NCBI RefSeq assembly: GCF_004001245.1
Contig: NZ_AP018724.1
Location: forward strand, 1,170,501 to 1,234,500
Length of the DNA stretch: 64,000 nucleotides
Reading direction: 5' to 3'
Source of the DNA: Sulfurivermis fontis
GTDB lineage: Bacteria > Pseudomonadota > Gammaproteobacteria > Thiohalomonadales > Thiohalomonadaceae
The notes under the pieces are model-generated. The model worked only from the letters and a program-made list of their open reading frames with translations. It did not search any database and was not told where the DNA came from. Shown here piece after piece: positions 1 to 64,000 of this stretch (positions are counted from its first letter, which is position 1; every line of letters starts with the position of its first letter). Position numbers and translations under genes: made by a program.

Positions 1-2191
1 ACTCGTCACCGCCGTAGCGCGCCACGGTGTCGTGGCCGCGCGCCACCTGATTGAGGCGCTTGCCGATGGTGCGCAGCACGGCATCGCCGATGCGATGGCC
101 CAGGCTGTCGTTGATCAGCTTGAAACGGCTCAGGTCGAGGGACAGCACCGCCAGCATGCCGTCGTCACGGCGATTGACGACAGCCTGGGCAAAACGCTGG
201 CTCAGCAGGTTGCGGTTGGGCAACTGGGTCAATTCATCGTAATAGGCGAAGAAGTTGAGCTGTTCCTCCAGCTTCTTGCGCTCGCTGATGTCGTGTTGCA
301 AGCCGACGTAGTGAGTGATTTCACCCTGTGCGTTGCGCACCGGGCTGATGGAAACCAGCTCCCAGTACAGTTCGCCATTCTTGCGTTTGTTGATGAGCTC
401 GCCTTCCCATACCTTGCCCTGCTGGAGGGTGTGCCACAGTTCGCGGTAGCGCTCGGCCGGAGTGCGGCCGGACTTGATTATGCTCAGTTTTTTGCCGCGC
501 ACCTCGGCGGCAGTGTAGCCGGTGGTGCGGCTGAATTGCGGGTTGACGTATTCGACGATGCCCTGCGGGTCGGTGATGATCACCGAGCTGACGCTCTGTT
601 CGATGGCCTGATTCAACTTACGCAACTCCGCTTCGGAATTGATGCGTTCGGTGACGTCCTTGCTGGTGGAGATGTAGTGGGTTATCGCACCGCTGCTGTC
701 GCGCACCGGGCTGATGGCGACCTCTTCGTAGTAGGGGGTGCCGTCGGCATGGCGGTTGGTGAGGGTGGCACGGAATATCTCGCCGCGCTGCAAGGCCTCG
801 TGAAAGCGCTGGTACAGCACCGGGTCGTTGAGCTCGCTCTTGAACATGGCAGCGTTCTTGCCCAGCACTTGTTCACGGCGGTAGCCGCGGATGCGCTCGA
901 AGGCGGCGTTGACGTATTCGATGGTGCGCTCGTGATCGGTGATGATCACCGAGTCGGCGCTCTGCTCCAGCGCCAGAGAGAAGATACGCAGCTGCGCCGC
1001 ATCGGCCTCACGCTGTTGCAGGTCGTCGAGCAGGGTTAGACGCATGCGCTCGAAGGTGGCCGCCAGGTGCCCCAGTTCGTCGTTGCGGAAGGCGGGGAGG
1101 GGTTGGTTGAGATTGCCCTTGCTGATGGTGTCCGCCGCCGCCTCCAGGCGTTTGAGCGGCAGCAGGATGCGGCGGCGGATGCTGCGCACGACGAGGAGGA
1201 AGACCACGCCGGTGATCAGCAGTGCCAGGACCAGCAGGGTAGTGTCGAGCAGGGCCTTGTGGCGCAACTGGGCGATTTCCCGGTGCAACTGGCCGCTCAT
1301 GGCTTCGGACAGGGCGATGATGGTGTCGATGGCTTCGGTCGCCTCGGCATACCAGGTTTCGGCATTCACCGGATAGGGCTGGCGGTTGTGGCTGGCGGCA
1401 TAGACCCGCTGGCGCAACTCCTCGTAGCGGGACAGGAAGACACTGGTGACATTGGCCGAGGCCAGGGTCAGTTCGCGTGAGGCGGGGAACTGGCGCATGA
1501 TGCGTTCGGCACGGGTCAGGGCCACGTCGACCACGTTGCGGTATTGCTGCAGCTGCGCCAGTTCGTGTTCGCTCAGGGGACGGTGGCGGGCGATGGCGGC
1601 ACCGACGATGGCGCGTTCGCGGCCGGCGTATTCGCTGACCGTGAACAGCGCCTCCTTCATGACCGGATTCGGTATGTAGGAATACATGTTGCCCTGCAGC
1701 GGCATCATGCAGGCCCGGCGCACATCGGCCATGGCATCGATGTGGCGCGTGGCCTGCGCAATCCAGGCGTCTGCCCCGCCGGGCAGGCTGTGCTGGTCAA
1801 TCAGGCTGCGGCTGGCTTCCAGTTCACCGCGGCTGCGTGCCAGATCGTGCAGGGCGAGGCTGAGCGGATGGTTGGGAGGCAGGTTGTTGATGGTTTGGGC
1901 GTAGTCCAGCAGGCGCTGGTATTGCGCATCGACGGCCAGGCGCTGCCGCCGCATCTCGTCCGCCATGTTTGGTTGCGGTTCCTCGCTGGAGAGCAGGGTG
2001 GCGGTGATGCCGCGCTCCATGGCCATCATGGCGCTGGCGCGCAGGGACAGGTCGGCGAGATGGTTGGTCTGCTCGATCCAGGTGACGGCGTTCAGTTTCT
2101 CGCGCGCCTCGCGGAACTCCCACAGGCTGCCCGCCAGGATCAGCAGGCCGAGCAGGGCCAGCAGCGTGATGAGCAGACGACGTATGGACAT
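1..2191 (-). CDS. Membrane diguanylate cyclase, HAMP-PAS-PAS-GGDEF, cut by window edge
   Basis: Makes cyclic di-GMP from GTP at the inner membrane. Translating the minus strand from the ATG at 2191 gives a transmembrane helix (about residues 5-22), a large periplasmic region of roughly 290 residues, a second helix (about 312-335), a HAMP linker, two PAS domains (about 400-520 and 525-645; both end in a PVR..GxITHY pattern) and the start of a GGDEF domain. The window ends inside the signature, in the order RYGGDE, so the rest of the domain and anything after it (for example EAL) is missing. GGGGGTG just before the ATG could be the ribosome site. The periplasmic ligand cannot be told. It stands alone on the minus strand, separated from acsA by a terminator. 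Confidence 0.88.
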
Positions 2192-2330
2192 GGCACCCCC
2201 AATTACCGGTGCATATTTTTGTTGTTGCCGTGCGCACGGATGTGGGGTGTTTGCGTGTGCGCGTAACGGTCACTGATTACCGCCAGGCGTGGTAAGGAAT
2301 GTGCCTATGCCGACAATTTAAGAGGGGAAT

Positions 2331-2375
2331 ATATAAAAAGCAAGGCCGCGGGCGTCGCCGCCCGCGGCCTTGCTT
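2331..2375 (-). terminator. Rho-independent terminator after acsA
   Basis: A perfect 17-bp stem (arms 2338-2354 and 2359-2375) with a 4-nt loop is followed, in the minus direction, by TTTTTATAT. It lies 78 nt past the acsA stop codon and should end the acsA transcript before the diguanylate cyclase gene. Confidence 0.88.
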
Positions 2376-2420
2376 GCTGTTGCAGGAGCCGGAACACCCC
2401 GGCGAATGGCGCTGGCGCCC

Positions 2421-2442
2421 ATTCGCCCGCGGAGCGGGCTCC
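2421..2442. repeat. REP-like palindrome, type A (CGCCCGCGGAGCGGGCTCC)
   Basis: Short GC-rich interrupted palindrome between the acsA stop and its terminator. Close relatives occur at about 28316-28336 (opposite orientation), 50471-50492, 52290-52312 and 53562-53585, always between genes. This is the usual pattern of REP elements spread by a REP-associated tyrosine transposase; no such transposase is in the window. Confidence 0.7.
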
Positions 2443-2452
2443 CGCTACGGTG

Positions 2453-4390
<1,938 letters not shown>

Positions 4391-4480
4391 GGGTTTCTCC
4401 TAGGTCAATAAAGGCTATGGCAAAAGCTTCAGGTTAATTACGGTTGCACGCACGATCATGAGCCGTGCGTGGCCGCAGGT

Positions 4481-4501
4481 GGTGAACGGAATCCGTTTAC
4501 C
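4481..4501. promoter_or_regulatory. Inverted repeat upstream of acsA, candidate operator
   Basis: GGTGAACGGA-A-TCCGTTTACC: 10-nt arms around one central base, 9 of 10 positions paired, centred about 100 nt upstream of the acsA ATG. The symmetry suggests binding of a dimeric regulator. It does not match the TGTTAC-N5-GTAACA sites found elsewhere in the window. The bound protein is unknown. Confidence 0.4.
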
Positions 4502-4644
4502 GGTGCTCTTTTGTAGTTTTATTGTCTCCCGATGCAGGGCAGTCAGAGGCGCCCTGCGGCGGCCGCCCACATCGCTGAAACCGGCCGCACCCCGCTCCGA
4601 AACGGGGTTGCCCACTATACCATGCGACTGGCTTGCGTGGGGCA

Positions 4645-5337
4645 TCATGGCCGCAGCATCAGGTCTTTCAGCGGCAGCGGGTGGCTGCCGTCGCGCTCCG
4701 CCAGTTGGGCCAAAAACAGCTCGGCGGCGGCGAGGGCGTCGGTGAGGGCGTTGTGGGCCCGGTAGCGGGGCAGGTTGTAGCGGTTGCGCAGGTTGCCGAG
4801 GCGCATTTCACCGGGACGGATACCGTGATTGCGCCGTTGGAGGCTGCGCTGGGCGATGTACTGGGTGTCGATGACGGGAATCAGAAAACCGCTGCCATAG
4901 AGTTGTTCGCAGGCCGCGTCGAGAAATCCCAGTTCGACCCGGGCATGGTGGGCGATCAGCACCTTGCCGGCGAGCAGCGGCAGCAGGTCGGCCATCACGG
5001 CGGCGAGATCCTCGCCGCAGGCGGCGGCATCATCGGTGATGTGATGGATCACCGCGCTGGCCTCGGGGATGGCGCAATGCTGGCGTACCAGGCGGTGCTG
5101 TGCCGAGGCGAGCTCGATGCGGGTGCCGTGCAGCAGGACCCAGCCGAAGCTGATGATGGCATCCTTTTTGGCATTCAGCCCGGTGGTTTCCAGATCCAGC
5201 GCCAGATAGTCCAGTTTGCGGCAGTCGCTGCCGGTGGCGGCGAAGGGGGTTTCCAGATAATCGCGCAACGGCCCCGGTGCCGTCCTTGCCGCGAGGCGCC
5301 GGCGCCGGTAATCCAGGCTGAGCAGCCACTCCAGCAT
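4645..5337 (-). CDS. DnaQ-like 3'-5' exonuclease (DNA pol III epsilon family)
   Basis: 230 residues. The ExoI motif reads LALDLETTGL near residue 45, followed by an ExoII-like stretch (VLIAHHARVELGFLD, about 130-145) and an ExoIII-like HNALTDALAAAELF segment (about 195-208). These give the DEDD residues of RNase-H-fold exonucleases. It is short and lacks polymerase or PHP domains, so it is a stand-alone proofreading-type or small-nucleic-acid exonuclease, not a replicative polymerase. Its ATG overlaps the stop of the upstream DUF294 gene (TGATG), so the two are translationally coupled. Pairing of this exonuclease with cNMP-CBS-DUF294 proteins is a recurring arrangement near acetate genes in Gammaproteobacteria. 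Its role there is unclear. Confidence 0.85.
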   Translation of the reverse strand: MLEWLLSLDYRRRRLAARTAPGPLRDYLETPFAATGSDCRKLDYLALDLETTGLNAKKDAIISFGWVLLHGTRIELASAQHRLVRQHCAIPEASAVIHHITDDAAACGEDLAAVMADLLPLLAGKVLIAHHARVELGFLDAACEQLYGSGFLIPVIDTQYIAQRSLQRRNHGIRPGEMRLGNLRNRYNLPRYRAHNALTDALAAAELFLAQLAERDGSHPLPLKDLMLRP

Positions 5338-7202
5338 CAGTAGAAACGCCCGGTCTGGTAGCGTTGGGCCAGGGCAGTCTGCAGGGCGCTGATGGCAGAG
5401 AAGGCATCCTTCAGGTGATTGCGCTCCAGCGGCGTCAGTTCCTCCGGCGTGACGTAATTGTCCGGCGGCATGCCCTGCTTGATCTGACGCGCCTGATGGC
5501 GCGCGCGCAGGGTGCCGATGAATTCGAAGGCGTCTTCCAGATTGGCCGCGCCGTCGGCGCTGAGCGAGTGGGCATCGGCGGCGGCCTTGAGCCGCTCCAC
5601 GGTGTTGAGCTCGGGGATGCCGGCAGTGAGGGCATACACCCGCGCCAGGTTGATCACCGGCAGGATGCCGCGCAGCTTGAGATCGAAGCTGTTGGCATGA
5701 TCGCCCTCGCCGATGAGGACGAAGTTGCGGAAGAAACCCAGCGGTGGCCGGGTGGTCAGCGCATTGGTGGCCATGTAGGCGAGGAAGATCTTGTTGTCCT
5801 TGGCCTGGTGCAGCACCTCGGCGTGCAGCCGTGCATGCAGCAGTTCATCGCCGTGGATCGGGCGCATGTCGAAGAAGTTGGTGGCCAGCATCGCCGCCTT
5901 GCGATCGACGCGCATGATCCAGTCGTCGAAATACTGGCGCCACACCTGCCAGGGCTGGCGCCATTGCGGATTGCTGGCCATGATGCCGCCGGGACAGTTG
6001 TAGAAACCGCAGGCGTTGAGGCCGTCGGTGACGTACTGCGCCAGTTGCGTGAAGTAGCTGCCGTGCTGCTCCGGACGGTAGTCGTCGGACAGGATCAGGG
6101 CATTGTCCTGATCGGAGTGTACGGTCTGCTCGCGCCGCCCCTGCGATCCGCCGGCGACCCACACATAGGCCAGGGGGGCCGGGCCGAACTCGGCCTCGCC
6201 CAGTTCCAGCAGGCGCCGGGTGATGGCGTCGGTGACGGCGGAGATGGCCTGGCCCAGTTGATAGGCGCTGGCGCCGGCCGCGACCAGTTGCACCTGCAAT
6301 TCCGGCAGCGCGGCGCTGGCCTGCACCAGATCGGCCACCGCCTTGCATTTGCGCACGCTGTCCACCGCATAGATAGAATTGGCGCTCTGGTAGCGGATCA
6401 GATCGGTGGTGGAGATGATGCCCTGCACGCCGCCGCTGCCCACCACCGGCAGGTGATGGATGTTGTAGCGCGTCATGGTGAGCAGTGCCTCGAAGGCGGG
6501 CGTATCCGGCGTCACCTTGTGCAGGTTGCGCGTCATGATTTCGCTCACCGGCCGGGTGCAGTCGATGCCGTTGGCGATGCAGCGCGAACGCAGGTCGCGA
6601 TCGGTGATGATGCCCACCAGCAGGCGCTCGTCGGTGATGAGCAGCGCCGATACCCGCTCGCGGGTCATGATCTGCGCCGCCTCCTGGATGCTGGTGGCGG
6701 GCGGCGCGGTGACCGGCGCGCGGCCGATGAGCTCGCTGATCTCGACGGTCATCAGGTTGCCGCCGCGCGGCGTGTCCTGCAGGGTTTCGCGTGCGCGCCG
6801 CAGGCGCGTGCTGATGGATTGGGTGAAGTAGTCGTTGAAGTTCCTGTCCGCGTCGCGCAGGGCCTGCAGGCGGTCGCAGGGCAGGAGATAGAACAGGCTG
6901 TCCTCCACGGTGGTGCCGTTGAGGGAACGGGCCGGGTCGTGGGGCAGGCAGGCCGAGGAGTAGACATCCCCCTCGCCGTATTTGGTGACCAGTTCGTCAC
7001 TGGCGTTGCGCAGTTCGACGGCGCCCTTGCGCACGATGTAGAGGCAGGGCTGCTCGGCGTCCGGCGGCGGAAACGGCGTGCCGCGACGCAGGTAGCGCAC
7101 CGTCAGTTCCTTGGGCAGCTGATCGAGCGCCTCGTCGCTGAGCTGATCGAAAGGCGGATGGCTGGCCAGGAAATCACGTATTTCAATCAGTTCGACTTCC
7201 AT
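5337..7202 (-). CDS. cNMP-binding/CBS/DUF294 putative nucleotidyltransferase (paralogue 1)
   Basis: 621 residues from the ATG at 7202. Domains in order: a Crp-like cyclic-nucleotide-binding fold (about 10-125), a CBS pair (about 150-275, with two ITDRDL/ISTTDL stretches) and a GlnD-like nucleotidyltransferase core with GSQGRREQ then SDQDNALI (about 340-370), followed by the DUF294 substrate-binding C terminus. The G-S...D-x-D pattern suggests nucleotide transfer to a protein or small molecule; the substrate is unknown. A longer frame reaches a TTG at 7289, but that would run through the terminator hairpin at 7280-7312, so the internal ATG is chosen. Stop overlaps the exonuclease start. A second copy lies at 9.5-11.4 kb on the other side of the symporter genes. 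Confidence 0.85.
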   Translation of the reverse strand: MEVELIEIRDFLASHPPFDQLSDEALDQLPKELTVRYLRRGTPFPPPDAEQPCLYIVRKGAVELRNASDELVTKYGEGDVYSSACLPHDPARSLNGTTVEDSLFYLLPCDRLQALRDADRNFNDYFTQSISTRLRRARETLQDTPRGGNLMTVEISELIGRAPVTAPPATSIQEAAQIMTRERVSALLITDERLLVGIITDRDLRSRCIANGIDCTRPVSEIMTRNLHKVTPDTPAFEALLTMTRYNIHHLPVVGSGGVQGIISTTDLIRYQSANSIYAVDSVRKCKAVADLVQASAALPELQVQLVAAGASAYQLGQAISAVTDAITRRLLELGEAEFGPAPLAYVWVAGGSQGRREQTVHSDQDNALILSDDYRPEQHGSYFTQLAQYVTDGLNACGFYNCPGGIMASNPQWRQPWQVWRQYFDDWIMRVDRKAAMLATNFFDMRPIHGDELLHARLHAEVLHQAKDNKIFLAYMATNALTTRPPLGFFRNFVLIGEGDHANSFDLKLRGILPVINLARVYALTAGIPELNTVERLKAAADAHSLSADGAANLEDAFEFIGTLRARHQARQIKQGMPPDNYVTPEELTPLERNHLKDAFSAISALQTALAQRYQTGRFY

Positions 7203-7279
7203 ACGGTGCTCGCTTGCCGCAACGGCCTGGTGGTTAGGCTGACACCGGCGGTGCAGCCGGGCCGGAATTCTGTTGGCTG

Positions 7280-7312
7280 AAAAATCCAATGGGCGTTCAT
7301 CACGCCCATTGG
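7280..7312 (-). terminator. Rho-independent terminator after symporter operon
   Basis: Stem arms CCAATGGGCG (7286-7295) and CGCCCATTGG (7303-7312), 7-nt loop, followed on the minus strand by ATTTTTC. It lies 63 nt past the symporter stop and separates that operon from DUF294 paralogue 1. Confidence 0.82.
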
Positions 7313-7374
7313 CTGTCCTGCTGTCTGCCGTGCCGCCCTGCGCGGGGCAGGGCGGCGAACGGACAGATTACCGC

Positions 7375-9153
7375 TTAGTGACCGGTGGCCGTGCCGGCAC
7401 CGCGGGGGATACGGATATCCTCCACCATGTGCTGGATGTGCTCCGGGGTCGGCGCGGTCACCTTCGAGACGATGACGGCGGCGATGAAGTTCAGCAGCGC
7501 GCCCACGGCACCGAAGGAGCCCGGGGAGATGCCGAACAACCAGTTGTCGGCGTTGTCGGGCAGGTTGGCGGTGCCCGGAATGAAGAACCAGCCCTTGTAC
7601 ACGAAGATGTATACAACGGTGGTGAGCAGACCCACCAGCATGCCGGCGACGGCGCCCTGACGGTTCATGCTCTTCATGAAGATACCCATCATCAGCGCCG
7701 GGAACAGCGAGGCGGCGGCGATACCGAAGGCCAGGGCCACCACCTGCGCGGCGAAGCCGGGCGGGTTGAGGCCGAGGTAGCCGGCGACGAGGATGGCACC
7801 GGTCATGGCGATACGCGAGGCCAGCAGCTCGTTCTTCTCGCTGATGTCCCTCACGAACACGCCCTTCAGCAGGTCGTGGGACACGGCGGAGGAGATGGCC
7901 AGCAACAGGCCGGCGGCGGTGGACAGCGCGGCGGCCAGACCACCGGCGGCGACCAGGGCGATCACCCAGTTCGGCAGCTTGGCGATTTCCGGGTTGGCCA
8001 GCACCATGATGTCGGCGTCGACGGTCACCAGTTCGTTGCCGTTCCAGCCGAACTCCTTGGCCTTGTCGGCAAAGGCGGCGTTCTTGTCGTTGTAGTACTG
8101 GATGCGGCCGTCACCGTTCTTGTCTTCGAACTTCAGCAGGCCGGTCTTCTCCCAGTTGGCGAACCAGGTCGGGCGCTCCTCGTACTTCAGGTTGCCTTCC
8201 GGCGCACCGACCTCACCGATCTGGGTGGTGTTGGTCAGGTTGTAGCGGGCCATGGCGCCGACGGCGGGAGCGGTGGTGTACAGAATGGCGATGAACACCA
8301 GGGCCCAGCCAGCGGAGGCGCGGGCATCGCGGACCTTCGGCACGGTGAAGAAACGCACGATGACGTGCGGCAGGCCGGCGGTACCGATCATCAGCGACAG
8401 GGTCAGCAGCGCCATGTTCAGCGAGCCGGTCTGGTTCACGTAGGTGCCAAAGCCGAGGTCGGTGATGATCTGGTCCAGCTTGGCCAGCATGTGCATGCCG
8501 GAGCCGTCGGCCATGGTGGAGCCCAGGCCCAACTGCGGCAGCGGGTTGCCGGTGAGCTGCAGGGAGATGAAGATCGCCGGGATGGTGTAGGCGAAGATCA
8601 GCACCACGTACTGGGCGATCTGGGTGTAGGTGATGCCCTTCATACCGCCCAGCACCGCGTACACGAACACGGTGGCCATGCCGATGTACAGGCCGGCGTC
8701 GTAGGAGATCTCCAGGAAGCGGGAGAACGCCACGCCGACACCCTTCATCTGGCCGATGACATAGGTGATGGAGGCCACGATCAGGCAGATGACGGCGACG
8801 ATGCGCGCGGTCTGCGAGTAGTAGCGATCACCGATGAACTCCGGCACCGTGAACTTGCCGAACTTGCGCAGGTACGGAGCCAGCAGCATGGCCAGCAGCA
8901 CGTAGCCGCCGGTCCAGCCCATCAGGTAGGCGGAGGCGCCATAGCCGTTGAAGGCGATGAGGCCGGCCATGGAGATGAAGGAGGCCGCGGACATCCAGTC
9001 GGCGCCGGTGGCCATGCCGTTGGCGATCGGATGCACGCCGCCGCCGGCGATATAGAACTCCTTGGTGCTGGCGGCACGGGCCCAGAAGGCGATACCGATG
9101 TAGACGGCGAAGGTGAAGCCGACTACCAGGTAGGTAATTGTTTTCAGATCCAT
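7375..9153 (-). CDS. actP: Sodium:solute symporter, large subunit (VC_2705/ActP-like)
   Basis: 592-residue SSS-family permease with about 13 hydrophobic segments. It begins MDLKTITYLVVGFTFAVYIG and carries the family stretch GATGADWMSAASFISMAGLIA (about residues 50-70, shown only in part here). With the 86-residue partner encoded just upstream it fits the two-component symporter family typified by V. cholerae VC_2705, taken to import acetate or similar short acids with Na+. A hydrophilic insert (about residues 300-380) includes an EF-hand-like loop, DKNGDGRIQYYND, which may bind calcium. Spacing to the small subunit is 15 nt; a terminator follows. Acetate as substrate is inferred from acsA and the sensor kinase nearby. 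Confidence 0.9.
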   Translation of the reverse strand: MDLKTITYLVVGFTFAVYIGIAFWARAASTKEFYIAGGGVHPIANGMATGADWMSAASFISMAGLIAFNGYGASAYLMGWTGGYVLLAMLLAPYLRKFGKFTVPEFIGDRYYSQTARIVAVICLIVASITYVIGQMKGVGVAFSRFLEISYDAGLYIGMATVFVYAVLGGMKGITYTQIAQYVVLIFAYTIPAIFISLQLTGNPLPQLGLGSTMADGSGMHMLAKLDQIITDLGFGTYVNQTGSLNMALLTLSLMIGTAGLPHVIVRFFTVPKVRDARASAGWALVFIAILYTTAPAVGAMARYNLTNTTQIGEVGAPEGNLKYEERPTWFANWEKTGLLKFEDKNGDGRIQYYNDKNAAFADKAKEFGWNGNELVTVDADIMVLANPEIAKLPNWVIALVAAGGLAAALSTAAGLLLAISSAVSHDLLKGVFVRDISEKNELLASRIAMTGAILVAGYLGLNPPGFAAQVVALAFGIAAASLFPALMMGIFMKSMNRQGAVAGMLVGLLTTVVYIFVYKGWFFIPGTANLPDNADNWLFGISPGSFGAVGALLNFIAAVIVSKVTAPTPEHIQHMVEDIRIPRGAGTATGH

Positions 9154-9168
9154 GTAGGAATCCCCCAG

Positions 9169-9429
9169 TTAGTCTTCGTGGACGTCAAACTGACGGTCCA
9201 GCTTGTTCATGCGCGACGCATAGAAGAAGATCAACGCCACGAAGACGTAGATCGATCCCTGCTGTGCGAACCAGAAGCCGAGCGGATAGCCGCCGACGCT
9301 GATGCTGTTCAACGGGCCGACGAGCATGATGCTGAGCACATACCCGACGACGAACCAGATGGCCAGACAGAGCATCAGCAGGCGAACGTTCGCCTTCCAG
9401 TACTCCGCCGCTTTCGCGTTTAACGACAT
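9169..9429 (-). CDS. Symporter small subunit, DUF4212
   Basis: 86 residues with two predicted membrane helices (about 20-42 and 50-75). It matches the DUF4212 / sodium-symporter small-subunit family that always accompanies VC_2705-type permeases. A strong ribosome site (GAGGAGGA, 7-8 nt before the ATG) precedes it. It sits 79 nt downstream of DUF294 paralogue 2 with no terminator between, so the three genes probably share the sigma-54 promoter at 11455-11471. Confidence 0.9.
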   Translation of the reverse strand: MSLNAKAAEYWKANVRLLMLCLAIWFVVGYVLSIMLVGPLNSISVGGYPLGFWFAQQGSIYVFVALIFFYASRMNKLDRQFDVHED

Positions 9430-9508
9430 AGTTGCTTCCTCCTCGTGGTAGAAAACTACAGTGGTGCTGCCTTGCTGCTGCCGCCTCCAGCCCGGACGGC
9501 CGCGATTC

Positions 9509-11413
9509 CTACAACTGATACTCCAGCGCGAGTTTTGATTGCAGTTTGCGCGCCTGGCGGAATGCCTCCTTCAGGATGCGCCGGTCCAGCTCATTCAATG
9601 AATCCGGATCGACATGGTTGGACAGCGGCTGTCCCTGCTCCGACTGTCGCCGGTGTACGCGTACACGCAGCAGCTGGATGAAGTGATAGGACTCGGCCCA
9701 GGCCTCGACATCGGCCGGGTTGAGCGCCTTGAGCGCGGCGGCCTGACGCAGGCGCTCGACGGTATTGGTGGCGGCGATGCCGTGGGCAATGGCGGTGATG
9801 CGCGCGGCGTCCACGAAGGGCGCCAGACCATGCAGCTTGAGATCGATGCTGTGCGGATGCTTGCCGCCGCTGGATACCTTGATGTCACCGAACAGCCCCA
9901 GGGGCGGACGGTTGCGCAGGGCGTTCTCCGCCATCTGGCGCCGGAAGCGGCTGTTGGGTTCGACGCGCTTCAGCATCCAGGCGCGTAGTTCCTCCACCGG
10001 TGCCGGCTCGCCGTAGAGCGGACGGAAATCGAAATAGATGGAGGCATTGAGCAGATGCTGCGGCGTGCCCTGATCGATCCAGCGGCCGAAGCGGCCCTGC
10101 CATTCTTCCAGGCTGAGGCAACATTCCGGGTTGCTGGCCATCACGTTGCCGGGGCAGAGCGGGAAACCGATCACCGCCAGGGCGTCGTTGATGCGTTTGG
10201 CGATGGGCAGCAGTTCGGCGCGCACTTCGTCGGCGCTCTTGCCGGCCGGGGTGCGGAACAGGATGCCGTTGTCCTGATCGGTCTTCAGGGTCTGTTCGCT
10301 GCGGCCCTCGCTGCCGAAGGCCAGCCAGGTGAAATCCACCGTCGGCTTGCCGGTCTCGGTGAGGATCAGGGTGATGGCGCGCTGGGTGAGGCTGTCGTTG
10401 AGGGTGGTGATGATCTCGGTGATCTGATCCACCGAGGCGCCCTGGGCCAGCATCTGCTCCACCAGGCGATGGATGTTGCCGCCGAGTTGGGCCAGCTGCT
10501 CGACGGTCTCGGCGCGGGCGATGGAGCGGGACAGGTTGACCAGGCCGATGCGCTGCAGGGAGAACAGGTCGCGCTCCGACACCACGCCGGCCAGCCTGCC
10601 GTCCCGTACCACGCAGATGTGGCCGAAGCCGTGCTGCGCCATCAGCAACGCCGCCTCGTAGGCGCGCGCCTCGGGGGGCAGCCACAGCGGCGCCGGACTC
10701 ATCACCTCGCGCATCGGCGTGTCGGCCTTGCGCTGCGGCAGGGCGACGCGCGACAGCACGTCGTGCAGGGTGAACATGCCGATGGGGGCCTGGGCGGCGT
10801 CGGTGACCACGATGCTGCCGATGTGCTCGCGGTCCATGATCGCCAGGGCCTCACCCACCGGCGTGTCGGCGGTGCAACTGATGGGCGCGCGCTGGATCAG
10901 GCTTTGCAACGGCGAGCTGAGCGAGGTGTCCTCGGAGACGCGGGTGGCCGAGTTGGCCTGGACGGTGCGCAGGGCGTTGTCCAGCAGGTTGGCCAGGCGG
11001 CGGGTGCAGAAGTCGTGGAACACCGGACTCTGCTGGAACAGCTTGTCGAAGTCCTCCCGCTCCAACTCGAAGCAGAAGGTGTCCTCCACCGCACGGTTGA
11101 TGGTGCGCACCGGGCGGCGCGAGAGCAGGGCGCCGATGGGGAAGCTTTCGCCGGTGACCAGTTCCCAGGCCCCTTCGCTGTCGGGCTCGTCCTTGCCCAG
11201 CTCACCGCGGATGCGGCCCTGCTTGATGATAAAAAAGCGGCTGGCCGGACCGTCCTCGGGACGGGTGACGGCTTCACCGCGGGCGTAAAAACCGAGTTTC
11301 AGGCGCTTGGCGAGATAGTCCAGATGGGCCGGTGCCATCTGGTCGAACGGCGCATGGCGCCGGAGGAATTCCAGGATGGGGGTCAGCGGCTGATTGTTGG
11401 CGATCTGGTTCAA
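9509..11413 (-). CDS. cNMP-binding/CBS/DUF294 putative nucleotidyltransferase (paralogue 2)
   Basis: 634 residues if started at the TTG at 11413. Same architecture as paralogue 1: Crp-like N domain beginning near ILEFLRRHAPFDQM, CBS pair (about 190-310), GlnD-like core with GSEGRSEQ and TDQDNGIL, and DUF294 C terminus. The frame is open further up to a TTG at 11488 with no ATG. A sigma-54 promoter at 11455-11471 would lie inside that longer version, the TTG at 11413 has AGGA 4 nt upstream, and it matches the N-terminus of paralogue 1, so the shorter start is preferred. It is first gene of the likely operon with the symporter, suggesting it senses or modulates acetate uptake. Substrate unknown; start uncertain. 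Confidence 0.85.
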   Translation of the reverse strand: MNQIANNQPLTPILEFLRRHAPFDQMAPAHLDYLAKRLKLGFYARGEAVTRPEDGPASRFFIIKQGRIRGELGKDEPDSEGAWELVTGESFPIGALLSRRPVRTINRAVEDTFCFELEREDFDKLFQQSPVFHDFCTRRLANLLDNALRTVQANSATRVSEDTSLSSPLQSLIQRAPISCTADTPVGEALAIMDREHIGSIVVTDAAQAPIGMFTLHDVLSRVALPQRKADTPMREVMSPAPLWLPPEARAYEAALLMAQHGFGHICVVRDGRLAGVVSERDLFSLQRIGLVNLSRSIARAETVEQLAQLGGNIHRLVEQMLAQGASVDQITEIITTLNDSLTQRAITLILTETGKPTVDFTWLAFGSEGRSEQTLKTDQDNGILFRTPAGKSADEVRAELLPIAKRINDALAVIGFPLCPGNVMASNPECCLSLEEWQGRFGRWIDQGTPQHLLNASIYFDFRPLYGEPAPVEELRAWMLKRVEPNSRFRRQMAENALRNRPPLGLFGDIKVSSGGKHPHSIDLKLHGLAPFVDAARITAIAHGIAATNTVERLRQAAALKALNPADVEAWAESYHFIQLLRVRVHRRQSEQGQPLSNHVDPDSLNELDRRILKEAFRQARKLQSKLALEYQL

Positions 11414-11454
11414 GCTGTCCTGCCACGCGCGCGAGAGAATCTGGTGAACCAGAT

Positions 11455-11471
11455 AGCAATCGGCGTACCAG
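11455..11471 (-). promoter_or_regulatory. Sigma-54 promoter of the DUF294-symporter operon
   Basis: On the minus strand the sequence reads CTGGTAC-GCCGA-TTGCT, matching the -24/-12 consensus YTGGCACG-N4-TTGCW at all positions but one (C to T). GG and GC are 10 nt apart as required. Transcription would start near 11445, leaving a leader of about 30 nt before the TTG at 11413. Palindromic enhancer-like sites lie 60-100 bp upstream. Confidence 0.65.
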
Positions 11472-11531
11472 TTGCCGTTTCCTTTCAAAACAGCAGGTTG
11501 GCCTATTTCACCTGTGCGGCGTGTGGGTAAG

Positions 11532-11571
11532 TGTTACGGGGTGTAACGGGGGAGTGTTACGGAAGGTAACA
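11532..11571. promoter_or_regulatory. Two TGTTAC-N5-GTAACA palindromes, candidate activator sites
   Basis: Site 1 is TGTTAC-GGGGT-GTAACG (11532-11548) and site 2 is TGTTAC-GGAAG-GTAACA (11555-11571). Their centres are 23 bp apart, about two helical turns, and about 94 and 117 bp upstream of the expected transcription start. Seventeen-bp palindromes with N5 spacing placed like this are typical of NtrC-family enhancers. A third copy is at 18928-18944 in front of the kinase operon. Confidence 0.6.
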
Positions 11572-11580
11572 GAAAGGCAG

Positions 11581-11608
11581 TTTCAAGTTTCAAGTTTCAA
11601 GTTTCAAG
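11581..11608. repeat. Heptamer tandem repeat, TTTCAAG x4
   Basis: Four exact head-to-tail copies of TTTCAAG directly between the palindromic regulatory sites and the 45-copy CTTGYCA array. It is the same heptamer family (TNNCAAG) as the large array but in the opposite orientation, so the two could pair. Confidence 0.9.
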
Positions 11609-11625
11609 AAAGACCAACAATCCTC

Positions 11626-11940
11626 CTTGCCACTTGCCACTTGCCACTTGCCACTTGCCACTTGTCACTTGCCACTTGCCACTTGCCACTTGCCACTTGC
11701 CACTTGCCACTTGTCACTTGTCACTTGTCACTTGTCACTTGTCACTTGTCACTTGTCACTTGTCACTTGTCACTTGCCACTTGCCACTTGCCACTTGCCA
11801 CTTGTCACTTGTCACTTGCCACTTGCCACTTGCCACTTGTCACTTGCCACTTGTCACTTGTCACTTGTCACTTGTCACTTGTCACTTGTCACTTGTCACT
11901 TGCCACTTGCCACTTGTCACTTGCCACTTGCCACTTGTCA
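11626..11940. repeat. 45-copy heptamer tandem array (CTTGCCA / CTTGTCA)
   Basis: Exactly 315 bp made of 45 heptamers with no other substitution or indel: 23 CTTGCCA and 22 CTTGTCA units, the variants grouped in runs (for instance one run of nine CTTGTCA). The last unit supplies the stop codon of the PilZ gene at 11938. Because 7 is not a multiple of 3, all three plus frames read as the same meaningless peptide cycle (LATCHLP-type), which is not taken as coding. Such arrays usually vary in copy number between strains. Confidence 0.95.
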
Positions 11941-12696
11941 CTGGTCTTTTCTGACCTTGCGGCGCTCCAACTCGACGCGGTGGATGTAGCGCAGGATGGC
12001 GGCGTTGCTGCGGGAGTCCAGGCCCAGCAGGCGGCAGCCGATGCGGTAGAGCGGGGTGCCGTCCCGGCTGTCCACCTGATAGCGGTTGCGGATCTCGATG
12101 TCGGCGTGGATCACCCCTTCCTCGGGCAGTTCGATGCGGCAGCCCGGCACGATGCTGCCGGGTTCCCAGCCGCACTGCCGTCCTTCCGGCGGTTCGATGA
12201 TGCCGACGCCGCCGACGCTGATATCGACGATGTGTGCCGAGATCGTGCCGCCATCAGGCGTGGCAAGGCTGATATTGAGGTGGCGGCCGATGGGGGTGGC
12301 GAGGCGGTAGTACTCGCGCCGCTGGATGCGGATGATGGAGGCGGGCAGGGGGATGACGAAGGCCGGCGCGCCCTGGAAGGTCGCTTTCTGGATGGACTCG
12401 CTGGTGAACTGGACCCGCACCTGGTTGTGGCGGGTGACGAACAGGATGCGGCGGGCCGCGAGCAGGCGCTGGTTGAGGCTGTCGTCCGGTCCGTAGTCCA
12501 GCACCAGGCGATTGTGCTCCTCGTCGAGGCGCAGGATGGTGGTGAGGATGAAGTCGCTGCCCTCGTTGAAATAGGCCGTGACCAACTGCAGCCCGCGCGC
12601 CAGATCGCCCAGCACGCGGAGGATTTCCATGCGGGAATCGACCCGGTAGCGTTCCGGGTCGATGGCTCCATCGTTGGTCATGTCATCGGCGCTCAT
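11938..12696 (-). CDS. YcgR-like PilZ domain protein, copy 1
   Basis: 252 residues: a YcgR-type N domain (about 15-115) followed by a PilZ domain (about 120-240). The c-di-GMP contacts are visible: RREYYR supplies the R-x3-R motif and DISVGGVG the D-x-S-x2-G motif. Family members bind c-di-GMP and act as flagellar brakes or effectors of surface behaviour; the partner here is unknown. The stop codon is made by the last unit of the heptamer array, so the final residues may have been altered by array growth. It is followed upstream by a close paralogue with a 38-nt gap, likely one operon. Confidence 0.85.
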   Translation of the reverse strand: MSADDMTNDGAIDPERYRVDSRMEILRVLGDLARGLQLVTAYFNEGSDFILTTILRLDEEHNRLVLDYGPDDSLNQRLLAARRILFVTRHNQVRVQFTSESIQKATFQGAPAFVIPLPASIIRIQRREYYRLATPIGRHLNISLATPDGGTISAHIVDISVGGVGIIEPPEGRQCGWEPGSIVPGCRIELPEEGVIHADIEIRNRYQVDSRDGTPLYRIGCRLLGLDSRSNAAILRYIHRVELERRKVRKDQ

Positions 12697-12734
12697 GGGG
12701 TTCCGGTTCTCCGAAGTCTAGCAAGAATGCCGGC

Positions 12735-13496
12735 TCACTCCCGGCTCTTCGCCTTCTGCTCGATCTGCATGCGGTGGATGAAGCGTTGGATGATGGCGCT
12801 CTTGTCCAGCGGCAGGCCGTGAAAGGCGCAGCCGATGCGGCGCACCTGGCCGCCGTCGTTTTGTGTCATCAGGAAGTTGTTGCGCACCACCAGGTCGAAT
12901 ACCAGCGTGCCGGTATCCGGCAATTCGGCGCGGCAGCCCTGCAGCAGCGTGCCCGGTTCCGGATTGAACTGGCGCGTCGGGTCGAGCAGGCCGATGCCGC
13001 CGCAGCTGATGTCGGTCATGGTGAGGGCCACCTCATTCTGATCGGGCAGCCGGATATAGCACCTGACGGCGTTGATCTGCGGCAGGGTGACGCGGAAGAA
13101 CTCGCGCCGCTGCTGGCGGAACAGGCTCTCCGGCAGGGCCGCGGCGAGGGCCTGCCGGTCCTGGAACTTGGCCCGTTGCAGGATGTTGCAGCTGAATTTG
13201 ATGTTGATGTTGTCGTGCTTGGTGACGCAGACGGCGCGGCCGTATTCGAGCAGGCGCTGGTTCAGTTTCTCGTCGGCGCCGTAGTCCAGCACCAGCAGGT
13301 TGCGTTCGGGCATGACGGCGAGCACGGCGGTGAGGATGTATTCCTTGCCGTGATTGAAATAGGCGGTGAGGATGTCCGGCCGCTTGCTCAGATCCACCAG
13401 CACGTTGGTGATGGCCGCCTTCGACGTCAGCAGGAAACGCTCGTCGTCGCCGCCGTCGAACAGCTCGGTCTTCTTCTCTTCGGCCTGCTCTGCCAT
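12735..13496 (-). CDS. YcgR-like PilZ domain protein, copy 2
   Basis: 253 residues, same layout as its downstream neighbour: YcgR-like N domain and a C-terminal PilZ domain with RREFFR and DISCGGIG as c-di-GMP motifs. The two copies share order, length and many blocks (TAYFNHGKEYILT vs TAYFNEGSDFILT), so they arose by tandem duplication and then diverged. It begins the pair, and the 115-bp gap upstream should hold the promoter; no convincing sigma-70 pair was picked out there. Confidence 0.85.
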   Translation of the reverse strand: MAEQAEEKKTELFDGGDDERFLLTSKAAITNVLVDLSKRPDILTAYFNHGKEYILTAVLAVMPERNLLVLDYGADEKLNQRLLEYGRAVCVTKHDNINIKFSCNILQRAKFQDRQALAAALPESLFRQQRREFFRVTLPQINAVRCYIRLPDQNEVALTMTDISCGGIGLLDPTRQFNPEPGTLLQGCRAELPDTGTLVFDLVVRNNFLMTQNDGGQVRRIGCAFHGLPLDKSAIIQRFIHRMQIEQKAKSRE

Positions 13497-13611
13497 GTCG
13501 CTGAAGCTTTTCCCCCGCCGTTTCAGGGTAGTTATTGTTGGTGTGCTATCGGCCGCCCTGCCGGAAACTTGCGCATTCTAACCGCAATGAGGTTTTTATG
13601 CAGGATACGCC

Positions 13612-14049
13612 TCAGGCGAACAGGCGCTGCCACCAACGGCGGCGGCTGGCGGTGGGCTGCATGGCCTCCAGCCCCCGCGGGGCCAGACGGGACAGCACCC
13701 AGCCGGGCAGGGGCGGCGGGTTGTTGCCGGATGAGCCGCAGGAGCTGCCCAGGTTGTGCGGATCGTAGATCTTCACCATGGTCGGCCGGGTCATGTCGTC
13801 GGCATAGACGATGCCGCAGTAATCCTCGTCGTGGTCGCGGCGCAGCAGCGCATCGATCTCCGTGAGGAAGGTGGCGAACTGCTCCGCGCTCACCGGCGCC
13901 ACGGGGGGCTGTTCGCCCACGGCATAGACATACCAGCCCTCATCGGCCTGGCTGCGCAGCGTCTGCCACAGTCGGTCCAGGTCCTCCCAGCGCAGCGCAC
14001 TGGCGAAGAAACCGCGGAAGGCGGTCATGTACGGGTCATTCTGCTCCAA
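13612..14049 (-). CDS. Conserved hypothetical protein with CGSSG-PGWVLSR tail
   Basis: About 145 residues; family not recognised. No signal peptide or membrane helix. The N half is rich in aromatic residues (FFASALRWEDLDRLWQTL, then GWYVYAVGE) and the C half has GIVYADD, KIYDPHNLGSSCGSSG and PGWVLSRLAP. It ends in a basic, tryptophan-containing tail. Three starts are possible: TTG 14082, TTG 14049 and ATG 14028. The second has GAGG about 8 nt upstream and is used here; the ATG is a fair alternative. It stands alone between the PilZ pair and the response regulator, with repeat sequence on its 5' side. Confidence 0.6.
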   Translation of the reverse strand: MEQNDPYMTAFRGFFASALRWEDLDRLWQTLRSQADEGWYVYAVGEQPPVAPVSAEQFATFLTEIDALLRRDHDEDYCGIVYADDMTRPTMVKIYDPHNLGSSCGSSGNNPPPLPGWVLSRLAPRGLEAMQPTASRRRWWQRLFA

Positions 14050-14077
14050 GTTCCCTACCTCACAACAGGCAAAAGAT

Positions 14078-14235
14078 TTCAACGCAAAGACGCAAAGGGC
14101 GCCAAGGACGCAAAGTCATTTTGTGTAGGAGCGGCTCTGCCGCGATGGTGCTCAAGACCATACGCCGCGCCGCAGCGTGCCAGAGGCGCCCTAGTGAAAC
14201 GCTTCATATGAAACCTTTGCGCCCTTTGCGTTCAA
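14078..14235. repeat. Inverted CGCAAAG-type repeats around a REP (type C)
   Basis: Left arm (14078-14115) is built of GACGCAAAG/GGCGCAAAG-like words; the right arm (14216-14235) is the reverse complement of the same words (TTTGCGCCCTTTGCGTTCAA). Between them lies a GTAGGAGCGGCTCTGCCGCGAT REP at about 14126-14147, a type also seen near 27114 and 27613. The structure separates the hypothetical gene from the 3' end of the response regulator and looks like a small non-coding mobile or folded element. Confidence 0.6.
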
Positions 14236-14241
14236 TGGCTT

Positions 14242-15579
<1,338 letters not shown>

Positions 15580-15639
15580 GACTCTATTTCAAACTGCGTG
15601 GGTAGGAGGATAAGCGCAACGCATCCGTCAAGCGGATAG

Positions 15640-15668
15640 GCACGAGGGTCAAGGTACGAGATGCGAGG
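15640..15668. repeat. Degenerate heptamer repeat, GCACGAG-type
   Basis: Four imperfect heptamers in a row (GCACGAG, GGTCAAG, GTACGAG, ATGCGAG) in the gap between kinase and regulator genes. They are the reverse-complement family of the heptamers at 15731-15765, giving an inverted arrangement 60 bp apart that could form a long hairpin in the kinase-regulator mRNA. Confidence 0.55.
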
Positions 15669-15727
15669 AAGGTGTACGCTGCGCGCACGGCTGTTTGAAT
15701 TCACAAAACAATACCCATGCAGCGAGT

Positions 15728-18712
15728 TCATTCCTCGTCCCTCGTCCCGCGTATCTCGTGCCTCGACACAGGCAGGCGCAGGATCACCGAGGTACCCTCG
15801 CCGGGCCGGCTGCGCAGGGTGACCGTGCCGGCGTGCTCGGCCACGATGTTGTAGACCATGGGCAGGCCGAGGCCGGTGCCTTCGCCCGGCTGCTTGGTGG
15901 TGAAGAAGGGTTCGAATACCTGGTCCTGTAACTCCTCCGGGATGCCGCGGCCATAGTCGGTGACCACCACTTCGATGAAATTGCCGTCGCTGCGCCCGCT
16001 GACGATGACGCGATCGCCCGGCTGCGAGGCGTCGCAGGCATTGGTGAGCAGGTTGACGAACACCTGGATCATGCGCTGTTGATCGCCGTGCAGGATCAGG
16101 TCGGCTTCGCAGCGGTTGATGAATTCGATCTGCTTGCCGGCCTGGGACAGGCGCACCAGGCGTATGGCGTCCTCGATGCAGGCATGCAGATTGAAGGGGG
16201 CCGGCGTGTGATCCACTGCCGTGCCGCTGTGGCTGAAGCTGACCAGCGAGTGCACGATGTTGGTGATGCGCCGCGTCTGCTCCAGGATCTGTTCGATGCT
16301 CTCTTCGACGAAGGCCGGGTCGCCCTTGTCGTACAACACGTTCTGCGCCAGACAGGCGATGCCGGTGACCGGATTGCCGATCTCGTGCGCCACGCCGGCG
16401 GCGAGACGGCCGATGGAGGCCAGGCGTTCGCTGTGGGCCAGCTCCGACTCCAGCATGTGCAGGTCGGTGAGGTCTTCGATGAGGATGACCGTGCCGCCGC
16501 TGTGCGGACGGCGCAGCGCGGCGTCGATGCCGGCGGTGTCCTCGATGGCGGCCTTGTGCAGGTTGAAGACGCGGGCGCGGCCTTCGCTGTTTACCTTCAC
16601 CTTGCGCAGGTGGCGATCCTGGGTGCGCAGGAAGCCGCCGAGCAGGCCGGCCCAGGGATCGGGCAGCTCGCGCAGCGGACGCCCCACGGTCTGGTAGTCC
16701 TCCAGTCCGGAAAGCGCCGCCATGGCCTGGTTCCAGGAGATCACCTCCAGCTCAGGGCTCACCGCGCACACGCCCAGCGGCAGGTCGAGCAGCACCTGAC
16801 GGTGGTAGCGACGCAGGTTGTCCAACTCGGCGGCGAGGCCGCGCAGTTGCGAGCGCGACTCCTCCAGCCGCTGTTCGACGAAGCGCACGCTGGCGGCGAG
16901 GGCGTTGCGGGTGGTGGTGTCGGTGCGCAGGCGCTCGTCGACGATCATGCGCGCCAGCAGCGGCCCCACCAGCCCGGACAGATTGCGCTCGATGCGCTCG
17001 CGCAGGCGGCGCAGTTCGGTCTGCCGTTCCTCGTCCGGTGTCAGGCCGAGGTCGGCCAGGGCCTGGGCTACCTCCCGTTCGGCCATCTCCGCGCCGGTGA
17101 TCTGTGCCAGCTGTTCCTTGAACTGCTGCGGCGAGACGGCCAGCGGCACGCCGCTCGGCGGTGTCATGCTCTCCTTGCAGCAGGCGCGCGCCGCCTCCTG
17201 CTCCTCCTCGCTGGCCTCGGTGATGAGTGAAATGCCGGCAAACAGCAGACTGTTGACCGCCAGGGTCCAGAAGGTGGCGTGCCCCCAGGGCGAGCCCTCC
17301 ACCTGGCCCCAGCCGGACAGCCAGGCGAGGGAGGCCGGCAGGATGCCGGAGTGTTCCAGCAACGGCAGCACCAGCAGCACCGCCCATACCGTACCGCCGC
17401 CGAGCAGGCCGGCGATGAAGCCGAGGCGGGTGGCGCGCCGCCAGTAGAGCAGGCCGACGATGCCGGGCAGGAACTGCGCCACGGCGACGAAGGAAATGAG
17501 GCCGAGCTGCACCAGACCCTGGTTGTGCTCCAGCAGCAGGTAGAAGCCGTAGCCGGCGAGGATGATGACGGCGATGAGTACGCGCCGGCCCCACAGCAGC
17601 CAGCGGTAGATGTCGGTTTCCGGCGACAGCCGCGGCGGGAAGCTGGCCGGCAGCACCAGATGGTTCATGCACATGGAGGCCAAGGCCAGGGTCTCCACGA
17701 TCATCATGGCGCTGGCGGCGGAGACGCCGCCGAGGAAGGTCAGCACCGGCAGGATCGCGGAATCGCCGAACAAGGTGATGCCGAGCACGTAGTAGTCCGG
17801 TGAGGTATCCGGTGTCAGCCGCTGGCCGGCCCACAGGATCGGTGGGATGGCCAGGTTGAGCAGCAGCAGGAACAGGGGGAAGGCCCAGGCGGCGACGTTC
17901 AGCGTGCGCGGCTCGATGTTCTCGGTGAAGGTCATGTGGAACTGGCGCGGCAGCAGGAAGGCCGCGGCGAAGGCCAGCAGCAGCAGGGTCGGCCACGGTC
18001 CCTCGCGCACCGGTTCATACAGCCGGTCCAGGGCCTCCGGGTGGGCAGTTAGCCAGGCCTCCATGTCGGCAAAGCCGCCGAACACGCCATATACCGCGAA
18101 CAGTCCCACCGCCAGCAGCGCCAGCAGCTTGATCAGCGACTCGAAGGCGATGGCCACCACCAGGCCTTCGTGTTTCTCGCGCGCCGAACTGTGGCGCGCG
18201 CCGAACAGCACGGCGAACAGGATCAGGGTGATACAGAAGCCCAGCGCCAGGAACAGCTGCGGCGTGGTGTCCTGGGTCAGCACCTGCAGCGACTCGGTCA
18301 CGGCGCGCACCTGCAGGGCCAGATAGGGCAGGATGCCGGCGAGCATGAACAGGGTCACCAGCACGCCGGCCAGCTGGCTCTGGTAGCGGAAGGCGAACAG
18401 GTCGGCGAGCGAGGCGAGCTGGTATTCCCGCGTCAGGCGCAGGATCGGCTTGAGCAGGATCGGCGTCAGCAGAAAGGCCAGGGTGACGCCGAGGTAGATG
18501 GTGAGGAAGTTGTAGCCCTGGGCCTGGGCGAAGCCGACGCTGCCGTAGAAGCTCCACGAGGTGGCATAGACGCCCAGCGACAGGGTGTAGGTGAGCGGAT
18601 GGCGCGCCAGTTTCGCCGGCAGCCAGCCGCGCTCGGCGGCGTAGGCGATGAGGAACAGCAGCAGCAGGTAGCCGACGCCGGCGAGGAACAGCTGCCACAG
18701 TTCAAAGGTCAT
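15728..18712 (-). CDS. cbrA: SSS-fused sensor histidine kinase, CbrA/CrbS-like
   Basis: 994 residues from the ATG at 18712 (AGGA 5 nt upstream); longer frames upstream have no support. The first about 500 residues form a sodium/solute-symporter-like membrane domain with about 13 helices. Then come a helical linker, a PAS domain (about 640-740) and the kinase core: H-box [13 protein letters not shown] (about 790), N-box [12 protein letters not shown]1 DYGRGIP and G2 GTGLGLP. It senses, and may transport, a solute and phosphorylates the downstream regulator. CbrA works on carbon/nitrogen balance and CrbS on acetate; placement near acsA and an acetate-type symporter fits either. Its start overlaps the small upstream gene by 11 nt, implying coupled translation. 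The last 12 codons come from a heptamer repeat. Confidence 0.88.
15731..15765. repeat. Heptamer repeat forming the kinase C-terminal codons
   Basis: Five heptamer-spaced words on the plus strand (TTCCTCG, TCCCTCG, TCCCGCG, TATCTCG, TGCCTCG). On the minus strand they encode the last residues of the histidine kinase ([12 protein letters not shown]) and abut its stop codon at 15728. This resembles the PilZ gene, whose stop lies in the 45-copy array. Confidence 0.65.
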
Positions 18713-18908
18713 GGGAATCCTGCCGTGCGCGCCGCTGCAGCCGGTACATGGCCACAATCAGGCCCAGCCAGATGAGGTAGGGCAGATACCAGGGATTGCC
18801 GTCCGCCGCCCACCAGTCCAGCAGCGGCGAGACGAGCAGGAACAGGGCCAGCAGAAACAGGAGGACCACCCGGTCCAGCTGGCGTTCGTTTTGGGTGGGG
18901 AGAGGCAT
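18702..18908 (-). CDS. Small two-helix membrane protein upstream of the kinase (CbrX-like)
   Basis: 68 residues with two hydrophobic stretches (about 14-30 and 40-56) and a basic tail (RLQRRARQ). It overlaps the kinase start by 11 nt. In Pseudomonas a small gene, cbrX, occupies this spot and couples translation to cbrA; this looks like the counterpart by position and type, though similarity cannot be tested here. A TGTTAC-N5-GTAACA-like palindrome lies 20-36 nt upstream of its ATG. Function otherwise unknown. Confidence 0.7.
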   Translation of the reverse strand: MPLPTQNERQLDRVVLLFLLALFLLVSPLLDWWAADGNPWYLPYLIWLGLIVAMYRLQRRARQDSHDL

Positions 18909-18927
18909 CGGCGCAGCTTACCAGAAA

Positions 18928-18944
18928 CGTTACGAAAGGTAACA
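18928..18944. promoter_or_regulatory. Palindrome CGTTAC-N5-GTAACA before the kinase operon
   Basis: CGTTAC-GAAAG-GTAACA, the same 17-bp design as the two sites at 11532-11571. It lies between gluQ and the small membrane gene, very close to the latter's start. That position would suit autorepression or autoregulation by the CbrB-like protein; no sigma-54 promoter was found beside it. Confidence 0.5.
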
Positions 18945-18970
18945 GCCGTCGCAGGAGCGGAGGCGGCCCG

Positions 18971-19858
18971 TTACAGGGGCAGGGCGCGGGTGGCCGGAAT
19001 CGTCGCGGCGTCCCAGTGCACAACCGCCCATCGCCACAGCGCAGGGACATCCCCTTCCAGCAGTTCCGCCGGCGGCTGCTGGCCGAGGAAGGTGAGGGCC
19101 TGCCACAGGGGAGGTAACGGATTGTCCATGGGCAGGGCCGGGGCGTAGGTCTGCTTGGACAACTTTTCGCCGGCGGCATTGACCGCCACCGGCAGGTGCA
19201 GGTAGGTCGGCGTCGGCAGGCCGAGCAGGTGTTGCAGAAGGATCTGACGCGGGGTGGAGTCGAGCAGGTCGCTGCCGCGCACGATGTCGGTGACGCCCTG
19301 GGCGGCGTCGTCCACCACCACCGCGAGCTGGTAGGCCCACAGGCCGTCGGCGCGGCGCACCACGAAATCGCCCACCTCACGCTCCAGGTTTTGCCGCTGC
19401 ATCCCCTGCAGGCGGTCGTCGAAAGCGATCACCCTGCCGTCGGTGCGCACGCGCAGGGCGCCGGGGCCGTCGATGGCGTGGCCGGCACTGCGGCAGGTAC
19501 CGGCATAGACACCGGGGGCGAGATGGGCGGCGGCCGCCGCCTCCAGCGCCTCGCGGCGCGAACAGCGGCAGGCATACAGCACACCGCCGCGCCGCAACTC
19601 TTCCAGTGCGGCGCGGTAGGCGTCAGCGCGCCGGCTCTGGTACAGCACCGGTCCGTCCCACTCGAAACCGTAGCGTTCCAGGGTGCGCAGGATCAGGTCC
19701 GCCGCGCCGGCCATCTCGCGCGGCGGGTCGATGTCCTCCATGCGCACCAGCCAGTGCCCACCCTGCCGACGGGCCTCCAGGCAGCTGGCCAGGGCCGCAA
19801 GCAGCGAACCGAAGTGTAATGGTCCGGTGGGCGAGGGGGCGAAGCGACCGATGTACAT
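18971..19858 (-). CDS. gluQ: Glutamyl-Q tRNA(Asp) synthetase
   Basis: 295 residues, the size of GluQRS/YadB. It attaches glutamate to the queuosine base of tRNA-Asp. Visible features: the N-terminal RFAPSPTGPLHFGSL, carrying the HIGH-like site; a zinc-type cysteine set (CRCS near 105 and CR near 125); and KLSKQ near 235 as the KMSKS-like loop. The C-terminal anticodon-binding part of true GluRS is absent, as expected. The dksA-gluQ-cbrA-cbrB order is shared with Pseudomonas, with a nitroreductase gene inserted here between dksA and gluQ. Confidence 0.95.
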   Translation of the reverse strand: MYIGRFAPSPTGPLHFGSLLAALASCLEARRQGGHWLVRMEDIDPPREMAGAADLILRTLERYGFEWDGPVLYQSRRADAYRAALEELRRGGVLYACRCSRREALEAAAAAHLAPGVYAGTCRSAGHAIDGPGALRVRTDGRVIAFDDRLQGMQRQNLEREVGDFVVRRADGLWAYQLAVVVDDAAQGVTDIVRGSDLLDSTPRQILLQHLLGLPTPTYLHLPVAVNAAGEKLSKQTYAPALPMDNPLPPLWQALTFLGQQPPAELLEGDVPALWRWAVVHWDAATIPATRALPL

Positions 19859-19863
19859 CTCAA

Positions 19864-19891
19864 ATACAAGTTACAAGTGACAAGTTACAAG
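19864..19891. repeat. Heptamer repeat TTACAAG/TGACAAG x4 upstream of gluQ
   Basis: ATACAAG, TTACAAG, TGACAAG, TTACAAG in tandem, starting 6 bp before the gluQ start codon (gluQ is on the minus strand). TGACAAG is exactly the minus-strand form of the CTTGTCA unit in the 45-copy array. It occupies the place of the gluQ ribosome site and may affect its translation. Confidence 0.75.
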
Positions 19892-19901
19892 CAAAGGCAC
19901 G

Positions 19902-19972
19902 CCCCTCCCGGCCTCCCCCACGGTGTGGGGGAGGAGGGAAAACTCCCTCCCCGGGGAGGGTTGGGGAGGGGG
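19902..19972. repeat. GC-rich double palindrome, single copy
   Basis: One complete unit of the element amplified at 23.3 and 48.2 kb: CTCCCCCACGGTGTGGGGGAG hairpin (19914-19934, shown shortened in meaning) then ACTCCCTCCCC/GGGGAGGGTT hairpin and a GGGGAGGGGG tail. It ends 1 bp before the nitroreductase stop codon. This isolated copy shows the basic unit of about 70 bp. Confidence 0.85.
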
Positions 19973-19973
19973 A

Positions 19974-20636
19974 TTACTCATACCAGCGGGTGAAGGCATC
20001 CACCGGCTCGCGTTCGGTACGGTAGCGGTTTACCGCCGCGTCCGGATCGGCATAGCCCAGGGCGATGCCGCCGAGCAGGGCCAGGTTCTCATCGATGCCG
20101 AGCAGATTGCGCACCACGTCGGGATACTCGCCCAGCGAGGCCTGCGGGCAGGTGGCGAGGCCCTGTTCCTGCGCTGCCAGCATGATGCTCTGCATGAACA
20201 TGCCCATGTCTATCCAGGCCCCCTGGCCGAGGCGGCGGTCAAGGAACAGCAGCAGCCCCACCGGGGCGCCGAAGAAGCGGTAGTTGTTGTTCCACGCCTC
20301 ACGCTGTTTTTCAGTGTCCTCGCGGCGGATATCCAGCGCCTGGTACAGCGCCAGGCCGCACTGCTTGCGCCGCTCCTTGAACGGCTCGAACCACTGCACC
20401 GGGTAATACTGGTAATCGGGAGTGGCCGGCCCGGCGGCGCGGGCGGCGATCAGGGCATCCGCCAGTTTGCGCTTGGTTTCACCGCGCACCACCGCCACCT
20501 GCCAGGGCTGGATGTTCACGCCGGAAGGAGACCAGCGCGCGGCATCGAGGATGGCGCGCACCTGTCCATCGCTCACGGGGCGATCGAGAAAGGCGCGGGT
20601 GGAACTGCGGCGGGTGAGGGCGGTGGTGACATCCAT
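19974..20636 (-). CDS. Nitroreductase family protein (FMN-dependent)
   Basis: 220 residues from the ATG at 20636, which has GGAG 8 nt upstream; a longer frame to 20690 has none. Features of the nitroreductase fold: RRSSTRAFLDRPV near the N terminus (FMN phosphate contacts), SPSGVNIQPWQVAVV (about 38-52), and near the C terminus GIALGYADPDA. These proteins reduce nitroaromatics, quinones or other electron acceptors with NAD(P)H. The physiological substrate is unknown. It sits between dksA and gluQ and has a palindromic repeat touching its stop codon. Confidence 0.88.
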   Translation of the reverse strand: MDVTTALTRRSSTRAFLDRPVSDGQVRAILDAARWSPSGVNIQPWQVAVVRGETKRKLADALIAARAAGPATPDYQYYPVQWFEPFKERRKQCGLALYQALDIRREDTEKQREAWNNNYRFFGAPVGLLLFLDRRLGQGAWIDMGMFMQSIMLAAQEQGLATCPQASLGEYPDVVRNLLGIDENLALLGGIALGYADPDAAVNRYRTEREPVDAFTRWYE

Positions 20637-20711
20637 AGTGAATCTCCGATGTGCAGGCTGGTTTATTGTAACCGCGCAAGGTTCAGACAAATCAAAAATG
20701 GCCGGAGTGTC

Positions 20712-20790
20712 GTGGGAGCCCGGTTTGCCGGGGGATGCGGCCTGTCCGCTGCCGCAATCGCCCGCTGAATCGGGCTCCTACATAGCCGCA
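20712..20790. repeat. REP-like pair between nitroreductase and dksA
   Basis: Two inverted arms, GGGAGCCCGGTTTGCCGGG (about 20715-20733) and CCGCTGAATCGGGCTCCTAC (about 20762-20781), flank a short spacer. They belong to the scattered (T/G)GGAGCC...GGGCTCC REP class and precede the dksA terminator. Confidence 0.6.
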
Positions 20791-20794
20791 AGAC

Positions 20795-20820
20795 AACAAA
20801 AAAGGGCCTTGCGGCCCTTT
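20795..20820 (-). terminator. Rho-independent terminator after dksA
   Basis: Stem AAAGGGCC/GGCCCTTT (20801-20808 and 20813-20820) with a 4-nt loop, followed in the minus direction by TTTGTTG. It is 26 nt past the dksA stop. Confidence 0.82.
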
Positions 20821-20845
20821 TCTGCTGTGTCTGCGGCGAACGGCC

Positions 20846-21610
20846 TCAACCCATCTGCTTTTCGCGGATTTCATCCAGCGTCTTGCAGTCGATGCACAGG
20901 GTGGCGGTGGGACGCGCCTCCAGGCGGCGGATGCCGATCTCCACGCCGCAGGACTCGCAGTAGCCGTATTCGTCCTTGTCCAGCTTGTCCAGAGCCTCGT
21001 CGATCTTCTTGATCAGCTTGCGCTCGCGGTCACGGGTGCGCAGCTCCATGGTGAATTCGGATTCCTGCGTGGCGCGGTCGTTGGGGTCGGGGAAGTTGGC
21101 CGCCTCGTCCTGCATGTGATGCACGGTGCGGTCCACTTCTTCCATCAGTTCACGCTTCCAGGCGCGCAGGATGTCGCGGAAGTGATCCTTCATGGCATCA
21201 CTCATGTACTCCTCGCCCTTCTTCTCCTTGTAGGGGGTGAAGCCGCCGAAGCCCTCGGCGGAGGAGGTGGATTTCTCGGCCGCCGCGGCGGTCTTGCTGG
21301 CTGCGCTGCTCTTCATGGATGGGGTGCTTTTCTTGCTCGTTGTCGTTTTGGGTTCGGGGGCTTGCTTGGCCGCTTCAGTCTTTTTCGGCGCAGCGGGCTT
21401 TTTCTCGGCGACAGCTTTCTTGGCAGCAACGGGTTTTTTTGCCGCCGCGGGCTTCTTCTCGGCCGCAGCCTTCTTCGCCGGAGCAGGTTTCTTTTCCGGC
21501 GCGGCTTTCTTCGGCGCAGGCGCCTTCTTGGCCGGGGCCGCCTTCTTGGCAGTCGTCGCTTTCTTCGCGGGTGCGGTGGCCTTTTTGGCCGGCGCTTTCT
21601 TTGTCGGCAT
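20846..21610 (-). CDS. dksA: RNA polymerase-binding factor DksA with long Lys/Ala-rich N-tail
   Basis: 254 residues from the ATG at 21610 (AGGAG 8 nt upstream). The C half (about 125-254) is a full DksA: a coiled-coil region with [11 protein letters not shown], then the zinc finger CESC-x17-CIDC. It binds the RNA polymerase secondary channel and works with ppGpp. The first about 120 residues are unlike E. coli DksA (151 residues in total): repeats of AKK, PAKK and AAEKKPA, rich in Lys, Ala and Pro, similar in style to histone H1 or AlgP tails and probably disordered and DNA- or RNA-binding. Repetitive coding makes this region likely to vary in length. Confidence 0.92.
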
Positions 21611-21797
21611 ACGCCTGTCTCCTGACTGAGCGCAAAAACAAGCCGGCATAAATACCAGAAAGGGTTCCCACCTGCAACCAAGGCAACGCGGCCATGGAGG
21701 GCGGGGGATGACCGATGGGCGATGTCGGGTTTATTTTCTCCCGGGCTCAGGTAAGCTATGCGGCCCCTCCGGAAAACAGCGATACCACAGGAACCCC

Positions 21798-22562
21798 ATG
21801 AGCGAGTTGCAAGCCCTGCTGTTCGATGTGGACGGCACCCTGGCCGATACCGAGCGCGACGGCCACCGTCCAGCCTTCAACCGTGCCTTTGCCGATGCCG
21901 GCCTGGACTGGGACTGGTCACCGGAACTGTATGGCGAACTGCTGGCCGTCACCGGCGGCAAGGAGCGTATCCGCTACTATCTGGACAAGTTCAACACCGG
22001 CTTCCGCTACGACGGCGACCTCGACGCCCTCATCGCCTCGCTGCACAAGGCCAAGACCGCCCATTACACCCGCATGCTGGCCGAAGGGGCCATTCCGCTG
22101 CGCCCCGGCGTCAAGCGGCTGATTGGGGAGGCCCGCGCCGCCGGCCTGCGCCTGGCCGTGGCCACCACCACCACGCCGGAAAACGTCACCGCCCTGCTCA
22201 GGCACGCCCTGCACCCGGATGCCGAGTCCTGGTTCGAGGTCATCGCCGCCGGCGACGTGGTCCCGGCCAAGAAGCCGGACCCGGGCATCTATCTGTATGC
22301 CATGGAAAAGATGGGCCTGACCCCGGCCCAGTGCATCGCCTTCGAGGACTCCCGCAACGGTATCCTCGCCTCCCGCGGTGCCGGCCTCGCCACCATCATC
22401 GCGGTCAACGGCTACACCCGCGACGACGACTTCACCGGCGCGGCTATCGTCGTCGACCACTGGGGGGAGCCGGATCAGCCGTTCACCGTGCTCCAGGGCG
22501 ATGCGGCGGGCCATGACCACCTGACCCTGGATCTGGTGCGGCAGTTGCACGCAAGGGGGTGA
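21798..22562 (+). CDS. cbbY: HAD phosphatase, CbbY family
   Basis: 254 residues. HAD motif I is FDVDGTLADTE at the N terminus (nucleophile and acid aspartates both in DVDGT). Motif II Thr lies in AVATTTTPEN, motif III Lys in PAKKPDPGIY, and motif IV is in AFEDSRNG. The close match of the ADTERDGHRPAFN stretch to CbbY from Calvin-cycle bacteria suggests dephosphorylation of xylulose-1,5-bisphosphate, a RuBisCO inhibitor. No other cbb gene is in the window, so autotrophy is only hinted. The start at 21798 has AGGAA 5 nt before it; the frame is open further up without a better start. Confidence 0.88.
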   Translation: MSELQALLFDVDGTLADTERDGHRPAFNRAFADAGLDWDWSPELYGELLAVTGGKERIRYYLDKFNTGFRYDGDLDALIASLHKAKTAHYTRMLAEGAIPLRPGVKRLIGEARAAGLRLAVATTTTPENVTALLRHALHPDAESWFEVIAAGDVVPAKKPDPGIYLYAMEKMGLTPAQCIAFEDSRNGILASRGAGLATIIAVNGYTRDDDFTGAAIVVDHWGEPDQPFTVLQGDAAGHDHLTLDLVRQLHARG

Positions 22563-22572
22563 CAACGGGCCG

Positions 22573-22596
22573 TAGGAGCGAATCGTATTCGCGATA
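22573..22596. repeat. REP-like palindrome, type B (GTAGGAGCGAATCGTATTCG)
   Basis: GCGAATCGTATTCGC is a hairpin-forming core in the gap between cbbY and the aminotransferase. A relative lies at about 28399-28420. Confidence 0.7.
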
Positions 22597-22636
22597 TGAT
22601 CCCTGACCGAAACTGAACCCAGGGAATCCCCGCCCC

Positions 22637-24358
22637 ATGACCGACACCCGCACACCCCGTCTCGCCCACCGCATGGCGGAAATCGAGTCCTTCCAGGTCA
22701 TGGACCTGCTGGCCCGCGCCCGCGAGCTGGAAGGGCTGGGGCGCGACATCGTCCACATGGAGATCGGCGAGCCGGACTTCCCGACGCCCGAGCCCATCAC
22801 CGCCGCCGCCCGGCGCGCCCTGGCCGAGGGCAAGACCCACTACACCCCGGCCCTGGGCCTGCCGGCCCTGCGCGAGGCCGTCGCCGGTTTCTACCGGCAG
22901 CGCTACGGCGTCGCTGTTTCCCCGGAGCGTATCGTCATCACCCCCGGCGCCTCCGGCGCTCTGCTGCTGGCCCTCGGCGTGCTGCTCAATCCGGGTGAGA
23001 AGGTGCTGCTGGCCGACCCGGGCTACCCCTGCAACCGCCACTTCGTGCGTTTCCTCGACGGCGCGGCACAGTCGGTGCCGGTCGATGCCGACACCGCCTG
23101 GCAACTGGCGCCGCGCCATATCGAACAGCACTGGGACAGCCAGACCGTCGCCGCCATGGTCGCCAGCCCCTCCAATCCCACCGGCACCCTGCTGGGGCGC
23201 GACGAACTGGCCGCCCTGGCCCGGGCCGTGGCGGAGCGGGGCGGTACCCTCATCGCCGACGAGATCTACCACGGCCTGACCTACCCCCTCCCGGCCTCCC
23301 CCACGAAGGTGGGGGAGGAGGTGGGCAGGCTCCCTCCCCATTCGATGGGGAGGGTTGGGGAGGGGGGCTGCGACAGGCACCCCCTCCCGGCCTCCCCCAC
23401 GAAGGTGGGGGAGGAGGACAGGCTCCCTCCCCATTCGATGGGGAGGGTTGGGGAGGGGGGCTGCGACAGGCACCCCCTCCCGGCCTCCCCCACGAAGGTG
23501 GGGGAGGAGGACAGGCTCCCTCCCCATTCGATGGGGAGGGTTGGGGAGGGGGGCTGCGACAGGCACCCCCTCCCGGCCTCCCCCACGAAGGTGGGGGAGG
23601 AGGGCAGGCTCCCTCCCCATTTGATGGGGAGGGTTGGGGAGGGGGGCTGCGACAGGCACCCCCTCCCGGTCTCCCCCACGAAGGTGGGTGAGGAGGTGGG
23701 CAGGCTCCCTCCCCATTTGATGGGGAGGGTTGGGGAGGGGGGCTGCGACAGGCACCCCCTCCCGGCCTCCCCCACGAAGGTGGGGGAGGAGAAATCTCCC
23801 TCCCCCTCGCAGGGGGAGGGCCGGGGAGGGGGCAACCGCGCCGCCTCCGCCCTGGAAGTGGCTGCGGATGCCTTCGTCATCAACAGCTTCTCCAAGTACT
23901 TCCAGATGACCGGCTGGCGCCTGGGCTGGCTGGTGGTGCCGGAGGGCTACGTGCGCGAAGTAGAAAAGCTGGCGCAGAACCTGTTCATCGCCCCGTCCAC
24001 CCCGGCCCAGTACGCCGCCCTGGCGGCCTTCAGCGACGAGACCCTGGCCATCCTCGAGGCGCGCCGCGCCGAGTTCCAGCGCCGCCGCGACTACCTCCTG
24101 CCGGCCCTGCGCGCACTGGGCTTCGACATCCCGCTGGTCCCGCAGGGCGCCTTCTATATATACGCCGACTGCAGCCGTCTCGCGGCGGACAGCCGGCAGT
24201 TCAGCCGCGACCTGCTGGAGCAGGCCGGCGTGGCCGTCACCCCCGGTGCGGATTTCGGCCGCCACCATCCCGAACGCTACCTGCGCTTTGCCTACACCAC
24301 CGACCTGTCCCGCCTGGAAGAGGGCGTCGAACGAATCCGTCGTTTCCTCGGTCACTGA
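22637..24358 (+). CDS. PLP-dependent class I/II aminotransferase with in-frame repeat insertion
   Basis: 573 residues, where relatives have about 390. The N part shows the fold-type I start (HMEIGEPDFPTP, about 41-52; SNPTG near 180; DEIYHG at 208-213, giving PLP contacts D208 and Y211). The catalytic lysine is K420 in NSFSKYFQMTGWRLG. In normal enzymes D and K are about 35 residues apart; here 212. The extra about 184 residues (217-400) are encoded by six palindromic repeat units (see 23285-23836), all in frame with no stop. The insertion point is a surface loop just after DEIYHG. The reading frame is intact end to end, so it is either a functional enzyme with a repeat loop or a recently interrupted gene. 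Substrate unknown. Confidence 0.8.
   Translation: MTDTRTPRLAHRMAEIESFQVMDLLARARELEGLGRDIVHMEIGEPDFPTPEPITAAARRALAEGKTHYTPALGLPALREAVAGFYRQRYGVAVSPERIVITPGASGALLLALGVLLNPGEKVLLADPGYPCNRHFVRFLDGAAQSVPVDADTAWQLAPRHIEQHWDSQTVAAMVASPSNPTGTLLGRDELAALARAVAERGGTLIADEIYHGLTYPLPASPTKVGEEVGRLPPHSMGRVGEGGCDRHPLPASPTKVGEEDRLPPHSMGRVGEGGCDRHPLPASPTKVGEEDRLPPHSMGRVGEGGCDRHPLPASPTKVGEEGRLPPHLMGRVGEGGCDRHPLPVSPTKVGEEVGRLPPHLMGRVGEGGCDRHPLPASPTKVGEEKSPSPSQGEGRGGGNRAASALEVAADAFVINSFSKYFQMTGWRLGWLVVPEGYVREVEKLAQNLFIAPSTPAQYAALAAFSDETLAILEARRAEFQRRRDYLLPALRALGFDIPLVPQGAFYIYADCSRLAADSRQFSRDLLEQAGVAVTPGADFGRHHPERYLRFAYTTDLSRLEEGVERIRRFLGH
23285..23836. repeat. Six GC-rich double-palindrome units inside the aminotransferase gene
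   Basis: Units of 93 or 96 bp, each a CTCCCCCACGAAGGTGGGGGAG-type hairpin followed by CTCCCTCCCCAT/ATGGGGAGGG and a GGCTGCGACAGGCACC linker. Units 1-5 are near-identical; unit 6 is divergent (CTCCCCCTCGCAGGGGGAGGG). Unit lengths are multiples of three, keeping the host frame; the translation cycles as PLPASPTKVGEE...GRVGEGGCDRH. It is the same family as the 48.2-49.4 kb array, with AAGGTG in place of GGTGTG in the loop. Confidence 0.92.
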
Positions 24359-24536
24359 TCCCTATCAGCCCTCACTCTGCGAGCGATAGCTGGACGTTCC
24401 GAGTGTCCGCCGCGGCGCAGAGCGTCACGCACTCCTTTCCCACACGGGGCGCTTCTGCGCACCTGCGCCCGCGACATACCGTCCATCCATGGACATAAAC
24501 GGGGCAACGATAACCCCGACGGCGAGCTGCGACGGG

Positions 24537-24565
24537 TTGTGCCATACCGTCGTGCGGACTAGAAT
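24537..24565 (+). promoter_or_regulatory. Candidate sigma-70 promoter of the Phd/PIN module
   Basis: TTGTGC, 17-bp spacer, TAGAAT, 34 nt upstream of the antitoxin ATG. The -10 is good, the -35 weak. The rest of the 24359-24599 gap holds a perfect palindrome GTCCAT-CC-ATGGAC at 24481-24494 and nothing else recognised. Confidence 0.4.
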
Positions 24566-24599
24566 CTGACTATCTAATTGGTCAAGTCTGGAGTTCGTC

Positions 24600-24848
24600 A
24601 TGGACAGCACCACCATCAGTATCGCCGATGCAAAGGCACGGCTCAGTGAGTTGGCCGAGCTTGCGGCCAGCGGGAAAACGGTCGTTATCACCAAACGCGG
24701 CAAGCCCGTGTTGCAGCTATCCCGGCCAGAACGCCCGCGGCAGCCCGTCGATGTGAAGGTATTGCGTCAGTTAACGGCCGGATTGCCGCAGCAACCCGAC
24801 GATGCGAGCAGTTTTGTGCGCCGGATGCGTGATGAGGCGCGCTATTGA
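24600..24848 (+). CDS. Type II antitoxin, Phd/YefM family
   Basis: 82 residues. N-terminal DNA-binding fold ISIADAKARLSELAELAASG with KTVVITKRGKPVLQL, typical of Phd/YefM. The acidic/aromatic C tail should wrap the toxin. Its TGA overlaps the toxin ATG by one base. Likely represses its own operon from the promoter upstream. Confidence 0.85.
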   Translation: MDSTTISIADAKARLSELAELAASGKTVVITKRGKPVLQLSRPERPRQPVDVKVLRQLTAGLPQQPDDASSFVRRMRDEARY

Positions 24849-25270
24849 TGCTTTATCTCGATACCAGCCTGCTAGTGGCCGCATTCACCAACGAGGTGCG
24901 GACCAGGGAAATGCAGGATTGGCTCGCTGCCCAGCCGCCGGAGCAGCTTGTCATCAGCGACTGGGTTATCACTGAGTTCTCCGGCGCCTTGTCGCTCAAG
25001 GTTAGAGTCGGCCACTTGTCTTCCGCTCAACGGGCGGAGGTGCTGGCAGCGTTTACCGCCATGACCGAGGCATCGTTTACCATCCTGCCGGTATCGCGCC
25101 TTGAGTTCCAAATGGCGGCCCGATTTGCCGATCAGCACTCGACAGGGCTGCGTTCCGGCGACGCTCTGCACCTCGCTGTCGCGTCAGCCCATGGTGCTCG
25201 GTTGTGCTCTCTGGACCGTATGCTGGTGAGTGCGGCAGAAGCCTTGGGTGTCAGTGCTGTTCTGCTATAG
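24848..25270 (+). CDS. PIN-domain toxin, VapC-type ribonuclease
   Basis: 140 residues. PIN acidic residues visible: D5 in MLYLDTS, E40 region in VITEFSGAL, D in SGDALHLAVA and D in SLDRML. These coordinate Mg2+ for RNA cleavage, in relatives of initiator tRNA or rRNA. The start is the ATG at 24848, overlapping the antitoxin stop (TGATG); the frame extends only 3 nt further, to a TTG. Looks intact, so the module is probably active. Confidence 0.85.
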   Translation: MLYLDTSLLVAAFTNEVRTREMQDWLAAQPPEQLVISDWVITEFSGALSLKVRVGHLSSAQRAEVLAAFTAMTEASFTILPVSRLEFQMAARFADQHSTGLRSGDALHLAVASAHGARLCSLDRMLVSAAEALGVSAVLL

Positions 25271-25320
25271 CCCCTGCAGGATATTGCTGCCACGTTCCAT
25301 CCCGCTTTCCTTAACAGCAA

Positions 25321-25533
25321 TTCCTCTCGGACCCTGAGCGCTACGGGAGTGCCGAGCGCTTCCTCCAGCAGGCCATTGAGGACTCCTTCGATAGGGGCAG
25401 CCATATCGTGGCCGATGAGGGGCTGGGAACGGTGGAGCAGGGGCGTGATATCCCGCAATGCGGCATCTATCTCAGACACCTGTTCGCCGAGAGGACTCGG
25501 CTATTACCGTATGGAAGTTGCTTGAACCCCTGA
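25321..25533 (+). pseudogene. Relic of a HepT/DUF86 toxin gene
   Basis: In one plus frame the sequence reads ERFLQQAIEDSFDRGSHIVADEGLGTVEQGRDIP, much like the middle of HepT-family proteins (an ...QxAIxxxxDxxxHIVA core). It lacks a start, the R-x4-H-x-Y catalytic motif and its normal C terminus, and ends at a TGA at 25531. It directly follows the PIN toxin. Assigned on pattern only; a profile search against DUF86 would settle it. Confidence 0.45.
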
Positions 25534-25548
25534 TCCCAGCCGCTTTCC

Positions 25549-25577
25549 TTGACTTACCCCACGTAAAATCATGTAAT
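25549..25577 (+). promoter_or_regulatory. Sigma-70 promoter of the marR-mntA-hepT operon
   Basis: TTGACT, exactly 17 bp, TGTAAT: 5 of 6 consensus bases in both boxes. Transcription should start near 25585, 24 nt before the marR ATG. Confidence 0.7.
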
Positions 25578-25587
25578 ACGCCAACTT

Positions 25588-25604
25588 TGTTCAACGTCTG
25601 AACA
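25588..25604. promoter_or_regulatory. Palindromic operator TGTTCA-N5-TGAACA before marR
   Basis: Perfect 17-bp palindrome TGTTCA-ACGTC-TGAACA between the promoter and the marR start codon, overlapping the transcription start. The position fits autorepression by the MarR-like product. Confidence 0.6.
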
Positions 25605-25608
25605 CGGA

Positions 25609-25971
25609 ATGCTCGACGAAGCCACCCATTACCGGCTCCTCAAACTCCTGCAGGACAATCCGGAACTGACCCAGCGCGAGCTGGCCGAGGCCGCCGGCAT
25701 CAGCCTGGGCAAGGTCAACTATTGCCTCAAGGCGCTCATCGCCAAGGGTCTGATCAAGGCGGCGAACTTCCGCAACAATCCCAACAAGAAGGCCTACGCC
25801 TACCTGCTGACCCCCAAGGGCATTGAAGAAAAGGCGCGCATCACGCTGCGCTTCCTGCAGCGCAAACAGCGGGAATACGATGCCATCAAACAGGAACTGG
25901 CCGAACTGCAACGGGAGGCGAGGGAACTGGCGCTTCCTCACGACAGCCAACTGGCCGGAGGGGATGCCTGA
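25609..25971 (+). CDS. MarR family EPS-associated transcriptional regulator
   Basis: 120 residues: winged HTH (about 8-70: [31 protein letters not shown]) then a long helix rich in Arg, Glu and Gln for dimerization (75-115). The pattern matches the MarR_EPS subfamily (TIGR04176-type), regularly found at the edge of exopolysaccharide clusters, as here, 1.7 kb upstream of cysC. Its stop overlaps the mntA start (TGATG). It probably controls its own operon through the palindrome at 25588 and perhaps the polysaccharide genes. Confidence 0.85.
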
Positions 25972-26360
25972 TGGGCCACGAGCAACTGACACAAGTACTG
26001 TCGGCCGATCCCACGCTGCGCCTGGCCATCCTGTTTGGCTCAGTTGCCTCAGGAGAAGTGCGTCCCGACAGCGACATCGACATTGCCATCGCTGGTGATA
26101 CCCCGCTGACCGCACAGGCCAAGCTGGCGCTGATAGAGACAATCGCGCAGCACACCGGGCGCCCCGTTGATTTGGTTGATCTGCGAACTGCGGGAGAACC
26201 TCTGCTGGGGCAGATCCTGCGCAAAGGTGTCCGCCTGGTCATGCGCGACTCCCGTCTGCTGGCCAAATTGATCAGTCATCACCTCATGGAAACAGAAGAC
26301 TTTCTTCCTTATCGGCGCCGGATTCTGGAAAAGAGGAGACAGGCATGGATAGGGAAATAA
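25971..26360 (+). CDS. mntA: MntA-type nucleotidyltransferase antitoxin
   Basis: 129 residues. The minimal nucleotidyltransferase signature GS-x10-D-x-D is complete (GSVASGEVRPDSDID near residues 23-37). In the MntA/HepT system, MntA AMPylates the HepT toxin to neutralize it. It overlaps hepT by 16 nt and marR by 1 nt, so all three genes are co-translated. Unusual context: a toxin-antitoxin pair tied to an EPS regulator. Confidence 0.85.
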   Translation: MGHEQLTQVLSADPTLRLAILFGSVASGEVRPDSDIDIAIAGDTPLTAQAKLALIETIAQHTGRPVDLVDLRTAGEPLLGQILRKGVRLVMRDSRLLAKLISHHLMETEDFLPYRRRILEKRRQAWIGK

Positions 26361-26764
26361 TTGTGGAAAAATTGGAGGCCCTGCGGTATTGCGTGCAGCG
26401 CCTCAGAACAAAATGCCCGGAAGGGGCAGAGGCATTGCAGCACGATGCCGACATCCAGGACATCGTGGCAATGAATCTGGCCCGTGCAGTGCAGTTGTGT
26501 GTAGACATTGCGACGCACATCGTCGCAGATAGCAGCGCACCAGCCCCCAACACCATGGCTGAATCATTCGGTGTCTTGCGCCAGCTTGGCTATCTGTCCG
26601 AGGAAATCACCAACAACATGAAGAAAGCCGTTGGTTTCAGAAATATTGCTGTCCATGCCTATGACAATATCGATTGGAACGTCGTGCATGAAATATGCAG
26701 CCATCGCCTGGCTGATTTTGAGCAGTTTGCGGCAGCCATACAGTGGGTTATGGATAAGGAATGA
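26345..26764 (+). CDS. hepT: HepT-type toxin, HEPN ribonuclease
   Basis: 139 residues, all helical. The HEPN catalytic motif R-x4-H-x-Y is present as RNIAVHAY near residue 99-106, so it should be an active RNase. Partner antitoxin MntA is encoded upstream with a 16-nt overlap. Its stop codon lies 5 bp before a MITE inserted at TTAA. Confidence 0.85.
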   Translation: MDREIIVEKLEALRYCVQRLRTKCPEGAEALQHDADIQDIVAMNLARAVQLCVDIATHIVADSSAPAPNTMAESFGVLRQLGYLSEEITNNMKKAVGFRNIAVHAYDNIDWNVVHEICSHRLADFEQFAAAIQWVMDKE

Positions 26765-26769
26765 ATTAA

Positions 26770-26974
26770 GGAAGCTCTGAACAAGTTCAGAGCTTCCGCG
26801 GCACAGGGACGTGCCGCCATTTTTCAACGACGATAAGTCGTTGAAAAATGAAGCCAAGCGAAAATCACACTTTTCGTTTGGCGTGGTTTTGTCCACGGAT
26901 GGACTTATGTCGCGCAGCCCAGGGAGGGGCGGGAGCGACCTGAGAAGTCCAGGATGGACTTATTCAGACCTTCC
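26770..26974. mobile_element. IS5-like MITE, copy 1 (205 bp)
   Basis: Non-coding element with inverted ends GGAAGCTCTGAACAAGT and ACTTATTCAGACCTTCC, flanked by TTAA on both sides (26766-26769, 26975-26978). The GGAAG-ends and a YTAR-type 4-bp duplication are hallmarks of the IS5 subgroup. Internal sequence includes two hairpins: CAACGACGATAAGTCGTTG, and AGCGAAAA...TTTTCG. It is 52 bp longer than copy 2 (53713-53865) owing to extra sequence around 26890-26940. Degenerate end sequences continue at 27011-27056. Confidence 0.85.
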
Positions 26975-27010
26975 TTAAGTAAGCGCCCGGCTCTGACGGG
27001 CGATACGGCA

Positions 27011-27056
27011 TAAGGAAACTCTGAGGAAGCTCTGAATAAGTTCAGACCTTCCCTGA
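27011..27056. repeat. Degenerate MITE ends
   Basis: AAGGAAACTCTGAGGAAGCTCTGAATAAGTTCAGACCTTCC-type sequence (46 bp in all): two left-end words followed by a right end with no interior. Remnant of one or more MITE insertions next to copy 1. Confidence 0.65.
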
Positions 27057-27059
27057 TTG

Positions 27060-27134
27060 GAACTCATCTCAAAACACTCCCTCCCCACTTTGTGGGGAGG
27101 GCTGGGGAGGGGGCAGGAGCGGCTCCGCCGCGAT
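27060..27134. repeat. 75-bp direct repeat, left copy
   Basis: Starts GAACTCATCTCAAAACACTC, contains the CCCACTTTGTGGGGAGGG palindrome and ends in the type C REP GGAGCGGCTCCGCCGCGAT. It matches 27559-27633 at 72 of 75 positions, 499 bp apart. The two copies bracket the nucleotidyltransferase gene and its truncated partner. Confidence 0.9.
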
Positions 27135-27151
27135 GAACACCCAGGAAAATT

Positions 27152-27457
27152 GTGACGGCACAACATAGCGCAATGCGACTGACGAACCAACAAGCCGAGC
27201 TTATTCGAAACAGCATTCGCAGATATTTCGGTGCGAATGCCAAGGTATGGTTGTTTGGATCGCGCATCGACGATAGCCGTAGGGGGGGCGATGTTGACCT
27301 GTACATCGAGCCTGAGCACACGGACCTTACCTCCGAGTTGAAATGCAAAATCAACCTGGAAGATGAGCTTGATTTGCACGTGGACCTCGTGATCAATCAG
27401 GCCGGCAAGGAAGAGCCGATATACAGAATTGCGAAACAGGAAGGGGTACGCCTGTGA
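27152..27457 (+). CDS. MNT-type nucleotidyltransferase domain protein (orphan antitoxin-like)
   Basis: 101 residues from a GTG with AGGA 6 nt upstream. The signature is FGSRIDDSRRGGDVDL near residues 35-50: the nucleotidyltransferase G-S...D-x-D motif with 9 residues between. Size and motif resemble antitoxins of nucleotidyltransferase/HEPN-type pairs. Its TGA overlaps a GTG of a second gene (GTGA) that breaks off after 33 codons, so the partner is lost. Flanked by 75-bp direct repeats. Confidence 0.78.
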   Translation: MTAQHSAMRLTNQQAELIRNSIRRYFGANAKVWLFGSRIDDSRRGGDVDLYIEPEHTDLTSELKCKINLEDELDLHVDLVINQAGKEEPIYRIAKQEGVRL

Positions 27458-27555
27458 CAGAGCATATTCGCCTGATTCGGAAGAAGCTCGAACATCTGCG
27501 CAAGATGGCTAACAGGCTTTGTAGGAACCCCGCTCTGCCGGGCGATGCGGCCTAA
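27454..27555 (+). pseudogene. Truncated partner gene of the nucleotidyltransferase
   Basis: Starts GTG at 27454 in the 4-nt overlap GTGA and reads VTEHIRLIRKKLEHLRKMANRLC, a plausible helical N terminus, before running into a REP sequence (GTAGGAACCCCGCTCTGCCGGG, from 27521) and stopping at TAA 27553-27555. The overlap shows it was once a coupled toxin-like gene; the insertion removed the rest. Confidence 0.6.
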
Positions 27556-27558
27556 CTA

Positions 27559-27633
27559 GAACCCATCTCAAAACACTCCCGCCCCACTTTGTGGGGAGGG
27601 TTGGGGAGGGGGCAGGAGCGGCTCCGCCGCGAT
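27559..27633. repeat. 75-bp direct repeat, right copy
   Basis: Second copy of the 27060-27134 repeat, 3 mismatches. Each copy is preceded by a GCTCTGNCGGGCGATNCGGC REP (about 26990-27009 and 27531-27551), so the repeated block is longer than 75 bp when gaps are allowed. Confidence 0.9.
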
Positions 27634-27686
27634 AACGCGTAGGGTACGCACCGCGCACCAAAGATTACGACTGTGCAAGGAAACAA

Positions 27687-28307
27687 ATGAACAAGCAGAG
27701 CGCCCCAAGCGACGTGGAAGTGGTCTGGCACCACGCCACGGTAACCCGGCAGCGCCGCGAACAACTCAACGGCCACAAGGCCGCCGTCGTCTGGTTCACC
27801 GGCCTGTCCGGCGCCGGCAAGTCCACCCTGGCCCATGCCGTGGAAGAGGAACTGCACCGTGCCGGCTGCCGCACCTTCGTCTTAGACGGCGACAACGTGC
27901 GTCACGGCCTGTGTTCAGACCTGACGTTTTCCATCGAGGATCGTCACGAAAACATCCGCCGTGTCGGCGAAATGGCCAAGCTGTTCGTCGAGGCCGGCGT
28001 CATCGCACTGACCGCCTTCATCTCCCCGCTGCGCGCCGACCGTGAACGGGTGCGCCGTCTCCTCGGCGATGCCGATTTCATCGAGATATATGCACAATGC
28101 CCGCTCGCCGTTTGCGAGTCCCGCGACGTCAAAGGCATGTACCAAAAGGCGCGCGCTGGCGTCATCAAGGAATTCACCGGCATCTCTTCGCCTTACGAAG
28201 AGCCGGTGCAGCCCGACCTCGTCGTCAAAACCGGCGAGGAAACGCTGGATGAAAGCGTGAAGAAGGTGATGGCATTACTGCGCCAGCGCGCCGTGATAAC
28301 AGCATGA
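27687..28307 (+). CDS. cysC: Adenylylsulfate (APS) kinase
   Basis: 206 residues. Makes PAPS from APS and ATP. Walker A is GLSGAGKST (about 40-48), followed by the family stretches [11 protein letters not shown] (about 71-81), [13 protein letters not shown] and [14 protein letters not shown]. Stand-alone, not fused to CysN, and no other sulfate-assimilation gene is near. It opens the polysaccharide locus that also holds a sulfotransferase-like gene, so PAPS may serve as sulfate donor for the polymer. The 130 bp upstream contains the right copy of the direct repeat and a REP. Confidence 0.95.
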
Positions 28308-28315
28308 TTCGTAGG

Positions 28316-28446
28316 AGCCTGCTCCGCGGGCGAAGACAACGCCAGGGTTTGGCACCGGTTCGCTGAGAAGACTCGGCCCTATACAAGGCACTACCCGTAG
28401 GCGAATCGTATTCGCGATTATTCGCAGGAGAGGCGCCGCTGCGATA
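28316..28446. repeat. Cluster of three REP-like palindromes between cysC and manB
   Basis: Type A in reverse (GAGCCTGCTCCGCGGGCGAAG, about 28316-28336, one base over the display limit only in description), type B (GCGAATCGTATTCGCGAT, about 28402-28419) and a type C variant (GGAGAGGCGCCGCTGCGAT, about 28426-28444). Fills most of the 204-bp gap; no promoter recognised. Confidence 0.6.
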
Positions 28447-28511
28447 ACAAACAAACATGACACACATGCATGGATATCAACGCACTACACAACCGAACTC
28501 CCAGGACTGAC

Positions 28512-29873
28512 ATGAGCAAGCTGACCTGCTTCAAGGCCTACGACATCCGCGGCCGTATCCCGGATGAAATCAACGAAGATATCGCCTACCGCATCGGCTG
28601 CGGTTATGCGTCCGTCATTCAGCCCAAGGGTCCGGTAGCTGTCGGCTGGGACATCCGCCTGACCAGTCCGGCCTATGCCGCTGCCGTGATCCGCGGCCTC
28701 AATGACAGCGGCATTGATACCCGTTCCATCGGTTTGTGCGGCACGGAAATGATCTATCATGCCGCCGCCCAGCCCGGCATGGGCGGCGGCATTATGGTGA
28801 CTGCCAGCCACAACCCCATGGACTACAACGGCATGAAGCTGGTGCGCGAACAGGCCATTCCCATCAGCGGTGATAGCGGCCTGAACGACATCGAGCGCTG
28901 CGCCCGTGAACACGAAGGCCCGGTCGCCAAGGGCAAGGGCAGCGATCAGCCTTGGGACATCATGCCGAGCTTCGTCGCCAAGGTACTTTCCTTCGTTGAC
29001 CGCAATAAGCTCAAACCGCTGCACCTGGTCGTCAACGCCGGCAACGGTGCCGCCGGCCCCGCCTTCGACGCCATTGCCGCCCATCTGCCGTTCAAGATCA
29101 CCCGCATCCACCACGAGCCGGACGGCACTTTCCCTCACGGCATTCCCAATCCCCTGCTGCCGGACAACCGTGCCGCCACCAGCGAGGCTGTGCGCAAATA
29201 CGGTGCCGACATGGGCATCGCCTGGGATGGTGACTTTGATCGTTGCTTTCTGTTCGACGAAAAGGGAGAATTCATCGAGGGCTACTACATCGTCGGCATG
29301 CTCGCGGCCCAACTGCTGCAGCACAACCCCGGCGCGAAGATCATCCACGACCCGCGCCTGACCTGGAACACCATCGACATGGTCAAGCAGGCCGGCGGTA
29401 TTCCGGTGATGAGCAAGACCGGCCACGCTTTCATCAAGGAGCGCATGCGCAGCGAGGACGCCATTTACGGCGGCGAAATGTCGGCCCACCACTATTTCCG
29501 CGACTTCGCCTACTGCGACAGCGGCATGATCCCGTGGTTGCTGGTAGCTGAATACATTTCCATTTCCGGTAAGCCGCTCTCAGCCCTGGTCGAGGAGCGC
29601 ATCAACGCTTACCCATGCAGCGGCGAGATTAATTACCACGTCGCCGATGCCGCTGGTACAATTGCACGGATTGAGGCACACTACCGATCCGTTCCGCATG
29701 CTAGCGATTATTCCGACGGTTTGAGCATGGATTTTGGTACTTGGCGCTTCAATCTGCGCAGCTCCAACACAGAACCCTTGTTGCGCTTGAACGTGGAAAC
29801 AAAGAGTGACATAACCGCCGTCACAGAGCGGGTCACTGAGATCGAATCTTTGATAAATCAGGCAGGAAGCTGA
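28512..29873 (+). CDS. manB: Phosphomannomutase
   Basis: 453 residues from the ATG at 28512 (AGGAC 4 nt upstream). Converts mannose-6-P to mannose-1-P, feeding GDP-mannose. Active-site serine in TASHNPMDYNG (about 95-105), metal loop DGDFDR (about 239-244), sugar-binding GGEMSAHH (about 320-327) and a C-terminal phosphate loop RSSNTEPLLRLN. This is the CpsG/ManB type of the alpha-D-phosphohexomutase family; glucose-phosphate activity is also possible as in AlgC. manC follows after 5 nt. Confidence 0.92.
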   Translation: MSKLTCFKAYDIRGRIPDEINEDIAYRIGCGYASVIQPKGPVAVGWDIRLTSPAYAAAVIRGLNDSGIDTRSIGLCGTEMIYHAAAQPGMGGGIMVTASHNPMDYNGMKLVREQAIPISGDSGLNDIERCAREHEGPVAKGKGSDQPWDIMPSFVAKVLSFVDRNKLKPLHLVVNAGNGAAGPAFDAIAAHLPFKITRIHHEPDGTFPHGIPNPLLPDNRAATSEAVRKYGADMGIAWDGDFDRCFLFDEKGEFIEGYYIVGMLAAQLLQHNPGAKIIHDPRLTWNTIDMVKQAGGIPVMSKTGHAFIKERMRSEDAIYGGEMSAHHYFRDFAYCDSGMIPWLLVAEYISISGKPLSALVEERINAYPCSGEINYHVADAAGTIARIEAHYRSVPHASDYSDGLSMDFGTWRFNLRSSNTEPLLRLNVETKSDITAVTERVTEIESLINQAGS

Positions 29874-29878
29874 GTTTC

Positions 29879-31396
29879 ATGCTGATCCCCGTTATTCTCT
29901 CCGGCGGTGCCGGTACCCGCCTATGGCCAGTTTCACGTGAGGGGCATCCTAAGCCCTTCATGAAACTCGCCGATGGCGAGAGTCTGCTGCAAAAAACCTA
30001 CCGGCGTGCAGCTTCAGCAGCTGATGGTGGTGAAATTTTGACCGTCACCAACCGTGATTACTACTTTATGAGCAAAGATGAGCTGTCCGGTGCCGGTCTT
30101 GGTGATGATCATCAAGGCGTATATCTATTAGAGCCGTGCGGCCGCAATACTGCGCCCGCCGTGGCGCTCGCGGCCCATCACCTGCTGGAAAAATACGGCC
30201 ACGATGCATTGATGCTGGTGCTCGCTGCCGATCATCTTATTGGCGATTCCCTAGCCTTCAACGCGGCTGTCAGAACCGCCGCAGCCGTTGCCAGTCAGGA
30301 TTACTTGGTGACCTTTGGCATCGTGCCCACAGCACCGGAAACCGGCTTTGGCTACATAGAATCTGGCGCCCCCATTCCCGCTAGCTTTCCTTGTACAGAA
30401 ACAGATAAAAGAGATGCGGCAGGCTCTCCCACTCGCTCCGCCGGCGAGAGGTCTCGGGAGAGGAACGAAGCCTTTGCCGTCACCCGTTTTGTGGAAAAAC
30501 CATCGCTCGAGAAGGCACGCGAATATCTCGCCGCCGGCAATTTTCTTTGGAACTCTGGTATGTTCTGCTTTAAGGCCGGCGTGATTTTGGAAGAACTGGC
30601 CAAGCACGCACCTGAAATTTTCCGCAGCGCCGAGGTCTGTTGGGATGCAATGCGCAGTACCTTCGGTAATCAGAGCTCCATGCTGGATATCCCTGCAGAA
30701 TTATTTGCCGATGTTCCGGCTCTCTCTCTCGATTATGCAGTAATGGAAAAATCTAACCATGTGGCTGTTGTACCGGGAGACTTCGGCTGGAGTGATATAG
30801 GATCGTGGAGTGCATTCAGCCAACTGATCGAACCCGACGAAAACAATAACCGAACAGTGGGCGAAACCATTCTCGTCGATTCCCGCAACACCTTTATCCA
30901 GAGCGAAGACCGGCTCGTGGCAGGGGTAGGTATTGATAACCTGATGATCATCGATACGCCCGATGCTCTGCTGGTGGCCCATCCAGACAAGGCGCAGGAC
31001 GTCAAAAAGATCGTTGCCCATCTCAAGACGAACAACCATGATGCTTGCCGTCTGCACCGCACGGTCACCCGCCCATGGGGAACCTACACCGTACTTGAAG
31101 AGGGCCCCCGTTTCAAAATCAAGCGCATCGTGGTCAAGCCCGGTGCCTGCCTCTCCCTGCAAATGCATCACCACCGCTCGGAACACTGGATCGTCGTCAG
31201 CGGCATGGCCAAGGTCGTCAATGGCGAACGCGAAATCTACGTCAACACCAACGAATCCACCTTTATCCCCGCCGGGCACAAACATCGCCTGGAAAACCCC
31301 GGCAAGCTGGACCTTGTGATGATCGAAGTGCAAAGCGGCGACTACCTGGGCGAGGACGATATCGTCCGCTTTCAGGATAACTACGGACGGGCCTGA
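29879..31396 (+). CDS. manC: Mannose-1-P guanylyltransferase / mannose-6-P isomerase
   Basis: 505 residues. The N domain transfers GMP to mannose-1-P (LSGGAGTRLWPVSR at 8-21, FVEKPSLEKA near 203). The C-terminal cupin domain has PMI-type features (PWGTYTVLEEGP, KPGACLSLQMHHHRSEHWIVVSG). It resembles WbpW/AlgA. About 27 residues (PCTETDKRDAAGSPTRSAGE... near 172-198) between YIESG and the FVEKP motif have no place in the family; they include a palindromic repeat at 30424-30462 read in frame. The rest is full length, so the enzyme may still work. Overlaps wzm by 1 nt. Confidence 0.9.
   Translation: MLIPVILSGGAGTRLWPVSREGHPKPFMKLADGESLLQKTYRRAASAADGGEILTVTNRDYYFMSKDELSGAGLGDDHQGVYLLEPCGRNTAPAVALAAHHLLEKYGHDALMLVLAADHLIGDSLAFNAAVRTAAAVASQDYLVTFGIVPTAPETGFGYIESGAPIPASFPCTETDKRDAAGSPTRSAGERSRERNEAFAVTRFVEKPSLEKAREYLAAGNFLWNSGMFCFKAGVILEELAKHAPEIFRSAEVCWDAMRSTFGNQSSMLDIPAELFADVPALSLDYAVMEKSNHVAVVPGDFGWSDIGSWSAFSQLIEPDENNNRTVGETILVDSRNTFIQSEDRLVAGVGIDNLMIIDTPDALLVAHPDKAQDVKKIVAHLKTNNHDACRLHRTVTRPWGTYTVLEEGPRFKIKRIVVKPGACLSLQMHHHRSEHWIVVSGMAKVVNGEREIYVNTNESTFIPAGHKHRLENPGKLDLVMIEVQSGDYLGEDDIVRFQDNYGRA
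30424..30462. repeat. Palindromic repeat inside manC
   Basis: Outer arms CTCTCCC and GGGAGAG, inner arms CTCGC and GCGAG. It resembles the GC-rich intergenic palindromes common in this genome but lies within the coding sequence without breaking the frame. Confidence 0.65.
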
Positions 31397-32193
31397 TGTT
31401 GCTATCCATGCTGCGCCCCGTGTGGCGCTACCGCGGCTTCGTGCTCGGCAACGTCAAGCGCGAGTTTCAACTTAAGTATCGAAATTCGCTCTTGGGGGCT
31501 GCCTGGACGATCCTCAACCCGCTGGCGATGATCGTGGTTTACACAGTCATCTTCTCGCAGGTCATGCGCGCCAAGCTGCCCGGTATCGACAGCACTTTTG
31601 GCTACAGCATCTACCTGTGCGCTGGTATCCTTACCTGGGGATTGTTCACCGAAATCGTCACCCGCAGCCAGAACATGTTTCTGGACAACGCCAACTTGCT
31701 CAAAAAGCTGACTTTTCCGCGCCTGTGTCTGCCCGTCACGGTAGTGGCCACGGCGCTGCTCAACTTCGGCATCGTGTTCGGGCTGTTCAGCGGCTTTCTC
31801 GTCATCTCCGGCAATTTCCCAGGCATGGCGTTCATCGCCCTGGTGCCCTTGCTTGCGTTACTCGTGCTCTTTGCCGTGGGGCTGGGCCTGGTCTTGGGCG
31901 TTCTCAATGTGTTTTTCCGGGATGTCGGCTATTTTTTTGGCGTGTTCGTCACCTTCTGGTTCTGGCTCACACCCATCGTCTACCCACCAAGCATCCTGCC
32001 GCAGTGGGTACAGCCCTGGATGCAGCTCAATCCACTCGCACCCTTCATGGCCGCCGTTCAGGGCGTACTGGTGCGCGGCGAGTGGCCCGCCTGGATGAGC
32101 CTGATTCCTTTGATGCTTCTGTCGCTGTTGCTGTGCGTGGGCGGGCTGCGCCTGTTCCGCCGCCGTGCCGGCGAAATGGTGGATGAACTGTAA
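31396..32193 (+). CDS. wzm: Polysaccharide ABC transporter, permease
   Basis: 265 residues with six predicted membrane helices and the ABC-2 signature region: VKREFQLKYRNSLLGAAWTILNPLAMIVVY (about 15-44) is typical of Wzm/TagG/KpsM permeases. With Wzt it exports the lipid-linked, fully polymerized chain across the inner membrane. Start overlaps manC; stop overlaps the wzt ATG (TAATG). Confidence 0.92.
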   Translation: MLLSMLRPVWRYRGFVLGNVKREFQLKYRNSLLGAAWTILNPLAMIVVYTVIFSQVMRAKLPGIDSTFGYSIYLCAGILTWGLFTEIVTRSQNMFLDNANLLKKLTFPRLCLPVTVVATALLNFGIVFGLFSGFLVISGNFPGMAFIALVPLLALLVLFAVGLGLVLGVLNVFFRDVGYFFGVFVTFWFWLTPIVYPPSILPQWVQPWMQLNPLAPFMAAVQGVLVRGEWPAWMSLIPLMLLSLLLCVGGLRLFRRRAGEMVDEL

Positions 32194-33479
32194 TGGGCAG
32201 TATTACCGTCACCAACCTCGGCAAGGCCTACAAGCAATATCCCACCCGCTGGTCCCGCCTGCTGGAATGGCTGGATCCGCGCGGCAAGCCGCGCCATCAC
32301 CTGCACTGGGTACTCAAGGACATCAACTTTACTGTCCAGCCCGGTGAGGCCGTCGGCATCATCGGCATCAACGGTGCGGGCAAGAGCACCCTGCTCAAGA
32401 TCATCACCGGAACCACCCAACCCACCACCGGCAGTGTGCACGTAATGGGGCGCGTGGCCGCGCTCTTGGAACTCGGCATGGGCTTCCACCCGGATTTCAC
32501 CGGCCGACAGAACGCCTACATGGCTGGGCAACTGCTCGGCTACACAGTGGAAGAAATCTCCGCCCTGATGCCGGAAATCGAAGCCTTTGCGGAGATCGGC
32601 GACTACATCGACCAGCCGGTGCGGGTGTATTCGAGCGGCATGCAGGTAAGGCTGGCTTTCAGTGTGGCTACGGCAAGTCGCCCGGAAGTATTAATCATCG
32701 ATGAAGCACTGTCAGTGGGTGACGCGGCCTTTCAGCGCAAATGCTTTCGCCGCATTGAAGGATATCAGGCGGACGGAACAACCTTGCTGTTCGTCAGCCA
32801 TGATATCGAAACGGTCAAAAAACTTTGTGACAGGGCATTGTTCATTAAGGCGGGACAAGTGGAACGCTTCGGCATTGCTCGGGAAGTCTGTGACGAATAT
32901 GAAAAGTTTATTTTTGGGGGCAAGCGCGCTGCGGATGGAACTAGCTTGGAAACTCAAGCGGTACCACAACCTATTACGGCTAGATACGATCCGTCGTTGG
33001 TCGCTAGCTGTGAAATGGTCTATGGCAACGACAAAGCCGACATCGAAATGGCTTGGCTGGAGGACATGGAAGGAAACCGCATCAATGTTATTGACTCCGG
33101 CACCCCATTCCGCTGGTGTTACCGCGTTAAGTTCAATGAGAATGTGGCCAACCCGATTTTCGCCATGATGATCAAGACGCGGGAAGGTATTGCGCTCTAT
33201 GGCACAGATACCACCACACTGGTTAGTGACTTTTTCGCCGCTAATTCGGGTGAAAGTTATGAGGTCGCCTTTACGCTGGACAACGTTCTGGCGCCAGGCA
33301 CGTACTATCTCAACTGTGGTGTACGAATCGAAACCGAAGAGGGAGTGGAATTTCTCTCTCGGCGTATCGATTCGGCCATCCTGCGCGTTACCGCTTCACC
33401 GAATCAGACGGTAGCCACTGGCGTTATGGAAATGGCAGCCAAACTATCGCTCGGCTGTGCACGGGTCGCCGGCGGATGA
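32193..33479 (+). CDS. wzt: Polysaccharide ABC transporter, ATPase with carbohydrate-binding tail
   Basis: 428 residues. Nucleotide-binding domain (1-240): Walker A GINGAGKST, signature YSSGMQVRLAFS, Walker B VLIIDEALSVGD. Residues about 275-415 form the beta-sandwich Wzt C-terminal domain, which in relatives recognises the modified non-reducing end of the polymer. Its presence implies a chain cap that signals export; the sulfotransferase-like gene next door is a candidate capper or modifier. Stop overlaps the next start (ATGA). Base composition becomes AT-richer towards its 3' end. Confidence 0.93.
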   Translation: MGSITVTNLGKAYKQYPTRWSRLLEWLDPRGKPRHHLHWVLKDINFTVQPGEAVGIIGINGAGKSTLLKIITGTTQPTTGSVHVMGRVAALLELGMGFHPDFTGRQNAYMAGQLLGYTVEEISALMPEIEAFAEIGDYIDQPVRVYSSGMQVRLAFSVATASRPEVLIIDEALSVGDAAFQRKCFRRIEGYQADGTTLLFVSHDIETVKKLCDRALFIKAGQVERFGIAREVCDEYEKFIFGGKRAADGTSLETQAVPQPITARYDPSLVASCEMVYGNDKADIEMAWLEDMEGNRINVIDSGTPFRWCYRVKFNENVANPIFAMMIKTREGIALYGTDTTTLVSDFFAANSGESYEVAFTLDNVLAPGTYYLNCGVRIETEEGVEFLSRRIDSAILRVTASPNQTVATGVMEMAAKLSLGCARVAGG

Positions 33480-34699
33480 GCCCAATCATGAACAAACAGC
33501 CGATTTTTATCCATTCACTCTTCCGCGCCGGCAGCACCTACTTGTTTAAGGTGTTTCGTAGCAGTGCAGCAGGATATTGGTGCTATCAAGAGGCATTGCA
33601 TGAGTTAGTAGAGGAAGCCAGGAACAACCCAGATCGCCTACTAAGGAGTGATCTGGATAAAGATGCAACAAAACTTTACCGACATGCGATGTTGGATACA
33701 GGCTATTACTTTGAGCTGCATGCGGTTTGGCCTGCATGGCGGTCTGTTTTTCAACTCTCTTCAGTCATCAGGGGCTATTTCGCCCCTCATGATGTAGATA
33801 TCGGAATTGCTTACTGGCAGTCGCTAATAGACGCCAGCAAGGACCGCCCAGTCTTTCAGGAATGTCGCACATCAGGACGGATTGGCGCTATTAAGGCAGC
33901 ACTGGGTGGTTACCACATCTACCTGTGGCGTAATCCATGGGATCAATGGTGGTCTTACAAGGTCACGCCTTATTTCGATACGGCCAATCAGTTGATCATC
34001 CGGGCACCGAATGCGCCGGCTTCGGTTGCTTTGCTCCGCAAGGAACTTGGTCTCGAAGACGACATGCCGGAAGATTTGTCTGAGGCATTCGCGCATTACG
34101 GTAGAAGGCCGCTTACCAGCGAACATAGTTACTTGATTTTTTATTTGCTCTGGTGCCTTGGCCTGCGGGAAGGGCTGGCACATGCCGATTTGCTATTGAA
34201 TATCGACCGGCTGAGCGATTCCCCAGGCTACCGGGAAGAAATCCAAGTTGTGCTCCAGCAGGCAGGCATACCAGACATTGATTTCTCTGACTGTCGCGTA
34301 CCTCAGGGGCGCTATCTGGAACAAGATCGAGCGTTTTTCGAGCCTTTGGAAGATCGTGTGCACCAATGGTTGTTGGCGGGCGGATGGACGCCGCAGCTAG
34401 TTGAGCAGTTGCAAACGTTACGCCAGGAGTTCATGCCAGCTATCTGGACTTTGGCTTTGTCGGAATGTTCGCCAGAAGATTTAGCTGCACAGGCCCATCG
34501 AGCGCGGGCACTTACCCAGCGATTTGAAACTGACTTTGCCCAGAATGTCATAACATTGACAGAAACAACACAGCAGGCGGAAGCCCGGGCCCAACAGGCC
34601 GAAGCCCGATTGAACGCTGTGCTGACGAGCAGGTCATGGCGCCTGACGAAACCTCTGCGCGCGCTCAGCCGGTTGGTTCGAAAGATGTCGGCGCAATGA
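33476..34699 (+). CDS. Sulfotransferase-like protein with coiled-coil tail
   Basis: 407 residues. FIHSLFRAGSTYLFKVF (about 11-27) resembles the 5'-phosphosulfate-binding loop of sulfotransferases, and YLWRNPWDQWWSYKV (about 149-163) resembles the 3'-phosphate-binding RNPxDxxxSY block. The C terminus has an Ala/Glu/Gln coiled coil (365-385) and the SRSWRLTKPLRALSRLVRK tail common to polysaccharide-locus enzymes, probably membrane-associating. Likely role: sulfating the polymer or its end with PAPS made by CysC. Start at 33476 overlaps the wzt stop; an ATG at 33488 is also possible. AT-richer than manB and manC, suggesting separate acquisition. Function is an inference from motifs. Confidence 0.65.
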   Translation: MSPIMNKQPIFIHSLFRAGSTYLFKVFRSSAAGYWCYQEALHELVEEARNNPDRLLRSDLDKDATKLYRHAMLDTGYYFELHAVWPAWRSVFQLSSVIRGYFAPHDVDIGIAYWQSLIDASKDRPVFQECRTSGRIGAIKAALGGYHIYLWRNPWDQWWSYKVTPYFDTANQLIIRAPNAPASVALLRKELGLEDDMPEDLSEAFAHYGRRPLTSEHSYLIFYLLWCLGLREGLAHADLLLNIDRLSDSPGYREEIQVVLQQAGIPDIDFSDCRVPQGRYLEQDRAFFEPLEDRVHQWLLAGGWTPQLVEQLQTLRQEFMPAIWTLALSECSPEDLAAQAHRARALTQRFETDFAQNVITLTETTQQAEARAQQAEARLNAVLTSRSWRLTKPLRALSRLVRKMSAQ

Positions 34700-34962
34700 A
34701 AAGCTGCGTTCGATCTTTGCTCCGGCACCTTGCCTTGAAAGTTAATGCCCACCCCAGACTTAGGCGTATTGCGGTTGTTGTACTCAACCTCATGCCTTCG
34801 CTCAAGGCTCGACTGGCTCGTTTGGCACTCGGAGTGACATCGCAACCCATAACATACGCACAAAACCTCCCGCGTGAGGTTTCGCAGCTATCTCCCCGAG
34901 CAAGACAGATCTATGTTCAGCTAAAGTCCGCGGTGGAAAGACGGCATAAGGAGCACAGCTGA
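34696..34962 (+). CDS. Small basic protein between sulfotransferase and glycosyltransferase
   Basis: 88 residues from the ATG in the ATGA overlap with the gene before. Strongly basic: LRHLALKVNAHPRLRRIAVVVLN, then SLKARLARLALGV and a LSPRARQIYVQLKSAVERR end. No catalytic motif. Its sequence style matches the linker or tail segments often fused to O-antigen glycosyltransferases and methyltransferases, so it may be a detached membrane-tethering or partner module. Its TGA overlaps the ATG of the large glycosyltransferase (TGATG). Four-gene overlap chain supports expression. Confidence 0.6.
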   Translation: MKSCVRSLLRHLALKVNAHPRLRRIAVVVLNLMPSLKARLARLALGVTSQPITYAQNLPREVSQLSPRARQIYVQLKSAVERRHKEHS

Positions 34963-37900
34963 TGCGCATCGTCATCGACATGCAAGGCGCGCAGACGGAA
35001 AGCCGCTTTCGTGGCATTGGTCGCTACACGATGTCTTTTGCCCAAGCGGTGGTGCGCAACCGCGGCGAGCACGAAGTGATCCTTGCCCTGAACGGCCTCT
35101 TCCCCGAGACCATCGAGCCGATCCGCGCCGCTTTCGACGGCCTGCTGCCGCAGGAAAACATCCGCGTTTGGCATGCGCCCGGCCCGGTGCGGGGATGCGA
35201 TCCTGACAACGACACCCGCCGCGAAGCGGCTGAGCGAATTCGAGAAGCCCTCCTCGCCAGCTTGCAGCCGGATGTGATTCACATCAGTAGCCTGTTCGAG
35301 GGCTATGTCGATGATGCTGTCACGAGCATTGGCCGGTTCGATACTTCGACGCCGGTGAGTGTGACGCTGTATGACCTGATCCCCTGGATTCATCGGCAAA
35401 TCTATCTGCAGAACCCTGGCGTCGAGCGCTGGTATGTGCGCAAGATCGATCATCTGCGGCGCGCTGACCAACTGCTGTCCATCTCGGCATCCTCAGGTCG
35501 TGAGGCTGTCGAGTACCTGAACTTTCCACCGGATGCAGTACTTGCCGTGGGCACCGACTGCGATGCCCGGTTCCGTCCTGCAATATTGACCGAGGCTCAG
35601 CGCGAACACCTGCGCACCGCTTATGGAATCGACCGCCCGTTTGTGATGTACACGGGGGAGATCGATCACCGCAAGAACATCGAACGCTTGATCGAGGCTT
35701 ATGCGTCTCTGCCTGTGACGCTACGACGAGCGCACCAGCTGGTGGTGGTCTGTGCGGTTCAAGCCCCGGACCGAGAGCGTCTCCAGGCCTTGGCCGCGTG
35801 CTGCGGTCTGTCGGCCGGGGAATTCGTGCTGACGGGCTATGTGACGGATGAGGATCTGCTTGCGCTCTACAACGCCTGCATGCTGTTCGTGTTCCCGGCA
35901 TGGCACGAGGGCTTTGGTCTGCCGGCGCTAGAAGCCATGCGTTGCGGCAAGGCCGTGATCGCGTGCAACATCTCCAGCCTGCCGGAGGTGGTCGGTCGGA
36001 AAGACGCGCTCTTCGATCCCTTCGATGTCCGGTCGATCGCCGCCAAGGTCGAGCAGGTGCTGACCGACGAGGCGTTCCGTCGGGAGCTTGAGCGCCATGC
36101 CTTACAGCAGGCCAAACAATTCAGCTGGCATGAGTCGGCCAAACGCGCCTGGGCCGCCTGGGAGGCGATGGCACGACCAGCGCCTGCATTTGTCCTTCAT
36201 AAGCATCGCCCCAAGCTGGCTTACGTCTCACCATTGCCGCCAGAACGTTCGGGGATTGCCGATTACAGCGCGGAGTTACTGCCGGAGCTCGCCCGTCACT
36301 ACGAGATCGAGCTCGTTGTTGCGCAGCAGGAAGTGAGCGCCCCGTATCTTCTGGCCAATTTCCCCATTCGCACCGTCGACGAATTCCGTGCTTCCGCTGC
36401 GCGCTATGACCGGGTTTTGTACCACTTCGGCAACTCGACCTACCACACGCACATGTTCCCGCTGTTGGAGGAAATTCCCGGCGTGGTGGTCTTGCATGAT
36501 TTCTTCCTCTCTGGCATTCAGGCGCATCGGGACGTGCATGGCTTGGGGCCGCATGCCTGGGTACAGGCATTGCTGACAAGCCACGGTTATCAAGCGGTAT
36601 ACGAGCGCTATACGGCAGCAGACACGGCCGAAGTGGTCTGGCGCTATCCCGCCAACTTGCCGGTTTTGCAGTCGGCGCTTGGCGTGATCGTGCATAGCGA
36701 GCATTCACGCGCACTGGCAAGGCAGTGGTATGGCACGGACACCGCCGTGGATTGGGCTGTGATTCCCCACCTGCGTGTTCCGGCATTGCACATGGATCGC
36801 ACAGCCGCACGACAGGACTTGGGACTGACCGACGATGACCTTTTGGTCTGTTCCTTTGGTTTAATGGGGCCGACCAAACTCAGCCATCGTCTGCTGGCTG
36901 CCTGGTTCGCCTCGCCTTTGGCCTATGATCCGAAAGCGCAGCTCGTATTCGTGGGTGAAAATCAAAGGGGTGACTACGGCCAGGATCTGCTGCGTACCAT
37001 CGCCGCTAGCCCAGCGAGGGATCGCATCCGTATCACTGGTTGGGCCGATGTCGAAACCTTCCGCCGCTACCTCGCGGCTGCTGACATCGCCGTCCAGCTA
37101 AGAACGCTCTCTCGTGGTGAAACATCCGGAACAGTTCTTGATTGCATGAACCACGGCTTGGCCACCATTGTCAACGCCCATGGCAGCATGGCCGATCTGG
37201 ATCAGGATGCGGTGTGGATGCTGCCGGATGGGTTCACCGACGATGAACTCATCGAAGCCCTTATGAGCCTTGCCCGGGATCGCGAGCGGCGACACGCTTT
37301 GGGTGCGTGGGCGCAGGAGATCATCCGTACTCGGCATGCCCCTCGCCGATGTGCCGAACAGTACTTTCAGGCCATCGAAGGGTTTTACCAACGCTCAGAG
37401 AGCGGATTGCACCGACTGCTGATTTGTTTTGGCGAGCAGCCGCTACCAAAGGTAGAATGGCCGTGTGTAGCCACCGCTCTCGCGCGCAACTTTCCGTCCA
37501 CGTTGCGCCGGCGGCAGTTGCTCGTGGATGTCTCCGCGCTGGTTCAGGCCGACCTCAGAACGGGCATTGAACGAGTGACACGAGCCATTTTGCGCGAGTG
37601 GCTGGATAACCCGCCCCCAGGATTTCAGGTCGAGCCGGTATACGCCACGGTGGATGTGTCGGGCTATCGCTACGCCCGCCGTTGGACCAGCCGCTTCGTG
37701 GGTGTCCCGAACGACTGGGCCGAGGATGTGCCGGCTGAGGCTTGGGACGGCGATATTTTCGTTGGCTTAGACCTCCACCAGAATGTCGTGCCTGCTCAAG
37801 AGCGTTGGCTGCAAGAGTGGCGCTCCCGAGGGGTGAGGGTGTGGTTCGTGGTCTATGATCTCCTACCTGTCTTGTTGCCGCAGGTGCTTCCAGAGGGTAC

Positions 37901-38696
37901 GCAAACCATCCATCAGCGCTGGCTCGAGACCATAAGTCGTTTTGATGGCGTAGCGTGCATCTCACGTGCCGTGGCAGACGAGATGGCCGAGTGGCTGGCT
38001 GTCTTCGGCCCCAAGCGCGAGTGGCCTTTGAGTGTCGGTTGGTTCCATCTGGGTGCGGATGTCCAGCACTCCGTGCCCACCACTGGCCTGCCGCCAGACG
38101 CCGAACAAGTGCTGGATAAACTGCGCAGCCGCCCGAGTTTCCTAATGGTCGGAACCATCGAGCCGCGTAAAGCTTACCCGCAGGTGCTTGATGCTTTTGA
38201 TCGCCTTTGGTCCCAAAACATAGATGTCAATTTAGTCATCGTCGGTCAGGAGGGTTGGAAACCGCTTCCGGACGAAAAGCGCCGAAATATTCCGGAAACA
38301 GTCAAGCGCCTGCGTTCGCATCCGGAACTCCGCAAGCGTCTGTTCTGGCTCGAAGGCATCAGCGATGAGTATCTGGAAAAGGTTTATGCCGCGAGCACTT
38401 GTCTGATCGCAGCCTCCTATGGCGAAGGTTTCGGCTTGCCACTGATCGAAGCCGCGCAGCACAAGCTGCCGATCATCGCGCGGGATATTCCGGTGTTCCG
38501 TGAGGTGGCGGGCGAGCATGCGTTCTACTTCAACGCAGATACGCCGGAAGCGTTCGCCAATGTGATCAACGCCTGGCTGGATTTGTATCATACACAACGG
38601 CACCCTATGTCAGATGACATGCCGTGGCTGACGTGGACAGCGAGTGCAGCGATGCTGCATGGAAAAATACTCAATGCAGAAAAAATGGTAAATTAA
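34962..38696 (+). CDS. Three-domain GT4 glycosyltransferase
   Basis: 1244 residues holding three GT-B modules. Module 1 (1-400) has the E-x7-E signature in WHEGFGLPALEAM (about 314). Module 2 (about 412-815) begins KLAYVSPLPPERSGIADY but has only a degenerate SRGETSGTVLD in the same place (about 715). Module 3 (about 849-1240) has YGEGFGLPLIEA (about 1153). Modules 1 and 3 should be active retaining transferases using GDP-mannose or GDP-rhamnose; module 2 may be structural or of altered specificity. Multi-domain mannosyltransferases such as WbdA build polymannan repeats in a similar way. It overlaps the 88-residue gene by one base. Confidence 0.88.
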   Translation: MRIVIDMQGAQTESRFRGIGRYTMSFAQAVVRNRGEHEVILALNGLFPETIEPIRAAFDGLLPQENIRVWHAPGPVRGCDPDNDTRREAAERIREALLASLQPDVIHISSLFEGYVDDAVTSIGRFDTSTPVSVTLYDLIPWIHRQIYLQNPGVERWYVRKIDHLRRADQLLSISASSGREAVEYLNFPPDAVLAVGTDCDARFRPAILTEAQREHLRTAYGIDRPFVMYTGEIDHRKNIERLIEAYASLPVTLRRAHQLVVVCAVQAPDRERLQALAACCGLSAGEFVLTGYVTDEDLLALYNACMLFVFPAWHEGFGLPALEAMRCGKAVIACNISSLPEVVGRKDALFDPFDVRSIAAKVEQVLTDEAFRRELERHALQQAKQFSWHESAKRAWAAWEAMARPAPAFVLHKHRPKLAYVSPLPPERSGIADYSAELLPELARHYEIELVVAQQEVSAPYLLANFPIRTVDEFRASAARYDRVLYHFGNSTYHTHMFPLLEEIPGVVVLHDFFLSGIQAHRDVHGLGPHAWVQALLTSHGYQAVYERYTAADTAEVVWRYPANLPVLQSALGVIVHSEHSRALARQWYGTDTAVDWAVIPHLRVPALHMDRTAARQDLGLTDDDLLVCSFGLMGPTKLSHRLLAAWFASPLAYDPKAQLVFVGENQRGDYGQDLLRTIAASPARDRIRITGWADVETFRRYLAAADIAVQLRTLSRGETSGTVLDCMNHGLATIVNAHGSMADLDQDAVWMLPDGFTDDELIEALMSLARDRERRHALGAWAQEIIRTRHAPRRCAEQYFQAIEGFYQRSESGLHRLLICFGEQPLPKVEWPCVATALARNFPSTLRRRQLLVDVSALVQADLRTGIERVTRAILREWLDNPPPGFQVEPVYATVDVSGYRYARRWTSRFVGVPNDWAEDVPAEAWDGDIFVGLDLHQNVVPAQERWLQEWRSRGVRVWFVVYDLLPVLLPQVLPEGTQTIHQRWLETISRFDGVACISRAVADEMAEWLAVFGPKREWPLSVGWFHLGADVQHSVPTTGLPPDAEQVLDKLRSRPSFLMVGTIEPRKAYPQVLDAFDRLWSQNIDVNLVIVGQEGWKPLPDEKRRNIPETVKRLRSHPELRKRLFWLEGISDEYLEKVYAASTCLIAASYGEGFGLPLIEAAQHKLPIIARDIPVFREVAGEHAFYFNADTPEAFANVINAWLDLYHTQRHPMSDDMPWLTWTASAAMLHGKILNAEKMVN

Positions 38697-38713
38697 GGAT
38701 GCTCTGAATAAGC
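38694..38713. repeat. MITE left-end fragment
   Basis: TTAAGGATGCTCTGAATAAG, one mismatch from the MITE left end with its TTAA, directly at the stop codon of the large glycosyltransferase. No right end is visible. Confidence 0.6.
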
Positions 38714-38721
38714 AACGAATA

Positions 38722-39018
38722 ATGAGCAAATCGTCGATACCAGCGAGTCATCGCGCGCCGAATCGCACCGGCAGCGCCGGTATTTGCTCATCTCGGCGGC
38801 CTGTGGGCCGCATTTGGCGTAGTGCTATCGTGATGCTCGATGCCAACAGCCTGCGCCGGCAGGTGGGCAAGCACGCGATAGCGATCAACAAGATAGTGAT
38901 TGATAAGTCAGATCATCAGCCTCTTCGTGAGAGCATGGGGCATACCCGATGTGAAAATGCTGTGGGTATTATCGTAGGGAGTGCGGTTGCAGTTGTTATT
39001 AACCGGTTTATTATTTGA
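38722..39018 (+). pseudogene. Frameshifted remnant of a DUF212 (divergent PAP2) gene
   Basis: The last 60 codons read VMLDANSLRRQVGKHA then ESMGHTRCENAVGIIVGS, matching the conserved end of DUF212 proteins (an ...YDAxGVRRxxGxQA...GHTxxExxxGxxxG pattern). The preceding part has PASHRAP (for PSSHSA) in the same frame and an AHLGGLWAAFGVVLS-like helix in another frame, as after indels. The N-terminal third is missing. It fills the 344-bp gap between the glycosyltransferase and gmd, and looks like debris from an earlier rearrangement. Confidence 0.5.
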
Positions 39019-39031
39019 ACGGCACAAATAA

Positions 39032-40075
<1,044 letters not shown>

Positions 40076-40087
40076 GAGCGCCCCAAC

Positions 40088-40942
40088 ATGCGCACTCTGG
40101 TCACTGGGCTAAGGGGTTTCACTGGCCGTTATCTGCAGGCGGAGCTGGAAGCTCATGGCCACGAAGTCGTTGGCCTCAAGGCCGATTTGACCGATGCCGC
40201 GGTGCTGGCCGACGAAATGAAGCGTGTGCAGCCGGAATGGGTCGTCCATTTGGCGGGAGTCGCTTTCGTGGAGCACGGTGACCCGAACGATTTTTACCGC
40301 GTCAACCTGATGGGTACCCGGAACCTGCTGGCGGCGTTGGCCAACTGCGGTCGGCGGCCGGAATGCGTGCTGCTGGCCAGCAGCGCAAATGTCTATGGCA
40401 ACAGTACGGAAGGCGTGTTGACGGAAGCAACCCCTCCGAATCCTGCCAACGACTATGCAGTCAGCAAGCTGGCGATGGAGCATATGGCCAGGCTGTGGCT
40501 GGACAGGCTGCCGATTGTGATCGTGCGGCCGTTCAACTATACGGGGGTGGGGCAGAGCGAGTCGTTTCTGATCCCCAAGATCGTCAATCACTTCCGTCGC
40601 CGCGTCGAGGCGATCGAGCTGGGCAATCTCGATGTCTGGCGCGATTTTTCTGATGTGCGGGCTGTTGCGCAAGCCTATCGACGTTTGCTAGAGGCCTGCC
40701 CGATTGGAGAAACGGTAAACGTTTGTTCAGGCCGTACGCATGCGCTGCGTGAAGTATTGGCCATGGCCGGAAAGATTGCCGGGCACGCCATCAAAGTAAA
40801 GGTAAATCCCGCGTTTGTCCGCCCCAACGAAGTTAAAACACTTAGTGGCGATCCGTCGAAGCTTCTCAGCCTGATTGGGCCTTGGGAAACGCCGCCGTTG
40901 GAGGAGACTTTGCGATGGATGCTAAAGGATGGGATGCAGTGA
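40088..40942 (+). CDS. rmd: GDP-6-deoxy-4-keto-D-mannose reductase (GDP-D-rhamnose synthesis)
   Basis: 284-residue extended SDR: glycine-rich VTGLRGFTGRYL (5-16), S-A-N-VYGN block and Y-x3-K in NDYAVSKLAMEH (about 121-132). The size and its place beside gmd fit Rmd, which reduces the 4-keto sugar to GDP-D-rhamnose; a fucose-type synthase (Fcl) is longer and has other motifs. With manB, manC and gmd it completes the pathway to GDP-D-rhamnose. Confidence 0.88.
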   Translation: MRTLVTGLRGFTGRYLQAELEAHGHEVVGLKADLTDAAVLADEMKRVQPEWVVHLAGVAFVEHGDPNDFYRVNLMGTRNLLAALANCGRRPECVLLASSANVYGNSTEGVLTEATPPNPANDYAVSKLAMEHMARLWLDRLPIVIVRPFNYTGVGQSESFLIPKIVNHFRRRVEAIELGNLDVWRDFSDVRAVAQAYRRLLEACPIGETVNVCSGRTHALREVLAMAGKIAGHAIKVKVNPAFVRPNEVKTLSGDPSKLLSLIGPWETPPLEETLRWMLKDGMQ

Positions 40943-40976
40943 CTTTCGTCTATTCGGCTAGGGATAGTTAAGTACC

Positions 40977-42083
40977 GTGCGTGTAGGTGTTGATGGTTCG
41001 GTCTTTGTTTCTAAGCTGACGGGCATTGGGAATTATTCCTATCGACTGCTTTGTGCCATGGCAAGGCAGGCGCCTGAACATGAGTTCATCGTGTTCGCAT
41101 TACAACCACTCTGTGTTGACTTCTCGGAGCCGAACATCTCTATATATGAGGGTGCTCCATCCTTTGTAAGCAATATATATTATTGGAAGGCTTTTGGATT
41201 AGCCCGAACAGTTCAACGTGCCAAGGTTGATGTTTTTTGGGCCAGTACTGGTGTAGCTCCGTTTTTCATGCCTTGTCCAGTGGTTCTGACGGTATATGAC
41301 TTTGTGTATCGACAGGCACCAGATACCATGTCGTTCCGGGGTCGTTGGTTTCGCCGCGTTAATCAACCATGGTGGATACGGCGTGCCTGTGGTGTATTCA
41401 CCATTGCGCAGGCAGTGGCAGATGAAATGTTACGGTATTGCGCTCGTACGGCCGATGCCATCGTACGACCAGCAGTTGATGAAGCCCTGTTCTTTCCCAG
41501 GACGTGTGCTGAGATCGAGTCTGTCAAGGCAAAATACAATCTTAGCGGGGCTTATAATTTAATTGTGGGTACTCTTGAGCCGCGAAAAAATATTGCACTG
41601 TTTGTGCGAGAGTATCTGACTTTCCGCAGAACCTATCCGGACCTGGACTTGCCGTTGCTAGTTTTGGTTGGTGCTAAAGGTTGGAAGGATGAGGAAATTG
41701 TTCGCCTGCTTGATTCGGCAGAGGCAGAAGGTATCGTGCAACGATTGGGTTATGTTCCCACAGAGGATATGCCTAGCCTTTATTCAGGTGCGGATCTGTT
41801 TTTTATGCCATCGCGTTATGAAGGTTTTGGAATGCCCATTCTGGAGGCGCGTCGGTGTGGTTGCCCGGTAGTATGCTCCGATGTACCGGCCATGCATGAG
41901 GCCGGAGGGAACCATGCGCTTTATCATGCACCCACGGCAGAGGGCATTCAGTGGGTACTGGAGGAATTATACTTGCGGAGCCAGCGACCGCACTCCGATA
42001 AAGCGCTTGACGTTGAGTGGAATTGGCAAATTGGGGCAGGCCAGATATTGAGCTTGCTCAACTCTTGCGGCCAAGTAACGTGA
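40977..42083 (+). CDS. GT4 glycosyltransferase, WbpY-like
   Basis: 368 residues from a GTG. N-terminal VDGSVFVSKLTGIGNYSYRL (4-23) and a C-terminal YEGFGMPILEARRCGCPVV with the E-x7-E pair, plus VGTLEPRKN, are GT4 features. In the A-band cluster the corresponding WbpY adds D-rhamnose; the assignment here is from order and style. AT-richer than gmd/rmd. Confidence 0.82.
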   Translation: MRVGVDGSVFVSKLTGIGNYSYRLLCAMARQAPEHEFIVFALQPLCVDFSEPNISIYEGAPSFVSNIYYWKAFGLARTVQRAKVDVFWASTGVAPFFMPCPVVLTVYDFVYRQAPDTMSFRGRWFRRVNQPWWIRRACGVFTIAQAVADEMLRYCARTADAIVRPAVDEALFFPRTCAEIESVKAKYNLSGAYNLIVGTLEPRKNIALFVREYLTFRRTYPDLDLPLLVLVGAKGWKDEEIVRLLDSAEAEGIVQRLGYVPTEDMPSLYSGADLFFMPSRYEGFGMPILEARRCGCPVVCSDVPAMHEAGGNHALYHAPTAEGIQWVLEELYLRSQRPHSDKALDVEWNWQIGAGQILSLLNSCGQVT

Positions 42084-42105
42084 AATTTCAGATTTGGCTG
42101 GTGTC

Positions 42106-43275
42106 ATGAAAGTCGCCATTGTCCATGATTGGCTCGTGACTTATGCAGGTGCTGAGCGCGTTCTCGAGGCCATGCTTGATTGCTTTCCTGAGGCCGAGTT
42201 GTTCTCATTGGTCGACTTCATACCGCCCGGGCAGCGTGACTTTATCAAGAACAAAAGCACAGTCACATCATTCATACAAAATCTACCTTTTTCCAGGCGA
42301 AAATATCGCAATTACCTTGCCTGGATGCCCTTGGCGGTCGAGCAGTTTGATCTCTCTGGCTATGATTTGGTTATCTCGAGTAGTCATGCAGTGGCGAAGG
42401 GTGTGCTGACTGGCCCGGATCAGTTGCATATCTGTATGTGCTACTCCCCGATCCGTTATGCATGGGATCTCCAGCATCAATACCTTCGTGAGGCGGGCCT
42501 GGAGCGAGGGCTCAAGGGTTGGATCGCCAAGTGGATGTTGCATCGGATCCGGCTGTGGGATATGCGCACAGCAAATGGGGTGGACGAGTTTATTGCTATC
42601 TCTGATTTTATTGCACGACGTATCTGGAAGGTTTATCGCCGTGAATCTACCGTTATCTATCCGCCCGTGGATGTTGGTGGTTTTCAGCTGAGGGAAGCCA
42701 AGGAGGATTTCTACGTAACGGCCTCACGCATGGTACCGTATAAAAAAATCGACCTGATTGTTGAGGCTTTTTCCTCCATGCCGGCACGTCGCCTGATCGT
42801 TATCGGAGATGGCCCGGATTTTGAAAAGATTCGCGCCAGGGCCGGTTCAAACGTGGAGTTTCTTGGTTTTCAGGAACAGGCTGTGCTGCGGGACTACTTG
42901 CAGCGTGCCCGTGCGTTTGTGTTCGCCGCAGAAGAAGATTTCGGTATCGCTCCGTTGGAGGCGCAGGCCTGTGGTACGCCTGTAATTGCCTATGGTAAAG
43001 GTGGGGTATTGGAGACGGTTGTCGGGATGGGGACGGGGACGGGTAATAATGAACATGCGCCTACCGGGATATTCTTTGACCGGCAATCGGTGGCCTCCCT
43101 GAGGCAGGCCGTCGAGAGTTTCGAATCACATAGGCATCTGTTCCACCCTATTGTCTGCAGGACCAATGCCGAGCGGTTTTCTCCTGAGCGATTTCGCAGC
43201 GAATTCATGGCTTTTGTCGCTGCTGCTGTCGGGCGGTCCGGCCTTAGTTGGGTGTGCCGGGAAACGACAAAATAA
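42106..43275 (+). CDS. GT4 glycosyltransferase, WbpZ-like
   Basis: 389 residues from the ATG at 42106. MKVAIVHDWLVTYAGAERVLEA at the N terminus, CYSPIRYAWDLQHQYL and SRMVPYKKIDLIVEAF in the middle, and AEEDFGIAPLEAQACGTPV with E-x7-E are typical of the WbpZ/mannosyltransferase C type that adds the first sugar of the A-band chain or links it to the acceptor. 23 nt separate it from the gene before. Confidence 0.85.
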   Translation: MKVAIVHDWLVTYAGAERVLEAMLDCFPEAELFSLVDFIPPGQRDFIKNKSTVTSFIQNLPFSRRKYRNYLAWMPLAVEQFDLSGYDLVISSSHAVAKGVLTGPDQLHICMCYSPIRYAWDLQHQYLREAGLERGLKGWIAKWMLHRIRLWDMRTANGVDEFIAISDFIARRIWKVYRRESTVIYPPVDVGGFQLREAKEDFYVTASRMVPYKKIDLIVEAFSSMPARRLIVIGDGPDFEKIRARAGSNVEFLGFQEQAVLRDYLQRARAFVFAAEEDFGIAPLEAQACGTPVIAYGKGGVLETVVGMGTGTGNNEHAPTGIFFDRQSVASLRQAVESFESHRHLFHPIVCRTNAERFSPERFRSEFMAFVAAAVGRSGLSWVCRETTK

Positions 43276-43422
43276 ACGCAGTTGACTGGCCACGCAGGTC
43301 AATCCCTCACATTTTACGGGTGGGGATGGGATATGGGCATTATCCCTCTCCTGGCAGCCTCTCCTCTCGCGCAGGAGTAGACCACAACACTTTTTGAGAA
43401 TATCCCTGTAAACTATTGCCCC

Positions 43423-44832
43423 ATGCATTCCCGTGGGATACTCAAAGAGCATGCCAGCATTCTTAATGCGGCACTTCATCTGGCTGACTGGCTGGCCATT
43501 GCTGTCACAGCATGGCTTGCGCATTGGTGGTATCTGGACAGTATCGAACTGCCCAACAACTATCTTCTGGTCGTCCTCATCGCGCTTCTGTGTGCAGCAT
43601 TGTTATTTCCTCGTTTCGCGCTTTATCAGGCCTGGCGTGGCATTTCAGTTATAGATGAAGTGCGAGCCATATCGCTGGCGTGGGGTAGTGTACTTCTTGC
43701 ACTAACGGCCATCGCTTTTATCTCCAAGACAGGCACGACTTATTCGCGTGGCTGGTTGCTTTTATGGGCGAGTTCAGGCTGGGCAGCCCTTATCCTTGTG
43801 CGCATAATCCTTCGTGCCGGTTTGCGATGGGCACGGCGACGCGGACTTAACCAGCGGCATGTCGTAATTGTAGGTAGTGTAGAACTAAGCGAGCAGGTGG
43901 CGGCACGGTTACGTGCCGCGCCCTGGATGGGGCTGACTGTGGTCGGTTATTTCAGTAGCAATAGTGGTGCGCCGCCAGTTTCGATTGATGGCATCCCATA
44001 TATAGGGGACTTGGACTCACTTGCTGGGTTCGTCAAGGAACGGCGCATCGATCAGGTTTGGCTGGCCATGCCGCTGCGTGATGAGGATAAAGTCAGGAAA
44101 ATTCTTCATGCGCTGCGCCACTCTACGACCGATATTCGTCTCGTACCTGACTTTTTTGGTATGCGACTATTGAATCACTCGCTGATGGATATTGCTGGCA
44201 TGCCAGTCATAAACCTATCGGTAACGCCGATGACTGGTTTGAATCTTGTGATCAAGGCCGTCGAAGACCGGGTTCTGGCTGCATTGATACTCGCGCTCAT
44301 TTCACCACTTATGGTTCTGATTTCTGTTGGTGTGAAGTTAAGCTCGCCAGGGCCTGTTTTGTTTAAGCAGCTGCGGTTTGGATATGATGGTAAGCCGATA
44401 CGGGTTTATAAATTCCGCACTATGGTGGTGCATGAGGAGGATAACGGGGTGGTTACGCAAGCTTCGCGTGACGATCCACGTGTGACGCGCTTTGGACGCT
44501 TTCTTCGCCGCACCAGTCTTGATGAATTGCCACAGTTTTTTAATGTGTTGCAGGGGCGAATGTCCATCGTGGGGCCCCGCCCCCATGCGGTGGCACACAA
44601 CGAGCAGTACAAGGATCTGATTGATGGGTACATGAAACGGCACAAGGTAAAGCCGGGTATCACCGGTTGGGCCCAGATTAATGGATGGCGCGGTGAAACC
44701 GATAGCCTCGAGAAAATGCAAAAGCGTGTTGAATATGATCTTTATTACATTGAGAATTGGTCCTTATGGTTTGATTTGAAGATCATATTATTGACGTTCA
44801 TAAAAGGCTTCGTAGGGAGGAATGCCTATTAG
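43423..44832 (+). CDS. Undecaprenyl-phosphate sugar-1-phosphate transferase (WcaJ type)
   Basis: 469 residues. N half has four membrane helices (about 18-125) and a CoA-binding-like Rossmann region ([14 protein letters not shown], about 147-160). A fifth helix precedes the catalytic domain: [51 protein letters not shown] (shown only in part) and GPRPHAV. It starts chain assembly by moving hexose-1-P to undecaprenyl phosphate. The sugar (glucose or galactose) is not decided. The 147-bp gap before it has no clear promoter. Confidence 0.92.
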
Positions 44833-44916
44833 AGGCATCTCAAAATCGGGCTCTTTTCGAGTGAATGAGGTTTGGGTGGGAATAACACACTGAACGTGCC
44901 GTATCTCGGGTTCCGT

Positions 44917-44943
44917 GGAAGCTCTGAACTTATTCAGAGCTCC
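44917..44943. repeat. MITE end-to-end hairpin
   Basis: GGAAGCTCTGAA-CTTA-TTCAGAGCT-CC: left and right MITE ends fused with almost no interior, forming a 9-bp stem. Sits between the sugar transferase and ligase genes, with CTTAGGAAGC following. It could act as an intercistronic hairpin. Confidence 0.65.
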
Positions 44944-44978
44944 TTAGGAAGCTTGCTTGATGTGAAAGGATAGTTTTG

Positions 44979-46310
44979 ATGGATGTGCGTGATTATGCAA
45001 GCCGGACGCTAACGGGAACGAATCCTGGTGTGGCCATGCACCGCTGGTTAACATGGTGGACTGCGGCTCTGGTATTCATTTTTCCCGTTGTTGTGGCGAC
45101 GACTAACGGCGGCGGAAGCTATGTCTATACGTTGTTGGTGTTGCCTGCATTGTATTATGGCAGGCATTGGCAAAATCTCTCTTTGTGGGAGCGGCGAATT
45201 CTGCTCGGTTTTGTAGTGGCACTTATTGCCATGTCGCTCAGCTTTATCAATTCTGAAGATATCCGCCAGGGGCTTAAATACCTTGAACGATATCTGCGTT
45301 TCGTATTGATGATCCCTGTGTATTTGATGATGCGGCGCTATAGTCTCGCGTTAGGTCGAGAGTTGGGCGTTGGAGCAATTGTCGCGTGTGTAGTGATGGC
45401 GGTACAGGGGGGCTATCAGGTCAGTTGGGTCGGCCACGAGTTCGCCAGCGGTTATTACCACAAAATTGTTTTTGGTGATTTGGCTGTGTTGTGGGGGGCT
45501 TTGGCAGTGATTTTTGCGTTGACCATGGCTCGTGGTGGCTTGGGGATTGGTATTGCCGCAATTTCGGCCTCCGCCGCCCTTTATGCAAGTGTACTGTCGC
45601 AGACGCGGGGCTCCTGGTTGTTTGTCCCTGTGTTTATACTCACCCTTCTATGGATGTATAGGAAGGAATTATTGGCCAACCGTCAAATGGTGTTAGCCGG
45701 ATTTGTGGTTATGCTTGCGCTGATGTCGTTCGGGATATGGAAGAGTGATCGATTTGTTCAAGGAGTGGAACGCGGGGCCGAGGATTTGAGGATATTTATG
45801 CAAGACCCGAGTGCGGCTACGTCTTGGGGAATTAGGCTCAATTTGTGGCGTAATACCTTGTTGATCGTGGAGGAACATCCAATATTAGGTAGCGGACTGG
45901 GCGATTTTCATCAGGAGATGCGCGACATGGCGGCCGATGGGCGCTCCTGGAGTACCGCCGTCGAAGATTTCGGTCATGCGCATAGCATTTACTTCGATGC
46001 TCTGGCTAATGGCGGATTGGTGGGGTTGATTGCTACCGTTGTGGCGTATTTGCTATTGCCTTTGCTGGCATTTGGTCGCGGGTTGCGTAATGCTATCACG
46101 CCGGAACAGCGTTTCTATGCGATGGGTGGGCTTGTGACGGTGCTGGCATTTGCTACCTTCGGTCTGAGTGAGGCGCTATGGGCACGGAATCCGTTCGTGA
46201 ACACTTATGTAGTTTGCATTGTTGTGTTTCTGGCCAGTATGGTGAATTCTGGGGTGCGGTTGGCTAAGGACAAGTGCGATGGGGGGCAGGGTGAGCTAGC
46301 CCGGCTTTAA
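44979..46310 (+). CDS. O-antigen ligase / polymerase family protein (WaaL-like)
   Basis: 443 residues from the ATG at 44979 (AGGA 8 nt upstream). About 11 hydrophobic segments. The Wzy_C-type block is visible: SQTRGSWLFVPVFILTLLW (about 207-225), and a periplasmic loop with HPILGSGLGDFHQEM then EDFGHAHSIYFDALANGG (about 303-345; shown in parts), where R and H residues are essential in WaaL. In an ABC-transporter pathway a ligase joining the finished chain to lipid A core is more fitting than a Wzy polymerase. Last gene of the polysaccharide run. Confidence 0.85.
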   Translation: MDVRDYASRTLTGTNPGVAMHRWLTWWTAALVFIFPVVVATTNGGGSYVYTLLVLPALYYGRHWQNLSLWERRILLGFVVALIAMSLSFINSEDIRQGLKYLERYLRFVLMIPVYLMMRRYSLALGRELGVGAIVACVVMAVQGGYQVSWVGHEFASGYYHKIVFGDLAVLWGALAVIFALTMARGGLGIGIAAISASAALYASVLSQTRGSWLFVPVFILTLLWMYRKELLANRQMVLAGFVVMLALMSFGIWKSDRFVQGVERGAEDLRIFMQDPSAATSWGIRLNLWRNTLLIVEEHPILGSGLGDFHQEMRDMAADGRSWSTAVEDFGHAHSIYFDALANGGLVGLIATVVAYLLLPLLAFGRGLRNAITPEQRFYAMGGLVTVLAFATFGLSEALWARNPFVNTYVVCIVVFLASMVNSGVRLAKDKCDGGQGELARL

Positions 46311-46369
46311 CGGACACTTTTGTGACTGGAGCCCAAATCTCGGACCACCGGGTTCTTTGGTTTCGACCG

Positions 46370-47066
46370 CTAGACTACCTTCTTTGCCGGATAGGCGGTA
46401 GCCGGAGGCCGATAGTTCAAACGACTGTGCGGTCGTTGCTCGTTGTACATCCGGCGCCATCTCTCGCTGATCACCTCAGCCTCCAGCAAGGTGTGAAACA
46501 GCTCCGCATCGAGCACTTCGCGGCGGTAGGTGGCCACCAGGCTTTCAGCCGCCCCGTTCTGCCAAGGCTTGCCAGGGTCGATGTGCGCCATGCGTATGCC
46601 ACGACGCTGAGCCCAACGCTGCACCACGAAGGCGATGAACTGACCACCGTTGTCACAGCGGACGAAATCGGGGCAGCCATATTGCTCCACCATCCGATCC
46701 AGCTCCCGCTCGACATCCACTGCCTTGAAGGAGCGCGCCACCGGCAGTACCAGGCAATAGGCTGTCGCCTCGTCTTTGACGAGCAGGGTCTGAAAACGCC
46801 GGCCATTCTCTACACGGTCCTCGGAGAAATCCATGCACCAGACGCTGTTCGGCCCATGGGGCGGCGGATCAAGGCGCGCCTGTACGCTTCTTCTTGCGGC
46901 GTTTACGCCAGTGGGCGGTATAGCCCTCCTGGCGCCACAACCGCCGCACGCGCTTCAGGCTCGCACTAGAACCATTCTCGCGCAGCCATCCGGCTACAAG
47001 ACGGTAACCCCAGGCCGAGTGCGCCTTGGCAATGTCCTCTGGAGTGCTCCAGCTATGAGCTGGAGA
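46370..47066 (-). pseudogene. Decayed IS3-family transposase (OrfB)
   Basis: Intact C-terminal part (46370-46834): rve integrase core with MDFSEDR, VRCDNGGQFIA and NGAAESLVATYRRE, which give the D-D-E triad. The upstream part (47066-46840) reads STPEDIAKAHSAWGYRLVAGW then LKRVRRLWRQEGYTAHWRKRRKKKR, the HTH/linker of IS3 OrfB, in a different frame, with a stop near 46877. OrfA and a clear right end are absent. The element is dead and marks the boundary between the polysaccharide locus and the TRAP genes. Confidence 0.82.
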
Positions 47067-47294
47067 AGCTGCTGTGTTCCATGAAGCTTATCGTGCCCGA
47101 GTTCTCCGGGGCTGTGCAGCCGCAGCAAGGCCGGAAGCAGTTTCTGTCATGCACCGATGGTGCGGATTAACACCCGGCTACCCTGATGGAGTAATATTTC
47201 CAGCGCAGGGTGCATCGGGCTTTGGGGTGCGGTGTTGTAACGCCATGTTCTATAAAGAAATATTGTCTGATAATGTTCATGTGACGGGTTCCAT

Positions 47295-48173
47295 ATGGCC
47301 ACCAGAATGTCATTGATACAAACCGGCTTCATGCGGTGGGTCGGAACGGTCGGCATGGTTGTGCTTCTGGCCGGTTGTGCCGGCATGGTAACGCAACGGA
47401 TGGGGGCCACACTGTCCAGCGCAATCCTGAACCAGGACGACCCCGAGACGGTGCGGGCCGGGGCACCGGCCTATCTCCTGCTCATCGATGGGCTGATAGC
47501 CGATGACCCCCAGGACAAGAACATGTTGCTGGCCGGTGCACGTCTGTATGGTGCTTATGCCGCGGTGTTTGTGGACGACGGGGAGCGCGCCCTGCGTATG
47601 GCCAAGAAGGCGCGGGACTATGCCCGGCGGGGTTTGTGTGCGGATTATCCGCAGGTCTGCAAGGTCGAATCAGCGCCCTATGATCAGTTTGTTCCATCCT
47701 TGCATGAGGTGCAGGTAGAGGGGCTGGATGCGTTGTATGTCTATGGTAGTGCCTGGGCCGGCCGGATTCAGGCGGACAGTTCCGACTGGGCGGCGATCGC
47801 GGATCTTCCCAAGGTCGAGGCTGTCATGCGCCGTGTGGTTGCCATGGATCCGGAATACGACAATGGTCGGGCACAGCTTTATCTCGCTGTCCTTAACACG
47901 TTGGTGCCGCCGTCGGTTGGCGGCAGGCCGGAGGTGGGGCGCGGCTTTTTCGAGAAGGCCATTGCCGTGTCACAGGGCAAGGATTTGATGGCCAAGGTGG
48001 AGTTCGCGCGCCGTTATGCGCGCATGGTTTTCGACCGAGAGTTGCATGACCGCTTGCTGCACGAGGTGGTGACGGCGGAGGTACATGTGCCCGGTCTGGT
48101 GTTGAGCAATGTTCTGGCGCAGCAGGAGGCGAGGAAGCTGCTGGCGAGTTCGGCCGAGTATTTCATGGAGTGA
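47295..48173 (+). CDS. TatT-type TPR lipoprotein of a TRAP transporter
   Basis: 292 residues. Signal with lipobox LLAGCAG (Cys about 29), then helical repeats as in TatT (PF16811-type), the periplasmic trimer that pairs with a DctP protein in TRAP systems for hydrophobic acids (Treponema TatPT is the model). Followed on the same strand by dctP, dctQ, dctM, so it belongs to that transporter. Between it and dctP lies a 1.2-kb palindrome array. Ribosome site weak. The 228 bp upstream contain the IS3 relic edge and nothing else recognised. Confidence 0.82.
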   Translation: MATRMSLIQTGFMRWVGTVGMVVLLAGCAGMVTQRMGATLSSAILNQDDPETVRAGAPAYLLLIDGLIADDPQDKNMLLAGARLYGAYAAVFVDDGERALRMAKKARDYARRGLCADYPQVCKVESAPYDQFVPSLHEVQVEGLDALYVYGSAWAGRIQADSSDWAAIADLPKVEAVMRRVVAMDPEYDNGRAQLYLAVLNTLVPPSVGGRPEVGRGFFEKAIAVSQGKDLMAKVEFARRYARMVFDRELHDRLLHEVVTAEVHVPGLVLSNVLAQQEARKLLASSAEYFME

Positions 48174-48239
48174 AATGATGTCGAAGCATAGGCTGCTGGA
48201 TGGTTTTTCCTCTGCTGTGTACCTGCTTATGTCCCATTC

Positions 48240-49416
48240 CAGCCTCCCCCGCGGAGCGGGGGAGGGGGAAACACTCCCTCCCAATTCGATGATGGGGCTT
48301 GTTGGGGTGGGGAGCTGCGACGGGCGCCCCCTCCCGGCCTCCCCCACGGTGTGGGGGAGGAGGGTATTCCCCCTCCCGGCCTCCCCCACGGTGTGGGGGA
48401 GGAGGGTATTCCCCCTCCCGGCCTCCCCCACGGGTGTGGGGGAGGAGGGTATTTCCCCTCCCGGCCTCCCCCACGGTGTGGGGGAGGTGGGAAAACTCCC
48501 TCCCCATAGGATGGGGAGGGTTGGGGTGGGGGGCTGCGACGGGCGCCCCCTCCCGGCCTCCCCCACGGTGTGGGGGAGGAGGGTATCCCCCCTCCCGGCC
48601 TCCCCCACGGTGTGGGGGAGGAGGGTATTCCCCCTCCCGGCCTCCCCCACGGGTGTGGGGGAGGAGTGTATTTCCCCTCCCGGCCTCCCCCACGGTGTGG
48701 GGGAGGTGGGAAAACTCCCTCCCCATAGGATGGGGAGGGTTGGGGTGGGGGGCTGCGACGGGCGCCCCCTCCCGGCCTCCCCCACGGTGTGGGGGAGGAG
48801 AACATCCCCCCTCCCGGCCTCCCCCACGGTGTGGGGGAGGAGAACATCCCCCCTCCCGGCCTCCCCCACGGTGTGGGGGAGGAGAACATCCCCCCTCCCG
48901 GCCTCCCCCACGGTGTGGGGGAGGAGGGCATTTTCCCTCCCGGCCTCTCCCACGGGTGTGGGGGAGGAGGGTATTCCCCCTCCCGGCCTCCCCCACGGTG
49001 TGGGGGAGGTGGGAAAACTCCCTCCCCATAGGATGGGGAGGGTTGGGGTGGGGGGCTGCGACGGGCGCCCCCTCCCGGCCTCCCCCACGGTGTGGGGGAG
49101 GAGGGTATCCCCCCTCCCGGCCTCCCCCACTGGTGTGGGGGAGGAGGGTATTCCCCCTCCCGGCCTCCCCCACGGTGTGGGGGAGGAGGGTATTCCCCCT
49201 CCCGGCCTCCCCCACGGTGTGGGGGAGGAGGGAAAACTCCCTCCCCATGGGATGGGGAGGGTTGGGGAGGGGGGCTGCGACGGGCGCCCCCTCCCGGCCT
49301 CCCCCACGGTGTGGGGGAGGAGGGTATCCCCCCTCCCGGCCTCACCCACTGGTGTGGGGGAGGAGGGTATTCCCCCTCCCGGCCTCCCCCACGGTGTGGG
49401 GGAGGTGGGAAAACGC
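48240..49416. repeat. Array of 21 GC-rich double palindromes in five higher-order blocks
   Basis: About 21 hairpin units of the form CTCCCCCACGGTGTGGGGGAG joined by GAGGGTATTCCCC or similar linkers. They are grouped in five blocks (about 4, 4, 6, 4 and 3 units); the first four close with GGGAAAACTCCCTCCCCATAG-type hairpin and GGGGGGCTGCGACGGGCGCC, the last ends before it. A divergent first unit is at 48240-48325. The array is open in all three minus frames and two plus frames for over 1 kb. It separates tatT from dctP. Block-level identity implies recent duplication. Confidence 0.93.
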
Positions 49417-49437
49417 TCCTTCTTCTCACTATGCGGA

Positions 49438-50439
49438 ATGTCGAACCGCTGGGGCTTGGCTTTGTTGTGTTTGTTGCTGTCGTTGTTGTCTTTCCCGGCG
49501 GCGGCGGTGACCTTCAAGATAGCCACGGCGGCACCGGATGGCACCAGCTGGATGGAGGCGTTCCGCAAGGGCGCTGATGAGATCAAGCAGCGCACGGCCG
49601 GGCGGGTGGAGTTCCGTTTCTACCCCGGCGGTGTGATGGGCAACGACAAGAGTGTGCTGCGCAAGATCCGCATTGGCCAGCTGCACGGCGGTGCCATCAC
49701 CGGCGGTGGGCTGGCGGAAATCTATCCCGATGCCCAGATCTACAGTCTGCCGTTTATCTTCAACTCCCTGGCCGAAGTGGATTATGTCCGCACCCGCATG
49801 GACCCGCTGCTGATGCAGGGACTGGAAAAACAGGGATTTGTCGGCTTTGGTATCAGTGAAGGCGGTTTTGCCTATCTGATGTCCAATCAGCCGGTGGAAA
49901 AGCTGGATGACCTCAAGCCGCTCAAGGTGTGGGTGCCGGAAGGCGATGTCATCAGCTATACGGCGTTTCAATCGGTGGGCATACATCCCGTGTCATTGCC
50001 CCTGACCGATGTTCTCACCGGGTTGCAGACCGGATTGATCGACACCGTGGCTGCCTCGGCGGTCGGCGCCATCGCGTTGCAGTGGCATACGCGGGTGAAG
50101 TATCTGACCGATACCCCCCTTATTTACATTTACGGCACGCTGGTGGTGTCGGCCAAGGCCTTCAATCAGTTGCAGCCGCCGGATCAGGCTGTGGTGCGCG
50201 AGGTGTTCGGCAAGGTGCTGGCCCAGCTCAATGTCCAGAGCCGAGAGGACGAGGTGCGTGCCCGTGAGGTGCTGCAGCAACAGGGCATCGGTTTCGTGCC
50301 GCTCAAGCAGGGCGATGGTTGGCATGATGTGGTGGATGAGACCACGCGCCGGTTGACCGAAAAACAGGTGTTCAGTGCCGGGATGCTCGGGGTGTTGCAA
50401 AAGCACATCAATGACTACCGGGCAGGGGCGGGTAAGTAA
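49438..50439 (+). CDS. dctP: TRAP transporter solute-binding protein DctP
   Basis: 333 residues from the ATG at 49438. Sec signal peptide (MSNRWGLALLCLLLSLLSFPAAA), then the DctP fold: FKIATAAPDGTSWMEAFRKG, the GRVEFRFYPGG strand, KVWVPEG with the conserved region after LDDLKPL, and LQTGLIDTVAAS. Periplasmic capture of a carboxylate-type substrate; the TatT neighbour suggests a hydrophobic or aromatic acid. The frame is open through the palindrome array to 48109, but signal peptide and homology fix the start here. The start lies only about 20 bp past the array. Confidence 0.9.
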   Translation: MSNRWGLALLCLLLSLLSFPAAAVTFKIATAAPDGTSWMEAFRKGADEIKQRTAGRVEFRFYPGGVMGNDKSVLRKIRIGQLHGGAITGGGLAEIYPDAQIYSLPFIFNSLAEVDYVRTRMDPLLMQGLEKQGFVGFGISEGGFAYLMSNQPVEKLDDLKPLKVWVPEGDVISYTAFQSVGIHPVSLPLTDVLTGLQTGLIDTVAASAVGAIALQWHTRVKYLTDTPLIYIYGTLVVSAKAFNQLQPPDQAVVREVFGKVLAQLNVQSREDEVRAREVLQQQGIGFVPLKQGDGWHDVVDETTRRLTEKQVFSAGMLGVLQKHINDYRAGAGK

Positions 50440-50512
50440 CACCTTGTTTGCCGCGGTTGGATAACGGCATATTCGCCCACGGAGTGGGAACCTGCGGAGA
50501 GGGGAGAGGCAT

Positions 50513-50995
50513 TTGGAGGGCAGGTTAGGACGGATTATCCACGGGGTACGCCTGGTCGAGGACGCACTCGTCGTGGTGCTGGTATTGGCGATGATCCTGC
50601 TCGCTGCCGGGCAGATCCTGCTGCGCAATTTTTGGGGTGTCGGTGCCGTCTGGGCCGATCCCCTGCTGCGCGTGATGGTCTTGTGGGTGGGCCTGCTGGG
50701 AGCGATGGCGGCGACCCGCCACAATAATCACATTACCGTAGATGTGCTGTCGCGTTTCCTGTCGCCACGCCTCAAGCGCATCAGCCAGTGGCTGACCGGG
50801 CTGTTTGCCAGCGGCGTCTGTGCCGTGCTGGCCTGGCATGGTGCGCGTTTTGTCGCCATGGAGTACGAGGCCGGGACGCTGGTGTTTGCCGGCCTGCCGG
50901 CCTGGTGTTGTGAGCTGATCATCCCCCTTGGTTTTGGCGTAATGGCCTTGCGCTTCTTCGTCGTTACCGTCTGGCCCGCAGCGGAGCCGGCATGA
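50513..50995 (+). CDS. dctQ: TRAP transporter small permease DctQ
   Basis: 160 residues, four helices. VRLVEDALVVVLVLAMILLA, WADPLLRVMVLWVGLLGAM and RHNNHITVDVL are characteristic of DctQ. The start codon is a TTG preceded by GGGGAGAGG. Its stop overlaps the dctM start by 4 nt. A REP (about 50471-50492) lies in the 73-bp gap after dctP. Confidence 0.88.
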   Translation: MEGRLGRIIHGVRLVEDALVVVLVLAMILLAAGQILLRNFWGVGAVWADPLLRVMVLWVGLLGAMAATRHNNHITVDVLSRFLSPRLKRISQWLTGLFASGVCAVLAWHGARFVAMEYEAGTLVFAGLPAWCCELIIPLGFGVMALRFFVVTVWPAAEPA

Positions 50996-52278
50996 GCGCC
51001 GCCATCACCCTGCTGTTGCTCGGTCTGGCGCTGCTCGGTGCGCCGCTGTTTGCCGTCATTGCCGCCAGCGCCCTGATCGGTTTTCAGTCCTCGGACATCG
51101 ATCTCTCGGTGGTATTGATCGAGTTCTACCGCCTGGCCGAAATGCCGATCCTGCTGGCCATTCCACTGTTCACCTTCTCCGGATATCTGCTCAGCGAGAG
51201 CAATGCGCCACGCCGCCTGGTCCATCTGACCGGTGCACTGCTGGGCTGGATGCCCGGCGGCCTGGCGGTGGTCTCGCTGGTGGCCTGTGCCATCTTTACC
51301 GCCTTTACCGGCGCCTCCGGCGTCACCATCGTTGCCCTGGGGGCCCTGTTGTATCCCGCCCTGGCACAGGCGGGTTACAACCACCGTTTCAGTCTCGGTC
51401 TGATCACCACCTCCGGGAGTCTGGGGCTGCTGTTTGCGCCTTCACTGCCGCTGATTCTCTATGGCGTCATCGCGCAGCAGCTGGGTGTCGGCGGTTCCAT
51501 TACCATCGACGACCTGTTCCTGGCCGGCATACTGCCGGGGCTGCTGATGGTGGCGGCGCTGTCGGTTTGGAGCATGTGGGTCAACCGCGGGCAACCCTTG
51601 CATGGCTTTGCCGGCACCAAGATCGGCAAGGCGCTGCGCGAGGCGATGTGGGAACTGCCGCTGCCGTTCATTGTGCTGGGCGGCATCTACAGCGGCTATT
51701 TCGCCGTGTCCGAGGCGGCGGCGGTGACGGCGCTGTATGTGCTGGTGGTGGAGGTGATGATCCACCGCGAGGTCAGATACAGCGATCTGCCGCGCATCAT
51801 CCGCGAGTCGATGGTGTTGGTGGGCGGCATCCTGGTGATCCTCGGCGTCTCGCTGGCATCGACCAATTACCTCATCGATGCCGAGGTGCCGACGCGGCTG
51901 TTCGATGCCATCCGCGAACACATCAAGGATCCGCTGACCTTCCTGATGCTGCTCAACGTGTTCCTGCTGATTCTGGGCATGATGCTGGATATCTTTTCCG
52001 CCCTGGTAATCATGGTGCCGTTACTGTTGCCCATTGCCCTTGGCTACGGCATCAACCCGCTCCATCTCGGCATCATCTTCCTCGCCAACATGCAGTTGGG
52101 TTACTTCACCCCGCCGGTGGGCATGAACCTGTTCATCGCCAGCTATCGTTTCCGGGTGCCGGTGATGCAGATTTATCATGCCACCCTGCCGTTTTTCTTT
52201 ATTCTGTTGCTGACGGTACTGATCATCACCTATTTGCCTGCGCTGAGCCTGTATCTGCCGGGACGGGCCGGGCCGTAG
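50992..52278 (+). CDS. dctM: TRAP transporter large permease DctM
   Basis: 428 residues, about 12 helices, DctM family throughout (FTGASGVTIVALGALLYPAL, GLITTSGSLGLLFAPSLPLILYG, and the end QLGYFTPPVGMNLF, in parts). Elevator-type Na+-coupled transport of the ligand delivered by DctP. Ends the operon; a REP follows at 52290. Confidence 0.93.
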   Translation: MSAAITLLLLGLALLGAPLFAVIAASALIGFQSSDIDLSVVLIEFYRLAEMPILLAIPLFTFSGYLLSESNAPRRLVHLTGALLGWMPGGLAVVSLVACAIFTAFTGASGVTIVALGALLYPALAQAGYNHRFSLGLITTSGSLGLLFAPSLPLILYGVIAQQLGVGGSITIDDLFLAGILPGLLMVAALSVWSMWVNRGQPLHGFAGTKIGKALREAMWELPLPFIVLGGIYSGYFAVSEAAAVTALYVLVVEVMIHREVRYSDLPRIIRESMVLVGGILVILGVSLASTNYLIDAEVPTRLFDAIREHIKDPLTFLMLLNVFLLILGMMLDIFSALVIMVPLLLPIALGYGINPLHLGIIFLANMQLGYFTPPVGMNLFIASYRFRVPVMQIYHATLPFFFILLLTVLIITYLPALSLYLPGRAGP

Positions 52279-52404
52279 GATACGCTGTCTTCGCCCGCGG
52301 AGCGGTCTCATCCGGGGTGGGACGGACAAATTCTGTCGGGTTCTTCACGTTCTTTGCAGGTGGTGTGGCGTAAAAGACGGAATCCACCGACACCGGATGT
52401 TGTC

Positions 52405-53493
52405 ATGAGCTCGGATCTGCACAGTGAAAACAAGACGTTGCGCCGTCGCCTGACCGCGGTCCTGGCCAATGCGCGGCACAATGAGGAGCGCATGCGGCGG
52501 TTTCACGAGCAGGAACTGCGCCTGCTCAGCGCCAACGGCCTGGTGGACCTGTTGCGTCACGTGCTGGTCGGCCATCGCCAGGTGTTCGGCCTGGAGAGTG
52601 TGACGCTGACCTTGGTTGACCCCGAATACGAAGTGCAGCGCCTGCTGGCCGACCTGGGTTGCAGCGACGGCTTTCCCGAACTGCGCTTCCTGGATTCGGC
52701 CTCCGCGCTGGCCGGTTTCTTCGGTTCCGCCCAGTTGCCCAAGCTGGGCAGCTATCGTTCCGAGCAACACGCGGCCCTGTTCCATCTGGGCCCGCCCCCG
52801 GCCAGTGTGGCCGTTCTGCCGCTGCTGCGCCAGCGTCGTCTCATCGGCAGCCTGAATCTGGGGAGTCGAGAGGAAGGACGATTCATTCCCGGCAGTGCTA
52901 CCGATTTTCTCGAACGTTTGGGGGCGGTCGTGGCCATCGGGCTGGAAAACGCCATCAATCACGAACGGCTCAAGCATATCGGCCTGACCGATGCCCTTAC
53001 CGGCGTACACAATCGGCGTTATTTTGATCGCCGCCTGGTTGAAGAGGTGGAAAGGGTGCAACGCACTCATCAGCCGCTGGCCTGCCTGTTTCTCGACGTC
53101 GATCACTTCAAGAAGGTCAACGACACCTATGGACATCAAGTGGGTGATCGTGTGCTGCAGGAGGTGGCCGCACGCATCAAGGCGCAACTGCGCCTGTCCG
53201 ATGCCCTGGGCCGCTATGGCGGCGAGGAGTTTTCGGCCCTGCTGGTGCAAACCGATTCAGCACAGGCGTTGGATGTCGCCGAGCGCATTCGTGCCGCCAT
53301 CGCCGCCGAGCCCTTCCGCCTCGGCGGTGATCACAATCTGACGGTTACCCTTTCCGTAGGGATGGCGCTGCTGACACCAGAGGACTGCTGCGGCGCTCTG
53401 TCGGCCTGTGCGGAACGACTGGTGGCGCAGGCCGATGAGGCGGTATATCGTGCCAAGCAGGGTGGGCGCAACCGGGTGGAACGGGGCGGGTAG
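52405..53493 (+). CDS. DUF484/GAF-like diguanylate cyclase
   Basis: 362 residues from the ATG at 52405. A short coiled coil (5-45), a GAF-like DUF484 domain (about 40-185) and a GGDEF domain (195-355) with the active signature RYGGEEF. The I-site region (KAQLRLSDALGRYGGEEF) reads R-L-S-D, close to the RxxD inhibition site, so product feedback is possible. Cytosolic. Together with the first gene and the two PilZ proteins, it makes four c-di-GMP proteins in this window. Confidence 0.9.
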   Translation: MSSDLHSENKTLRRRLTAVLANARHNEERMRRFHEQELRLLSANGLVDLLRHVLVGHRQVFGLESVTLTLVDPEYEVQRLLADLGCSDGFPELRFLDSASALAGFFGSAQLPKLGSYRSEQHAALFHLGPPPASVAVLPLLRQRRLIGSLNLGSREEGRFIPGSATDFLERLGAVVAIGLENAINHERLKHIGLTDALTGVHNRRYFDRRLVEEVERVQRTHQPLACLFLDVDHFKKVNDTYGHQVGDRVLQEVAARIKAQLRLSDALGRYGGEEFSALLVQTDSAQALDVAERIRAAIAAEPFRLGGDHNLTVTLSVGMALLTPEDCCGALSACAERLVAQADEAVYRAKQGGRNRVERGG

Positions 53494-53712
53494 GGCATGT
53501 CCCCGGCCTGCCGGCATCGCAGCGGGCGCACCCTGCAAGCCCTGCCATGGCCCGACGGTAATTCGTCCGCGGAGCGGGCTCCTGCGGATAATCAGGCGCG
53601 GATGCGCGCACCGCTGTAACTCATACCCATCCTGTGGGCAATTCGCCGGGTCTGGCACTTCATTCCTTTGCTGCACGCAGCGCATTTTCCTGTCAAATTG
53701 CGTTACAGTTAA

Positions 53713-53865
53713 GGAAGTTCTGAATAAGTTCAGAGCTTCCGCGGCACAGGGATGTGCCGCCATTTTCCAACGACGATAAGTCGTTGGAAAATGAAGCCAA
53801 GCGAAAATCAGACTTTTCGCTTGGCGTGGTCTGAAAAGTCCAGGATGGACTTATTCAGACCTTCC
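53713..53865. mobile_element. IS5-like MITE, copy 2 (153 bp)
   Basis: Ends GGAAGTTCTGAATAAGT and ACTTATTCAGACCTTCC with TTAA on both sides (53709-53712, 53866-53869). Interior shares with copy 1 the CAACGACGATAAGTCGTTG hairpin and the GCCAAGCGAAAA...TTTTCGCTTGGC hairpin, here intact. It lies 36 bp upstream of the GTG of the next gene and could supply or change its promoter. The 53494-53712 stretch before it holds a type A REP (53562-53585) and nothing else recognised. Confidence 0.88.
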
Positions 53866-53901
53866 TTAACGCTGACAAGATGGTTGCGACAGGGGTGCAT
53901 C

Positions 53902-54333
53902 GTGGGACAGAAAGTCGCAGTAGCCACGGCGGTACGCTTGCTGGGCATCAAGCGATCGGAGTTGCAGCATTTGATCCATGACGGTGAATTGCCGGCGCCG
54001 GAAGGCATGGTGGATGTGGATTTATTACGCCAGCTGTACCCCCGCCTGGCCTTGCAGGAGTCGCCGGTTCTGGAGCGTGTGCAACTGATCAAGACCACGG
54101 CCTTTTCGCGCCGTGTCCGCAGTACCCTGACCCCCGATCGCGATGACCTGGAGATTCAGCTCAGGAAGCGCAACGCCGAACTCTCGCTGGAGCGGGCCAT
54201 GGCGAAGAAATACCGGGAGATCATCGACCAGTTGTGCCGCAAGCTGGATGCCATGCAGGACTGCAGTGATGATGTCCAGCGCCGGGTGGTGCAAGACATC
54301 AACCGCTGGCTGCTGGAGCAGCTGGAAAAATAG
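53902..54333 (+). CDS. Small HTH/coiled-coil protein
   Basis: 143 residues from a GTG (AGGGG 7-8 nt upstream). The N part VATAVRLLGIKRSELQHLIHDGELPAPEGMVDVDLLRQLYP resembles an excisionase/MerR-like winged helix that picks DNA by a short helix-turn-helix, given here in outline; the C part (90-140) is a charged coiled coil with RxMAKKYREIIDQL. Family not recognised with certainty. It is 7 nt upstream of the ferredoxin reductase gene and probably cotranscribed. The sequence upstream of the GTG is MITE, so any longer start is artificial. Confidence 0.65.
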   Translation: MGQKVAVATAVRLLGIKRSELQHLIHDGELPAPEGMVDVDLLRQLYPRLALQESPVLERVQLIKTTAFSRRVRSTLTPDRDDLEIQLRKRNAELSLERAMAKKYREIIDQLCRKLDAMQDCSDDVQRRVVQDINRWLLEQLEK

Positions 54334-54340
54334 CCCAGCC

Positions 54341-55336
54341 ATGACGCATCGTATCCGCCTGCTCCCCAGTGGTCGTGAGTTCGAGGCCGAGGCACAGGAG
54401 ACGCTGTTGGATGCGGCCCTGCGCAATGGTGTGAACATCCCCTACAATTGCAGCGGGGGCAGTTGCGGCGTGTGCAAGGCGCGCCTGATCTCCGGTCGTG
54501 TCGAACATCCCCGCTTTCATGATTATGTTCTCAGCGAGGCCGACAAGGTGCAAGGGCAGTTACTGCTGTGCAGCGTCAGCGCCGGCAGCGATCTGGTGCT
54601 GGAGGTCAACGAGATCGGCGATGCCGCACAGATTCCTCTGCAACAGGTGAGCACCCGCGTGGCACATATCGAACGCGTGGGGGAACATTATGTGATTCTC
54701 ACTCTGCGCACACCGCGCAGCCAGACCTTGCAGTTCCTCGCCGGCCAGCATGTCGAGCTGCGCCTCGGTAATGGCATGAGTTGTGACGCCGCCATCGCCA
54801 GCTGCCCCTGCAATGGTATGCTGCTGCAGTTCCATCTGGCGCAGCGCATCGACGAAGATTTTCCGCGCCACGTTTTTCAGAAGTTGCGCGCCAATGACAT
54901 AGTGCAGGTCACCGGGCCGTTCGGCAGCTTCACGCTGGATGAGGACTCGCACCGCCCTATCGTCATGGTGGCTCAGGATACCGGGTTTGCGCCGCTCAAA
55001 AGCCTGATCGAGCATGCCCTGGCACTCGAACTGTCGCAGCCGATCACCTTGTTCTGGGTCAGCGCCCATGATGATGGTTTTTATCTGGCCAATCTGTGCC
55101 GCTCCTGGGTGGACGCACTGGATAACTTCAGCTATCAGCCGCTGTATTTGGAAGGCGGTGGCGAGACCGTTACCGCCGAGGTCATCGCCGGGAGCATCGC
55201 GGCGGTGGGGCAGTGTGATTTTTATCTGGCTACCGGTTCGGCGTTACGTGAGGGGCTGCTCAGGTCGCTCACGGCGCACGGCGCGGTGGCGGATCGGATA
55301 TTTGCCATGGAGAAACGTCAATGTGGAATGCGATGA
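54341..55336 (+). CDS. 2Fe-2S ferredoxin-NAD(P)H reductase
   Basis: 331 residues. Plant-type ferredoxin domain (1-90) with cluster ligands in CSGGSCGVC and a fourth Cys in LLCSV; then an FNR-like FAD domain (about 100-195) and NAD domain (about 200-320; GTGFAPLKSLIEH-type binding loop, read DTGFAPLKS). It resembles the reductases of oxygenases and of CDP-6-deoxy-hexulose dehydration (AscD/RfbI). In the FAD domain the usual R-x-Y-S-x-A motif is replaced by the unusual SCDAAIASCP stretch, so flavin binding should be checked. The partner enzyme is not in the window. Confidence 0.82.
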   Translation: MTHRIRLLPSGREFEAEAQETLLDAALRNGVNIPYNCSGGSCGVCKARLISGRVEHPRFHDYVLSEADKVQGQLLLCSVSAGSDLVLEVNEIGDAAQIPLQQVSTRVAHIERVGEHYVILTLRTPRSQTLQFLAGQHVELRLGNGMSCDAAIASCPCNGMLLQFHLAQRIDEDFPRHVFQKLRANDIVQVTGPFGSFTLDEDSHRPIVMVAQDTGFAPLKSLIEHALALELSQPITLFWVSAHDDGFYLANLCRSWVDALDNFSYQPLYLEGGGETVTAEVIAGSIAAVGQCDFYLATGSALREGLLRSLTAHGAVADRIFAMEKRQCGMR

Positions 55337-56058
55337 AGTTTACTGTAATGCTGTGCGTGGTACTGGTGGCTGCCGGCTGCACCAACCGGGATGACTGGTC
55401 GCGGCGCATCAGCGATGCCGCTGCCGGTGTGGCGGGCCAGGGTAAGCTGGGCGAGGCCGAGATTGTCGCAGGTCTGAAAGAGGCGTTGCAGATAGGGACG
55501 CAGCGGGCGGTGGAACTATTGGGCAAGAAGGGTGGCTATCTCGACGACCTGCAGGTGCGCATCCCCTTGCCGGAGTCGCTGCGCAAGGTGGAGCGGACAC
55601 TGCGTGATTTCGGACAGGACAAGGTGGTGGATGACTTTATCGGCACCTTGAATCGCGCGGCAGAGCGCGCGGCGCCGGAGGCGGTGGATATCTTCGTCGA
55701 TATCATCAGCAGCATGACGCTGGAGGACGCACGCAATATTCTTCATGGCCCGGATGATGCCGCCACGCAGTTCTTCCGTCAGCGCTCCGAGATGCGGCTG
55801 AGCAAGAAATTCCGGCCGGTGATTGAGCAGGCCACCGCCAAGGTGGGCGTCACCTCGGCCTACAAGGACATGCTGCGCCGCGCCGGGCCGCTGGCCTCGC
55901 TCATCGACAAGGAGGCGCAGGATCTCGACGGCTATATCACCTCCCGTGCCCTCGATGGTCTGTTCCTCAAGCTGGCGGCGGAGGAGAAGCTGATTCGTGA
56001 AAATCCGGCGGCACGCACCACCGAGCTTTTGCGCAAGGTGTTCGGCAGCAAGGGGTAG
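55333..56058 (+). CDS. DUF4197 lipoprotein
   Basis: 241 residues from the ATG in the ATGA overlap with the reductase. Lipobox VAAGC (Cys about 16), then the helical DUF4197 domain (GLKEALQIGTQRAVELLGKKGGYLDD is its conserved opening, in part; DARNILHGPDDAATQFFR mid-domain). Periplasmic side of a membrane. Function unknown in all members. Confidence 0.88.
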   Translation: MKFTVMLCVVLVAAGCTNRDDWSRRISDAAAGVAGQGKLGEAEIVAGLKEALQIGTQRAVELLGKKGGYLDDLQVRIPLPESLRKVERTLRDFGQDKVVDDFIGTLNRAAERAAPEAVDIFVDIISSMTLEDARNILHGPDDAATQFFRQRSEMRLSKKFRPVIEQATAKVGVTSAYKDMLRRAGPLASLIDKEAQDLDGYITSRALDGLFLKLAAEEKLIRENPAARTTELLRKVFGSKG

Positions 56059-56080
56059 AGAGCGGATCCAAGAGCTTCCC

Positions 56081-56466
56081 TTACCAAAGTGTCTGTGTGC
56101 CGAAGGCCGCGAAGGCAGGATCGCGCGTTATCAGAACCAGGCCCTCGATTTCACTCTGTGCGGCCAGCATGCGATCAAAGGGGGCGCGATGGGCAAGGTC
56201 GTAAGAACCTGTGCGCAGGCTGTGCAGGTGAGTCATGGGCAGATGGATAAAGCCGTCTTGTTCCACCAGTTCCGCGTAGCGCGCGGTTGCTGGGGGACTT
56301 CGTTCAGTTTGCCCAGCCTTTGCTTGGCGGCGATTTCCCAGGCACTCGCCGCGCTGGCAAATATCTCGTTGCCCATGTCGGTGATGGCTTGCCGGGCCGT
56401 TGCCGAAAGGTGCGGGTCGTCGGTGAACCACCACTGCAGGGTGTGGGTGTCGAGCAGGAGCTTCAT
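56081..56466 (-). pseudogene. PIN-domain toxin gene with frameshift
   Basis: N part in one frame (MKLLLDTHTLQWWF; ASAASAWEIAAKQRLGKLNEVP) and C part in another (ATARYAELVEQDGFIHLP; HRAPFDRMLAAQSEIEGLVLITRDPAFAAFG). PIN acidic residues are split between them. The frame changes at a run of five G (plus strand, 56292-56296); six would restore one frame. It is either a real inactivation, a slippage switch or a sequencing error. Overlaps the antitoxin by 4 nt. Confidence 0.8.
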
Positions 56467-56696
56467 TGCCCTTCCCAGGACTGCAGTTCATCTTCGGGAA
56501 GCGACTCGCAGAACGCATCTCCGACTCTTCCGGCGAGGCGCCCGGGCCGGCGCTGCGCGGGAGGGGCAGCCAGGGGAACCAGGCGGGCATAAGGTTTGCC
56601 TGCCTTGGCGAGGATGATCTCCTGCCCCGCGTGGGCCTGTTCCAGCAGTTTCGAGAAGTGGGTTTTGGCTTCGTGTACGTTGACGATGGTGGCCAT
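56463..56696 (-). CDS. Type II antitoxin, Phd/YefM family
   Basis: 77 residues: TIVNVHEAKTHFSKLLEQAHAG then EIILAKAGKPYARLVPL, a standard Phd/YefM N domain. C tail acidic (LPEDELQSWEGQ). Ribosome site GGAGGCGAGCG before the ATG. Pairs with the frameshifted PIN gene. Confidence 0.85.
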   Translation of the reverse strand: MATIVNVHEAKTHFSKLLEQAHAGQEIILAKAGKPYARLVPLAAPPAQRRPGRLAGRVGDAFCESLPEDELQSWEGQ

Positions 56697-56717
56697 CGCT
56701 CGCCTCCATGTGGACTA

Positions 56718-56746
56718 AGTCTATGGGAGGGGAGCGGGTCGAGCAA
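56718..56746 (-). promoter_or_regulatory. Sigma-70 promoter of the second Phd/PIN pair
   Basis: On the minus strand TTGCTC, 17 bp, TAGACT, about 21 nt before the antitoxin ATG. It lies in the 52-bp gap after mnhG. Confidence 0.45.
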
Positions 56747-56748
56747 GT

Positions 56749-57045
56749 TCAGGATTTGTTGTCCCCGCGCAGGTGCAGCATGGTGCGGGCGATGAGGTAG
56801 GCGCTGATCGGCGCGGTGATGAACAGGAACAGGGTGATCAGCAGTTCGTGCAGGCTGAGGCCGTCGCCGCGGCTGGAGAAGTGCAGCACCGAGGCGATGA
56901 GGATGCCGCCGACACCGAGGGTGGTGGCCTTGGTGGGGCCGTGCAGGCGCATGAACAGGTCGGGCAGGCGGGCGAGGCCGATGGAGCCGATGAGGGCGAA
57001 GGCGCCGCCGATGAACAGGAACAGGGCGATGAGGATGTCCAGCAT
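56749..57045 (-). CDS. mnhG: Mrp Na+/H+ antiporter subunit G
   Basis: 98 residues, three helices, PF03334 pattern (FLFIGGAFALIGSIGLARLPDLFMRLHGPTK in outline). Essential small subunit of the Mrp complex. Last gene of the operon, 11 nt after mnhF. Confidence 0.92.
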   Translation of the reverse strand: MLDILIALFLFIGGAFALIGSIGLARLPDLFMRLHGPTKATTLGVGGILIASVLHFSSRGDGLSLHELLITLFLFITAPISAYLIARTMLHLRGDNKS

Positions 57046-57056
57046 GGTCTTGACCC

Positions 57057-57326
57057 CTATTCGATGATGTCGCCGCGCAGCAGGTATTTGCACAGCGCCA
57101 CCGTGCCGACGAAGCCCATCATGGCGATGAGCAGGGCCGCCTCGAAGAAGGCGGTGAGGTCGAGGTGGATGCCGAACAGTACCAGCAGGGCGATGGTGTT
57201 GATGTACATGGTGTCCAGCGCCAGGATGCGGTCGGGTGTGCTCGGACCGCGCAGCAGGCGCCAGAAGTTGAGCAGCAGGGCGGCGGCGATACAGATGAAG
57301 GCGAAGGTGATGGCGGCGCTCAGCAT
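57057..57326 (-). CDS. mnhF: Mrp antiporter subunit F
   Basis: 89 residues, three helices; RGPSTPDRILALDTM is the MnhF/MrpF signature. Start overlaps the mnhE stop by 7 nt. Confidence 0.93.
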   Translation of the reverse strand: MLSAAITFAFICIAAALLLNFWRLLRGPSTPDRILALDTMYINTIALLVLFGIHLDLTAFFEAALLIAMMGFVGTVALCKYLLRGDIIE

Positions 57327-57811
57327 GATTCGAATATCTCCCGCAGCGGCTGTTCATAACGCTGCTTGATGTGGGCGATGACCGCGGCTTCGCTCTCGAC
57401 ATCCAGCGCGTGGATCAGCAGGGTCTTGCGATCCGGGCTCAGGTCGGACGACACGGTGCCCGGCGTCAGCGAGATGGTGCTGGCCAGCACGCTGATGGCG
57501 AATTCATTGTGCAGGTCCAGCGGCAGGTGGATGAAGGCCGGGCGCAGTTTGCGCGTCGGGCCGAGGATCAGACGCGCCACGGTGAGGTTGGCGAGGCCGA
57601 TGTCCCACAGCAGCGTGGCGATGTAGCGCAGCAGCTTCCATGGGCTGTGGATGCGCGGCCGGTCGGGCCAGAAGCGCTGCGTCAGCAGCGGCAGGGCGAC
57701 GGCGAGGAGGGTGCCGAGCACTACCTGGCCCGCTGCCACGGTGTTCACGAGCAGCAGCCAGACCACCAGCAGGAACAGGCTGAACAGGGGTTGCGGCAGC
57801 AGGCGGTTCAT
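57320..57811 (-). CDS. mnhE: Mrp antiporter subunit E
   Basis: 163 residues from the ATG at 57811, with one or two helices in the first 60 residues and the conserved ISLTPGTVSSDLSPDRKTLLIH in outline. Overlaps mnhD by 4 nt. Confidence 0.92.
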   Translation of the reverse strand: MNRLLPQPLFSLFLLVVWLLLVNTVAAGQVVLGTLLAVALPLLTQRFWPDRPRIHSPWKLLRYIATLLWDIGLANLTVARLILGPTRKLRPAFIHLPLDLHNEFAISVLASTISLTPGTVSSDLSPDRKTLLIHALDVESEAAVIAHIKQRYEQPLREIFESC

Positions 57812-59298
57812 GGTTGGACTCCCAACACGGCGTTGATGTACTGCTGCGGCGCCAGCAGTTGCGCCGCGGTCGCCTCGGTATAGCGGATGAGGGGCGCGGC
57901 AAACACGGTCATGGCGATGCTCATCGCCAGCAGCACGGCAGCGGGGGCGAGGTGTGTCAGGGGCGCCTGTCCGGCGACGGCCCGATCGCCTGCGGTCTTC
58001 CAGAAGATGCGGCTGCCGACGCGGCTCAGGGCGATGAGGCCCGCCAGACTGCCGATGAGCACGATACTCCACAACCAGCCCGCCTGGGCCGGGGCCACCG
58101 CTTGCAGCAGCAGCAGCTTGCCGAGGAAGCCGGACAAGGGCGGCAGGCCGGCGGCGGCCACGGCGCCGAGGAAGAACAGCACGCCGAGGCGGGTGGGCTG
58201 GGCCAGCGGCGGGCCGAGTACGAAATGGTCCCCATGGACGCCGCGCTGGCGCGCGATGAGGTCGGCCAGCAGGAACAGGCCGGCGCTGACCAGGGTGGTG
58301 TGCGGCAGGTAGTACAGCGCCGCGCCGATGCCGCCGCTGTTGAACAGGCCGATACCGGCCAGCAGGGTGCCCACCGATACCACCACCAGATAGGCGATGA
58401 GGACACGCAGGCGCTGGCTGCCCAGCACGCCCACCGCACCCGCCGCCAGGGTGAGCAGGGCAAGGGGCAGCAGCCACGCGCCCACGTCGCTGATAGCGCC
58501 GTTGGCCGGGAAGATCAGGGTGTAGCTGCGCAGGATGGCGTAGACGCCCACCTTGGTCATGATGGCGAACAGTGCCGCCACCGGCGCGGTGGCATGGCCG
58601 TACAGCGCCGGCAGCCACAGGTGCAGGGGCAGCAGTGCCGCCTTGAGGCCGAATACGGCGAGCAACAGCAGGGCGGCGGCACGCAACAGGCCGGCGTTCT
58701 CCAGCGGCGCGGCGGCGACCTTCACCGCCAGGTCGGCCATGTTCAGGGTGCCGGTGACGGCATACAGCGTGCCGACGGCGATGAGGAACAGGGCGGAGCC
58801 GATGAGGTTCAGCACCACGTAGTGCAGGCCGGCGCGGGTGCGCTCCGGGCCGCCGCCGTGCAGTGCCAGGCCGTAGGAGGCGATGAGCAGGATCTCGAAG
58901 AACACGAACAGGTTGAACAGGTCGCCGGTGAGGAAGGCGCCGTTGATGCCGAGCAGCTGCAGCTGGAACAGCACGTGGAAGTCGCGGCCGCGCCTGTCGT
59001 CGCCGTTGACGGCGTGGAGCAGGACCAGCAGTGCCAGCACGGCGGTGAGCAGCAGCATCAGCGCAGTCAGCCGATCCAGCACCAGCACGATGCCGAACGG
59101 CGCCGGCCAGTTGCCGAGCGGGTAGACGCCGAACTCGCCGTTGCCGGCGAAGCACAGCAGCAGCAGGGTGACGGGCAGCAGGCCCGCGGTCGCGCCGACC
59201 GAGAGGGCGCGCTGCAGACCCGGACGGGCCACCAGCAGCAGGCTCAGCATGCCCGCCACCAGCGGCAGCACGAGGGGGGCGATGATCCAGTGATTCAT
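57808..59298 (-). CDS. mnhD: Mrp antiporter subunit D
   Basis: 496 residues from the ATG at 59298, about 14 helices, NuoN/NuoM-like proton-conducting subunit. Key blocks: GDLFNLFVFFEILLIASY, with the conserved glutamate in the fifth helix, and LKAALLPLHLWLPALYGHATAPV. Lower frame extensions into mnhC are shadow. Overlaps mnhC by 4 nt. Confidence 0.93.
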   Translation of the reverse strand: MNHWIIAPLVLPLVAGMLSLLLVARPGLQRALSVGATAGLLPVTLLLLCFAGNGEFGVYPLGNWPAPFGIVLVLDRLTALMLLLTAVLALLVLLHAVNGDDRRGRDFHVLFQLQLLGINGAFLTGDLFNLFVFFEILLIASYGLALHGGGPERTRAGLHYVVLNLIGSALFLIAVGTLYAVTGTLNMADLAVKVAAAPLENAGLLRAAALLLLAVFGLKAALLPLHLWLPALYGHATAPVAALFAIMTKVGVYAILRSYTLIFPANGAISDVGAWLLPLALLTLAAGAVGVLGSQRLRVLIAYLVVVSVGTLLAGIGLFNSGGIGAALYYLPHTTLVSAGLFLLADLIARQRGVHGDHFVLGPPLAQPTRLGVLFFLGAVAAAGLPPLSGFLGKLLLLQAVAPAQAGWLWSIVLIGSLAGLIALSRVGSRIFWKTAGDRAVAGQAPLTHLAPAAVLLAMSIAMTVFAAPLIRYTEATAAQLLAPQQYINAVLGVQP

Positions 59299-59627
59299 CG
59301 TTCCTCCCCCTGGCCGTCGACGTGATCGCTGCCCAGTTCGCCGCGGGCGCGCAGCGCGAGGATCACCACGAAGGCGGTCATGCCGAAGCCGATGACGATG
59401 GCGGTGAGCACCAGCGCCTGCGGGATGGGATCGGCCACCGGCGCGCTGCCGCCGGCCAGCGGCGGTGCGCCGGTGACCAGGCGGCCGGTGAAGAACAGGA
59501 ACAGGTTGACGGCATAGGACAGCAGCGACAGGCCGAGCACCACGGGGAAGGTGCGCGCGCGCAGTACCAGATAGACCCCGCAGGTCACCAGCACGGCCAG
59601 GGTGAGGGCGGCAACGGCTTCCATCAT
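59295..59627 (-). CDS. mnhC: Mrp antiporter subunit C
   Basis: 110 residues, three helices, NuoK-like, with [16 protein letters not shown] as signature. Starts in a 4-nt overlap with the end of the A/B subunit gene. Confidence 0.93.
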
Positions 59628-62425
59628 TCACCCTCCTTGCCGGCCGCACAGCGCTGGGTCAGCTTGCCCAGGTTGGCCAGGATCAGCATCACCACGCCCA
59701 CCACGGTGAGGTAGACGCCGAGGTCGAACAGCATGGCGGTGGCCAGCTCGAATTCGCCGGCCAGCGGCAGGTGGAAGTGGCCGAAGGCGGAGGTGAGGAA
59801 CGGGCGGTCGAACAGCCAGCTGCCGGCGCCGGTGGCGGCGGCGATGAGCACGCCGGCGGCGATGATGGGGTGGTATTGCAGGCGCCAGCGCTGCTGGGTC
59901 CAGTCGATGCCGCTGGCCATGTATTGCAGGATCAGCGCCACGGCGGTGACCAGGCCGGCAATGAAGCCGCCGCCCGGGGCATTGTGGCCGCGCAGGAACA
60001 GGTACACCGACACCAGCAGCGCCAGCGGCAGCAGGAAGCGGGTGAGCTGGGCCAGCACCAGCGGGTAGCGCTCGCCGGACCAGGGGCGGCCGCCCGCATC
60101 GGTGGCCGGCATGTCCAGGCGCAGGTTGTTGAGCAGGGCGTAGATGCCGATGGCGGCGATGGCCAGCACGGTGATCTCGCCCAGGGTGTCGAAGCCGCGG
60201 AAGTCGACCAGGATGACGTTGACCACGTTGGCACCGCCGCCGCCGCTCAGGCTGTTCTCCACGTAGTAGTTGGCGATGGTCGCATAGGGGCGCGTGAACA
60301 TGCCCCAGGCGAGCAGGCCCACGCCGCCGCCCACGCCGGCGGCCAGCAGCAGGTCGCGGCCGCGGCGCAGGGGCGAGGACTCGGCCGGCCCCTGCTGCGG
60401 CAGGAAGTACAGCGCCAGCAGCAGCAGCACGATGGTCACCACCTCCACCGACAGCTGGGTCAACGCCAGGTCCGGGGCCGACCAGCGCACGAAGGCGAGC
60501 GAGACCACCAGGCCCACCACGCTGAGTGCCACCACCGCGGCGAGGCGGCGGCGCTGCCATGCCACTGTCAGGATCGCCGCCGCCATCATCACCAGGGCGC
60601 CGAGCAGTGTCAGCGTATCGACCGGCGCCGCCGGGACCGGGCCGCCCAGGGGGGCGCTGCCACCGAGCAGGGGCAGGGCGATGGCGGCCAGGGCGGCGAG
60701 CAGCAGCAGGGCGGCATAGCGCTGCTGCGAGCCGTTTTCCAGCGCCCGTGTCACGGCATGGGCGGCATCCATCAGCCAGGTGATGAACTCCCAGAACAGG
60801 GCGCGGGCGTCGACCTCGGGGAAGATGCGGTCATGCAGCGCGAACAGTCGGTGGCGCTGGCTGTACAGGGCGATGCCGCCGGCCAGGGCAACGAGGCTCA
60901 TGGCGAAGGGCAGGGTGAAGCCGTGCCAGATGGCCAGGCTGTATTCGGGCACCAGGCCGTGCAGCACCGCGCCCGCGGCCAGGTCCAGCAGCGGCGCCAC
61001 GGTGAAGGTCGGCAGGATGCCGACCAGCAGGCACAGGGTGACCAGGATCTCCACCGGGATTTTCATGTAGCGCGGCGGCTCGTGCGGCGGGTATTTGGGC
61101 AGGTCGATGGGCTCGCCGTTGAAGAACACGTCGTGGACGAAGCGGGCCGAATAGGCCACGGCGAAGACGCCGGCCAGGGTCGCGGCGGCGGGCAGGACCC
61201 AGCTCAGCGAACCCAGCGCCGAGAGGTGCAGGGTTTCGGCGAAGAACATCTCCTTGGACAGGAAGCCGTTCAGCAGCGGCACCCCGGCCATGGCCGAGGC
61301 GGCGACCATGGCCAGGGTGGCGGTGTGCGGCATGTATTTCCACAGGCCGTTGATGAGGCGCATGTCGCGGGTGCCGGTTTCGTGGTCGATGATACCGGCG
61401 GCCATGAACAGCGAGGCCTTGAAGGTGGCGTGGTTGATGATGTGGAACACGCCGGCCACGGCGGCCAGCGGCGTGTCGATGCCGAACAGCAGGGTGATGA
61501 GGCCCAGGTGGCTGATGGTGGAGTAGGCCAGCAGACCCTTGAGGTCGTGCTGGAACAGGGCGGTGTAGGCCGCGAACAGCAGGGTGGCGAGGCCGATGCC
61601 GCCCACCAGGAAGAACCAGGGGTCGGTGCCGGAGAGGGCCGGGTAGAGGCGGGCCAGCAGGAACACGCCGGCCTTCACCATGGTGGCCGAGTGCAGATAG
61701 GCGCTGACCGGGGTGGGGGCCGCCATGGCGTGGGGCAGCCAGAAGTGGAACGGGAACTGCGCCGACTTGGTGAAGGCGCCGAGCAGGATCAGCAGCAGCG
61801 TCGGCAGGTAGAGCGGGTGGGCGCGGATCAGGTCGCCTGCATCGAGGACGTCGACGATGCGGTAGCTGCCGACGATGTGTCCCAGCAGCAGGAAGCCGGC
61901 GAGCAGGGCGAGGCCGCCGGCGCCGGTGATGGCCAGGGCCATGCGCGCGCCGCGGCGCGCGTCGGAACGGTGGTGCCAGTAGCTGATGAGCAGGAAGGAA
62001 CTGAGCGAGGTCAGCTCCCAGAATACCAGTAGTTGCAGCAGGTGGTCGGACAGGGCGATGCCGAGCATGGCGCCCATGAACAGGAGCAGCAGGCCGAAGA
62101 AGCGGCCCATGGGGTCGCGCTCGGCCAGGTAGTAGCGGGCATACAGAATCACCAGCAGGCCGATGCCGAGGATCAGCAGCACGAACAGGGCGGCCAGGCC
62201 GTCCATGCGCAGGTGGATGTCGAGGCCGGCCTGCGGCAGCCAGGCCCAGTGCGCCTCCAGCGGGGTGCCGGCAAATACCGTGGTCAGCGGCTCCAAGGCG
62301 AACAGCAGCGCGGCCAGCGTGATGGCGGCGGCGGTCCAGGCGCTGGCGCTGCGGCCGAAGCGGATCGCCAGCGGCGGCAACAGGGCGCCCAGCAGGGGGA
62401 GCAGGACGATGAGCAGCAGGTTCAT
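59624..62425 (-). CDS. mnhA: Mrp antiporter fused subunit A/B
   Basis: 933 residues. Residues 1-600: NuoL-like MrpA core ([18 protein letters not shown] with the key glutamate; [30 protein letters not shown] in outline). About 600-770: MrpA C-terminal extension ([33 protein letters not shown]). About 790-930: MrpB domain ([29 protein letters not shown], in parts). The A-B fusion is the group 2 Mrp form usual in Gammaproteobacteria and other Proteobacteria. Exports Na+ for proton entry and could recharge the Na+ gradient used by the symporter and TRAP systems here. First gene of a six-gene overlapping operon. Confidence 0.95.
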
Positions 62426-62469
62426 AGTGGTCGCTGTTTATTGTTACCGCACTGTTGTTCCGACATGGC

Positions 62470-62498
62470 AGCGCCGGCCGCGTTGCCGGGCCGGCGCT
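62470..62498. other. Strong hairpin in the divergent mnhA / DUF465 gap
   Basis: Perfect 10-bp arms AGCGCCGGCC and GGCCGGCGCT with a 9-nt loop, in the 197-bp gap between divergent genes. No T-run follows on either strand, so it is not a standard terminator; possibly a REP or a leader structure. No sure promoter was picked out in this gap. Confidence 0.5.
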
Positions 62499-62622
62499 GG
62501 GAGCGGTGTTATTTTCCCTTCGAACTATAACGACTCTGTCCGAGGGGGGAAACTGCTTGAGTGCGGGATAGACAGTCAGGTAGCCTTGCAGTTCGATTTT
62601 CCTTCTCTCGTATGGAGCAGTC

Positions 62623-62859
62623 ATGACCGTTGAGCATCACGATTTGCAGCATGATTTCCCCGAATTCCACGACCGCATCCATGCCCTGAAGACCAGCAAC
62701 GCGCACTTCGCCCGGTTGTTCGACGAGTATCACGAGGTGGACCGCCAGGTGCGCCGCATCGAACAGGAGATCGAGACGCCGTCCGATGCCGTTACCGAAG
62801 AACTGAAGATGCGCCGCGTGAAGCTCAAGGGCGAACTCTACGCCATGCTGCGTGCCTGA
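62623..62859 (+). CDS. YdcH-like DUF465 protein
   Basis: 78 residues: one helical hairpin with HALKTSNAHFARLFDEYHEVDRQVRRIEQ (in part) and a LKMRRVKLKGELYAML end, the DUF465 signature. Ribosome site GGAG 5-6 nt before the ATG. Function unknown. It precedes ccmA by 18 nt and may be in the same transcript. Confidence 0.9.
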   Translation: MTVEHHDLQHDFPEFHDRIHALKTSNAHFARLFDEYHEVDRQVRRIEQEIETPSDAVTEELKMRRVKLKGELYAMLRA

Positions 62860-62877
62860 CAGGTGCGCATTGCCGCC

Positions 62878-63510
62878 ATGTCGGGCGACCGCACTGCAGG
62901 ACTGAATGTTGCCGGGTTGGCCTGCCGCCGTGCCGGCCGCACCCTGTTTCAGGATGTTTCCTTCACGTTGCAGCCCGGGGCGGTTCTGCAGATCGAGGGG
63001 CGCAACGGCTGCGGCAAGACCACGCTGTTGCGCACCCTGTGCGGCCTGACCCGGCCGGCGGCCGGCCGCATCGCGTGGAGCGGCGAGGATATCCGCGACA
63101 ACTTCGCCGCCTATGCCGCGGAACTCAATTATGTCGGCCACCATGCCGGCATCAAGGAAGAACTGACCCCGCTGGAAAACCTGGCCTTCGCCGCCGCCCT
63201 CGGCGGCGGGGCACGGATCAGCCCGGAGCAGGCGCTGGAGCGGATCGGCCTGCCCTTCGAGTGCGAGGATATCCCCTGCCGCAAGCTCTCCGCCGGCCAG
63301 CGCCGGCGCGTGGCCCTGGCGCGCCTGCTGCTGGCGCCGGGCCGGTTGTGGATCCTCGATGAACCCTTTACCGCCCTGGACGTGGCCGGCCGCGCGCTGG
63401 TGGAGAAGCTGCTGCGCGAGCATGCGGCACGGGGCGGCATGGCGGTGGTGACCTCGCACCACGCCGTCGACCTGGAGGGCAGCGCCGTGCAGACGCTGCA
63501 TCTGGGATGA
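62878..63510 (+). CDS. ccmA: Heme exporter ATP-binding protein CcmA
   Basis: 210 residues from the ATG at 62878 (a GTG at 62863 is possible). Walker A GRNGCGKTT, signature KLSAGQRRRVALARLL, Walker B LWILDEPFTALD, and the CcmA-like short length. With CcmB/C/D it releases heme-CcmE for cytochrome c maturation at the inner membrane. Stop overlaps ccmB (ATGA). Confidence 0.93.
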   Translation: MSGDRTAGLNVAGLACRRAGRTLFQDVSFTLQPGAVLQIEGRNGCGKTTLLRTLCGLTRPAAGRIAWSGEDIRDNFAAYAAELNYVGHHAGIKEELTPLENLAFAAALGGGARISPEQALERIGLPFECEDIPCRKLSAGQRRRVALARLLLAPGRLWILDEPFTALDVAGRALVEKLLREHAARGGMAVVTSHHAVDLEGSAVQTLHLG

Positions 63511-64000
63511 GTCTGGCGCGCGCCTGGGGTGCCCTGCTGCGGCGCGACGTGATGCTGGCCTTGCGCCAGCGCGGCCAGCTGGCCAATCCGCTGCTGTTTT
63601 TCGTGATGGTGGTGGCGCTGTTTCCCCTCGGCATGAATCCCGATCCTGTGCTGCTGCGTAGCATCGCACCCGGCGTGATCTGGGTCGGCGCGCTGCTGGC
63701 GGCGATGCTGGCGCTGGAGTCCATGTTCCGCTCCGACTTCGACGACGGCGCGCTGGAGCAGATGCTGCTGACGCCCCATCCCCTGCCGCTGCTGGTGCTG
63801 GCCAAGGTGACGGCGCACTGGCTGGTGACCGGCCTGCCGCTGCTGCTGGTGGCGCCGCTGCTGGCGCTGTTGCTGAATCTCGAGGGCGAGGCCGTGGTCA
63901 TACTGCTGGCCAGCCTGGCCCTGGGCACGCCGCTGCTCAGTCTCATCGGTGCCATCGGCGTGGCCCTCACCGTAGGCCTGCGCCGCGGCGGCGTGCTGCT
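63507..64000 (+). CDS. ccmB: Heme exporter membrane protein CcmB, cut by window edge
   Basis: 164 residues visible of about 220. Translation starts MSLARAWGALLRRDVMLALR, followed by helices (about 24-42, 50-68, 100-125, 130-155). The FRSDFDDGALEQMLLTP stretch is typical of CcmB. The last visible helix is interrupted at RRGGVLL by the end of the window. Confidence 0.93.
   Translation, partial: MSLARAWGALLRRDVMLALRQRGQLANPLLFFVMVVALFPLGMNPDPVLLRSIAPGVIWVGALLAAMLALESMFRSDFDDGALEQMLLTPHPLPLLVLAKVTAHWLVTGLPLLLVAPLLALLLNLEGEAVVILLASLALGTPLLSLIGAIGVALTVGLRRGGVL

Follow-up and report, generated by a model that had tools for sequence, protein, structure and literature searches.

How does a gene for a PLP-dependent aminotransferase come to carry a long block of palindromic repeats between its catalytic motifs, and does the enzyme survive it? 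The question is raised by a gene at positions 22637–24358 (plus strand) of the window, i.e., the 64,000-nucleotide stretch of the Sulfurivermis fontis chromosome that was analyzed here.

The interrupted aminotransferase gene

The gene encodes a class I/II, PLP-dependent aminotransferase of the PRK08960 family, with the Pfam domain Aminotran_1_2 and orthologues across Gammaproteobacteria. Its open reading frame, free of internal stops, is 573 amino acids long with the block and 391 without it, in agreement with the roughly 390 residues that had been expected. The PRK08960 model NF006514 matches the protein with 636 bits, exceeding the curated cut-off of 554, in two stretches of which the best spans residues 8–221, and the PLP-binding residues are present. 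D208 and Y211 on one side of the block and K420 on the other, between which the initial annotation had placed it, are all invariant in the 46 orthologues compared. Together with a tandem array detected by TRF, the open frame and the PRK08960 match bear out the claim that a palindromic block lies in frame inside a PLP aminotransferase.

Structure of the palindromic insert

Alignment with the empty orthologue of one congener (G017) and the short one of another (G016) delimits the insert to positions 23285–23830 on the plus strand (546 nt, 182 amino acids), between Tyr216 and the native Gly-Asn-Arg-Ala-Ala-Ser. An in-frame insert had been recognized from the start, but its proposed size of 552 nt (23285–23836, about 184 residues) was too long because two codons, GGC and AAC, align with native sequence. 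The insert comprises six composite palindromic units of 96, 93, 93, 93, 96, and 78 bp, with twelve hairpins; the earlier count of six units therefore stands, and five have the lengths of 93 or 96 bp given for them, but the last is shorter. TRF delineates a 93-bp tandem array at 23283–23832 with 93% matches. The A hairpins (CCCCCTCCCGGCCTCCCCCACGAAGGTGGGGGAGG) are spaced 96, 93, 93, 93, and 96 bp from start to start, and each is followed by an inverted B hairpin. Unit 1 (23284–23379, 96 bp) contains the A hairpin at 23284–23321, the inverted B hairpin at 23333–23366, and the spacer GGCTGCGACAGGCA; units 2 (23380–23472), 3 (23473–23565), and 4 (23566–23658) measure 93 bp each, unit 5 (23659–23754) measures 96 bp, and the terminal unit 6 (23755–23832, 78 bp) has a B hairpin unlike the others (23799–23832, GGGGGAGGGCCGGGGAGGGGG), all on the plus strand.

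The reported absence of stop codons holds for the reading frame of the gene, but the other two plus-strand frames of the actual block hold stops (two and one, respectively). The 93-bp consensus unit has no stop in any of its six frames, yet shuffles of it leave all six open with a probability of 0.04–0.18, so this openness is largely compositional, and at such rates (4–18%) it was dropped as a selected property. Two long minus-strand reading frames, of 626 and 204 amino acids, were likewise set aside as products of composition and repeat structure.

The palindrome family in the genome

As had been supposed, the palindrome belongs to a dispersed and amplifying family. In S. fontis, its strict motif occurs 61 times, distributed over about 22 sites, compared with seven for a reversed control pattern, an excess well beyond chance; G016 has 11 copies, G017 has 4, and a further congener, G014, has 5. 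In the rest of the bacterial family, a related palindrome form was detected only in the two genomes of one genus; the family scan covered 20 genomes, and an order-wide scan covered no others. The copies are nearly all intergenic, often directly 3' of a stop codon, and just two of the 22 sites are intragenic with relatives available for comparison, namely those in the aminotransferase gene and in a comF-like gene. With an assumed coding fraction of 0.88, this is an extreme depletion from genes. Inverted A(+)/B(−) pairs with conserved spacing occur in the aminotransferase gene and at several other loci. In the window itself, further copies include an intergenic A hairpin at 19901–19937 (plus strand), B-type hairpins at 27080–27113 and, with one mismatch, at 27579–27612 (both minus strand), and an intergenic tandem array at 48327–49405 (plus strand) of 21 A hairpins with B hairpins interspersed.

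That array advances in steps of 42, 43, and 92 bp, 9 of 20 of which are not multiples of three, and a second intergenic array of the family in steps of 93 and 94 bp, whereas the A spacings in the aminotransferase gene are all multiples of three, a pattern that supports but does not prove constraint, since repeat copies are non-independent.

When each unit was read with 12 nt on either side, a GTAG tag was present in 2 of 56 copies and a CGTC tag in 4 of 56. Judged by its sequence, the palindrome is an untagged REP-like/BIME-like element: it is dispersed, mostly intergenic, and arranged in inverted pairs, as REPs and BIMEs in the broad sense are, but it lacks the tag of the GTAG/CGTC superfamilies, and no cognate RAYT was found. 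Searches of Rfam with the block returned only sub-threshold, microRNA-type matches at chance level. Several apparent overlaps of the palindrome with genes were discarded, those at the N-termini of genes in L162, L177, and L064 as probable misplaced starts, and that with PhoU in L165 as a weak and probably fortuitous match.

Origin and history of the insert

Comparison of copy number among relatives, one of the checks proposed for this locus, reveals an empty site, a short decayed relic, and a long form within one genus. The site is empty in G017 (91% identity; LTY-GEHAVSALEV), while G016 (84–86% identity) has an in-frame insert at the same codon (LIY-PKVMGEERPLPASPTNVGEGRGG-GSRATSALEV), the insert lengths being 546 nt in S. 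fontis, 69 nt in G016, and 0 in G017, and both inserts being divisible by three. No insert was seen in the other members of the family whose loop is readable. The spacing from DEIY to SFSK is 27–31 residues in 84 of 87 orthologues, with G016 and two genomes described below (L150 and L154) as the exceptions, and a class-wide draw of 134 genomes gave 55 matches (one of them stopped at a partial frame), in which the aligned matches carry no large insert here except that of S. fontis itself. Since G017 and almost every other orthologue have an empty site, the interpretation of the block as an insertion is upheld, and an ancestral 573-residue form, which had been named as a possible refutation, fails; on the alignments compared, the long form is not ancestral within the enzyme family.

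Nor does the block appear to be an assembly artefact, a reading that we consider exceedingly improbable. Assemblers can miscount GC-rich tandem repeats, but the chromosome of S. fontis JG42 (AP018724) is a complete circle of 3,246,214 bp assembled from PacBio RS II reads (PMC6397845), and a block of some 550 bp, far below long-read size, is unlikely to be miscalled in such an assembly. The independent assembly of G016 has the relic at the same site.

The two inserts share unusual details. Of all loci read, the aminotransferase copies alone have A hairpins with a CGAA(G/C) loop, and the 3' arm of the G016 insert (GGGGGAGGGTCGGGGAGGGGG) is closer to its counterpart in terminal unit 6 than to those in units 1–5 (ATGGGGAGGGTTGGGGAGGGGG). 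These features therefore argue for common ancestry of both inserts, and the match of its 3' end to the relic makes unit 6 probably the original insertion. In addition, the codons CGC GCC downstream of the insert are common to S. fontis and G016, against G017. We consider it most likely that the insertion predates the three Sulfurivermis species, later expanding in S. fontis and disappearing from one lineage; the 93-bp multiplication would then be a later local event than the insertion itself.

The order of the species bears on an alternative, namely that S. fontis and G016 acquired insertions independently at one codon, through target preference or loop tolerance, and that G017 never had one. 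Most neighboring genes show S. fontis to be more similar to G017 than to G016 (94.7 vs. 90.9% for the largest gene), DksA being the exception (97.0% for G017 and 97.8% for G016), and the aminotransferase tree joins S. fontis with G017 with a support of 95/50, i.e., with a weak SH-aLRT value. With this order, ((S. fontis, G017), G016), independent insertion needs no loss, and the betaproteobacterial case, in which an unrelated palindrome occupies this codon, demonstrates that same-site insertion does happen independently. Exact removal from G017 is a more complex history than a second insertion, and the argument for it draws on short sequence matches. However, independent insertion leaves a hairpin loop that is common to both inserts and found in no other copy read, a G016 3' arm that matches unit 6, and downstream codons that S. 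fontis and G016 share against G017. We therefore judge it unlikely, if still the strongest competitor of a single insertion before the species diverged.

Under a single early insertion, an untagged REP-like palindrome, in the form of an inverted A-B pair of the BIME type, would have entered a surface loop of a housekeeping aminotransferase in frame before the species diverged. In S. fontis, the A-B pair would then have multiplied as a 93-bp composite unit, through strand slippage during replication or through unequal recombination, and only changes by multiples of three would have survived. The G016 insert may have shrunk through deletion between repeats, and the G017 insert may have disappeared or given way to an empty allele. 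Ribosomes would read through the block in the PLPxSP...GEE frame, adding about 180 disordered residues as a loop outside an otherwise normal PLP fold. Taken as a whole, this explanation (insertion before the species split, in-frame amplification in S. fontis, and a translated loop on a most likely working enzyme) is one that we hold with good, though not complete, confidence.

Other in-frame insertions

The same loop has been hit elsewhere. L154 (E2_concoct.bin.75) and L150 (Hydrogenophilales nzgw566) have inserts unrelated to that of S. fontis after the same tyrosine codon. Their family, a betaproteobacterial clade, includes five genomes with an in-frame insert of 21–31 residues there (loci L194, L195, L197, L198, and L200, at several stages of decay). 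G153 and G209 retain an intact hairpin, and that of G167, G220, and G152 has decayed; the close relatives G211, G222, and G232 are empty. Since G211 is sister to G153 (support 99/91), gain or loss in this clade must have been recent. Palindromes of the betaproteobacterial type are common in those genomes, with 8–67 per genome.

Other genes are affected as well. The comF-like gene of S. fontis (L005:1260–2066, equivalent to G000:C1:211657–212463) has ten extra in-frame residues (PLPLPSSPARGGGEPHV) in its zinc-ribbon region, which derive from one palindrome and are absent in four congeners (G014–G017). A dnaE2-like gene of G016 (L171:2–2083, minus strand, on G016:C59) has two paired palindromes, in frame, within its PHP domain; at the same place, G018 is shorter by about 25 residues, and G019 has a different insert with a GTAG-type REP, named by eye, on the other strand. 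The reading phase PLP...GEG is common to four independent cases of the CCC(C)TC type. In another genome (G175:C137:4007–4621), an aminotransferase match is split by 87 nt elsewhere in the gene with the frame open, possibly another in-frame insertion.

Different palindromes have entered the aminotransferase loop of two distant lineages and, likewise, the dnaE2 loop of two genera, so that some surface loops might be recurrent landing pads, in which unrelated intergenic palindromes insert in frame, amplify, turn into ordinary protein sequence as they decay, or leave cleanly. We offer this as a tentative idea, somewhat more doubtful than probable. If true, landing pads would give free-living bacteria a lasting way to turn selfish intergenic DNA into new protein loops.

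Selection and function of the interrupted gene

Purifying selection continues on both halves of the interrupted gene, with no sign of relaxation. Between S. fontis and G017, dN/dS (NG86) is 0.15–0.20 on each side of the insert, and the codon changes unique to one branch number 28 synonymous and 7 nonsynonymous in S. fontis, compared with 20 and 11 in the empty G017. These counts, together with the in-frame state of the insert in two Sulfurivermis genomes, agree with the earlier suggestion that translation of the block is tolerated. The interrupted enzyme is most likely functional, because the loop appears to tolerate extra sequence, as in the betaproteobacterial clade, where an unrelated in-frame palindrome at this codon has been kept even as its hairpin erodes.

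Structure prediction of the loop, another check proposed initially, is consistent with this. AlphaFold2, run on a supplied alignment with 45 orthologues, which tends to give back the family fold, assigned the enzyme pLDDT values mostly above 90, and residues 223–398 values below 50 with the exception of residue 248; the best PDB matches of the predicted model are aminotransferases (TM-score 0.93–0.96 by target length). The protein is thus predicted to have a normal PLP fold with the insert as a disordered loop. The RNA of the block has a folding energy of −423 kcal/mol (z = −11.6), far outside chance expectation, and the insert could therefore depress expression.

This very stable RNA would also suit a young pseudogene or split gene, in which the hairpins halt transcription or translation and the frame stays open by chance, the palindrome being poor in stop codons; with a consensus unit that is stop-free in all frames, the open frame alone is weak evidence of coding. 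Nevertheless, the S. fontis branch has no excess of nonsynonymous changes, the catalytic residues are all retained, the A spacings are all divisible by three, and the beta clade keeps in-frame inserts across five genomes. Moreover, the gene has no close paralogue in the S. fontis genome, where the next best match is about 29% identical. We consider decay into a pseudogene quite unlikely. Conversely, the repeat peptide might have been domesticated, i.e., retained for a new binding or regulatory property, as could be imagined from the low proportion of nonsynonymous changes on the branch and from the beta clade, which keeps its insert long after the palindrome has decayed. This seems to us more improbable still: the insert is predicted to be disordered, is wholly different between lineages, and is lost in close relatives, and tolerance accounts for the data without added function. 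A tolerated, translated loop on a most likely working enzyme remains our preferred reading.

Relation to known palindromic elements

Most known examples of in-frame palindromes come from obligate intracellular bacteria, in which selection is relaxed. S. fontis is a free-living sulfur oxidizer with a very long translated palindrome in a single-copy metabolic enzyme. The classic precedent is the Rickettsia RPEs (cited in PMC3733652), to which the initial annotation had likened the block; the parallel holds as an analogy, in that palindromes are translated in frame within apparently functional host genes. However, the S. fontis element is probably not an RPE: it has neither a GTAG tag nor the CGTC tag of RPE-4 and RPE-6 (PMC3733652). 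It also appears to differ in sequence, is mostly intergenic, and is tandemly amplified in a gene.

Closer in kind are the intragenic REPs of the GTAG and CGTC superfamilies, which a 2013 survey reported from several species (PMC3733652). Like the palindrome described here, they are short, mostly intergenic, arranged in inverted pairs, and sometimes in frame in genes; they have been reported from dnaE2 and, in two Xanthomonas species, from the same site of recB. The present insert is similarly in a coding gene, has a length divisible by three, and is absent in relatives. It differs in being untagged, in its host, a metabolic enzyme, and in its length of 182 residues, as translated REP clusters in the survey reach 82 residues at most. 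BIMEs of Escherichia coli and others resemble the insert in their alternating A/B hairpins, conserved linkers, and tandem composite units, but are by definition intergenic REP mosaics, whereas the S. fontis array is translated.

In-frame intragenic REPs as such are thus already known (Rickettsia RPEs; PMC3733652), while the length relative to that survey, the untagged family, and repeated insertion into the same loop with amplification, decay, and loss are new; no report of this enzyme or of a landing-pad pattern was found in the open-licence papers searched. Because a single genus holds the empty site, the decayed relic, and the amplified array, it becomes possible to test directly how a translated selfish element arises, grows, decays, and disappears, and the same-codon betaproteobacterial parallel makes loop tolerance separable from target preference.

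Y1 transposases and other repeats

Dispersed paired palindromes and Y1 transposase genes in the same genome also recall REPIN/RAYT systems. In those systems, however, the cognate RAYT is flanked by the same palindrome, while no such gene was found here: both Y1 genes of S. fontis and those read in congeners are without this palindrome on their flanks, where the repeats are GTAGGAGCGGA... REPs or GGGGTCAG... inverted repeats. Since these flanking repeats differ from the palindrome, mobilization by a RAYT is unsupported, even though two Y1 genes exist with repeats within a few kb. The S. fontis Y1 genes (L160:3100–5050 and L161:3500–4700) have GGGGTCAG... inverted repeats at their bounds and flanking duplications, a different mobile type.

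A GTAG-type REP of a different palindrome family (GTAGGAGCGAATCGTATTCGCGATAT, 22572–22597, plus strand) lies just upstream of the aminotransferase gene; REPs of this family also border RAYT genes in G016 and G017. Directly between the HAD phosphatase gene and the aminotransferase gene, G017 has a Y1 transposase gene (L170:9717–10244) with GTAG REPs on its flanks, an interval in which S. fontis has the single GTAG REP only. Elsewhere in the window, 45 copies of the 7-bp tandem repeat CTTGCCA occupy positions 11626–11942 and are adjoined by AGTTTCA repeats at 11579–11608, and a DksA-like protein encoded at 20846–21649 (minus strand) has an N-terminal Lys/Ala/Pro repeat tail of about 150 residues.
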